Shown: positions 1 to 30,026 of the stretch, piece after piece
Layout of the letters: every line of letters begins with the position of its first letter
How positions within the stretch are numbered: position 1 is the stretch's first letter
Virus record (IMG/VR): IMGVR_UViG_3300040801_001133
Coordinates: 64,001-94,026 of that record
Source of the DNA: a virus
Strand: one strand, 5' to 3'
Length of the DNA: 30,026 bases
The notes under the pieces: model-generated
Told to the model about the DNA's origin: nothing
Database searches by the model: none
What the model saw: the letters and a program-made list of their open reading frames with translations, nothing else
Translations under genes and position numbers: made by a program

Positions 1-401
1 TTATTATAAAACTGAGATTTGTTTTCTTCTTTAGAATAGTATTCTTTAATCTTTTTAATACGAAGATTTTCTCTTTTAACTGTATTATTTTTATTACAGT
101 TTCCGGGACCTCTATCATCTGCATTAACTAGATTATGAGAATTAAAATGTTCTTGGATTAGGTGTTTTTCTCTTTTATGAGATTCTAACCATCCATCAAC
201 AATTTCAAGCAACCTAATTTTAGGTCTTATACCATTTTTTAAGAGTTTTCTAATCCAATTCTCTTTATGGGAATTGTTATAATTGTTTCTTGCTTTAGAT
301 ATATGTTGAGAAAGTCTTTTATTTAAAGAAGACCTAGTTCTTCCTATATACCTAATTTTGCAAGTATGTGGCTCATAAAGAGCATAAATCTTAACTTTCA
401 T
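1..401 (-). CDS. GIY-YIG homing endonuclease (partial, 3' end outside window)
   Basis: Reads from ATG at 401 leftward off the window edge, 133 codons visible. The N-terminus has the GIY-YIG nuclease signature in diverged form: KIYALYE near residues 4-10, then RYIGRTRSSLNKRLSQH near 18-34, with the family's arginine and an HxxK-type segment. GIY-YIG homing enzymes nick DNA through this domain and use a variable C-terminal DNA-binding part, which is off the window. It starts just after the point where the DnaB-like helicase reading frame breaks off, so it is most simply an intron-encoded or inserted homing gene in the helicase. It could instead be a free-standing GIY-YIG gene. Family call is firm, the intron role is inference. 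Confidence 0.85.
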   Translation of the reverse strand, partial: MKVKIYALYEPHTCKIRYIGRTRSSLNKRLSQHISKARNNYNNSHKENWIRKLLKNGIRPKIRLLEIVDGWLESHKREKHLIQEHFNSHNLVNADDRGPGNCNKNNTVKRENLRIKKIKEYYSKEENKSQFYN

Positions 402-406
402 ATTAC

Positions 407-1348
407 TTATCTTGCTAACAGCAAAGATAAACAATATTTTACAATTTTACAACCCGTATCTTTAATATCGTCACTTCCAGCATATAATCTATCTCCTGAT
501 GCCATTAATCTATTGGGGTCAGATAAATTCCTATTCATATGAATTATATGTACAAAAGTATACTGACAAATATTTCTAATTATAACTGAATATTCACTAT
601 ACTTATCTACTGTTTGCTTCATTTGAAAATTTCTTTCCAATACAAGCTTCCTTAAATGATCTGTTACTACTATCACTGTTTTATCAGAATCATTAGGTAT
701 GTAACCAGTTATTCTTTCAACCTTGCCAAATTTCTTTTTAATAAATTCCCCCTCTGATCTGGCCTTATTTAAAAGATATTTATATAGTCCAGTAGGATTG
801 TCCCTTTCCTCAATAAAGGTTACTATACCCTCTGTAAGTTGTTCTCCTTTTTCATTGTATTGACCAAATATTGGGATTATTCTTTTCTTATAAGTCTTTA
901 TTAAAGCTTCCTCTACCTCAGGAGAAACTAATATAACTTCTTCATTATCGTCTAATAGTCTACCTCTAAGATAAGCAGAGCTTAAAGGGATTATAGTTTC
1001 CCCATCTCTAGTTATACCCGGAGGAAGTTTGATTGAACTTATCCCATGATCAAAATACAAAAAATAAGCAGCAAAATCAAATTCTTTACTAATTCTATCT
1101 ATTTCAAAAGAGAAATATATCCATTCTACTTTATTGCCATTTTTAAGAGATTCTAAGTAGGGCTGAATAACAAAAGCGTAATCACACAGAGTAGATTTGC
1201 CTGCTTTAGGAGGGGCAGCTATAACATAAATCCTGCCTTTCTGAACACCACTTATTGATCTATTTAAATTAGATAATCCGGGTCCCATACTAAGTCCCTT
1301 ATTTTCTCCTCTTTGACCTTTTTCATAGGCTAATTTAAAATTACCCAT
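407..1348 (-). CDS. DnaB-like replicative helicase ATPase, 5' part of an interrupted gene
   Basis: RecA-fold ATPase of the DnaB/gp4 type that would unwind DNA at the fork. Walker A is PPKAGKST at residues 46-53. The strand with VIVVTDHLRKL (about 226-236) fits Walker B, and SGDRLYAGSDDIKDTG near the C-terminus fits the sensor/loop region. After DTG the frame runs into about a dozen unrelated residues (CKIVKYCLSLLLAR) and stops. Complete relatives continue for well over 100 residues past this point. A GIY-YIG gene follows 5 bp downstream. The likely exon end is therefore near 452, with the rest of the helicase beyond the left edge behind a group I intron or insertion. A hairpin at 409-428 covers the apparent stop codon. 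The start codon overlaps the end of the upstream gene. Confidence 0.8.
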   Translation of the reverse strand: MGNFKLAYEKGQRGENKGLSMGPGLSNLNRSISGVQKGRIYVIAAPPKAGKSTLCDYAFVIQPYLESLKNGNKVEWIYFSFEIDRISKEFDFAAYFLYFDHGISSIKLPPGITRDGETIIPLSSAYLRGRLLDDNEEVILVSPEVEEALIKTYKKRIIPIFGQYNEKGEQLTEGIVTFIEERDNPTGLYKYLLNKARSEGEFIKKKFGKVERITGYIPNDSDKTVIVVTDHLRKLVLERNFQMKQTVDKYSEYSVIIRNICQYTFVHIIHMNRNLSDPNRLMASGDRLYAGSDDIKDTGCKIVKYCLSLLLAR

Positions 1349-1902
1349 TACTGCATAGTTATTGATTTAGATAATGATTCTACACTAGAGACTTTTCTTA
1401 TTTCTTCTCTATACAATTCTATCCAAGTAAGAATAGGTTGAGTTGTATTATATCCCTGGCCTTTCTTAATAAAATAGTGAGGATTTTTTACATATTTTGC
1501 ATTAGTTCCTTTATGTACACAGTCTTTGATATACATAGCTGTACCACCAAGAACTTCATGCTTGCGAATATCTGGATTATCTCGGAACAGATTCTTCATT
1601 CTGGCTACACACTCTCTTTTATACAAAAGATTTTTCTTATAGTGTCTAAACAATTCCAGATATTCAGTAGTAACCCAAGAGAAATTATTTTTCTGTCCTT
1701 CAAATAGGTTAATATTCCAGGTTACATTACGATTTTCATCTACAGATATAATTCCAGAAGCATGAACTCTTTGTTTTACATGGTCGGGTATATAATCAGG
1801 TTTATAACCATAATACAATGCCAGTAAGTAACACATACCATCTGCTGGTCGTACCTTAAACTCCAGTAATTTAGGTTCCAGTTCATTTTGGTTTATCTTC
1901 AT
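1348..1902 (-). CDS. hypothetical protein in replication operon
   Basis: 184 residues, soluble, no membrane segment. It is rich in Tyr, Lys and Asn. The C-terminal half has an aromatic and basic stretch (NPHYFIKKGQGYNTTQPILTW) of the kind seen in DNA- or protein-binding phage proteins, but no family motif I can name. Its stop codon overlaps the start of the DnaB-like gene by one base, and its start overlaps the end of the upstream 84-residue gene, so it is translated within the polymerase-helicase operon. A role as helicase loader or accessory factor is possible from position only. Confidence 0.75.
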   Translation of the reverse strand: MKINQNELEPKLLEFKVRPADGMCYLLALYYGYKPDYIPDHVKQRVHASGIISVDENRNVTWNINLFEGQKNNFSWVTTEYLELFRHYKKNLLYKRECVARMKNLFRDNPDIRKHEVLGGTAMYIKDCVHKGTNAKYVKNPHYFIKKGQGYNTTQPILTWIELYREEIRKVSSVESLSKSITMQ

Positions 1903-2137
1903 TATTGTTATATTTAAAATTAGCCTTTGGGACTATTATAATTATTTTATACCCGTCTAAGAGGAAAGCTTGATAATTAACTGATATTTCCCGAGGTCGC
2001 TTTATTAATTTACCTTTTATTGAAGTTGTATTATTATCAAAATAAAGGGGTATAATATCTTTACAAGTAACTCCTCTAAGAAAAGATGTTATATCTACAC
2101 TACAATAAGGTCCTTTATCTAGTATTTCTATAATCAT
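1883..2137 (-). CDS. small hypothetical protein between polymerase and helicase genes
   Basis: 84 residues, predicted mostly beta-strand with a Lys- and Asn-rich tail (KYNNNEDKPK). It sits 9 bp downstream of the DNA polymerase gene and overlaps the next gene by 20 bp. No recognisable domain. It belongs to the same minus-strand replication operon. Confidence 0.65.
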   Translation of the reverse strand: MIIEILDKGPYCSVDITSFLRGVTCKDIIPLYFDNNTTSIKGKLIKRPREISVNYQAFLLDGYKIIIIVPKANFKYNNNEDKPK

Positions 2138-2146
2138 AATAATTAT

Positions 2147-4045
2147 TTAATGACATTCAGCATAATTATTCCCCCAAGCAGTATCTACTCTTATGGTGAT
2201 ATTAAGCTTCAGTTGCTTATTAGTTTCTTCCATAGCTTCATATACATGTCTGTTTACAACATCTTTGAGTACTTTTTTACAAGTAGTCATGAACTCATCA
2301 TGATATTGTTTCCTAACAGGAATCCCCAAAGGAGTTAATCTTTTTCTCAAATTACTTAACCAAGTATCAAATACATACGCACCAGAAGATTGATTTACAG
2401 TAGAGAACTTGTCTTTTTCTTCTTTAAGAAATAAATAAAAACCGCTAATAGGATTTAGTATCCACTTTTGTCTATTCACTTTTTTGGTTTTAAAAGCTTT
2501 TGAAGCCTCTTTAACAGCTTTATTACGCTCCCAATAAGCAGTATGTAGAGCTTTAGCTTGTTTAAGTGTTATACCCATTTGCTTGGCTAATTTTGGGGGT
2601 CCAATACCGTATACTCCACCAAAATTTATTGTTTTAGCATCAAATCTAATAAGAGAAAGTCTTTTTAATTCTTTTTTCTCTTCAAGATTAAGATGTTCAA
2701 GTTTATTTAATCTCTTATATTCTTCACCTTCTTCTTTAGTCATAAGACCTGCAAATATAGCAATATCAATATGACCATCAAATCCAGGAATAGACATTTC
2801 TTCCACGTATTCTTTATCAAAATAATACATGTAATGCATTTTGGTACTATCCTCCAAAGAGGATACATCACTACCACACATTATTTCATTACTATTGGCT
2901 ATTGTTAAACAACCCCTAACCTCTTCTCCCCAGGGTTTACTTACTTTAGGAAGATTAACAATAGGAGAGCCGTGTTTTAATCTTAGTGTATTAGTAAATC
3001 CATGAGCTACAGCATAAATAAGATTGTTTTTATCTCTTTTAGATAAAAACCCTTTTATTACACCTAATCTATGAACAGCCATGTAAAGACCTTCTAAGTC
3101 TTCAAGCCTAGGTTCTTTATCATAAAGCTTTTTTACACTAGGACAAATACCACCCCCAAAAGGAAGAGAAACCTTTTCGATTTCAATTCCTTTATCGTTA
3201 GGCTCCCAGGTTTGAGGTTTCCAACCCAGCATGTATAACCATTTCTTTAGTTGTACATGAGAATTGGGGTTAGGTTCATCTCTTATTACTTTAGTGTCTT
3301 TACTTAATCCTCTTTCTTCAATTAATTTAAAGAAGGATTTAGCGTGATAGGACATGCTTCCATTTTTATTATAAATGGATTTAGGTCTTGTCCTCCTTGC
3401 TTTACCTAATTCATAGGGCATAGCTTTAGCTAAACTTCTTATTTTAGTGTCTATTATATTTTCTAATTGAGACTTAGTTCTTTCAGCAAGTTCTACATCT
3501 AATTTAATACCATTCATCTCTTGGTCTTTAAGACAGTCCATCTTAAAACTCAAGTATTTTATTAGTCTGTCTAGATTATCATTATTTTCATATATTTTTT
3601 GTAGATAAGCTAATTGTTTAATGAATAAAGCATGGGTTATCTCTACATCAACTTCACATCTAATTATATATTCTTTTAGAGACAGATTTTCCCAATCATC
3701 AATTTGTACTTTTCTTATTTCAAGCTTTTCTCCCCAAAAGTCTAAACCATGTTTTTTCATGTAAGGGTATAGATACCAGGATAGGGCGAGAGTATCTACT
3801 AACTGATTTGTAACTTTTATTTTAAGTACTTTTTCTAGAACAGGAATATCATACCTGATTATATTATGGCCTACTAGTCTGGTTCCTTTGTTTAGATAAG
3901 CAATAATGTCATGGTAATTTACTAGAGTACCTTTGTCTACTTCTTCACCTTTGCTATTAAATTCCTGATATGAGAAACAGTAAATTCTATTTACACCCTC
4001 ATAAAGATCATTAGCTTCTAAATCAAATAGGGTATAATTATTCAT
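2147..4045 (-). CDS. Family A DNA polymerase (T7-like) with 3'-5' exonuclease domain
   Basis: 632 residues; T7 polymerase has about 704. The N-terminal DEDD exonuclease shows Exo I FDLEAND with D8 and E10, Exo II GHNIIRYD with D66, and an Exo III-like CEVDVEIT with D133. The tyrosine usually found four residues before this Asp is Arg129 here. Polymerase motif A is SDVSSLE with D393 and E398. Motif B has R467, K471 and F475 followed by YG. Motif C is the HDE triplet at 582-584. Together these support replicative synthesis with proofreading. The start codon overlaps the stop of the DUF3127-like gene by one base, as expected for translational coupling. Phages of this order carry either family A or family B polymerase; this one is family A. 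Confidence 0.95.
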   Translation of the reverse strand: MNNYTLFDLEANDLYEGVNRIYCFSYQEFNSKGEEVDKGTLVNYHDIIAYLNKGTRLVGHNIIRYDIPVLEKVLKIKVTNQLVDTLALSWYLYPYMKKHGLDFWGEKLEIRKVQIDDWENLSLKEYIIRCEVDVEITHALFIKQLAYLQKIYENNDNLDRLIKYLSFKMDCLKDQEMNGIKLDVELAERTKSQLENIIDTKIRSLAKAMPYELGKARRTRPKSIYNKNGSMSYHAKSFFKLIEERGLSKDTKVIRDEPNPNSHVQLKKWLYMLGWKPQTWEPNDKGIEIEKVSLPFGGGICPSVKKLYDKEPRLEDLEGLYMAVHRLGVIKGFLSKRDKNNLIYAVAHGFTNTLRLKHGSPIVNLPKVSKPWGEEVRGCLTIANSNEIMCGSDVSSLEDSTKMHYMYYFDKEYVEEMSIPGFDGHIDIAIFAGLMTKEEGEEYKRLNKLEHLNLEEKKELKRLSLIRFDAKTINFGGVYGIGPPKLAKQMGITLKQAKALHTAYWERNKAVKEASKAFKTKKVNRQKWILNPISGFYLFLKEEKDKFSTVNQSSGAYVFDTWLSNLRKRLTPLGIPVRKQYHDEFMTTCKKVLKDVVNRHVYEAMEETNKQLKLNITIRVDTAWGNNYAECH

Positions 4046-4344
4046 TAGTAAATATTTAAAATACGACTAATTTTCCTAATATATATGTTATTATAACGTT
4101 TACCATTCTTCTGACTACCCTGAAAACAAAAAAGTATATTTACTTTATCTTTTATCTGAATATCTTGAATATCAAAAGAAGACAGTAGAGAGTTTCTTAT
4201 TTCAGCGTAGAAAATTTGGTCGTCAATAGTTTGAAGTTTTAAAATTCTTTTTTTCAACCTAGGAGCTTGTGGCCTTTTTATATCTTCCACTGCTCCTATA
4301 TCTATAATAGTGGCTACACACTCAAAAGGTATTTTTTTATACAT
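4045..4344 (-). CDS. DUF3127-like OB-fold, putative ssDNA-binding protein
   Basis: 99 residues. The pattern of a KKRILKLQT strand, then IFYAEIRNSLLSSFD, then IKDKVNILFCFQGSQKNGKRYNNIYIRKI matches the layout of small DUF3127 proteins common in Bacteroidota. These are OB-fold proteins often placed beside replication genes. Genes on both sides (polymerase and helicase) overlap it by a few bases, which supports a role as the phage single-stranded DNA-binding protein. The assignment is by pattern and context only. Confidence 0.65.
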   Translation of the reverse strand: MYKKIPFECVATIIDIGAVEDIKRPQAPRLKKRILKLQTIDDQIFYAEIRNSLLSSFDIQDIQIKDKVNILFCFQGSQKNGKRYNNIYIRKISRILNIY

Positions 4345-5650
4345 TGTAAAGTATTAATCGGTGACTGGCTCTAGTAATAGCTGTATAAAACATTCTTTTT
4401 CTTTCTTCTCTATTTCTATTCATTTTTATATTTCTAATATTTACTATAACATCTCTATAAGTAGACCCTTGACTTTTGTGTACAGTTATGGCATGATTAT
4501 ATTTTACTTCAGCAAAAAGTTCAATAAATTTGTACATGTCCCTAAAAAGAATCTTGCCATCTTTAGCCTTTGATTTAAGTAAAGTCTTAAGAGCTTTAAA
4601 ATCTTTTTCCGAGTCTTCATGGATGATAGGAACACCTTTAGAGAAGGTACAGTTCGTAACTGAAATATCTTTATTTACTTCATAATATTTTATATCTATA
4701 ATCTTAGTAGCAGGTTCAGATGATGTTGGATACCTACTGTTAGGATACTTTAATCTAACAGTTTTTACAGATAGGGTCTGAACTTTAATTTCTTCATTAG
4801 TATAAAACACACCTCCAAATGGGGCATTAAATATTAATCCTTCATTAAGTTCTATCTTTTGTGGTTCACTATATATTTCTTTCCTTACTAGGAAATTAAT
4901 ATTATCTACCTCTTTATTAGTCCAAGCTAAATATTTAAGATCATCAGAACCATTTACCTCAGCTAACTTCTCAACTATTCTATTCTTGTGACTTGGAGGA
5001 GTTTCTAAATCTCTCATATATAATATACCATAACCATCCTCTGTTATATCAGTATCTCCACCAAATATTCTACCTAGATTCCTGCTCAGAGAAATTATAG
5101 GATTATCACCTGCCTGTCTTATAATTTGTGTAAGCTCAAGTTTAGGATAACCTGCATGAAATACAGGAGATTTATCCTCTCCCACTGGATTAAGCTGTTT
5201 CTCATCACCAAGAAACAATACAGCAAAGCCATGTTTCTTGGCTAGAACCTCAATATATTCTAGTATAAGAGTAGATACCATTGAAGCTTCGTCAATAATT
5301 AAAAGACTTACAGTTTTTAACTGGCTATCTTTTTCTTTTCTTGGGTCTATTATAAATGATCTCTCTCCTGTTCTATAATTTATATGCATCTTTAATTCTA
5401 GCCCAGAATGAGTAGTAGACATACTTATATTACCTGCTTTGTCTATTTTAGAGGATAAAACAGCTACAGCCTTGTTAGTTGGTGCTGTACATAATATTCT
5501 ATAAGCTAGATTTTCTGGTAACTGTTTAATTAATTCATTTACCATAAAAGTTTTACCTACACCCGCACTTCCAGATATAATAACTCTTTTTTCGCTTAAG
5601 AGATAAAATATAGCTTCCTTTAGTATTCTGTTTTGGTCTTTAGTTAACAT
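4337..5650 (-). CDS. SF1 DNA helicase (Dda/RecD2/Pif1 type)
   Basis: 437 residues. Motif I is GSAGVGKT (27-34), Ia TAPTNKAV (55-62), motif II IIDEAS with D120-E121, and motif III FLGDEKQLNPVG near 145-156. The C-terminal UvrD-like part has HKSQGSTYRDVIVN and FYTAITRASHRLIL, motifs V and VI. This is a 5'-3' SF1B helicase architecture like T4 Dda, acting in fork progression or recombination. It overlaps the downstream DUF3127-like gene by 8 bp. Upstream, between the terminator of the previous gene and this start, is the short sequence CACTTATTTAGCG (minus strand). This matches the core of the repeated element found at 13.4 and 17.8-19.1 kb and may be its promoter. Confidence 0.92.
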   Translation of the reverse strand: MLTKDQNRILKEAIFYLLSEKRVIISGSAGVGKTFMVNELIKQLPENLAYRILCTAPTNKAVAVLSSKIDKAGNISMSTTHSGLELKMHINYRTGERSFIIDPRKEKDSQLKTVSLLIIDEASMVSTLILEYIEVLAKKHGFAVLFLGDEKQLNPVGEDKSPVFHAGYPKLELTQIIRQAGDNPIISLSRNLGRIFGGDTDITEDGYGILYMRDLETPPSHKNRIVEKLAEVNGSDDLKYLAWTNKEVDNINFLVRKEIYSEPQKIELNEGLIFNAPFGGVFYTNEEIKVQTLSVKTVRLKYPNSRYPTSSEPATKIIDIKYYEVNKDISVTNCTFSKGVPIIHEDSEKDFKALKTLLKSKAKDGKILFRDMYKFIELFAEVKYNHAITVHKSQGSTYRDVIVNIRNIKMNRNREERKRMFYTAITRASHRLILYNV

Positions 5651-5669
5651 TACAATCGCTAAATAAGTG

Positions 5670-5706
5670 AAAAAGGGGGCAACACTAAATTGAGTAGTGT
5701 TGCCCC
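5670..5706 (-). terminator. intrinsic terminator
   Basis: On the minus strand a 12-bp GC-rich stem (GGGGCAACACTA with TAGTGTTGCCCC) and a 7-nt loop are followed by CTTTTTC. It lies just after the stop codon of the 228-residue gene and separates it from the replication operon. Confidence 0.9.
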
Positions 5707-5713
5707 TGGCTAA

Positions 5714-6400
5714 TTATTGAATGACTTGATCACTCTGTAGCTCAAATTCAGAACTGGATTCATTGATTTCATCCATTACTTCTTCCGAAGCATAGAAATC
5801 AGCTACATCAGCGGTACGAACATCTTCATCTTCTTTGCCTTGGGTAGAGAAATGAACAGAGCGGTACTGGACCTTACCGTTGTTATCAGTAACAATCTGA
5901 CCAGCAAGTTCATGGTTCTCACCATAACGAACAATTTGACGGTCAGCAAAAGTATCCTTAGTAGTCTCTAAATCATCACTTTCGATAGCAGCAACCTGCT
6001 CTTCAGTAAGATTAGGATGATTAGACAGACGACGGTAAATACGTGCTTCAGGAAGCTTAGAAAGCTTGTTTTCAAGGATTTGGCGAGTCCAATCAGCAGG
6101 GACATTAATCCAGGTGACACGATCCTCACTATTTTCGTAGGTCTCTCCATCCTCTACTTTAAAATCATCCTCGGAGAGCAGACCAACAATGTCGGTAGCA
6201 CTATCCGTAAACTTTACGGAAGGATAAATAGTAGTAGTGTGAATGGTTTGTCGAAGCTGGGCAGTAAGACTTCCTTTCTTTTGGTAATCACCAACGTAAA
6301 GGTCTTTGTCCAGAGTTACAGCACTTTCCTTAACAATACGACGAGCACCAGAAATGCCATTGTAATTGTCTTCGGTGTAGGTACGGGAAATGGTTTGCAT
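5714..6400 (-). CDS. acidic conserved protein, probably highly expressed
   Basis: 228 residues with no membrane segment. The N-terminus is neutral to basic and the last 40 residues are strongly acidic (EDEDV, EEVMDEINESSSEFELQSD). The gene is clearly GC-richer than the replication genes around it and ends in a strong terminator, both signs of high expression as a single unit. An acidic tail beside replication genes recalls ssDNA-binding proteins such as T7 gp2.5, but no OB-fold motif is evident and this stays speculative. Start at ATG 6400 preceded by an A/T-rich leader. Confidence 0.8.
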   Translation of the reverse strand: MQTISRTYTEDNYNGISGARRIVKESAVTLDKDLYVGDYQKKGSLTAQLRQTIHTTTIYPSVKFTDSATDIVGLLSEDDFKVEDGETYENSEDRVTWINVPADWTRQILENKLSKLPEARIYRRLSNHPNLTEEQVAAIESDDLETTKDTFADRQIVRYGENHELAGQIVTDNNGKVQYRSVHFSTQGKEDEDVRTADVADFYASEEVMDEINESSSEFELQSDQVIQ

Positions 6401-6439
6401 AATAAAAAAGTTTTGAAAAAATTAGTTAGAAAATGTGGG

Positions 6440-6904
6440 TTAGTAAATATCAGTAGTATAACTTATTGGTATAATACCAGAAGAAATACCACCTAAACTA
6501 TCCATAGCTGCTCTAGATAAATCTATTACACGAGATGGATGAGGTTTTAATGGATAAGTAGGAATAACTGATTTGTCTACTACCTTATAAGAATAAGGCC
6601 CTCGATCATTAATTCTTACTTTAATTGATTTTTGATTATTGAGATTAGTAATCTTTACTATTGAACCTAAGGGTAGTATGACAGAAGCAGCAGTTAACTT
6701 ATTCTGATTATAAATTTCACCAGATGCAGTTTTTCTACCATGAAATCCTGGTCCATACCAGGAGGCATTAGCACGGTATTGATAAATAGTATCTGTTTTT
6801 GATGATTCGATAATATAGTTATGATGTATTACATTATTAGGAGACCTGTCTAAAAAGAGAAACATTATACTCATAATAAGTATAATGTTTAACCAATCAT
6901 CCAT
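6440..6904 (-). CDS. RlpA-like double-psi beta-barrel protein, membrane anchored
   Basis: 154 residues from the ATG at 6904; a start at 6943 in the same frame is possible. A hydrophobic segment (NIILIMSIMFLFL) at the N-terminus acts as signal or anchor. The rest matches RlpA: ASWYGPGFHGRKTASGE, then LPLGSIVKITN, KVRINDRGPY and VIDLSRAAMDSLG. RlpA domains are peptidoglycan-active in some bacteria (lytic transglycosylase on denuded glycan). The conserved motif aspartate (IND) and the HGRKTASGE block are present. In a phage this suggests a lysis or cell-wall role, perhaps captured from the host. It lies between the acidic protein gene and the tRNA block. Confidence 0.8.
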   Translation of the reverse strand: MDDWLNIILIMSIMFLFLDRSPNNVIHHNYIIESSKTDTIYQYRANASWYGPGFHGRKTASGEIYNQNKLTAASVILPLGSIVKITNLNNQKSIKVRINDRGPYSYKVVDKSVIPTYPLKPHPSRVIDLSRAAMDSLGGISSGIIPISYTTDIY

Positions 6905-6960
6905 TATGTAATATAAATCATAATAGTTTTTATATAAGTTCATAATGTATATTTAAATAG

Positions 6961-7033
6961 AGCCTCCCAACAGAATCGAACTGTTAACCTTTTGAGTACA
7001 AATCAAATGCTCTACCAATTGAGCTAGAGAGGC
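6961..7033 (-). tRNA. tRNA-Thr(UGU)
   Basis: 73 nt cloverleaf: acceptor GCCTCTC/GGGAGGC with one wobble, D-stem GCTC/GAGC, anticodon stem TTTGA/TCAAA with loop TTTGTAC, T-arm AACAG-TTCGATT-CTGTT. Discriminator U, next base C, no CCA. Confidence 0.95.
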
Positions 7034-7038
7034 AAAAG

Positions 7039-7088
7039 AACCGTGCAATACAGACACTAAGGATAAGAAAGCATCTGAAAGCACGGCT
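7039..7088 (-). repeat. long-loop hairpin followed by U-run (element B)
   Basis: Minus-strand RNA pairs AGCCGUGC with GCACGGUU around a loop of about 34 nt, then CUUUU. One G-U pair means only the minus-strand RNA folds fully. It lies between the tmRNA and tRNA-Thr and is a near twin in design of the element at 7101-7151. Confidence 0.55.
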
Positions 7089-7100
7089 CATAATCTAAAA

Positions 7101-7151
7101 GAACCCTGCAAATAATCTCTCAAAGGTTACAAAAGATTAAAAGCAGGGTTC
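7101..7151 (-). repeat. long-loop hairpin followed by U-run (element A)
   Basis: A perfect 9-bp stem, GAACCCTGC with GCAGGGTTC, encloses a 33-nt loop that can pair internally (AATCT/AGATT) and is followed by TTTT on the minus strand. It begins 5 nt after the tmRNA 3' end, so it may end or protect the tmRNA precursor. Confidence 0.6.
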
Positions 7152-7155
7152 AGAG

Positions 7156-7534
7156 TGGAGGTGGGCGGAGTTGAACCGCCGTGTTCCCTACTAATTTATA
7201 AATATCTTAATGTGAAATTGGGGACGTACCAGAGGTACAATCCTTCCACCACTTACTCTTGAGAAAAGTAAGAAAACCTCGGTTATTTTTAAGTCTTAAC
7301 CTAAACTATGACTTTATCTCAAATCCTGTTGCCAAGACTAGGCCACGGCCCGAAGGCCAGTGAAACTAGTTTGAGATACTCCGCTATACATCTGTACGAT
7401 GGTAGCACTTTTACGTCCTGAGACGTTCTTATTGTTGCCAATTAGAAAGATGATTAGTTATTTCTAGCTACTAAAATCATAAGCCGATTCACAATATTTA
7501 TCTACTAATAGAGAGTCGAAGCCATTTCACCCCC
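7156..7534 (-). ncRNA. ssrA: tmRNA (ssrA-type), phage encoded
   Basis: 379 nt. The two ends form the tRNA-like domain: 5' GGGGGTG pairs with 3' CACCTCC plus discriminator A. The 5' end continues AAATGGCTTCGAC, the usual tmRNA start, and the T-arm is GGCGG-TTCAACT-CCGCC. A long helix H2 joins the two ends (GATAAATATTGTGAAT against ATTTCACATTAAGATATTTATA). After it comes a clear pseudoknot PK1: stem ATGATT..AGT/ACTAATCAT, with loop TAGAAA pairing to downstream TTTCTA. Further hairpins follow, including one with a UUCG tetraloop inside a 9-bp stem (TATCTCAAA/TTTGAGATA). tmRNA with SmpB rescues stalled ribosomes. The tag frame could not be fixed: no ALAA-like ending is visible. One candidate open frame after PK1 ends in LRAVA and a UAG at about 7339. 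No CCA encoded. Confidence 0.88.
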
Positions 7535-7540
7535 TTAAAG

Positions 7541-7614
7541 TACACCGTGCAAGATTCAAACTTGCGACCTGAGAATTAGAAGTTCCCTGCTCTATTCAGC
7601 TAAGCTAACGGTGC
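7541..7614 (-). tRNA. tRNA-Arg(UCU)
   Basis: 74 nt. Acceptor GCACCGT/ACGGTGT with a G1-U72 wobble, anticodon arm GGGAA-CTTCTAA-TTCTC, T-arm GCAAG-TTTGAAT-CTTGC. Discriminator A then C; no CCA. It reads AGA, a common codon in this AT-rich genome. Confidence 0.92.
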
Positions 7615-7621
7615 ATAAAAT

Positions 7622-7645
7622 GGATGTACCCGTAAAGATACACCC
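7622..7645 (-). repeat. short hairpin upstream of tRNA-Arg
   Basis: Minus strand GGGTGTA pairs with TACATCC (one wobble) around a 10-nt loop, 7 nt before the tRNA-Arg 5' end. Possibly a leader element for tRNA processing. Confidence 0.4.
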
Positions 7646-7733
7646 AATAAAAATAAAAGAGGAAAGTGCGAGCTAAAAAACCAATTACTCAATCAAACTT
7701 ACACCCAAATAAACCCGCTCAAGCACTTTCCTC
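7646..7733 (-). terminator. long-loop hairpin overlapping a stop codon, with U-run
   Basis: GAGGAAAGTGC pairs perfectly with GCACTTTCCTC (11 bp), continued by GAGC/GCTC across a 2-nt bulge. The loop is about 43 nt and is followed on the minus strand by TTTTATTTTTATT. The first arm lies in the last codons of the 75-residue gene. It looks like a terminator except for the unusually long loop. Confidence 0.6.
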
Positions 7734-7946
7734 ACTGTTTTTAACAGTCTTATTTATTTTTAGTTTAGTCTGATTCTTGTTATGCCATTCTTGATAACCA
7801 GGACAATTTCTATCTTTGGGATCAGATACTATTTCACAAGGGAAAGAAGAAGATAGTCCACAAAGAGAACATTTCTCTTTACTTGGGAGATTTTGGTTCT
7901 CTCCGCTTAACCATCCTATACTTTTTTCTTGGGTCATATGTTCCAT
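7719..7946 (-). CDS. small Cys-containing protein, possible zinc ribbon
   Basis: 75 residues from ATG 7946, or 72 from ATG 7937. It contains CSLCG (CxxC), then single cysteines at FPCE and RNCPGYQEW, which could bind one zinc. The tail is basic and Asn-rich. It overlaps the 136-residue gene upstream by 68 bp in another frame, and its 3' end forms one arm of a long-loop terminator-like hairpin. Function unknown. Confidence 0.6.
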   Translation of the reverse strand: MEHMTQEKSIGWLSGENQNLPSKEKCSLCGLSSSFPCEIVSDPKDRNCPGYQEWHNKNQTKLKINKTVKNSEESA

Positions 7947-8289
7947 AGCTTAAAGGTAATACTCCATCAACTCTAGGGGATTTAAGATATTTTCCAGGAA
8001 CCCCTGGTATATCCCAAATCCCCTTATCGTTCATGTATTTAACTAAATCTTTATAATACTTATCTTCTAGTCTTTGTTCTTCTAGCCTTTCTTTTTTGGC
8101 TTGATTATCCAGTCTTGTTTTCTTTTCATTGGCTAGTTTATTAAGTTCTTTTGTATTAATAGTTCCTTTAGTTCTTTTCTTTCTTGGTTTTTTAACTACA
8201 GGAGTAGAATCACCAAAAGAAGCTAGAACTAAGTATACTATAATACAAGAGAAAGGAAGAAATAAAATGTATGCTAAAAGATAATTCAT
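7879..8289 (-). CDS. membrane-anchored protein with basic coiled coil
   Basis: 136 residues. One N-terminal membrane segment (LLAYILFLPFSCIIVYLVLASF) is followed by a Lys/Arg-rich linker (KKPRKKRTKGT), a charged helix of about 45 residues likely to form a coiled coil, and a folded tail ending in KRREPKSPK. Positive-inside charge predicts a cytoplasmic C-terminus. No known family. It is followed by the small cysteine protein gene in an overlapping frame. Confidence 0.65.
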   Translation of the reverse strand: MNYLLAYILFLPFSCIIVYLVLASFGDSTPVVKKPRKKRTKGTINTKELNKLANEKKTRLDNQAKKERLEEQRLEDKYYKDLVKYMNDKGIWDIPGVPGKYLKSPRVDGVLPLSYGTYDPRKKYRMVKRREPKSPK

Positions 8290-8300
8290 AATTTACTATT

Positions 8301-8507
8301 TTATGAAGAAAAGCAGAATACTCTACCCATGTAAGTTACAATCACGTTATGATTGATGATCTCACGTAAATCTTGAGTGGAAAGGTCTTTAATCTCCTGT
8401 GTAGTATAAATAGTAACTTCCCCAAAATCAGGGAAGTCAGTATTACGACACACATTAAAAATAATTTCTAGAAGCTGGTTACGCTTCATATTTAATAAAG
8501 ATTTCAT
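8301..8507 (-). CDS. small hypothetical protein
   Basis: 68 residues (62 if started at ATG 8489). Mixed alpha/beta with no membrane segment or motif. It sits between tRNA-Lys and the 136-residue membrane protein gene, 11 bp upstream of the latter, and is likely cotranscribed with both. Confidence 0.6.
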   Translation of the reverse strand: MKSLLNMKRNQLLEIIFNVCRNTDFPDFGEVTIYTTQEIKDLSTQDLREIINHNVIVTYMGRVFCFSS

Positions 8508-8538
8508 CTTTTGTGTTTTTGATGATGAATTAATGTTG

Positions 8539-8613
8539 TTCTCCCGGAAAGATTTGAACTTTCGATCCTCGCATTAAAAGTGCGATGCTTTAGGCCAACT
8601 AAGCTACGGAGGA
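8539..8613 (-). tRNA. tRNA-Lys(UUU)
   Basis: 75 nt. Anticodon arm TCGCA-CTTTTAA-TGCGA, T-arm GAAAG-TTCAAAT-CTTTC. Acceptor TCCTCCG/CGGGAGA has a C3-A70 mismatch and a wobble. Discriminator A then C, no CCA. Confidence 0.92.
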
Positions 8614-8628
8614 ATAATGGGTTTTATA

Positions 8629-9060
8629 TTATTTTAGATCAGCATACCATTTAAAGGTTTTAGCTGTTCTTCTTCTGTGGCAATTAGCACATACTATTTC
8701 ACATTTTTTAATCTCATTTTTGAGAGACTTCATAGAATATCCTACTATCATTTTAGATATATCTTTAACTTTATCTTTTATATGGTCAAATTCTAGTACT
8801 ATTGGGTCTGAAATGCCACAATCTATACAACATGAGTTCAAAAGAAGATTATAAACATATTCTCTATTTCTTTTATAATACTTCTCTCTGTTTAGAGAAG
8901 TGTTTTTTATATGTTTATCTTTATTTTTCTGGTAGTATTTTTTAGAGGCTTTATTACTACATATCCTACATATTCTTTGCAGTCCGTCTGGATTAGAAGA
9001 TTTTAAATTAAAATCTTTAGGTTGTTTCTTGATCTTGCAAACGCTACATGTTTTATTCAT
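8629..9060 (-). CDS. HNH endonuclease with N-terminal zinc finger
   Basis: 143 residues. An N-terminal zinc-binding pair of CxxC knuckles (C5/C8 and C31/C34) is followed by a basic Tyr/Lys-rich helix. The HNH nuclease domain has LEFDHIK with D92-H93 and CEIVCANCHRRRT near 120-132, plus a structural zinc site (CIDCG with CANCH). This is the free-standing phage HNH type, which cuts tRNA or phage target sites to spread. It lies between tRNA-Lys and tRNA-Gln with no sign of an intron around it. Confidence 0.9.
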   Translation of the reverse strand: MNKTCSVCKIKKQPKDFNLKSSNPDGLQRICRICSNKASKKYYQKNKDKHIKNTSLNREKYYKRNREYVYNLLLNSCCIDCGISDPIVLEFDHIKDKVKDISKMIVGYSMKSLKNEIKKCEIVCANCHRRRTAKTFKWYADLK

Positions 9061-9137
9061 ATCTCTATTTTACTCAAAGATATAGGTTTTTAACCCAATA
9101 GACAAATTAAAAACCAGATGAGCTAAGAGGGAATATG

Positions 9138-9209
9138 TACGGAAAGCAGGACTCGAACCTTGAACGACAGAACCAAAATCTGTTGTGTTGCCAATTACAC
9201 CATACCCCA
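9138..9209 (-). tRNA. tRNA-Gln(UUG), degenerate acceptor and T-stem
   Basis: Anticodon arm ACAGA-TTTTGGT-TCTGT and D-arm GTGT..ACAC are intact. The T-stem CAAGG/CCTGC has two mismatches, and the acceptor TGGGGTA against TTTCCGT has about three. It is either a decaying gene, a tRNA repaired or edited after transcription, or host-dependent. U72-A73-C74 as in several other tRNAs here. Confidence 0.7.
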
Positions 9210-9214
9210 ATATG

Positions 9215-9288
9215 CTCTTCTTCTAGGACTCGAACCTAAGACCATCACCTTAACAGGGTGCCGCTCTAACCAACTGAGCTAAAGAAGA
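9215..9288 (-). tRNA. tRNA-Asn(GUU)
   Basis: 74 nt. Perfect acceptor TCTTCTT/AAGAAGA, D-stem GCTC/GAGC, anticodon loop CTGTTAA, T-arm TTAGG-TTCGAGT-CCTAG. Discriminator G then C. Confidence 0.94.
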
Positions 9289-9296
9289 GTATAAAA

Positions 9297-9392
9297 TTAA
9301 TTCAATCTAATAAGATTAAATCTATCCCCCTTTGGAATAATACATTTAAATATTACCCCGTTATATCTAAACATATATTCTAACTCACTCAT
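9297..9392 (-). CDS. 31-residue peptide
   Basis: ATG at 9392 overlaps the stop of the 64-residue gene (ATGAGTGA), a sign of translational coupling. The product is mixed hydrophobic and basic (MSELEYMFRYNGVIFKCIIPKGD...). No family recognised. Support comes from the overlap and position only. Confidence 0.4.
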   Translation of the reverse strand: MSELEYMFRYNGVIFKCIIPKGDRFNLIRLN

Positions 9393-9579
9393 AGAATATG
9401 ACATATATAATTCTTTGCAAGGTTAAAATTAGAATAGATAAGGTTATTAGCCCTATTCCCATTTTTCCTATATACAGTATGCCTTCAATTAATTTAGTGG
9501 GACTGAATAGTACTATAATAAATCCTAACAAAAAAATGAGTATAGATATTATTGTACTCTTTGTGTGTAATATTTCCAT
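9385..9579 (-). CDS. small two-segment membrane protein
   Basis: 64 residues from ATG 9579; an upstream in-frame extension would run through tRNA-Phe and is rejected. Two hydrophobic segments (IISILIFLLGFIIVLF and MGIGLITLSILILTL) flank a short loop. Function unknown. It lies between tRNA-Phe and a coupled 31-residue peptide. Confidence 0.65.
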   Translation of the reverse strand: MEILHTKSTIISILIFLLGFIIVLFSPTKLIEGILYIGKMGIGLITLSILILTLQRIIYVIFYE

Positions 9580-9596
9580 ATTAATATATTTATATG

Positions 9597-9669
9597 TGAT
9601 AGCAGGTGGATTTGAACCACCGACACCTACGGCTTCAACGTAGTGCTCTACCAACTGAGCTATACTGTC
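9597..9669 (-). tRNA. tRNA-Phe(GAA)
   Basis: 73 nt. Anticodon arm CTACG-TTGAAGC-CGTAG, T-arm GGTGG-TTCAAAT-CCACC. Acceptor GACAGTA/TGCTATC has a C3-A70 mismatch and a wobble. Discriminator A then C. Confidence 0.94.
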
Positions 9670-9678
9670 CAATAATTG

Positions 9679-9750
9679 CTGGCCCACTAAGAGTCGAACT
9701 TAGAACAAAGGTTTTGGAGACCTCCATGTTGCCAATTACACCATGAACCA
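9679..9750 (-). tRNA. tRNA-Trp(CCA)
   Basis: 72 nt. Acceptor TGGTTCA/TGGGCCA with two wobbles, anticodon arm GAGGT-CTCCAAA-ACCTT, T-arm CTAAG-TTCGACT-CTTAG. Discriminator G then C. Confidence 0.93.
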
Positions 9751-9785
9751 ATAAAGACACAACCGAATATAAAATAATAATTAGT

Positions 9786-9930
9786 CACCCCTTACCCTCT
9801 TCGATAAGAGTTATCTATATCTAGAAATGTCTACCATACAAAAGAGTAAACTAGGCTCTTCTTCCTAGTTGTATGGTACAGAGCCACTGTTTCTTACTTT
9901 CAATAAAGAACAGAATCATGGTTGATTATC
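9786..9930 (-). other. structured non-coding segment between two tRNAs
   Basis: No gene is visible. On the minus strand it can fold into AACAG/CTGTT-type, AGCCA/TGGCT-like, and a large TACCATACAA/TTGTATGGTA stem that encloses and overlaps AACTAGG/CCTAGTT, followed by CTCTT-ATCG-AAGAG. The density of inverted repeats suggests a structured RNA of about 145 nt or a precursor spacer. No known family recognised. Confidence 0.4.
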
Positions 9931-9932
9931 TG

Positions 9933-10018
9933 TAGCGAAAGTGGGACTCGGACCCACACAAGCATTAGATGTCTCTAGGTTATGAGCCTAGCATGTTAAC
10001 CAGTTACACTATTTCGCA
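9933..10018 (-). tRNA. tRNA with CAU anticodon and long variable region
   Basis: 86 nt. Anticodon arm CTAGG-CTCATAA-CCTAG, T-arm GTGGG-TCCGAGT-CCCAC, acceptor GCGAAA/TTTCGC. The first pair is U1-U72, unpaired. The variable region has 17 nt (44-48 normally has 4-5), which is class II-like and unusual for a Met or Ile tRNA. Charging identity cannot be settled by reading. Confidence 0.8.
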
Positions 10019-10021
10019 ATA

Positions 10022-10555
10022 TTATTTGTTTACTGAGTACCCATTTTTAATAAGTACTTTTTTACATAGTTCAATATATTCATTTAAAAACATTTTTCCT
10101 TTACTCATATTGGCCTTTCTTGTAGTTAATCCCATATTATCTATAGTGTTGTCTCCGCCCTCACATACAGGTATAATATGATCTAAAGAATAGGTACTAG
10201 GTTTTAATAAATCTATCTTGTCCCCCGTTAAATAACAATAAGGATTTTTGGACAACTTCTCTACTAATTCTTTTGTAGTAAAAATATTATCCCTGCCGTC
10301 TAAGTACACCCCACTTATACCTCTCTTTCTTTGAAAGTCTCTACACTTATTAGTTAACTTCTTTCTGGCCTTAAATTTGCCTAATTTAACAACTAAAGGT
10401 CTATTGTTTCTATTATCTTTTCTTCTTTGAGCAGATTTTTGTTTTTGTCCGGGTCCACAGTGATAAGAGACCGTCCCCTTAGAACAACCAATAGCATCTA
10501 CTATTTCATTATAAGTTTTACCTTCAGCTCTTAATTTTAATATTTTTTCTTTCAT
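10022..10555 (-). CDS. HNH homing endonuclease with N-terminal HTH
   Basis: 177 residues from ATG 10555; the longer upstream frame runs through tRNA-Ser and is rejected. The first 30 residues form a helix-turn-helix of the resolvase/IS-repeat type (ILKLRAEGKTYNEIVDAIGCSKGTVSYH). The HNH domain follows: CYLTGDKIDLLKP, YSLDHIIPVCEGGDNTIDNMGLTTRKANMSKG, with the DH pair and the second-strand N. It lies between tRNA-Met/CAU and tRNA-Ser. A strong hairpin lies 8 nt before the start codon and may limit translation. Confidence 0.9.
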   Translation of the reverse strand: MKEKILKLRAEGKTYNEIVDAIGCSKGTVSYHCGPGQKQKSAQRRKDNRNNRPLVVKLGKFKARKKLTNKCRDFQRKRGISGVYLDGRDNIFTTKELVEKLSKNPYCYLTGDKIDLLKPSTYSLDHIIPVCEGGDNTIDNMGLTTRKANMSKGKMFLNEYIELCKKVLIKNGYSVNK

Positions 10556-10563
10556 ACATAAAT

Positions 10564-10600
10564 AAGTTCGAGACAAATTTAGTATAAATGTCTCGAACTT
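10564..10600 (-). promoter_or_regulatory. strong hairpin just upstream of HNH start
   Basis: AAGTTCGAGACA pairs perfectly with TGTCTCGAACTT (12 bp), with an AT-rich loop that can pair further. On the minus strand it lies between the tRNA-Ser 3' end (10606) and the HNH start codon (10555). It could be a tRNA 3' boundary, a weak terminator or a translational brake on the endonuclease. Confidence 0.6.
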
Positions 10601-10605
10601 GCAAG

Positions 10606-10688
10606 CGGTGAGTAAAAGAATCGAACTTTTATCCCGAAGGATAGTACGGTTTTCAAGACCGCTTGAGCACCATTGCTCACTACTCACC
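10606..10688 (-). tRNA. tRNA-Ser(UGA)
   Basis: 83 nt class II. Acceptor GGTGAGT/ACTCACC perfect, anticodon arm GCGGT-CTTGAAA-ACCGT, variable arm TATCC-TTCG-GGATA, T-arm AAAAG-TTCGATT-CTTTT. Discriminator G then C. Confidence 0.95.
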
Positions 10689-10712
10689 TAATATACACTA
10701 TGTCAAAGATCG

Positions 10713-10794
10713 TACCTAATATAGGACTCGAACCTATACGCCTTACGGCACTGCATCCTAAGTGCAGCGGGTCTACCAATTCCCCCAATTAGGC
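10713..10794 (-). tRNA. tRNA-Leu(UAG)
   Basis: 82 nt class II. Anticodon arm CTGCA-CTTAGGA-TGCAG, variable arm TGCCGTAAGGCG, T-arm TATAG-GTTCGAG-type with CTATA. Acceptor GCCTAAT/ATTAGGT has G1-U72. Discriminator A then C. Confidence 0.93.
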
Positions 10795-10817
10795 AATAAT
10801 AACACAAATATATATAA

Positions 10818-10932
10818 AACTTAAGCACTAAACAAGATATGTAACATGGATAAGCCTCATTGTTATTTAAAACAGTTACAAGATTTAAAAAAGTCCTCTT
10901 TAACTTTTTCTTGTTGTCTTTGTGCTTAAGTT
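10818..10932 (-). terminator. long-loop hairpin at a gene end
   Basis: AACTTAAGCAC pairs perfectly with GTGCTTAAGTT (11 bp) across a loop of about 93 nt, followed on the minus strand by TTTTATATATATTT. The first arm overlaps the stop of the 82-residue gene. Same design as the elements at 7646, 14993 and 16486. No gene lies in the loop. Confidence 0.5.
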
Positions 10933-11174
10933 AATATAATTAATCCTAGCAAAATAGAAAGAACATTTACCATTAGTAAGTTGAATACTAATAGTATAAG
11001 ATTTGACTTAATACCACTTTTAGCTTTAATTGCAGTTTTGTTATTCTCTCCTAATAAATCAGTACTTACTGATCTTAAAGAAATAAAAGTGCATAAATGT
11101 TTTACGTTTATAGCTAAAATAATTATGTGTCCTATTAAAACAATACATATTGCACAAAACATTAAAATATTCAT
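10926..11174 (-). CDS. small membrane protein, two segments
   Basis: 82 residues. Membrane segments near residues 2-23 (ILMFCAICIVLIGHIIILAI) and 58-80 (LILLVFNLLMVNVLSILLGLII) are separated by a basic cytoplasmic-type loop (KTAIKAKSGIKS). No family recognised. Located between tRNA-CAU and tRNA-Leu(UAG). Confidence 0.65.
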   Translation of the reverse strand: MNILMFCAICIVLIGHIIILAINVKHLCTFISLRSVSTDLLGENNKTAIKAKSGIKSNLILLVFNLLMVNVLSILLGLIILT

Positions 11175-11202
11175 AATATTTTATTTAGTTAGTTTTCAAA
11201 TG

Positions 11203-11275
11203 TGGACCCACCTGGATTTGAACCAGGGACCTACCCGTTATGAGCGGGGTGCTCTAACCACTGAGCTATGGGTCC
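11203..11275 (-). tRNA. tRNA-Ile2 or tRNA-Met (CAU)
   Basis: 73 nt. Perfect acceptor GGACCCA/TGGGTCC, D-stem GCTC/GAGC, anticodon arm CCCCG-CTCATAA-CGGGT, T-arm CCTGG-TTCAAAT-CCAGG. The body resembles bacterial tRNA-Ile(CAU), whose C34 is modified to lysidine. This is a better guess than elongator Met but is not proven. Discriminator A then C. Confidence 0.9.
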
Positions 11276-11282
11276 TAAAAAA

Positions 11283-11558
11283 CTAGTCAGATAAAAGTAG
11301 ACAGAAAAAAGGTGTTCCTATCAACACTATTAATATAGTTGTTAAAATACTTTCAATTGAACTATACTTTTTTCTACTGTAGTAGTAGTCGTACACTACT
11401 TGATTACTATCAAGTAAGTATACTTTATTATCCACAACAGCTATTTGTACAGTGTCTATGTTATTTAATACTTCTAAAGTAGTATCCTTTTCAGGATTTA
11501 CTTCTGGAGTACCACAAGATGTTATAAGTAATAGTACTAATAAAATTAGATATTTCAT
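11283..11558 (-). CDS. putative lipoprotein with C-terminal membrane segment
   Basis: 91 residues. Signal peptide MKYLILLVLLLITSC ends in a lipobox (LITSC) with the lipidated cysteine at residue 15. A short extracytoplasmic region follows (TPEVNPEKDTTLEVLNNIDTVQIAVVDNKVYLLD). A second hydrophobic segment near the C-terminus (ILTTILIVLIGTPFFCLLL) would cross the membrane again. Phage lipoproteins can act in superinfection exclusion or as outer spanins, but no such motif is specific here. It lies 5 bp from the upstream 61-residue membrane protein gene, so the two may work together. Confidence 0.7.
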   Translation of the reverse strand: MKYLILLVLLLITSCGTPEVNPEKDTTLEVLNNIDTVQIAVVDNKVYLLDSNQVVYDYYYSRKKYSSIESILTTILIVLIGTPFFCLLLSD

Positions 11559-11563
11559 AATTT

Positions 11564-11749
11564 TTATCTTTTAGATATTGATAATATGGTGACTAGTAAT
11601 ACAATTAAAGGCCAAACTGCGCATATAATTAATATACTTATTGGGTGACCATGCCATTTGTTAACGTCTGCATTTTCTATAATACGGATAAGAAAATACA
11701 TATTAATTGCACCTAATATATATAATAATAATAATGAGTAGAATAACAT
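11564..11749 (-). CDS. small two-segment membrane protein
   Basis: 61 residues, almost all hydrophobic: LFYSLLLLYILGAINMYFLI, a short polar loop (ENADVNKWHGHP), then ISILIICAVWPLIVLLVTIL and a basic end SKR. It is followed after 5 bp by the lipoprotein gene. Membrane topology is clear, function is unknown. Confidence 0.65.
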   Translation of the reverse strand: MLFYSLLLLYILGAINMYFLIRIIENADVNKWHGHPISILIICAVWPLIVLLVTILSISKR

Positions 11750-11825
11750 AATGGTTATTTTAATTTATTAAATGTACTCCGAACGGGAATCGAACCCGTA
11801 CTCTCAGTACTGAGAACTGGATTTT

Positions 11826-12595
11826 CTTACCAACTACAATTTTCACTGCTATCTATCTTAGATATTTGTGGTCTGGACTTTCTCTTCAACTTTAGCATCA
11901 CCTATTAAGTTGTCCACTGTTAAGTCTCTACACCTTCCTTGAACCAAGGCTTGGCTCGGGATTGTCATCAGCATTACCTGTTAAGATTTCCCCGAATTTA
12001 ATGGATTCTACTTCAGAAATTTCTTCCTGAGCACTCAAATTTATGTTTCTACCTCTATAGTTATCTGTTTGGGCATGGCAATTAGGACAAACAATTTGAA
12101 GATTTTCTAATCTGTGATCAGTTTTAACACCATTTACATGATGCAATTCTAATGGTATTGGATTAGATAACCATTCGGTTAAATTACAACATTCACAACG
12201 CTTCTCTTTAATGTTTTCATTAAACAATCTTATTTTGAGCTTGCTGCTCTGATAAGTTGAATATTCTACCATTATTTCGGAGAGAGGCATAGCGGGGTTT
12301 GGTTTAAACTTTAAACCAACATTCCAACCTTGTCCCCTAAAGTGAGAAGTATCTAATTGCTGTTTCTTAATCTTGTTCTTTAAAGTAGAATAGTTTCCAC
12401 CGACCACTTTTAACCCTAATTCCCTCAAACATTCAGCATAACTGTAAGAATTCTTTACTATTTCTTTTAAATTTGTATACTTATTCATAATATATTGTAT
12501 TTTACTACAATATACAAAAATATCTAACATATACAAACTTGTTGGATAGTAATTCTTACAGCTTTACCTTTTCTATAATAGTATTAACAATATCT
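11826..12595 (-). mobile_element. group I self-splicing intron (IC3-like) with HNH gene
   Basis: 770 nt inside tRNA-Leu(UAA). The conserved core is visible in order on the minus strand: P-like TTCGGGGAAATC, Q-like ACAATCCCGAGCCAAGCC, R-like GGAAGGTGTAGAGACTT and S-like GAAGAGAAAGTCCAGACC (P7 pairing AGAGACTT with AAAGTCC). These closely resemble the Anabaena tRNA-Leu intron as I know it. The intron ends in G before exon AAAATCC, as required for 3' splice-site choice. An HNH endonuclease gene occupies the 5' side, and its last codons overlap P and Q. I could not place P1 and the internal guide with confidence. Confidence 0.88.
11928..12488 (-). CDS. intron-encoded HNH homing endonuclease
   Basis: 186 residues from ATG 12488; upstream in-frame codons exist but the MNKYTNLKEIVKNS start fits a domain boundary. 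The N-terminal part (LKEIVKNSYSYAECLRELGLKVVGGNYSTLKNKIK) is an HTH-like segment common in phage HNH enzymes and is followed by HFRGQGWNVG. The HNH domain has CECCNLTEW, LELHHVNGVKTDHRLENLQIVCPNCHAQTDNYRG, with HH and the zinc CxxC and CPNCH. Its 3' end overlaps the catalytic core of the intron, which constrains both sequences. It would cut intronless tRNA-Leu genes to spread the intron. Confidence 0.92.
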   Translation of the reverse strand: MNKYTNLKEIVKNSYSYAECLRELGLKVVGGNYSTLKNKIKKQQLDTSHFRGQGWNVGLKFKPNPAMPLSEIMVEYSTYQSSKLKIRLFNENIKEKRCECCNLTEWLSNPIPLELHHVNGVKTDHRLENLQIVCPNCHAQTDNYRGRNINLSAQEEISEVESIKFGEILTGNADDNPEPSLGSRKV

Positions 12596-12640
12596 AAGTC
12601 CAGCGCGTCTACCAGTTCCGCCATCGGAGCATTAAACAGG

Positions 12641-12661
12641 GGAGTACAACTCCTCCCCTAA
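12641..12661. repeat. GC-rich hairpin upstream of tRNA-Leu(UAA)
   Basis: GGGGAG pairs with CTCCTCCCC around TACAA (one bulge). On the plus strand it is followed by an A-run, and on the minus strand it is preceded by a T-run. It lies 11 nt before the tRNA 5' end, so it may mark the end of the upstream gene transcript or a processing site. Confidence 0.45.
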
Positions 12662-12693
12662 AAAATGATCCACTTATGAATAACTCAAAAACT

Positions 12694-13014
12694 TTATTTA
12701 TGTTCCTGTAGATATTTATGAACAATACTGCTTTGCTTTAAGGAAATATTTTGGATTTCGCTCATTGGGTACAAAGAGATTTTCTCTAGAACAAACTCTT
12801 CACGACCTTCCTTATCAAAGAAGTATTCATAAATAAACACAAACATATTATCTTCAGAGAAGGTAACTACAGAATTTAGAAACTCCTTAAAATATATTTC
12901 CTTATTACCTCGAATAATTGGCTGCATAAGGGTGATAGTACAATACTTAAGCTTATCTATTTCACTTAGTTTGTCTAGTTTAGCACCTATCTTATCTACA
13001 TGTTCAAATGTCAT
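12694..13014 (-). CDS. hypothetical protein
   Basis: 106 residues, soluble, alternating beta-strands (KYCTITLMQPII, MFVFIYEYFFD) and helices. No known motif. It overlaps the upstream 118-residue gene by 11 bp and likely forms a two-gene unit with it under the repeated element at 13391-13443. Confidence 0.7.
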   Translation of the reverse strand: MTFEHVDKIGAKLDKLSEIDKLKYCTITLMQPIIRGNKEIYFKEFLNSVVTFSEDNMFVFIYEYFFDKEGREEFVLEKISLYPMSEIQNISLKQSSIVHKYLQEHK

Positions 13015-13360
13015 TATGAAATTGTTTAATTTGTTTATTTGATTCTTTACGGAAACGGTTAATTTTGTTGTTCTCAGCTTTACGGAGTTTCAAATTATGC
13101 CGAAACATCTGCTCTTCATAAGAGAGTGGTACTTTAGGTCTTACTGAGGACTTTCGGTTACGACTTATAAAGGTCTTTTCAGATACAGGATCAAAGAAAT
13201 ATTTAGATATGGGTTTACCAGTTTTTCTCCATGATGTTTTAATCATGTGGATGGGACCCTCATAGGCATATTCTTCTTTACCTGTATAAACCCCTATTTT
13301 TCTGGCCCCCTTACGGGAAACAGAATATAGATTACCCTGAAATAATACAATAATTTCCAT
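13004..13360 (-). CDS. basic hypothetical protein
   Basis: 118 residues, strongly basic, with Lys/Arg-rich second half (ISRNRKSSVRPK, HNLKLRKAENNKINRFRKESNKQIKQF). The N-terminus looks like a small beta-sheet (EIIVLFQGNLYSVSRKGARKIGVYTGKEEYAYEG). The charge suggests nucleic-acid binding, but no family is recognised. It lies directly downstream of copy 1 of the repeated intergenic element, so it is probably the first gene of its transcript. Confidence 0.7.
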   Translation of the reverse strand: MEIIVLFQGNLYSVSRKGARKIGVYTGKEEYAYEGPIHMIKTSWRKTGKPISKYFFDPVSEKTFISRNRKSSVRPKVPLSYEEQMFRHNLKLRKAENNKINRFRKESNKQIKQFHNDI

Positions 13361-13390
13361 CTTAGTTTATTTAAGATTAATAAATTAAAA

Positions 13391-13443
13391 GAGTTAATAT
13401 CCTAACTAACTCTCCCGAATAAGTGGGGGTCTTTCCTTCAGTG
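13391..13443 (-). promoter_or_regulatory. repeated intergenic element, copy 1, with hairpin
   Basis: Minus strand: ACTGAAGGAAAGACCCCC then ACTTATTCGGGAGAG, followed by hairpin GAGTTA..TAACTC. It matches five copies between 17.8 and 19.1 kb. It lies 31 nt upstream of the 118-residue gene start, as expected for a promoter or 5' UTR element. Confidence 0.7.
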
Positions 13444-13490
13444 TAAAAAAGAAAAATGATATAACCTTTATAGTTACATCATTTTATTGT

Positions 13491-13604
13491 TTAGTCCTTG
13501 TTATATTTATTTTTAGTGCTGACTAATTCTTTTAGGGACCATAACCCCAAAATAGCCAACAATAAAAATACTATAGTAGAACATATAAATTGTAGATCAT
13601 TCAT
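13491..13604 (-). CDS. 37-residue single-span membrane peptide
   Basis: MNDLQFICSTIVFLLLAILGLW and a basic tail (STKNKYNKD). Its ATG overlaps the stop of the 65-residue membrane protein (GATGAATGA), so translation is probably coupled. Single membrane helix, N-out/C-in by charge. Function unknown. Confidence 0.6.
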   Translation of the reverse strand: MNDLQFICSTIVFLLLAILGLWSLKELVSTKNKYNKD

Positions 13605-13794
13605 CTTCTTGTATTTTTAATAATTCTATGTTTCTCTGAAGTATTTTATTACATTCTTGAGTAGTTTCTAGTTGACCTTCTTTATATCCTTTTTGATAAC
13701 CAGCTAAATGGCCTGAATATTTTCCTCCCCAAAATAAAATACAACATAATATTATCATGGGAATACTTAAATCAATAGTTCTGTTATTTTTCAT
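13597..13794 (-). CDS. small membrane protein with glycine-rich helix
   Basis: 65 residues. One membrane segment (IPMIILCCILFWGGKYSGHLAGY) carries a GGxxxGxxxG pattern that favours helix packing, followed by a charged helical tail (KEGQLETTQECNKILQRNIELLKIQEDE). The layout is that of a small spanin-like or holin-accessory protein, but this is only shape similarity. It overlaps the HTH peptide gene upstream and the 37-residue peptide downstream, forming a tight three-gene cluster. Confidence 0.65.
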   Translation of the reverse strand: MKNNRTIDLSIPMIILCCILFWGGKYSGHLAGYQKGYKEGQLETTQECNKILQRNIELLKIQEDE

Positions 13795-13924
13795 CTTTTC
13801 TTCTTTTTATTACTGATCTTTTTTGATTGAAAATAATGGCTTTTACTCTATTTTCAAGTTTATCAGTTTTATAGGCTATTTCTTTATAAGTATAGCCCTT
13901 GATATATAATTTAAGTTCTTGCAT
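13784..13924 (-). CDS. 46-residue helix-turn-helix peptide
   Basis: MQELKLYIKGYTYKEIAYKT followed by DKLENRVKAIIFNQKRS and a basic end. The pattern is that of a sigma-region-4-like or Trp-repressor-like HTH (YxxGxTYKEIAxKT...LENRVKAIIFNQ), so it probably binds DNA. ATG at 13924 lies shortly after the zinc-ribbon gene stop (13929), and its end overlaps the next gene by 11 bp. No other family clue. Confidence 0.65.
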   Translation of the reverse strand: MQELKLYIKGYTYKEIAYKTDKLENRVKAIIFNQKRSVIKRRKDEK

Positions 13925-13928
13925 GATG

Positions 13929-14048
13929 TTATTTTATAGGTATAATATTTTTACCCTTACAAGTTTTGCAAGGTAAGTATTTACCGGTTTTGGAATGTTG
14001 CCTTTTATTTTTCCCGCCATTGCAAGTGGGGCAAAGTTTATAGCTCAT
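13929..14048 (-). CDS. 39-residue DnaJ-like zinc ribbon
   Basis: Two CxxCxG knuckles, CPTCNGG at residues 6-12 and CKTCKGK at 28-34, give a single zinc ribbon like one half of the DnaJ cysteine-rich domain. The rest is basic. It could bind nucleic acid or an unfolded partner. The start ATG at 14048 is 3 bp before the stop of the upstream gene at 14051, and the next gene begins 5 bp later. Confidence 0.65.
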   Translation of the reverse strand: MSYKLCPTCNGGKNKRQHSKTGKYLPCKTCKGKNIIPIK

Positions 14049-14050
14049 AA

Positions 14051-14233
14051 TTAGCAATTAAATATTTTACAAAGTATAAGGTCTGTATAATATGGATTAA
14101 TTAATGATGTTATAAGTAGAAACATGGCATGTAAAACTAATAAAATCCGTGATACTGGCCTAATATACTTGTTCTCTATCTCATTTACTTTATGTTCAGC
14201 TAGTGTATTTATATGTGAAATAATTTTTGGCAT
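14051..14233 (-). CDS. 60-residue membrane protein
   Basis: From ATG 14233: an amphipathic N-terminal half (MPKIISHINTLAEHKVNEIENKYI) and one hydrophobic segment (ISRILLVLHAMFLLITSLI-type), ending near two cysteines. A start at 14263 would overlap the terminator hairpin and is less likely. Function unknown. Confidence 0.6.
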   Translation of the reverse strand: MPKIISHINTLAEHKVNEIENKYIRPVSRILLVLHAMFLLITSLINPYYTDLILCKIFNC

Positions 14234-14253
14234 ATTATTTAATTTAAAAGTAA

Positions 14254-14275
14254 GGGGAGCCACTAAAGACTCCCC
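14254..14275 (-). terminator. probable intrinsic terminator
   Basis: GGGGAG pairs with CTCCCC around a 10-nt loop. On the minus strand it is followed by TTACTTTTAAATT. It lies upstream of the 60-residue gene and would end transcripts from the genes at 14309-14918. Confidence 0.55.
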
Positions 14276-14308
14276 AAACCTAAAACCACTCAGTAAAACA
14301 AAATAGTC

Positions 14309-14431
14309 TTACTCTTTATAGGGTTGTACATATTTGTATGTAGCAACACCTGAGGTTTTCTTAGATGGTTTACGATTTGGTCCATCACTGGTCTTATTAA
14401 AGTTCCCGGATTTATACTGCTCCGGATACAG
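14309..14431 (-). CDS. possible 41-residue basic peptide without ATG
   Basis: An open frame begins right after the stop of the 36-residue membrane peptide. It encodes a protein-like, Lys/Ser/Thr/Tyr-rich sequence (LYPEQYKSGNFNKTSDGPNR, PSKKTSGVATYKYVQPYKE). The only possible start near the front is CTG at 14431. It could be a readthrough or frameshift extension, a CTG-started gene, or chance. Confidence 0.3.
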   Translation of the reverse strand: MYPEQYKSGNFNKTSDGPNRKPSKKTSGVATYKYVQPYKE

Positions 14432-14433
14432 TG

Positions 14434-14544
14434 TTAGTTAATAACTACCTTGGACATAAGGTAGAGAGTGACAAAAAAGGCTGCTAGGCCCATGATAATA
14501 ATGAACCACCGATCTTCAGGTGGTATGTGATTAAAGTACGTCAT
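14434..14544 (-). CDS. 36-residue single-span membrane peptide
   Basis: MTYFNHIPPEDRW then a hydrophobic helix FIIIMGLAAFFVTLYLMSKVVIN. It starts 2 nt after the stop codon of the upstream 123-residue gene. One membrane span, function unknown. Confidence 0.6.
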   Translation of the reverse strand: MTYFNHIPPEDRWFIIIMGLAAFFVTLYLMSKVVIN

Positions 14545-14546
14545 GA

Positions 14547-14918
14547 TTATTTATTTAAATGATTATATAGATTAATGAGTAAAGCTCGATTCTTACGGGA
14601 GTTTCTTGCGTATTTAAGACAATATACAGTCTCACCATCTCTTTGCCTAACGTACTCCCATTCTCTTACAATCCTCCAAGGAGCCAATTTAGAAATTAAT
14701 CCTGCTCTAGGTCTTGGATCACTAAATCTCTTTGTGTAGGTACCCTTTAACTTCGGGAGATTATCATCATAGTACTCTTTACTTCCCTTGGTTATTGGTA
14801 ATTTTTTGTTTTCAGAATTATCCATCCATGATGGAGCTTCGTTCCACAAAGAGTGACCGTAAGGAGTTGTTTCCAACCCCATTTCAAAGTTAATTAAATC
14901 TTCTGCTGCTTGTCCCAT
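14547..14918 (-). CDS. hypothetical protein
   Basis: 123 residues, soluble. The N-terminal half is acidic to neutral with Trp and Tyr residues (MGLETTPYGHSLWNEAPSWMDN), and the C-terminal half is basic (KYARNSRKNRALLINLYNHLNK). No family recognised. Its leader (14945-15062) is rich in inverted repeats, and a coupled membrane peptide follows. Confidence 0.65.
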   Translation of the reverse strand: MGQAAEDLINFEMGLETTPYGHSLWNEAPSWMDNSENKKLPITKGSKEYYDDNLPKLKGTYTKRFSDPRPRAGLISKLAPWRIVREWEYVRQRDGETVYCLKYARNSRKNRALLINLYNHLNK

Positions 14919-14944
14919 GATTATTTCTTTAAATTAATTAAGAT

Positions 14945-15062
14945 GCCACCAGTTAAGCTCAACGGTTATGGTGGTACCCTACACTGTTCTACGATATATG
15001 CTTACACAGACTATGTATTCTTACGAATCGGACTCTGCTAGGACATCTCAAGCACATATATC
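14945..15062 (-). other. hairpin-rich leader with long-loop element
   Basis: On the minus strand ATATATGTGCTT pairs with AAGCATATAT (2-nt bulge) across a long loop at 14993-15062; its first arm covers the stop codon of the 37-residue gene. A second hairpin, CCACCATAACCGTTGAGCTTAACTGGTGG in shape (CCACCA/TGGTGG), lies at 14945-14973. No gene seen in the segment. Confidence 0.45.
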
Positions 15063-15174
15063 ATGGTAGGTCTAGACTTATATTATTTAAGGGATGATTT
15101 TTAAAAAATAGGTCATTGAGCTTTGCCGGTGTTAATTCACCTGCCTCTCCACCATATAGATGAAGTACACACAC
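15061..15174 (-). CDS. possible 37-residue protein with GTG start
   Basis: GTG at 15174, 7 nt after the stop of the 121-residue gene. Sequence CVLHLYGGEAGELTPAKLND then LFFKNHPLNNISLDLP looks like a genuine folded-protein fragment. No ATG is available in frame. Function unknown. Confidence 0.45.
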   Translation of the reverse strand: MCVLHLYGGEAGELTPAKLNDLFFKNHPLNNISLDLP

Positions 15175-15181
15175 AATAGCC

Positions 15182-15547
15182 TTATTTAAGTTTTCTTAGT
15201 ATTTTACCCTGTACATATCCTTTTAGGTACGTAGGTCTTTCACCAGCATCTCCTAGATCAGTACCATGAGTACTTGTTATACTAGAATGAGTTAATACTC
15301 TGGCTTTGTTCTCACGATTATCAATTAGATAACTGTAATAGGGGTTATTTTTTCTAAAAGAGATTAGAGCTAGGTATACGCCTGGCTTTAGCCTGTCTAC
15401 TTTGAAGGAGGGCTTACCTTTATAGCTTGCTAGATCATATTGCAATTCTTTCTCTTTTTTTGTTAATGGGCAAAAAGGAACGGGGTCATCTTTAGGAACT
15501 ATTATTCTACATTCAGGATGTAGTTTTTGTATGTATGCTAGGGACAT
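15182..15547 (-). CDS. hypothetical protein
   Basis: 121 residues, basic, probably beta-rich (GVYLALISFRKNNPYYSYLIDNRENKARVLTHSS). No membrane segment and no motif I can name. It is followed closely by the GTG-started small gene. The ATG at 15547 is preceded by an A/T-rich leader. Confidence 0.7.
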   Translation of the reverse strand: MSLAYIQKLHPECRIIVPKDDPVPFCPLTKKEKELQYDLASYKGKPSFKVDRLKPGVYLALISFRKNNPYYSYLIDNRENKARVLTHSSITSTHGTDLGDAGERPTYLKGYVQGKILRKLK

Positions 15548-15568
15548 AGTTAATGTATTTAAAAGTGG

Positions 15569-15685
15569 TTAGTAAATTGCCTTAACACTACTAGCATAAC
15601 TAGCTATCCATTTGGTCTTAACTTCAGGATAATTATAGTGTCCAACCTGCATTTTAAGCAGGAGTTTTAAATTAATGTTCGGCAT
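15569..15685 (-). CDS. 38-residue peptide
   Basis: ATG at 15685 lies inside the last codons of the preceding frame (ATGCCGAACATTAA). The product is basic and amphipathic (MPNINLKLLLKMQVGHYNYPEVKTKW then IASYASSVKAIY). Overlap of start and stop supports coupled translation. No family. Confidence 0.45.
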   Translation of the reverse strand: MPNINLKLLLKMQVGHYNYPEVKTKWIASYASSVKAIY

Positions 15686-15851
15686 AAATGATGAACCCAT
15701 GTGGGTGAGGGAGATCATCTTCTTTAATGCGCTCTTTCTCTTCCTTCTCCTCCATCCGTTCCAGGTACTTTTCGAGGGATAAGTCCTCGTTCCAATCTAG
15801 GGGAAGATGGGGTGCATCTTGGTTAAACTTGTTTATGATATGTGATTTAAT
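15672..15851 (-). CDS. 59-residue acidic protein with no canonical start
   Basis: Open frame from a stop near 15858 to TAA 15672. It encodes a convincing charged protein (NQDAPHLPLDWNEDLSLEKY, LERMEEKEEKERIKEDDLPH) and is slightly GC-richer than its surroundings. No ATG, GTG or TTG lies at the front. ATT at 15851 would give M-KSHIINKF, and the first ATG is internal (about residue 32). It begins 9 nt downstream of the hammerhead-like RNA, so RNA processing might matter for its expression. Confidence 0.45.
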   Translation of the reverse strand: MKSHIINKFNQDAPHLPLDWNEDLSLEKYLERMEEKEEKERIKEDDLPHPHGFIIYAEH

Positions 15852-15859
15852 AAGTGGTT

Positions 15860-15941
15860 AACTGTTTCGACCATACAAATACCTTACGGCTTGGTGTTAC
15901 TCACCAACTCATCAGAGATACTGAAAATGTATCTGACAGTT
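15860..15941 (-). ncRNA. hammerhead-like self-cleaving ribozyme (atypical stem II)
   Basis: On the minus strand, in the order of a type III hammerhead: stem III strand AACTGT, cleavage triplet GTC (cut predicted after the C at 15935), stem I AGATAC-ATTTTCA-GTATCT, core CTGATGA (15915-15909), G10.1, insert, C11.1, core GAAA (15868-15865), stem III strand ACAGTT. Stem III pairs 6/6 and stem I 6/6. Core bases are all present and correctly spaced. Stem II is unusual: only the G10.1-C11.1 pair, then a branched insert with hairpins TTGGTG-AGTAA-CACCAA and GCC-GTAA-GGT. Activity is therefore uncertain. Confidence 0.55.
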
Positions 15942-16115
15942 TAAAATGAAAAATATGGTTGTAAGGTTACCAACCTAGCCTACTCCTATGCGTCCATAGT
16001 TTCGTTACTGAGATATGAAGTCTACTACTATATTAGCATCACTCCTAGCTAATAACAGGTCTGTTTAGCTCTATGGCAGTGTACAGACACACTTATCCCA
16101 CCTTATTAAGTGGTG
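15942..16115 (-). other. non-coding segment rich in short hairpins
   Basis: No gene visible. Minus-strand inverted repeats in order: CCACTTAATAAGGTGG, GTCTGT/ACAGAC, TAGC/GCTA, CTATG-GACG-CATAG and AGGTTGGTAACCT. They continue directly into the hammerhead-like RNA. This may be one larger structured RNA of about 250 nt or a 5' leader. Confidence 0.4.
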
Positions 16116-16122
16116 GTCAATA

Positions 16123-16218
16123 TTAGGAACCAATCTGTGTGATCCTATAACAAATGAGTCCAAATCCTATGAGGATAAGGGCCAGTAAGAATATAATAAT
16201 TAGGTCAAAAGTACACAT
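16123..16218 (-). CDS. 31-residue membrane peptide
   Basis: MCTFDLIIIFLLALILIGFG then LICYRITQIGS. One membrane helix with a short basic end. ATG at 16218. It precedes the hairpin-rich non-coding segment. Function unknown. Confidence 0.5.
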   Translation of the reverse strand: MCTFDLIIIFLLALILIGFGLICYRITQIGS

Positions 16219-16331
16219 AGTTATAGTTATTTAATGTGTGAGGAAATTGATTAAAAGCTATAGTATAGTTTATGTGGGTATATTTTGGTGTTTTTTAAAG
16301 GTTATGGTTATAGATTGTGGGGTTGAGGAAC

Positions 16332-16376
16332 ACGTATAAATACGTAAATAAACATAAATAAACGTATAAATACGTT
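16332..16376. promoter_or_regulatory. paired palindromic sites ACGTATAAATACGT
   Basis: Two identical inverted repeats (ACGTAT-AA-ATACGT) at 16332-16345 and 16362-16375 begin 30 bp apart, about three helical turns, separated by an AT-rich spacer (AAATAAACATAAATAA). They lie 150 bp downstream of the RepL-like gene in a 310-bp AT-rich gap. The layout fits twin operators or origin iterons. Confidence 0.6.
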
Positions 16377-16485
16377 TAAAAACACAATAAATAACCAATA
16401 TTTTAGTCTTTTTACCTTATTTTCTCCTATTTAGCTAATATTTTAACCATTCAGGAGTAGAAAATTGTAACTAAATTGATAAGAT

Positions 16486-16531
16486 GAACGATTCAAGCCT
16501 CTTTTGATTTAAGATACTATTTGAATCATTC
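16486..16531 (-). terminator. hairpin at end of winged-helix gene
   Basis: GAATGATTCAA pairs with TTGAATCGTTC (11 bp, one wobble) around a 24-nt loop. It starts at the stop codon of the winged-helix gene and is followed by an ATCTTATC tract. Same design as the other stop-codon hairpins here. Confidence 0.5.
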
Positions 16532-16997
16532 ATTTAGAGCTTCTAACCAAAGTAATTATTTGATTTTCCCTGTCATTATCTTTCATAAAAGATACTCTAT
16601 CACCATTAAAGATATAGTCTATATTTACCCAATAAGTAAATTTAGATTTCCTAGCTATAATCTTATTATTTTCTAATTCATCAAGAGATAAAGTTACAGT
16701 ATTTTTGTGTAATCCTGTAAGTTGAGCTACTATCTCTCTTTTAAGCTGGATTACATCTGAATCTCTTGTTAATTTATATACTATAAACTGATAAACCTTC
16801 ATGGTACTACTCTTTAAATTCATTAAAGAAGTAAATAAAGAGTCATCTTTATACACTTTTGTAGAAGCTTTTATATCAAATTGTCTGGATAAAGTTATTT
16901 GGCCCCCACTACCCGAAGCTAAAGTATAGTTACTCTTTTGGTCTAGTATCGGAACCCTAATTGGTTCTAAAAAGGGGTTAGTACTATGTATTTTCAT
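16530..16997 (-). CDS. RepL-like winged-helix DNA-binding protein
   Basis: 155 residues. The middle and C-terminal part forms a winged helix: LKSSTMKVYQFIVYKLTRDSD, REIVAQLTGLHKNTVTLSLDELENNKIIARKSKF, then a wing TYWVNIDYIFNGD. This pattern matches RepL-type initiators and related phage regulators. In crAss-like phages RepL-like genes are linked to episomal replication. The N-terminal 55 residues are not conserved-looking. Its long upstream region (17000-17250) carries repeats and a palindrome, and paired palindromes lie downstream, so it may act as origin-binding initiator or autoregulator. Confidence 0.75.
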   Translation of the reverse strand: MKIHSTNPFLEPIRVPILDQKSNYTLASGSGGQITLSRQFDIKASTKVYKDDSLFTSLMNLKSSTMKVYQFIVYKLTRDSDVIQLKREIVAQLTGLHKNTVTLSLDELENNKIIARKSKFTYWVNIDYIFNGDRVSFMKDNDRENQIITLVRSSK

Positions 16998-16999
16998 TT

Positions 17000-17250
17000 G
17001 CTTCTAGTTTTTTGTGACCAATCATGTGATCAAACTCTAAGCAAAGATAGTGTTTTAATGTTTTAGTCACAAATAAATATTCCCTGTTTTAGTTCTAAAA
17101 CAGGCTAAAATGTGCTTAACAGCTTTTTTAAAAATGCTTTAGTCACATTTTGGGGTTTCTAACTTATTGATACTCAAGAGGTTAAGGGGTGTTACTTTAC
17201 TATATATAAGTATACTTAACCTTTAGTTACACTTTTGGTCCATCTGACTA
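17000..17250. promoter_or_regulatory. regulatory region with direct repeats and a perfect palindrome
   Basis: 250-bp gene-free gap upstream of the winged-helix gene. Plus strand shows three related repeats, TTTAGTCACAAA at 17062, TTTAGTCACATT at 17138 and TTTAGTTACACT at 17222, spaced about 80 bp apart. It also has a perfect 10-bp inverted repeat CCTGTTTTAG-TT-CTAAAACAGG at 17083-17104. It probably holds the promoter and operators of the winged-helix gene, or an origin. Confidence 0.55.
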
Positions 17251-17261
17251 ACACCAACCCT

Positions 17262-17305
17262 AAAAAGGAGCACACCCCAACGCATTTCTACGTTAGAGTG
17301 TGCTC
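17262..17305 (-). terminator. intrinsic terminator
   Basis: Minus strand GAGCACACTCTAACG pairs with CGTTGGGGTGTGCTC around an 8-nt loop, followed by CTTTTTAG. It lies 24 nt after the stop of the 137-residue gene. Confidence 0.9.
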
Positions 17306-17328
17306 TACAACATTCATCCATTTTTATT

Positions 17329-17742
17329 CTACAGGCCGGATACGTGACCCTTACGAATCTCCAGTACATCCCGGGTCACGGTCATGTTATCCCCGGCATC
17401 ATCCACGATCTCGTCCTCTACCCGCTTAATTACGAAAAGGTCAAAGTTAATCTTTGCCTTGGTACCGGGATTTAGGGCTTTGTTAGCCCAGAAATACCAA
17501 CATTTGGTTTGGGGTGCTGCCCCCAATCCCAGGTCGGTGCCATCTTCGGAGGTGATACCCTCCATATTATCCCCGGAGATCGTCTCCACGAATTTGATAC
17601 ATACACTTTCCGGGTTATTGGTGCTCGGAGTACTCTTCTCCACGACCAGGTCCTTAATCCCACCTACAAGGCGGAATTTGGGCACCACACTGGCTGGGGT
17701 AAGGGTAGTGGTTTCGGCACTGGTATTCGCTTCATTATTCAT
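17329..17742 (-). CDS. hypothetical protein, GC-rich single-gene unit
   Basis: 137 residues from ATG 17742; upstream in-frame sequence would run through the repeated element and is rejected. Beta-rich, no cysteine motif and no membrane segment. The N-terminal 20 residues are Thr/Ser-rich and disordered-looking (NNEANTSAETTTLTPASVV). GC content and codon choice (ACC, GTG, GAC, CTG) differ sharply from neighbouring minus-strand genes, suggesting high expression or recent transfer. It has its own element copy upstream and a strong terminator downstream. Confidence 0.75.
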   Translation of the reverse strand: MNNEANTSAETTTLTPASVVPKFRLVGGIKDLVVEKSTPSTNNPESVCIKFVETISGDNMEGITSEDGTDLGLGAAPQTKCWYFWANKALNPGTKAKINFDLFVIKRVEDEIVDDAGDNMTVTRDVLEIRKGHVSGL

Positions 17743-17790
17743 AACACATTGATTTAACAGATTCTGACGTAATATCACGTCTTTAAAACA

Positions 17791-17840
17791 CGAGGTTATT
17801 TTACCAACCTCGCAAATAAGTGGGGGTATTTCCTTCAGTG
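17791..17840 (-). promoter_or_regulatory. repeated intergenic element, copy 2, with hairpin
   Basis: Minus strand: CTGAAGGAAATACCCCC then ACTTATTTGCGAGG, running into the hairpin CGAGGTT-GGTAAAAT-AACCTCG. It is upstream of the 137-residue gene (start 17742). Confidence 0.75.
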
Positions 17841-17851
17841 AAATAATAAGT

Positions 17852-17883
17852 ATAGTATCACGCCCAATAGGACATGATACTAT
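17852..17883 (-). terminator. hairpin terminator-like
   Basis: ATAGTATCATG pairs with CGTGATACTAT (11 bp, one wobble) around a 10-nt loop, followed by an ACTTATTATTTC tract. It lies after the 20-residue peptide gene and before element copy 2. Confidence 0.55.
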
Positions 17884-17896
17884 CTGGTTATCTAGC

Positions 17897-17959
17897 CTAA
17901 TTACGCTCATCTAGAGCATCAATCATACTGATAAATTGGGCATACTGTTCCTCATCCAT
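17897..17959 (-). CDS. 20-residue acidic peptide
   Basis: MDEEQYAQFISMIDALDERN, start 17959, stop TAG 17897. The frame lies alone between element copy 3 (upstream) and a hairpin terminator (downstream), exactly like the larger genes beside it. That position is the main support. Helical and acidic, function unknown. Confidence 0.5.
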   Translation of the reverse strand: MDEEQYAQFISMIDALDERN

Positions 17960-17982
17960 GACATATAATTTATAAAACACAT

Positions 17983-18030
17983 GAGACAATATCATCTCGC
18001 AAATAAGTGTGGGTCTTTCTCTTAGAGAAA
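17983..18030 (-). promoter_or_regulatory. repeated intergenic element, copy 3, with hairpin
   Basis: Minus strand: AAGAGAAAGACCCAC then ACTTATTTGCGAG, with hairpin GAGA-TGATATTG-TCTC. Upstream of the 20-residue peptide. Confidence 0.75.
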
Positions 18031-18035
18031 TGTAT

Positions 18036-18069
18036 AAAAAGGGGGAGAACAGCTTAAGCCATTCTCCCC
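18036..18069 (-). terminator. intrinsic terminator
   Basis: GGGGAGAA pairs with TTCTCCCC around TGGCTTAAGCTG, followed by CTTTTTATA on the minus strand. It ends the lipoprotein gene at 18077. Confidence 0.88.
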
Positions 18070-18076
18070 ACATCAA

Positions 18077-18400
18077 TCACTCAGTATACAATAGTTCGTT
18101 ATTGTCCCAGTAAAGCTCTGTGTCGAAGTATATGAGCATTTCACTGTAGTGTATATCATACACCTGGTTGAGACTGTCTATGGCCTCCGTAAGACCTTGT
18201 AAGGTCTCTTTTCCCTGCTTTAGTTGAACTACTTCTTGCTCATAACTTTCCATAAGTACTATTTCAGCACTATCTACATTAGGACAGGTCATGATAAGCT
18301 GATGAAGAGAAGTCTCCTTGGTTTCTACTTGAGGAGGAAAACAAGCCCCAAAAATAGCCAAGAGAGAAAAGAACAGGATGTAAAGTTGGTAAGGTTTCAT
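18077..18400 (-). CDS. putative lipoprotein
   Basis: 107 residues. Signal peptide MKPYQLYILFFSLLAIFGAC with a lipobox-like IFGAC, lipidated Cys at residue 20. The mature part is acidic and helical, with heptad-like leucines (EVVQLKQGKETLQGLTEAIDSLNQ), so coiled-coil contact is likely. Exposed on the cell envelope of the infected host, it may exclude other phages or act in lysis, but nothing specific is visible. Own element copy upstream (copy 4) and own terminator. Confidence 0.72.
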   Translation of the reverse strand: MKPYQLYILFFSLLAIFGACFPPQVETKETSLHQLIMTCPNVDSAEIVLMESYEQEVVQLKQGKETLQGLTEAIDSLNQVYDIHYSEMLIYFDTELYWDNNELLYTE

Positions 18401-18423
18401 GTTAATTAAATTTAAAGAATAGT

Positions 18424-18472
18424 AAGATAGTAATACACTATCTCGTAAATTAGTGTGGGTATTTCCCCTAAA
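18424..18472 (-). promoter_or_regulatory. repeated intergenic element, copy 4, with hairpin
   Basis: Minus strand: TTAGGGGAAATACCCAC then ACTAATTTACGAG, with hairpin AGATAGT-GTATT-ACTATCT. Upstream of the lipoprotein gene start (18400). Confidence 0.75.
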
Positions 18473-18484
18473 ACAGGTTGATTT

Positions 18485-18516
18485 AAAAAGGGGAGTAACG
18501 GTTAAGCTGCTCCCCT
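18485..18516 (-). terminator. intrinsic terminator
   Basis: Minus strand AGGGGAG pairs with CTCCCCT around a loop with further AGC/GTT-type pairing, followed by TTTTTAAAT. It ends the 79-residue gene. Confidence 0.85.
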
Positions 18517-18523
18517 ATGGTGT

Positions 18524-18763
18524 TTACTGTTGTACAGGAGTGTGTGCCTTGACCTTCAATGCGAAGGTCTTGACAGCTTCCTTGATGATCGGGTTCTTCT
18601 CGGTCTTATACACCTCACGACAGGTGTCTAGTAGGTTTTCCTTGTAACGAAATATCCTCTCTAGCCACATGGTCTTACCCACGTAGGATTGTACCATCAG
18701 TCCCTGGTTGGACTGAAGCACAGTGGTGGTGATTGATGTAGAAGTAGTGTTAGTGAAAGCCAT
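18524..18763 (-). CDS. hypothetical protein, single-gene unit
   Basis: 79 residues from ATG 18763; in-frame codons further upstream would overlap element copy 5. The first 25 residues are Thr/Ser-rich, and the rest is a helical basic stretch (LERIFRYKENLLDTCREVYKTEKNPIIKEAVKTFALKVK-type). GC-richer than the replication genes. Own element upstream and own terminator. Function unknown. Confidence 0.7.
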   Translation of the reverse strand: MAFTNTTSTSITTTVLQSNQGLMVQSYVGKTMWLERIFRYKENLLDTCREVYKTEKNPIIKEAVKTFALKVKAHTPVQQ

Positions 18764-18793
18764 AACGCAAGTATTGTGTGGATGAATGAAAGG

Positions 18794-18841
18794 TGAGCAG
18801 TTTGTATTCATGCTCAGGAATTGATGGGGGTATTTCTCCTT
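18794..18841 (-). promoter_or_regulatory. repeated intergenic element, copy 5, with hairpin
   Basis: Minus strand: AAGGAGAAATACCCCC then ATCAATTCCTGAGC, with hairpin GAGCA..TGCTC. It directly abuts the stop of the 66-residue gene and precedes the 79-residue gene (start 18763). Confidence 0.7.
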
Positions 18842-19041
18842 TACTCGTAGTCACTGAGTACAAACTCGGGATGGGCTTTATAATACTCATCTATCTGCTT
18901 GTCAAGTTCTGCTTGCTCCTTTTGTTCAAGGAGCATGAGTGCATCTACCTCTTCAGCAGTCATGTTGGTTCCTCCAGAGAAGAGATGGTCTTCATAGCTC
19001 TGTTCGATGTCAGAGATGAGTTTGTCGTTGTAGTTAGACAT
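18841..19041 (-). CDS. acidic small protein
   Basis: 66 residues from ATG 19041. Helical and very acidic (SDIEQSYEDHLFSGG, AEEVDALMLLEQKEQAELDK, EYYKAHPEFVLSDYE). Small acidic phage proteins near the early end often inhibit host enzymes or mimic DNA, but that is only a guess here. First gene of the leftward block; it follows element copy 6 and has no separate terminator before copy 5. Confidence 0.68.
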   Translation of the reverse strand: MSNYNDKLISDIEQSYEDHLFSGGTNMTAEEVDALMLLEQKEQAELDKQIDEYYKAHPEFVLSDYE

Positions 19042-19088
19042 GATGTATTGTTTTATTACGCACGGCAGAAATATTCCAACGTGGAGAA

Positions 19089-19140
19089 ACACCGGGGGGT
19101 GTTGTAATCTCGAAAATGAGTGGGGGTCTTTCCTTGGGGT
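19089..19140 (-). promoter_or_regulatory. repeated intergenic element, copy 6, with hairpin
   Basis: Minus strand: CCCAAGGAAAGACCCCC then ACTCATTTTCGAG, with hairpin ACACC-CCCC-GGTGT downstream. It is the outermost copy, next to the divergent boundary. Confidence 0.75.
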
Positions 19141-19255
19141 AGATCACACACTCACTATTTAAATAAAATTTTTAGCCTTAAAAATTTTTTATAAAATTTT
19201 TTCTTTAACTTTGTAAACTACTTAAGTGTACTATAACAGAAATATAAAATAATAA
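19141..19255. promoter_or_regulatory. divergent boundary between leftward and rightward blocks
   Basis: Very AT-rich gap with runs of A and T (AAATTTTTAGCCTTAAAAATTTTTT) and, for the plus strand, TTTGTAAACTACTTAAGTGT then ACTATAACAG about 40 bp before the first gene. This could be a promoter with a TTTG upstream element as in Bacteroidota, but the match is loose. Strand polarity switches here. Confidence 0.5.
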
Positions 19256-19630
19256 ATGAACCAAATCAGAAAAGTACTAAACCTAGAAGGTTCGTATTAC
19301 TACCATAAGCATCTTCAGATATTAAATGTCTTTCTTCCTGTTTCATTAACCAACAGGGAAATAGACATACTATCTGAATTTCTTTCTTTGGACCCATCCA
19401 TAATAGAAGATGACAGGTTTAATACACTAGCAAGGAAAAGAGTAAAGAAGAAATTAGATATATCTAATGCTAACCTCTCTAATAATCTGAACTCTATGGT
19501 TAAAAAGGGTTATCTGAAGAGAAGTACTGTGACCGGAAAACTAACAATTAACCCCTTAGTACTACCGCAGAAAGGAGAACAAATTTATATGTTTAAATTA
19601 ACTAAATTAAATGGAGGAGATAAAAGCTAG
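19256..19630 (+). CDS. winged-helix DNA-binding protein at head of virion operon
   Basis: 124 residues. LTNREIDILSEFLSLDPSII begins an HTH, then ARKRVKKKLDISNANLSNNLNSMVKKGYLKRS is a recognition helix and wing of the MarR/RepL-like kind. First gene after the strand switch and overlapping the next by 20 bp. It probably regulates late genes or acts in packaging or replication; I cannot choose between these. Confidence 0.75.
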   Translation: MNQIRKVLNLEGSYYYHKHLQILNVFLPVSLTNREIDILSEFLSLDPSIIEDDRFNTLARKRVKKKLDISNANLSNNLNSMVKKGYLKRSTVTGKLTINPLVLPQKGEQIYMFKLTKLNGGDKS

Positions 19631-19955
19631 AAAATTAATAGAACTGTTTTATAAACAGCTACCTGAAGAGTACTCTCATCTCTCTTTCAAGCAGGTCAAT
19701 GAAATATGTAGAGCACCCTGGTCTTTTCTAAAGAAAATTATATATGTTGGAGATTTTGAAAAAATTAGATTTAAGTACTTTGGCCTATGGTCAGTTAGAT
19801 TAGGTAGAGCTAAAGCAGGACTTAGAGAGAAAATAGCAACCAGAAAGAGACACGGAGATGACTCTCCATATAAAGAATTTTATGATGAACAAATTAAAAA
19901 CCTTAATAAATTTTTAGAAAAAAATGAGTTGGACACCAACCAAGAAACTACTTAA
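19611..19955 (+). CDS. hypothetical protein of virion operon
   Basis: 114 residues, basic and helical (EEIKARKLIELFYKQLPEEY, IRFKYFGLWSVRLGRAKAGL). Overlaps both neighbours (20 and 32 bp), so it is tightly coupled. Genes in this place are generally conserved in crAss-like phages, but I recognise no domain. Confidence 0.72.
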   Translation: MEEIKARKLIELFYKQLPEEYSHLSFKQVNEICRAPWSFLKKIIYVGDFEKIRFKYFGLWSVRLGRAKAGLREKIATRKRHGDDSPYKEFYDEQIKNLNKFLEKNELDTNQETT

Positions 19956-20217
19956 GAAAATAAAAGTCGGCCAGGAAAGAGAAGTAGTTTTTCATAGACT
20001 GGAAGCCGATAAAGACATAGAAAGAATACACGCCACTTGCTCTTGCACAAATGCAGAATACAATACCAGAAGAAAAGAGCTTAAGGTAGTATATAAAGGT
20101 AAGTTTCCTAAAAATAAAACTCAACCAATACATATGAGCACTCAAACAATAACTATTTGGTATACAGATAAAAGTTACGATAAACTGTATATTCAAGCTA
20201 ATGTATACAGAAGATAA
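19924..20217 (+). CDS. DUF1573-like small protein
   Basis: 97 residues. HATCSCTNAEYNTRRKELKVVYKGKFP followed by STQTITIWYTDKSYDKLYIQANVY follows the DUF1573 pattern (C-x-CT, beta strand, then a V-type strand and an ITVYT-like strand), an Ig-like fold abundant in Bacteroidota. No signal peptide, which is unusual for that family. Role in a phage is unknown, perhaps capsid decoration or assembly. Its stop overlaps the next start (TAATG). Confidence 0.6.
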   Translation: MSWTPTKKLLKKIKVGQEREVVFHRLEADKDIERIHATCSCTNAEYNTRRKELKVVYKGKFPKNKTQPIHMSTQTITIWYTDKSYDKLYIQANVYRR

Positions 20218-20810
20218 TGGTAAAAAAATATACAGATAAACAGCTACTAGATAAAGTAGAATCTCTTGATTCCTTTGATTGTATTCCAGGAAGTTACTGG
20301 ATACTAGGAGTGAGATCAAATGAAGACCTCTATAATATTTATGATGATAAATTTTATGTCTTCTATGGCAGAGAGTTTGTTATGGTACTTTCTGGAACTA
20401 CTAATTCAGGGGGTTATGGACTAAAGAATTTTATTCGGTGGAATTGGAGGGGTACAGCTCACCTTAAATCAGATGAATGGTATTATAATGTATATATGAA
20501 ATCTGATGGTAAGGGTATTAGACATCACAACTCCAGACTTCCTTGTTTAAGGCAAATAAGACCTTTTTTATATTACAGAGATAATAATAAAGACAAGAAA
20601 GTAGATGAATCAGGGAAAATTTATAGAGGGATAATAGGAGCTAATTTTCATACCAATAGTTATAATTCAATCGCAGGAGTCCTAAGCTGGTATATTAATG
20701 GCTGGTCTACAGCGTGTCAGGTGACTAACAACTTAACTAAATACTATGAGTTATTAGATATGCTACCATTTGGAACTCCTATAACATACTGTTTAATTAA
20801 AGAATTCTAA
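20217..20810 (+). CDS. putative peptidoglycan-active protein (endolysin-like)
   Basis: 197 residues. The C-terminal half has LYYRDNNKDKKVDES, then GANFHTNSYNS with H145, and GWSTACQVTNN with S164 and C167. The spacing of a His and a Ser-x-x-Cys-Gln resembles a gut-phage family with GxNxH and SxGCQV motifs, itself suggestive of an L,D-transpeptidase or peptidase fold. The usual glycine before Cys is Ala here. A cell-wall function (lysis or entry) is plausible but rests on motif likeness only. No signal peptide, as for a cytoplasmic endolysin. Confidence 0.55.
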   Translation: MVKKYTDKQLLDKVESLDSFDCIPGSYWILGVRSNEDLYNIYDDKFYVFYGREFVMVLSGTTNSGGYGLKNFIRWNWRGTAHLKSDEWYYNVYMKSDGKGIRHHNSRLPCLRQIRPFLYYRDNNKDKKVDESGKIYRGIIGANFHTNSYNSIAGVLSWYINGWSTACQVTNNLTKYYELLDMLPFGTPITYCLIKEF

Positions 20811-20813
20811 ATA

Positions 20814-21056
20814 ATGACTAGAGACGAATTAATCAAAGCAACTAAACAATCTAGAGTTAACTTAGATAAAGAGTTACAACTACTCAAAAAACTTACATCT
20901 AGCAGAGAAGTAAGTATTTCAATTACAAAATTGCAAGAATCTATTATGTGGTTAGGAATGAATCTAAAGGAATTAAATGAAGAGAATCCATACCCACATA
21001 GTTATAATCCTGAGAACACCAACATTTCAGCGACAGCAGATAATTTAAAGCTATAA
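20814..21056 (+). CDS. small helical protein
   Basis: 80 residues. Long charged helices (MTRDELIKATKQSRVNLDKE, LQLLKKLTSSREV, SITKLQESIMWLGMNLKELN) suggest a coiled coil, with a loose C-terminal tail. It starts 3 bp after the previous gene and runs up to the next. Could be a head-assembly or packaging accessory protein. Confidence 0.65.
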   Translation: MTRDELIKATKQSRVNLDKELQLLKKLTSSREVSISITKLQESIMWLGMNLKELNEENPYPHSYNPENTNISATADNLKL

Positions 21057-21623
21057 ATGGCACACCTGTTTGAAATACAAGATAAGATAGTATATCCCAC
21101 CCCCGAGATTTTACTTCTCGAACCCTTTAAAACTATATGGAGCAGAGATAAGAGTCAAAATAAAGAGTCAGCTTTGGAAGAGTTTGCTTATATAGAATTT
21201 ATGTCTTCAGCCAAAAAGTCTAATCCATTTAAAGGTTATTCTGATGAAGAAAGAGGAAGAAAAATCATTGAACAAATAATGATTGAAAAGAACTGGAAGC
21301 CAGATCATTTAGTACTTGAGGGCATAAATTATTGGTTGAAGTATCAGGAGGAGGCTTCTGAGAATTACACTTTATATAAAGCGGCCAAAAAAGCTGTAGA
21401 TAATCTCAAAAAATTTCTTAAGACTGTAGATGTAAATGAGAGGAAGGAGAATGGAACTCCAGTTTACAAACCTAAAGAAATAACGGGAGCTGTAGTGGAT
21501 ATACCAAAAGTAACAGCCTCGCTAAACGATTTAAAGAAAAAGGTAGAAGAGGATTTATTTGAACAAACTAAGAGTAGATCAGGAAAAACAACAAGTGTAT
21601 TTGCAGACCCAAGTAGTTTATAA
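21057..21623 (+). CDS. conserved packaging-region protein, possible small terminase
   Basis: 188 residues, helical and charged, with a basic Lys/Ser/Thr-rich C-terminal tail. YSDEERGRKIIEQIMIEKNW then HLVLEGINYWLKYQEEASEN forms a helical pair of the type seen in TerS-like DNA-binding domains. Its place just upstream of the large terminase fits, but there is no diagnostic motif. Its stop overlaps the next start codon. Confidence 0.6.
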   Translation: MAHLFEIQDKIVYPTPEILLLEPFKTIWSRDKSQNKESALEEFAYIEFMSSAKKSNPFKGYSDEERGRKIIEQIMIEKNWKPDHLVLEGINYWLKYQEEASENYTLYKAAKKAVDNLKKFLKTVDVNERKENGTPVYKPKEITGAVVDIPKVTASLNDLKKKVEEDLFEQTKSRSGKTTSVFADPSSL

Positions 21624-21937
21624 TGAAACTAAAATTCCCAAAGAAAATAAATATAGCCTCAGATACTTTCAAAGTAAAGTATAATAAGAATATAGGAGGA
21701 GGAAGCTTTACTTTTGATGATTATACTATAACAATAGGTACATACCATTTAAAAAGGTCTCCTAAAACAGTATTTTCTACAATCTTACATGAAGTATCTG
21801 AGATAGCCCATGTTATTTGTAATACCAGATATGATGATAACGGTACACTACAAGATTTTAAATTCTTTATGAGTCATAAGGAGTTTCAAGTACATAATGA
21901 AATAGTGGCTACAGCTATTCAACAGTTTATAAAATAA
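21623..21937 (+). CDS. metallopeptidase-like protein
   Basis: 104 residues. STILHEVSEIAHV gives His-Glu-x-x-Glu-x-x-His rather than the classic HExxH, and a further NEIVATAI follows. This resembles short zinc-peptidase-like phage proteins related to SprT/ImmA-type folds, but the residue spacing is altered and activity is doubtful. Overlaps the start of the next reading frame by one base (TAATGG). Confidence 0.55.
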   Translation: MKLKFPKKINIASDTFKVKYNKNIGGGSFTFDDYTITIGTYHLKRSPKTVFSTILHEVSEIAHVICNTRYDDNGTLQDFKFFMSHKEFQVHNEIVATAIQQFIK

Positions 21938-22066
21938 TGGAATTTAAAAAGCTTGATAAACCTTTTAGTTGAAAAATTTAAAAGTAATGGATTCTCTAAT
22001 TTAGAAAAATTATATGCCAAACTAATAGCAGAAAAAATAATACATGAAGAAGAAAAGATTAGATGA
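21937..22066 (+). pseudogene. small reading frame broken by a one-base shift
   Basis: ATG 21937 overlaps the previous stop, as for other genes here, but that frame ends after 11 codons (MEFKKLDKPFS). Removing one A from the run of five A at 21946-21950 gives MEFKSLINLL, then VEKFKSNGFSNLEKLYAKLI and AEKIIHEEEKIR, ending at 22066 inside the terminase start. It is either a sequencing or natural indel, programmed slippage, or a real 37-residue gene from TTG 21953. Confidence 0.5.
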
Positions 22067-24233
22067 ATATGATTCAGGCAAACTAAATTCTATTAGAAAC
22101 CCAGATGGTTTTTGGATTAATACTAGTCCATTCAGTGAAGCAGGTAATCACTTCACCAAATATGGTTATTATTGTGCTGATCCCTGGGGTTCTCCATCCT
22201 GGTATGAATACTGGCTAGAACAAAGAAAAAGATGTATTGAAGGATATTCTGTAGGTGGTGCCAAAATAACTGGTGACCACTATTTCTACTTAAATTTTTG
22301 TCCTATACAAAAAGTAGAGGACACTAATGCTCTTAAATCTAGAAAGATTAAAGGTTTCCCTGATTTTTGGGATGGTGACTTTAATTATTTTTGGGTAAGA
22401 GAAATAGCCAGACAGGGGATATTTGATCCTTTAGTGGAAAATGAAGAAGAAAGACAAGCATTTGTAGAATTAGATGATATATCTCAAGCTACTAAATTAA
22501 AAAAGCTATTTGAATCTTTAAAATTAGAAGTTAAAATAGAAGTCAACTATTTAAGAGGAGGATTTAATCTTATTGTAGGTAAATCAAGACGGAAAGGATA
22601 CTCTTATAAAGCTGCTGCTGTAGCTTCAAGAGCCTACTATACAAAACCTAATTCATTAATAATTTTTGGTGCTTATGAGAAAAAGTATTTATACCCTGGT
22701 GGTATTTTTACTATGGCTCGTAATAATATTGGATTCATAAATAGTGAAACAGGTTGGGCTATGCCCTCTGATGTAGTTGACAAACAAGATTATGTTAAGG
22801 CTTCTTATATTGAATACAAGAATGGTATTAAAATAGAAAAAGGGTTTAAAAGTCAGATAATGGCCCTGACTTTTAAAGATAATGCTGATGCAGCCCGTGG
22901 TAAAGATGCTGAAGAAATCTTTTTTGAAGAGTCTGGTGCATTTGGTACCCCCGGACTACTAAAGCAATCCTATGCTGCATCACAAGATTGTGTTATGGCT
23001 GGTGCTATTAAAACGGGTTTAATTACAGTATTTGGAACTTCAGGGGATATGGAGGGTGGAACGGCAGACTATGCTGATATGCACTCAAGACCTGCTGCCT
23101 TTGGTTTACTACCTTTTAAGAACATATGGGATGAAGGTATGGAAGATGGTACTTCTGGATTTTTTCACCCTATTACTTGGAATATGGAGGGACACTATGA
23201 TGCTCAGGGCAATTCAGACAAAGCCTCAGCTAATGCTGCTGAAATGAAAGAGAGAGAAGAACTAATTAAAAATGGTGCCACCTCCTCAGAAATACAAAAA
23301 AGAATGCAGGAAAAACCTAGAGGTCCGGGGGAAGCATTTGCTGCTGTATCTGTCAATAATTTTCCTGTAGTCGAATTAAAGAGACAATTACAAAAGGTTA
23401 AATCTCTAAACTGGAATAAACTTAAGGGTACTCCCGTAAGATTTGAAAGAGAAGATAGAAAAGTCAAAGCTATTCCAATCTTAGATGGCAGTGTAGAACC
23501 TATAACCAGTTTTTATAATGTACCAGTTAATAAGAGAGGTTGTCCAGTAATATATGAATCTCCAGTTGTTGATGCACCCAGGGGTCTATATAAAATAGGA
23601 TATGACCCTGTCAGACAAGATAGTGGTACATCTTTAGCTGCCATAATTGTTTATAAGGGTGTACATAAGGGTTCACTTTTTCATGATACCATTGTAGCTG
23701 AATACATTGGTAGAAGAGAAGACCCAGAAGATATGGATAGGATAGCAGAAGATTTTGCTGACTTATATAATACTCAAATAATGTATGAAAATGAAGTGAC
23801 AGGAGTTAAAAATTATTTTAGGAGAATTAAGAGACTAAATTTATTGGCTGCTCAACCAGATTCAGTAATTAGTAAAAACATAAAGAAAAGTAGAGTAGCT
23901 CGTGTTTATGGTTGTCATATGAATTTACAATTAAAGGATGCTGCTGAAAGATATATAAAAACTTGGCTACAAACCAAACTAGATACAGATGAAAATGGGG
24001 ATGCTATAACTGTAATAGATAAAATTTATTCTGTTAGATTACTAGAAGAACTGATAAGTTATCATAGAAAGGGTAACTTTGACTTAGTATCAGCGTTAGG
24101 TATGGCAATGATGCAGGTTCAAGAAGAGGTTTTAGGTAAAGAACATGTATCGAGAAAAGAAAATAACAGTATTAAGAAATTATTAGAGATGAGTAAAAAT
24201 ATGTATAAAAATACATCATGGATAGGAAAATAA
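22044..24233 (+). CDS. terminase large subunit
   Basis: 729 residues. N-terminal ATPase: Walker A-like GKSRRKGYS at 179-187 and Walker B with acidic pair in EEIFFEESG at 290-298. C-terminal nuclease of the RNase H fold: first acid D521 in IGYDPVRQDSGTS, a second acid in MYENEVTG, a third near GNFDLVSALGMAM. It motors DNA into the head through the portal and cuts concatemers. Overlaps the portal start by 16 bp. Order terminase-portal-scaffold-capsid is typical of crAss-like phages. Confidence 0.93.
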   Translation: MKKKRLDEYDSGKLNSIRNPDGFWINTSPFSEAGNHFTKYGYYCADPWGSPSWYEYWLEQRKRCIEGYSVGGAKITGDHYFYLNFCPIQKVEDTNALKSRKIKGFPDFWDGDFNYFWVREIARQGIFDPLVENEEERQAFVELDDISQATKLKKLFESLKLEVKIEVNYLRGGFNLIVGKSRRKGYSYKAAAVASRAYYTKPNSLIIFGAYEKKYLYPGGIFTMARNNIGFINSETGWAMPSDVVDKQDYVKASYIEYKNGIKIEKGFKSQIMALTFKDNADAARGKDAEEIFFEESGAFGTPGLLKQSYAASQDCVMAGAIKTGLITVFGTSGDMEGGTADYADMHSRPAAFGLLPFKNIWDEGMEDGTSGFFHPITWNMEGHYDAQGNSDKASANAAEMKEREELIKNGATSSEIQKRMQEKPRGPGEAFAAVSVNNFPVVELKRQLQKVKSLNWNKLKGTPVRFEREDRKVKAIPILDGSVEPITSFYNVPVNKRGCPVIYESPVVDAPRGLYKIGYDPVRQDSGTSLAAIIVYKGVHKGSLFHDTIVAEYIGRREDPEDMDRIAEDFADLYNTQIMYENEVTGVKNYFRRIKRLNLLAAQPDSVISKNIKKSRVARVYGCHMNLQLKDAAERYIKTWLQTKLDTDENGDAITVIDKIYSVRLLEELISYHRKGNFDLVSALGMAMMQVQEEVLGKEHVSRKENNSIKKLLEMSKNMYKNTSWIGK

Positions 24234-26620
24234 GACATAAACAAAGACTTACATTAAGAGAAAAAAGAGCCAATGATAATCAATGGTTCAAGGATCAAGC
24301 TGATTCATTAGATTCTGAACATAATACTTTAGGATATTATCTTTCTGGTAACACAGAGTATAAGAAAATGAAGGTTAACTACGATCTTTTTAATAATATT
24401 CTTAATCAGGAAGATTTTACTTATGTATGTGCTCCTTTTGGTGCGCATGTAGGGGAACTACCTGCTCAAATGGTTAATCGAGATATTAGTTCCGGTAAAA
24501 TTAAAGCCATTTTGGGAATGGAAATTAAGAGACCTTTTTCTTGGAAAGTGATAGCCACTAACCCAGAAGCTACTACTAGAAAAGAAACAGAGCAGTTTTC
24601 TCAAATTCGACAATTTGTAGTAGATCAAATTATGGCACCTATAAAGGAAGAGGAAGAAATGAAAGCTGCTCAGGCCCAAAAAGGTCAAGAACTAACAGAA
24701 GATGAGAAAAATCAAATTAAACAGCAAGTACAACAAAGTATACAATCTAGAACTCCTGATTCAGTAAAGAAATATATGGAGAGAGAACATCAAGACCCTG
24801 CTGAAGTACTATCTCACCAATTATTAGAATATGGTATTCAAAAAAATCAGGTTAAAAAGAAATTTAATCAAGCTTTTAAACATGCGATGTTAGTAGCCAA
24901 AGAGGTTCTTTATGTAGGAATAGTCAACGGAGAGCCTGTTTTGTGGGATATAAATCCTATAGGATTTAATTCAGACCCATCTCCCAATTTAGATTTTATA
25001 GAAGATGGGGATTGGGCAACTTGTGAATACAAAATGACTCCTAGTCAAATTATAAGAAACTTTGGAGACGATCTAAGTGAAAAAGAAATAGATCAGATTT
25101 ATGAAGATTATAATCATTTTAAAAATGAATTAATACCCGGGCAGATGTTTTCATCTAATTACACAGATGAAGATACTTTATATGAAGATAATCATATTAG
25201 GGTTCTTCATTGTACTTGGAAATCTTTAAGAAAGATTGGTATTCTTACTTATATTGATAAGGAAGGAGAAGAACAAGTAGTTGTGGTGGGAGAACAATAC
25301 AAATTGGATGAAGACTATGGGGATGTAAACATAGAATGGAGTTGGGTTCCTGAAACCTATGAAACCTGGAAAATAGGCAAAGATATTTATAAAAAGATGG
25401 GACCTATACCAGGACAGTTTAAAGATTTAGATAATATATATTACTGTAAGTTACCATATTATGGTGCTATTCATGATGCTACTAACTCTAAGCCTACTTC
25501 TCTGATGGATAGGCTAAAGGTCTATCAGTACTACTTTAATATAGTAATGTATAGATTAGAACTTATGCTTGCATCAGATAAAGGAAAAAAGATATTAATG
25601 AATATTAATGCTCTGCCTAAAGATAAAGGAATGGATATTGAGCAGTGGCAATATTTCTTTGAGAGCACCCCATTTGCTTGGTTTAATCCTGATGAAGAGG
25701 GAATGGAATATAGTGATGTAAATACTATGGCTAAAGTCCTTGATCTATCTCTTGCCTCAGATATAGGAAAATATATAGAAATAGCCGAGTATTTAAAAAA
25801 ACAAGCAGGAGAATCTGTAGGGATTACACCTCAAATAGAAGGTCAAATAGGGTCTCATGATGCGGTAACTAATACGAGACAAGCCTTAATACAATCTTCT
25901 CATATACTGGAACCCTACTTTGAATTACATAACTTAGTAAAGAAAAATGTTTTACAAGCCTTGTTAGAAGCCTATAAGGTTGCATATTCTTCTTCAAAGA
26001 AAAAGACCATAAGTTATGTTTTAGACGACTTATCTCAAAAGATGCTTAATGTAGATGTAGGACTATTAGATAATAGTACTCTAGGTCTATTTGTATCTAA
26101 CTCTTCAAAGGCTGAAGAAGCTAAAGAAACTATTAGACAGTATGCTTTTGCTGCATTACAAAATCAAAAAGTAGAATTATCAGATGTAATTTCTATTATT
26201 AGACAGGAGGGCATAGTAGAAGCAGAAGAGACACTGAAAGCGGCAGAGGCAGAAAGAAGAGAGTTTGAACAGTCACAGCAACAAGGACAATCTAAGGCTA
26301 TGGCAGAAGAACAAGACAAAATGAGAAACTTTGAGAGAGAAAAAATGCAGCATGAAAAAGAATTAGCTATACTTAAGGAAACAGAAAGAAGAGAGACAGA
26401 ATTACAAAAAGCTGCTTTAATGGGTATGTCTTTTAACCCTGAAAGTGATCGAGATAAAGATGGAGTGAATGATTTCCTTGAAGTTGCTAGACATGGGCTG
26501 GACGCAGATATAAAAGTATCTAAGCAACAGTTAGAAAGGGAAAAATTTGAACATCAAAAGGAAGTAGATAAACAGAAAATTAATCTTGAAAAGAAGAAAT
26601 TAAACCAACCTAAAACTTAA
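24218..26620 (+). CDS. portal protein
   Basis: 800 residues, in the place and size of crAss-like portals. It forms the dodecameric ring through which the terminase pumps DNA. The central part (about 200-560) holds the wing and stem regions. The C-terminal 150 residues are a long charged coiled coil (EEQDKMRNFEREKMQHEKEL, LEREKFEHQKEVDKQKINLE) with a loop NPESDRDKDGVNDFLE that looks like a calcium-binding EF/type-III-dockerin loop (D-x-D-x-D-G). The assignment rests mainly on position after the terminase. Confidence 0.88.
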   Translation: MDRKIRHKQRLTLREKRANDNQWFKDQADSLDSEHNTLGYYLSGNTEYKKMKVNYDLFNNILNQEDFTYVCAPFGAHVGELPAQMVNRDISSGKIKAILGMEIKRPFSWKVIATNPEATTRKETEQFSQIRQFVVDQIMAPIKEEEEMKAAQAQKGQELTEDEKNQIKQQVQQSIQSRTPDSVKKYMEREHQDPAEVLSHQLLEYGIQKNQVKKKFNQAFKHAMLVAKEVLYVGIVNGEPVLWDINPIGFNSDPSPNLDFIEDGDWATCEYKMTPSQIIRNFGDDLSEKEIDQIYEDYNHFKNELIPGQMFSSNYTDEDTLYEDNHIRVLHCTWKSLRKIGILTYIDKEGEEQVVVVGEQYKLDEDYGDVNIEWSWVPETYETWKIGKDIYKKMGPIPGQFKDLDNIYYCKLPYYGAIHDATNSKPTSLMDRLKVYQYYFNIVMYRLELMLASDKGKKILMNINALPKDKGMDIEQWQYFFESTPFAWFNPDEEGMEYSDVNTMAKVLDLSLASDIGKYIEIAEYLKKQAGESVGITPQIEGQIGSHDAVTNTRQALIQSSHILEPYFELHNLVKKNVLQALLEAYKVAYSSSKKKTISYVLDDLSQKMLNVDVGLLDNSTLGLFVSNSSKAEEAKETIRQYAFAALQNQKVELSDVISIIRQEGIVEAEETLKAAEAERREFEQSQQQGQSKAMAEEQDKMRNFEREKMQHEKELAILKETERRETELQKAALMGMSFNPESDRDKDGVNDFLEVARHGLDADIKVSKQQLEREKFEHQKEVDKQKINLEKKKLNQPKT

Positions 26621-26638
26621 AAAGCTATTAGAGCTAAT

Positions 26639-26662
26639 AATTCTAAATTACATTTTAGAATT
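26639..26662 (+). repeat. hairpin between portal and scaffold-like genes
   Basis: AATTCTAAA pairs with TTTAGAATT (9 bp) around a 6-nt loop, AT-rich and without a strong U-run. Possibly a weak terminator or mRNA processing site in the 76-bp gap. Confidence 0.35.
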
Positions 26663-26696
26663 AACTAAAGTTAATAATAAAAGTTAAATTTGAGCA

Positions 26697-27860
26697 ATGA
26701 TTGAAAAGAGCAACGATAATACGCTAGAGAATTTTAGTGGCTGGGACAATGGTCCTAGTGATATAGATTTTTTCTCTACTGATGAAGTTCAGCTAGATGT
26801 AGAAACTAAAAAAGAAGAAAAAAAGGAAGAAGCTGAAAAGAAAGATAAAATTGATAATAAAAGTACTGACGATACTTCTGCTAAAGAGGATAATGACGAT
26901 AAAGATGAAATTTCTTTCTTTTCAGCCGATTCCGAAGAGGTTGAAGAAGGGTCTTTATTTAGTACAAAAGAAGAAAATAAGGATGAAGATATAGAAATAA
27001 AAAAAATTTCTACTACACCTGCCGTTTCTACTTTAAATTATATGTCAGAATCTGGACTATTTGAATTATCTGAAGACACTGAAATAACTGAAGAGAATGC
27101 TCCTGATATACTAAAAGAAGCCCTGGAATCTAAGGCTGAAAAGATGGTAGAAGAAATGATGGGAAACCTCCCTGGAGAAGATAAAGATACTATAAAGTAT
27201 ATTCTTAATGGGGGTAAAATATCTACTCTTATCAATTCTTTAAAAGAACAGTCTAGCGGGGAACTGTCAGAAGATATGGATTTAAGTAAAGTAGAAAACC
27301 AAAAGAGTGTGGCTAGAAAAATGCTAGAGCAGGAATATGAGGATTCAGACTTTATTGATATTCAGTTAGAGGCTCTTGAAGAATCCGGTAAACTAGAAAA
27401 GTTTGCCAATAATAGATTTGAAAAGTGGAAGACTAATAAAGAAAAAACAAGAAAGGAACTAGTTAAACAACAGAAAATACAAAAACAAGAGCAATCAAGA
27501 AGAGAAAAAGAGTATAAACAATCTTTTATTAACTTAGTAAAAGATAAAGAAGAATTAAATGGAATTTCTCTTTCTGAAAAAGATAAAGCTGAACTACCAT
27601 CTTACATTTCGGATAGAAATATTAAACTAGAAAGTGGTCAGACTATATCAAAAATGCAACAGGATTTGTATACGGCTCTTCAAGACAATGAGAAAGCATT
27701 AATATTAGCTAAACTTTTAAAAGAAGATTTTAACCTTGAAAGCATTGAAAATAAAGCAGTAAGTAAAGTTAGTAAGAAAGTAAGAGAAGGATTAAGAAGG
27801 AACAGCAATAAAACACAGTCTAAAAATAGCAAAAAATCATTAATAGACTACTTTAGTTAA
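26697..27860 (+). CDS. scaffold-like acidic protein upstream of capsid
   Basis: 387 residues. The first 110 residues are low-complexity, acidic and rich in Glu, Asp, Lys and Ser (KKEEKKEEAEKKDK, DDTSAKEDNDDKDE). The rest is helical and charged, ending in a basic tail (GLRRNSNKTQSKNSKKSLIDYF). This composition and its place between portal and capsid genes are those of a head scaffold. No protease motif seen. The function is inferred, the protein is surely real. Confidence 0.75.
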   Translation: MIEKSNDNTLENFSGWDNGPSDIDFFSTDEVQLDVETKKEEKKEEAEKKDKIDNKSTDDTSAKEDNDDKDEISFFSADSEEVEEGSLFSTKEENKDEDIEIKKISTTPAVSTLNYMSESGLFELSEDTEITEENAPDILKEALESKAEKMVEEMMGNLPGEDKDTIKYILNGGKISTLINSLKEQSSGELSEDMDLSKVENQKSVARKMLEQEYEDSDFIDIQLEALEESGKLEKFANNRFEKWKTNKEKTRKELVKQQKIQKQEQSRREKEYKQSFINLVKDKEELNGISLSEKDKAELPSYISDRNIKLESGQTISKMQQDLYTALQDNEKALILAKLLKEDFNLESIENKAVSKVSKKVREGLRRNSNKTQSKNSKKSLIDYFS

Positions 27861-27879
27861 ATTTTTAAATTAAAATAAT

Positions 27880-29334
27880 ATGGCAACATTTGGTAATAAA
27901 TTAGTTACCCATCAAATGAAATGGAATGCTAATATGACAGACCTAAATCACTTAGGTATGGCATTAAAGGCACAACCACATAAAATGATGGGAGTTATGG
28001 ATCAACTCTTTTCAGCTAAAAATTACTACTCAGGAAATGCTCTTTCGAGTATTCTTATGGGTAATTCTAAAACAGAAAAGAAAATTGGTCAAAATTCATG
28101 GGAATGGGAACTTAAAGGGGCTAACACCAGACCTTTGGTAATTTTAGAAAATGTGCTTAACTCGGCCATTACAATGCCGGGTAAAATGAGAACCACATTT
28201 ACTATTAAATTAGACGAACCTTGGTACCTTCCTAGTGATGTTATTATGCCGGGAGATCATAAGTATCAGGTAAGAATACAAGATCACGCACAGCCTCATG
28301 GAGATGGATGGATTTATACTGTAAGGCTCATGAACGACGATCCCCAAGCGTTTCTTCCACTTAGGTTTTTAGAACCAGGAGCACAATGGGTTAAGTTATA
28401 TGCTCAATCAGCAGAGGCTAACGAACAAAGAGGTTCTACTATTTTTAGTACACCGTTAGGACTGCAAAATAGAATGGGTAAGTTTTCTAAGCAATACAAG
28501 ATTACTGATTATGCATCAACTGAAGTTTTGGCTGTAGGTATTGCAGACAGTAACGGAAAACTGCACCAATCATGGATTAAGTTTGCTGAGATTGAATACT
28601 GGATGCAGTGGTATCAGGAATTAGAAAGATCACGTTGGTATTCACGTTCAACAGATACTGTTCTTGACGCTAATGGTCGTCCTCTATTTTCAGGTCCTGG
28701 TGTAGAAGAGCAGTTAGAAGATTCACACAAGGCCCGCTATACTCACCTGACAGCTAAGTTTGCTGAGGAGTATCTAATGGATATTTACTATGGAAGAGTT
28801 AAGCCCGGACAAGGAAGAAATGTTAAAGGTTTTGCAGGAGAGTATGCTATGCTTAACTGGCATAGAGCACTAGATGACTGGAGCCAGAAATCAGGATTTG
28901 TTCGTAACGTTGAAACCTTTACTAATAAAGTAAAGTCAGAGTACCACAATAATGCCCTTTCAGTAGGATATAAGATGGTTCGTTATGAGATGGCTAATGG
29001 GTCTAGTCTAGAATTAGTCCATAATCCGGTTTATGATGATCGTAGTCTTAACTTTGAAATTGACCCGGTTACTGGTTACCCCTATGAAAGCCAGAAAATT
29101 ACCTTCCTTGATTTCTCAGGTGACAATGGTACTTCTAACGTTGAACTTATGAAAAGAGAAAACTCTGAAGCGTTTACATATGTAAATGGTCTGTTTGGAC
29201 CTACTGGCCCTAAGAGTGGTGGACAATCCTCTCACGGTGGTTCATACTATGAGATGCACGTAGAGCAAGTTTCGGGTATTCACATTAAGGATATTACTAA
29301 ATGTGGTCAACTAGAAGTTGATAGAAATTATTAA
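27880..29334 (+). CDS. major capsid protein
   Basis: 484 residues, HK97-type fold expected, with codon usage richer in C and G third positions than its neighbours, as for the most highly expressed phage gene. Contains NWHRALDDWSQKSGFVRNV and a C-terminal region with MHVEQVSGIHIKDITKCGQL. Followed by the strongest hairpin terminator of the window. Identity rests on gene order and size together with sequence character I associate with crAss-like capsid proteins. Confidence 0.9.
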   Translation: MATFGNKLVTHQMKWNANMTDLNHLGMALKAQPHKMMGVMDQLFSAKNYYSGNALSSILMGNSKTEKKIGQNSWEWELKGANTRPLVILENVLNSAITMPGKMRTTFTIKLDEPWYLPSDVIMPGDHKYQVRIQDHAQPHGDGWIYTVRLMNDDPQAFLPLRFLEPGAQWVKLYAQSAEANEQRGSTIFSTPLGLQNRMGKFSKQYKITDYASTEVLAVGIADSNGKLHQSWIKFAEIEYWMQWYQELERSRWYSRSTDTVLDANGRPLFSGPGVEEQLEDSHKARYTHLTAKFAEEYLMDIYYGRVKPGQGRNVKGFAGEYAMLNWHRALDDWSQKSGFVRNVETFTNKVKSEYHNNALSVGYKMVRYEMANGSSLELVHNPVYDDRSLNFEIDPVTGYPYESQKITFLDFSGDNGTSNVELMKRENSEAFTYVNGLFGPTGPKSGGQSSHGGSYYEMHVEQVSGIHIKDITKCGQLEVDRNY

Positions 29335-29337
29335 TAT

Positions 29338-29380
29338 ATTTGTGGGTAGGTAACAAATATTTACCTACCCACAAATTTTA
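29338..29380 (+). terminator. intrinsic terminator after capsid gene
   Basis: A perfect 16-bp stem (ATTTGTGGGTAGGTAA with TTACCTACCCACAAAT) and a 7-nt loop are followed by TTTTAACT. It may attenuate rather than stop transcription, since virion genes continue. Confidence 0.9.
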
Positions 29381-29395
29381 ACTAAAAACATAATA

Positions 29396-30026
29396 ATGAA
29401 GATTGAAGTAAGACCCATCGAAAAAAAGAGATGGCATGGTAAGAAAGGCAAAGAATCTTTTAAAAGACCCACTATACTATCTGCTTTAGTTAATACTAAA
29501 AGTATGACTTATGATACTGGTCTTAATGAAGAACAGAGAGAAAGACTTGAAAAATCTTTAGGTGTTAATCTTGATAATAGGTGGAATAGAGATGTTCCTC
29601 ATGAGTTTTGGGATTCCAGAATGGGACAGGTAAAACTAGAAAATAGGACTATGTTTTTTGATACTAATATTCCTCTAGAAGAGGTTTATATTAGTATGTT
29701 AAAAGCCTCAAAATATGTAGCTAATAGTAAAACCGACCTAGATTTAGGAAGGTATCCTGAAGCGGAATTTGTAATATTTGATGAAAAAGAAGAAATAGGG
29801 GTTAAAGCTAAAAAAGTGGCCTTAAAAAGAAAAGCCACGAAAGAGACCTCAGGATTATCTAAATCTAGAAAAGATCAATTAGTTTTACTCTTAACTGGTA
29901 AAAACTTTAAAGATAAATCTTCTGACTTCTTAGATGTAGAAATTGATAAACTAATTGAATCTGGAAAATCTTCAGAAATTCTTCATTATCTTTCAAGAGA
30001 TACTTCATTAGTTAGTACTGAAGCTT
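29396..30026 (+). CDS. structural protein downstream of capsid (partial)
   Basis: 210 codons visible, running off the right edge. Starts MKIEVRPIEKKRWHGKKGKE and continues basic, with KRPTILSALVNTKSM, WNRDVPHEFWDSRMGQVKLE and a later Lys/Arg-rich part (KAKKVALKRKATKETS). Position directly after the capsid gene suggests a head-completion or vertex/neck protein. No domain recognised. Confidence 0.75.
   Translation, partial: MKIEVRPIEKKRWHGKKGKESFKRPTILSALVNTKSMTYDTGLNEEQRERLEKSLGVNLDNRWNRDVPHEFWDSRMGQVKLENRTMFFDTNIPLEEVYISMLKASKYVANSKTDLDLGRYPEAEFVIFDEKEEIGVKAKKVALKRKATKETSGLSKSRKDQLVLLLTGKNFKDKSSDFLDVEIDKLIESGKSSEILHYLSRDTSLVSTEA

Follow-up and report, generated by a model that had tools for sequence, protein, structure and literature searches.

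A crAss-like phage carries a predicted one-piece tmRNA with a long tag, one of many such tags among Bacteroidota phages

What does a phage do with a tmRNA of its own, and what is to be made of one whose tag looks unlike those of Bacteroidota hosts? In general, tmRNA is charged with alanine, works with SmpB, lets translation resume on its tag, allows release and sends the tagged chain to proteolysis, as outlined in two articles (PMC4383926, PMC4131195). One survey found tmRNA in about 2% of phage genomes (PMC9004378), and a 2025 database holds 79 unique phage tmRNA sequences, its paper naming 10 aa as the most frequent tag length overall (PMC11915505). Their purpose is debated, with rescue, degradation of host proteins and inhibition all guessed. 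The window analysed here is a stretch of 30,026 nucleotides (bases 64,001-94,026 of the 94,026-base virus contig IMGVR_UViG_3300040801_001133). From its letters alone, an original prediction had proposed a complete tmRNA gene in a crAss-like phage, with an unusual or absent ALAA-type tag.

ARAGORN reported a one-piece tmRNA at 7155-7534 on the minus strand, with the tag GNNKNVSGRKSATIVQMYSGVSQTSFTGLRAVA followed by a stop. The Rfam covariance model, which the original prediction had named as its check, gave a significant full-length match: RF00023 aligned to 7153-7534 on the minus strand over model positions 1-374 with 61.7 bits and an E-value of 5.3e-22, against a gathering score of 47 bits. 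The capsid encoded by the same contig is of crAss type (Pfam PF23898, Crass_capsid, E 3.4e-131; PHROG 11589, E 7.7e-162), and its portal and terminase match head-and-packaging PHROGs. Both the tmRNA and its crAss-like carrier were thus recovered, and the predicted extent of 7156-7534 holds exactly as far as the discriminator base. Past the acceptor the sequence reads ACUC, so no CCA end is encoded. The features of the locus are as follows, G013 being a related phage described below.

7540-7614, minus strand: tRNA-Arg(TCT), ending 5 nt upstream of the tmRNA (ARAGORN)
7156-7534, minus strand: one-piece tmRNA gene up to the discriminator base (ARAGORN, Rfam, sequence)
7528-7534, minus strand: acceptor stem, 5' strand GGGGGUG, pairing with the 3' strand, G3.U70 included
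7494-7514, minus strand: helix H2, 5' strand (UCUCUAUUAGU, then AUAAAUAU; sequence and helix score)
7443-7480, minus strand: candidate PK1, with stem 1 AUGAUU/AAUCAU and stem 2 UAGAAA/UUUCUA (helix score)
7338-7439, minus strand: tag frame GNNKNVSGRKSATIVQMYSGVSQTSFTGLRAVA with its UAG stop (ARAGORN, sequence, comparison with G013)
7341-7355, minus strand: conserved tag end LRAVA, CUU CGG GCC GUG GCC (comparison with G013)
7315-7378, minus strand: H5-like stem UAUCUCAAA/UUUGAGAUA, around the last part of the tag frame and its stop (seen in sequence, unscored)
7185-7205, minus strand: helix H2, 3' strand (AUAUUUAU, then AUUAGUAGGGA; sequence and helix score)
7157-7163, minus strand: acceptor stem, 3' strand CACCUCC, paired with the 5' strand

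The closest named phages, at a capsid identity of 61%, are Flavobacterium psychrophilum phages FpV4, Fpv1, FPSV-D24 and others. The contig has a G+C content of 33% and uses the standard code; a capsid scan of GTDB contigs identified no host, and a scan with p228 returned no relatives. All ten tRNAs called by ARAGORN in the contig lie beside the tmRNA, and tRNA-Arg and the tmRNA are probably carried on one transcript. A weak eleventh tRNA (31 bits with Rfam, no ARAGORN call) is located at 9138-9209 of the window on the minus strand. The tmRNA keeps its side relative to p228 in this phage, G005, G008, FpV4 and G013, and does so relative to the helicase wherever that gene is in view. In FpV4 (NC_041872) it sits in a 2.3-kb unannotated stretch at 81,438-83,768 (L123).

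The RNA resembles the one-piece tmRNAs of Bacteroidota (RF00023), with an alanine-type acceptor carrying G3.U70, a T arm, no anticodon arm, H2, a candidate PK1 before a GGC resume codon and a stop inside an H5-like stem. The acceptor ends, H2, PK1 and a downstream hairpin can be drawn where they had been proposed, and we additionally scored H2 and PK1. H2 consists of an 11-bp run, equalled in about 3% of shuffles, and a further 8 bp; across phage tmRNAs, H2 was better than shuffles at the 5% level in 55 of 73. PK1 (6+6 bp) is weak alone in this molecule because 20% of same-segment shuffles reach it, while none of 40 did so for the relative G005; generic detection of PK1 was too weak to rely on (5/73 at 5%). 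The pairs G1-C72, G2-C71 and G3.U70 are present in 72/72 phage tmRNAs, a count partly imposed by the scan itself. Acceptor pairs 4-7 show compensatory changes among phages, and the T stem covaries likewise. Loss of acceptor pairing in related phages, which would have spoken against a tmRNA, was therefore not what we saw. Overall, it is not the helices of this molecule that rule out chance, but the model E-value together with compensatory changes among relatives and the conservation of the tag. A DNA search of phages with this tmRNA returned only a 28-bp match in the T arm.

The tag comprises 33 codons (7439-7341), opening on the GGC resume codon (7439-7437) after PK1 and closing at a UAG stop (7340-7338). 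It is the frame that had been put forward as about 30 residues ending LRAVA; the tag is not the shorter candidate, which follows H2 and stops at a UAG within the PK1 loop. The tag begins at nucleotide 96 both here and in hosts, so that the resume codon is similarly placed. In G013, an 84-kb relative whose capsid is 63% identical, a 525-nt tmRNA went unreported by ARAGORN and was matched only partially by Rfam (24.7 bits). Its tag, GNSKTISMNSYSSLRAVA followed by UAG, shares with ours a GN-x-K start and an LRAVA-UAG end. In G013 this end is written UUA AGA GCU GUA GCU UAG, and all five LRAVA codons are synonymously different. Since the lengths differ (33 versus 18), only the two tag ends are conserved between the phages. 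This comparison indicates that the tag frame is not accidental, its ends being conserved at the protein level. The tag is hence unusual, as first supposed, but an ALAA-type tag is not simply absent: the end is A-V-A, and it is conserved. PHROG and Pfam searches with four tags, this phage's included, gave no match, and neither did a PDB search with a consensus-type tag. A copy of the tag from a phage protein was considered and rejected, as tblastn against FpV4, Calle_1 and G000 returned, among the matches listed, tmRNA tags and chance-size matches only.

We take the tag to end at UAG because long genes of this phage do so. UAG terminates 12/72 of its long gene models, including that of an 1830-aa protein, and reading through it adds almost no coding sequence. 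In two relatives, G005 and G004 (L097, L098), a tRNA with a CUA anticodon is located close to the tmRNA and the tag ends in UAG-UAA; G005 uses UAG as a stop. Recoding of UAG, which these two phages brought to mind, was rejected because UAG stops are as frequent as normal in the gene models of G000, G005 and G008, and read-through adds little to their length.

Having established the tag, we compared it with those of other phages and of hosts. RF00023 scored above cut-off in 9 records among 50 relatives fetched by capsid and in 10 among 43 fetched by DNA polymerase. Related and unrelated Bacteroidota phages together yielded about 74 distinct tmRNAs and 63 distinct tags, the tags being obtained by hand reading of all complete phage tmRNA molecules. 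Tag length ranges from 18 to 50 aa with a median of 35, and the present tag, at 33 aa, falls within the group of at least 18 aa. The last three residues of the 63 tags were VAA (39), LAA (5), EAA (4), MAA (4), IAA (3), AAA (2) and TAA (1), giving 58/63 with an -AA end; the others were AVA (2, this phage and G013), MVA (2) and VGV (1). Among Bacteroidota host genomes, 114/118 had a tmRNA and 110/113 ARAGORN calls gave a tag of 9-10 aa; three of the odd-looking calls were misreadings of normal tags, and no tag of the long phage type was found in the 113 genomes. In contrast to the host type (GENNYALAA or ADDYSYAMAA), the present tmRNA has 33 rather than 9-10 residues, ends in RAVA rather than ALAA or AMAA and reaches 61.7 rather than 105-200 bits with RF00023. 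Other phage tmRNAs, where matched, also scored below hosts (98.8 bits at best). Several close relatives, for example G002, had no Rfam match, so the tmRNA is either dispensable or at times undetected. What is odd about this tag is not a missing ALAA, as originally framed, but its length and its conservation across a phage family. Kinship of the phage, synteny, the RNA and the length of the tag place it in the long-tag group, as a divergent branch together with G013. The tag of FpV4, for comparison, reads GNTNNSVVSLEDNAQVEANMNMAFSLIREDVAVAA. One 105-kb contig (G174, IMGVR_UViG_3300025853_000041) has two tmRNAs with different tags (L437, L445) and two DNA polymerase genes, and is possibly two related genomes joined in assembly.

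Many phage tags contain an internal motif, Q[IV]xANMxxVxx[LI]L, or in a narrower form Q[IV][EQK]ANMxxVxx[LI]L. It was first noticed in tags found via the RNA model alone, and it is absent from this phage's tag and from those of G013, G004/G005, G007, G008, G029, G181 and G187. We scanned 2.9 million IMG/VR contigs with a DNA pattern for the peptide that holds no RNA term. This gave 95 readable places, of which 94 lie in short tag-like frames and one (L503) is a chance match; the motif by itself thus serves as a detector. The same pattern had no match in 395 Bacteroidota genomes. Among 44 motif-bearing records, RF00023 matched at E < 1e-6 in 37. A crAss-type capsid was found in 30/44, seven of them strong, and in none of the other 14, some of which are fragments; because of these 14, the long-tag family appears to cross phage families. 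The motif also occurs in 29 F. psychrophilum phage records, at sites without a listed feature or in records without annotation, and in the cultured phages FpV4, phi14:2, phi38:1, phi40:1 and Calle_1. In the Cellulophaga phages phi38:1 and phi40:1 it lies under a "hypothetical protein", and in Calle_1 under an annotated tmRNA. The tag of the crAss-like phi14:2 is GNDTDNTQLKANMTVVHNILNGSDALIGSSVQKLAMVA with an MVA end, which ARAGORN shortens to GSSVQKLAMVA. Overall, long-tag tmRNAs are mostly unannotated in the named records checked, and gene finders under-report them, as ARAGORN misses or shortens several tags. The hydrophobic moment of the motif exceeds that of 96% of shuffles for one version and of 68-94% for others, which is only suggestive of an amphipathic helix. 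The pN/pS of the motif, 0.36, carries a downward bias, since the pattern used to fetch most sequences holds the residues constant while synonymous positions may vary; unbiased evidence of conservation comes from the LRAVA comparison and from motif-bearing tags first found through RF00023.

We consider it likely that the phage encodes a working tmRNA whose tag is of the degradation type and whose extra length serves a further purpose. The most likely course is trans-translation with host SmpB, plus an additional function of the tag. A search for SmpB in 12 phage records found none, and the host protein would therefore be needed. Once charged by host alanyl-tRNA synthetase, the phage tmRNA would be carried by host SmpB and EF-Tu to ribosomes that have stalled, in the infected cell, on mRNAs that are broken or lack a stop codon. 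Translation would resume at GGC, adding alanine and the 33-residue tag ending LRAVA before release at UAG, and ribosomes would be freed for the phage while host mRNA is destroyed. The tag would remain a degradation signal via its hydrophobic C-terminus, its extra length having another use, for example in binding an adaptor or aiding unfolding. A further purpose is argued for because phages of the group keep long tags where hosts keep 9-10 residues. The presence of long tags in many related viruses hints at a benefit to the virus that goes further than the marking of waste, and our best guess is that a partner reads the tag body in addition to the C-terminal degron. Weighing against this reading are the missing motif, the RNA score well below that of hosts and the close relatives with no Rfam match.

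How far degradation itself applies depends on the tag end. Two terminal alanines are the usual proteolysis signal of the tag, and their retention in most relatives argues against that signal having been generally lost. Tags that end LVA do undergo degradation in E. coli, and degradation via the LRAVA end of this phage's tag is likewise still possible. An alternative that we regard as rather unlikely is that rescue works while the AVA end and the long body keep chains from the host protease or redirect them. Such a role would fit the AVA end in this phage and G013, the MVA or VGV end of three other distinct tags (MVA in phi14:2) and an internal region conserved in many phages beyond the need of a bare degron; yet the two terminal alanines are kept in 58/63 distinct tags, and AVA need not protect, given the fate of the LVA tag.

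Two further explanations were weighed. SmpB-dependent phage decoys have a precedent (PMC4131195; PMC11915505), and the absence of SmpB from the phages tested would suit an RNA acting mainly as a sink for SmpB or host rescue, with host trans-translation blocked as a result; this has been proposed for the tRNA-like fragment of mycobacteriophage DS6A. A decoy could do without a tag frame, yet the frames here have stayed open, with ends conserved at the protein level, and we hold this reading very improbable. The low RNA score and a tag without the motif could instead mark a host tmRNA acquired with the tRNA array and now decaying, its odd tag being drift. Against decay speak synteny, an LRAVA end conserved as protein in G013 (capsid identity 63%), compensated base pairs and the lack of any such host tag in 113 genomes; this reading, to which we give hardly any credence, is already largely refuted.

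Returning to a working tmRNA with a tag of added function, we tentatively extend it, at somewhat short of even confidence, to several Bacteroidota phage families (crAss-like, Pervagoviridae and others). These may have evolved a new tag of 25-50 residues, in which a partner would read the motif segment and not just -AA, taking tagged proteins to a phage-chosen fate; this phage and G013 would form a branch with another body and the LRAVA end. The partner could be a host or phage adaptor, protease or chaperone, and the motif segment is possibly amphipathic. Tags three to five times the host length and conserved at the protein level make the purpose of phage tmRNA testable, since members sit in laboratory-grown phages (F. 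psychrophilum FpV4, C. baltica phi14:2 and phi38:1).

Phage tmRNAs, one crAss-like case included, are already on record, while the long conserved tag family looks undescribed: we found no description of it in the open-access literature. Mycobacteriophages Bxz1, Wildcat and others and Bacillus phage G also have complete tmRNAs (PMC4131195), with other hosts and tags; that of phage G is AKLNITNNELQVA (ARAGORN, 13 aa). The tmRNA of OM43 phage Melnitz (PMC9004378), proposed to maintain or hijack the host translation machinery, is two-piece, permuted and under a glutamine riboswitch, whereas the present one is one-piece. Cellulophaga phage Calle_1 has an annotated tmRNA of the same long-tag family, with the tag GNNTNAVNAQIEANMEAVNAILNLEVAVGV; the paper describing it merely counts one tmRNA (PMC8776804). 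The phage tmRNA of DS6A consists of the tRNA-like domain alone; it lacks a tag frame and acts as an inhibitor of host tmRNA, whereas the 33-aa frame found here is long and conserved. Permuted forms occur in two crAss-like gut phages (subfamily Oafivirinae), so both tmRNA types, one-piece and permuted, are present among crAss-like phages. In cr272_1 (NC_055903, 193-562; L634) the tmRNA is annotated and has a 15-aa tag, GNINVVDYTGLQEAA, with 40 bits for RF04321, below the cut-off of 47; in cr7_1 (NC_055895, near 20,628; L633) the tag is DNVNNIVDYTNVA and RF04321 gives 66.4 bits. An unannotated permuted tmRNA with the tag ANDDVYVVALAA (ARAGORN) was also seen at 1438-1763 of Stenotrophomonas phage BUCTxx99 (OR529408; L005).

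Follow-up and report, generated by a model that had tools for sequence, protein, structure and literature searches.

The stretch of viral DNA analysed here (the window; 30,026 nucleotides, positions 64,001 to 94,026 of IMG/VR record IMGVR_UViG_3300040801_001133) carries on its minus strand a type III hammerhead motif in which two abutting hairpins take the place of stem II. The element, at 15860–15941 from one arm of stem III to the other, is almost certainly a genuine hammerhead-type RNA; we infer that it works like a type III hammerhead, and it is probably active. The branched stem II is, we conclude, new: a rare variation on the hammerhead fold.

A direct reading of the minus strand bears out the coordinates of the initial annotation and its order of CTGATGA, GAAA and GTC: CUGANGA, GAAA and U16.1-H17 are correctly ordered at 15941–15860, and a GUC cleavage site is present. 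The 5' arm of stem III, AACUGU (15936–15941, U16.1 being 15936), faces the 3' arm ACAGUU (15860–15865, A15.1 being 15865). Stem I is the hairpin AGAUAC-AUUUUCA-GUAUCU (15916–15934), with arms at 15934–15929 and 15921–15916 and a loop at 15928–15922. Stem I is closed by its loop and stem III is open; each consists of six Watson-Crick pairs, so that the perfect 6-bp stems and the A15.1–U16.1 pair previously described are confirmed by the sequence (15865 A, 15936 U). The core segment CUGAUGA occupies 15909–15915, and C11.1 (15869) with the core GAA (15868–15866) occupies 15866–15869. Cleavage is predicted between C17 (15935) and 15934; the 5'-OH position proposed earlier, 15934, agrees with the geometry of the core. 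A permuted form of the motif (type I or II) was ruled out, since no suitable GAAAC lies upstream.

The unusual part of the element lies between the two core segments. Here G10.1 (15908) could pair with C11.1, enclosing two 6-bp hairpins; the pair and the hairpins together span 40 nt. This G–C is invariant in phage hammerheads; in the window the pair is possible, though the nearest-neighbour energy model does not form it and gives it a probability of 0. Hairpin A, UUGGUG-AGUAA-CACCAA (15891–15907), and hairpin B, GCCGUA-AGGUAUUUG-UAUGGU (15870–15890, with an AUG at 15874), form in the isolated insert with pair probabilities of 0.73–1.0 and 0.75–0.92, respectively. Folding constrained by the core returns exactly these two hairpins, abutting, and their exact division of the insert was equalled by only 6 of 20,000 dinucleotide shuffles. 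Inspection for Watson-Crick pairing between loop I and stem II revealed no contact of four or more pairs.

Two further branched examples, in genomes unrelated to the window phage, were found. In the first (L167, on a 42.5-kb contig that also carries a serine recombinase-like gene) three hairpins with two closing pairs occupy the place of stem II, and an ATG preceded by GAGGAGG follows the hammerhead after 70 nt. In the second (L182, a Kaiserbacteria contig) the place is taken by a hairpin together with an ordinary GUCC/GGAC stem, and a compact hammerhead lies some 300 nt upstream of the branched one. Both precede genes, and for each the hammerhead fold has the lowest energy. Like the window element, they combine a type III core with two or three hairpins at the position of stem II, while their inserts have no sequence similarity to the window insert. 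Together with the constrained fold, the shuffles and the score of an independent covariance model (below), they support the earlier description of a hammerhead with a branched stem II. A stem II of one possible pair and two hairpins strains the rule of Eckert et al., as does L182.

Hammerheads of type III are carried by a number of Patescibacteria contigs (Levy-, Nomura-, Taylor-, Kaiser- and Campbellbacteria; loci L169, L172, L180, L182, L195, L219 and L224, bins L178, L193, L198, L203 and L241). Their stem II is long (28–51 nt) and mostly unbranched; several often occur within 8 kb, and many are followed by a GTTCTTTnA motif. A literature search of limited reach found no paper linking hammerheads with Patescibacteria.

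That the combination of core and stems is very unlikely by chance, as first proposed, was upheld in two ways. Extrapolated from 669 Mb of sequence that a first-order Markov model generated with the dinucleotide frequencies of the window, the expected number of such motifs is about 1.4e-6 per window, counting both strands. The second test was a covariance model (R1) built from 38 other phage hammerheads, the window sequence being left out; it detects the element with 35.4 bits (E 1.8e-6 in 123 kb). The Rfam hammerhead search suggested in the initial annotation does produce a match to RF00008 (E 1.2e-4 for the 94-kb virus record). No other Rfam family matches the region better, and RF00008 matches nowhere else in the record, but the 25.8 bits fall below the gathering score of 48.5. 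RF00008 also misses two compact and intact phage hammerheads (L127 and L046); its cut-off is therefore a poor test, and negative Rfam searches in phages are unsafe. Since the curated score is missed and the closing pair of stem II is no more than a possible one, we do not class the element with the canonical members of RF00008.

A scan of viral contigs with a compact hammerhead pattern recovered at least 120 loci. Although the pattern made no demand on stem I, 126 of the 140 matches listed have a stem I of at least 4 bp. For 38 phage hammerheads among those listed, 96.6% of structure cells are paired and the covariation score is 0.736, compared to 0.165 in shuffles; changes on both sides were seen in all six stem I pairs, three of four stem II pairs and the single stem III pair that the pattern leaves free. 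One locus, L162, is a type II hammerhead. Among the matches listed, L127 agrees with the window in all six stem I pairs, and L046 has a version compensated at one pair. An identical stem I is expected by chance 0.03 times among the roughly 126 matches listed, and a link between the window and L127 is thus suggested rather than shown. The window proteins have no relatives in L127 or L046, and L127 possesses its own unrelated terminase and portal-like genes (read by eye).

Phage hammerheads occupy a tight slot between genes. In the 101 listed phage hammerheads with enough flank, a same-strand stop lies within 100 nt upstream in 96% (41% for random positions); the median distance to the upstream stop is 33 nt, and an ATG-started frame begins at a median of 24 nt downstream. 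Across the 110 viral loci listed (L039–L168), stable hairpins are commoner than in control stretches within the 45 nt before the cleavage site, with z below -2 in 62% compared to 12% of controls (p 5e-21); because the controls are random rather than intergenic positions, part of these contrasts reflects intergenic position. Perreault et al. proposed that hammerheads process polycistronic phage RNA, with support for prophage examples, which cleave in vitro and in E. coli (PMC3088659). The intergenic slot fits such processing.

The window appears to derive from a crAss-like phage, judging by matches to PHROGs, phages and crAssphage records and by what is established about this group. Matches in PHROGs are phrog_6681 for the terminase, phrog_6547 for the portal and phrog_11589 for the major head protein; the nearest named phages are those of Flavobacterium psychrophilum (FpV4/FPSV group, 60–61% identity), and crAssphage records match too. 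The hammerhead lies on the strand of a leftward gene block, before a block of tRNA genes. About ten tRNA genes are present in the window, and amid them lies a tmRNA-like gene (7155–7534, minus strand; RF00023, 61.7 bits; tag GNNKNVSGRKSATIVQMYSGVSQTSFTGLRAVA). Two group I introns stand just before the window (L038 1306–1538 and 3404–3641, minus strand; 113 and 71 bits), and window positions 16530–16997 (minus strand) encode a protein similar to the plasmid replication protein RepL (PF05732, E 4e-7), here in a crAss-like phage.

The flanks of the window copy depart from the usual slot. The initial annotation placed the ribozyme next to a gene lacking a canonical start, and a frame with no upstream ATG does exist (15672–15857, minus strand); it runs from stop to stop over 61 codons (59 by the earlier count), with its only in-frame ATG at about codon 35, while an in-frame ATA at 15836 stands where starts usually lie after phage hammerheads. 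Its standing as a gene is weak. The codon score of -0.07 (0.27 for true coding, -0.26 for shifted frames) is in the non-coding range, below 99.7% of the true coding stretches of this phage, although the somewhat GC-richer composition of the region may bias it, and no relatives were found in 18 related crAss-like records, the phage collection, Pfam or PHROGs. A coding start in this frame was rejected on the codon score, and because its leader resembles that of the frame at 15182–15547 no better than shuffles do. The latter, on the minus strand and encoding 121 aa with no known relative, is the first clear ATG gene downstream and begins only at 15547. Upstream of the hammerhead are some 180 nt of apparently non-coding sequence, preceded by a 31-codon frame, MCTFDLIIIFLLALILIGFGLICYRITQIGS (read by eye). 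The suggestion that cleavage separates an upstream structured RNA found no support: the 276-nt region is only slightly more stable than shuffles (z -1.5) and contains no Rfam family beyond the hammerhead. An upstream hairpin, GGUUG..CAACC, was rejected as a terminator (z 0.03).

The hammerhead was sought in 76 related crAss-like records, many of them fragments (about 14 exceed 80 kb). RF00008 gave nothing convincing in them; given its failure on L127 and L046, this negative was distrusted and the search repeated with R1, which returned only a false match in FpV4. The FpV4 match lies inside a virion gene and has neither H17 nor stem II, and a match in G016 lacks CUGANGA; both were rejected. Used as probes, the flanking proteins recovered a single identical contig of 7.5 kb, which ends about 220 nt before the ribozyme. 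Sample 3300040789 contains identical contigs. With no hammerhead in the 76 records, the window copy is isolated in its phage lineage, and there is no covariation to support it or its hairpins A and B. The compensatory changes that comparison of related phages was meant to reveal are seen in phage hammerheads generally (stems I and II and one stem III pair), but not for the window copy, which has no close relative in these records.

We consider it likely that the element is a cis-acting type III hammerhead in a leftward polycistronic transcript of a crAss-like phage, cleaving mRNA between genes. On transcription the RNA would fold and cleave between C15935 and A15934. The upstream part of the mRNA would then end in a 2',3'-cyclic phosphate, and the downstream part would begin with a 5'-OH and the folded ribozyme, leading to the frame at 15182–15547 and then to the block of small genes and tRNAs. 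Of the two hairpins in the compound stem II, one probably stacks on the core like an ordinary stem II, and the other would be a tolerated insertion. In favor of cis-cleavage we count the intact core and stems, the chance expectation of about 1.4e-6, the 35.4 bits of R1, covariation in the phage set, the exact two-hairpin division, L167 and L182, the intergenic phage slot and the cleavage of prophage hammerheads (PMC3088659). Against it stand the absence from 76 relatives, a rod-like fold 2.8 kcal/mol better than the hammerhead fold, the missed Rfam cut-off, the lack of a clear gene start close downstream, the 180 nt or so of apparently non-coding sequence upstream and the lack of an evident loop I–stem II pairing on inspection. 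If active, the hammerhead widens the descriptor needed for finding hammerheads.

Several of these points could also describe a decaying or very slow hammerhead, in which the core has survived but useful activity has been lost to the inserted hairpin and the competing fold. The isolation of the copy in its lineage, a stem II of one pair, the atypical flanks and a hammerhead fold that is not the energy minimum (its ensemble gap is unusually large, ranking at the 98th percentile among 127 hammerheads) are all consistent with decay. However, no core base has been lost, stems I and III keep all 12 of their pairs, the insert folds more neatly than a random sequence would, and L167 and L182 combine similar branching with good hammerhead folds. 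On balance we think decay unlikely, though it is the most serious of the alternatives.

Considerably less probable is a regulated hammerhead in which hairpin B, the site of an AUG and a potential pairing partner of stem I, acts as a switch or sensor coupling cleavage to translation or a ligand. The two folds do compete, and the AUG, in an AAGG-N7-AUG arrangement, opens a 13-codon frame (15833–15874, minus strand); the TAA that ends it shares bases with the in-frame ATA of the downstream frame (15836), the two together reading ATAA. Engineered hammerheads, moreover, accept aptamers in stem II. Yet when hairpin B is shuffled, 45% of the resulting sequences match the native hairpin in competing with stem I and give as large a gap; accordingly, the competing fold does not speak for a designed switch, and a fold switch by hairpin B was rejected. 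Hairpin B is conserved in no relative, and L167 and L182 have no sequence in common with it. The broader notion that multi-hairpin junctions came to replace stem II on separate occasions, in a crAss-like phage, in a mobile element and in a Patescibacteria contig, the extra hairpin being a control or sensor domain and the whole a natural allosteric hammerhead, is likewise improbable, if marginally less so.

Least credible is a chance resemblance within a non-coding stretch: although the Rfam cut-off is missed and most matches in viral contigs to the pattern CTGTC..CTGATGAG..CGAAACAG with a long stem II are due to chance (stem I pairing is near the random rate in the 12 such matches from all viral contigs), those matches lack stem I, whereas the window has full stems I and III with six Watson-Crick pairs in each, and the simulation and R1 together reject a chance origin.

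Cis-cleavage by a type III hammerhead remains our preferred reading, and it can be set beside known systems. A literature search, with most subscription papers outside its reach, turned up no publication describing hammerheads in crAss-like phages. Compared to the type III hammerheads of RF00008, including those of phages and prophages (Perreault et al. 2011, PMC3088659), the window element has the same core, A15.1–U16.1 pair and GUC site, the same closed stem I and open stem III, a stem II that would likewise be closed, and the same intergenic phage setting. Where a typical type III stem II consists of 2–6 pairs and a small loop, however, the window has one possible pair and two hairpins (40 nt). 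A one-pair stem II is found in a natural and active metagenome hammerhead (PMC3088659, Figure 4); that RNA uses a six-pair pseudoknot to loop I, whereas none is evident in the window. The HDV-like theta ribozymes of gut phages (PMC10879173) also are small self-cleaving RNAs, as is predicted for the window, in tailed phages of Bacteroidota with a proposed role in RNA processing, but they have a different fold and are located at tRNA 3' ends, whereas the nearest tRNA gene follows the window ribozyme only after about 4.6 kb.
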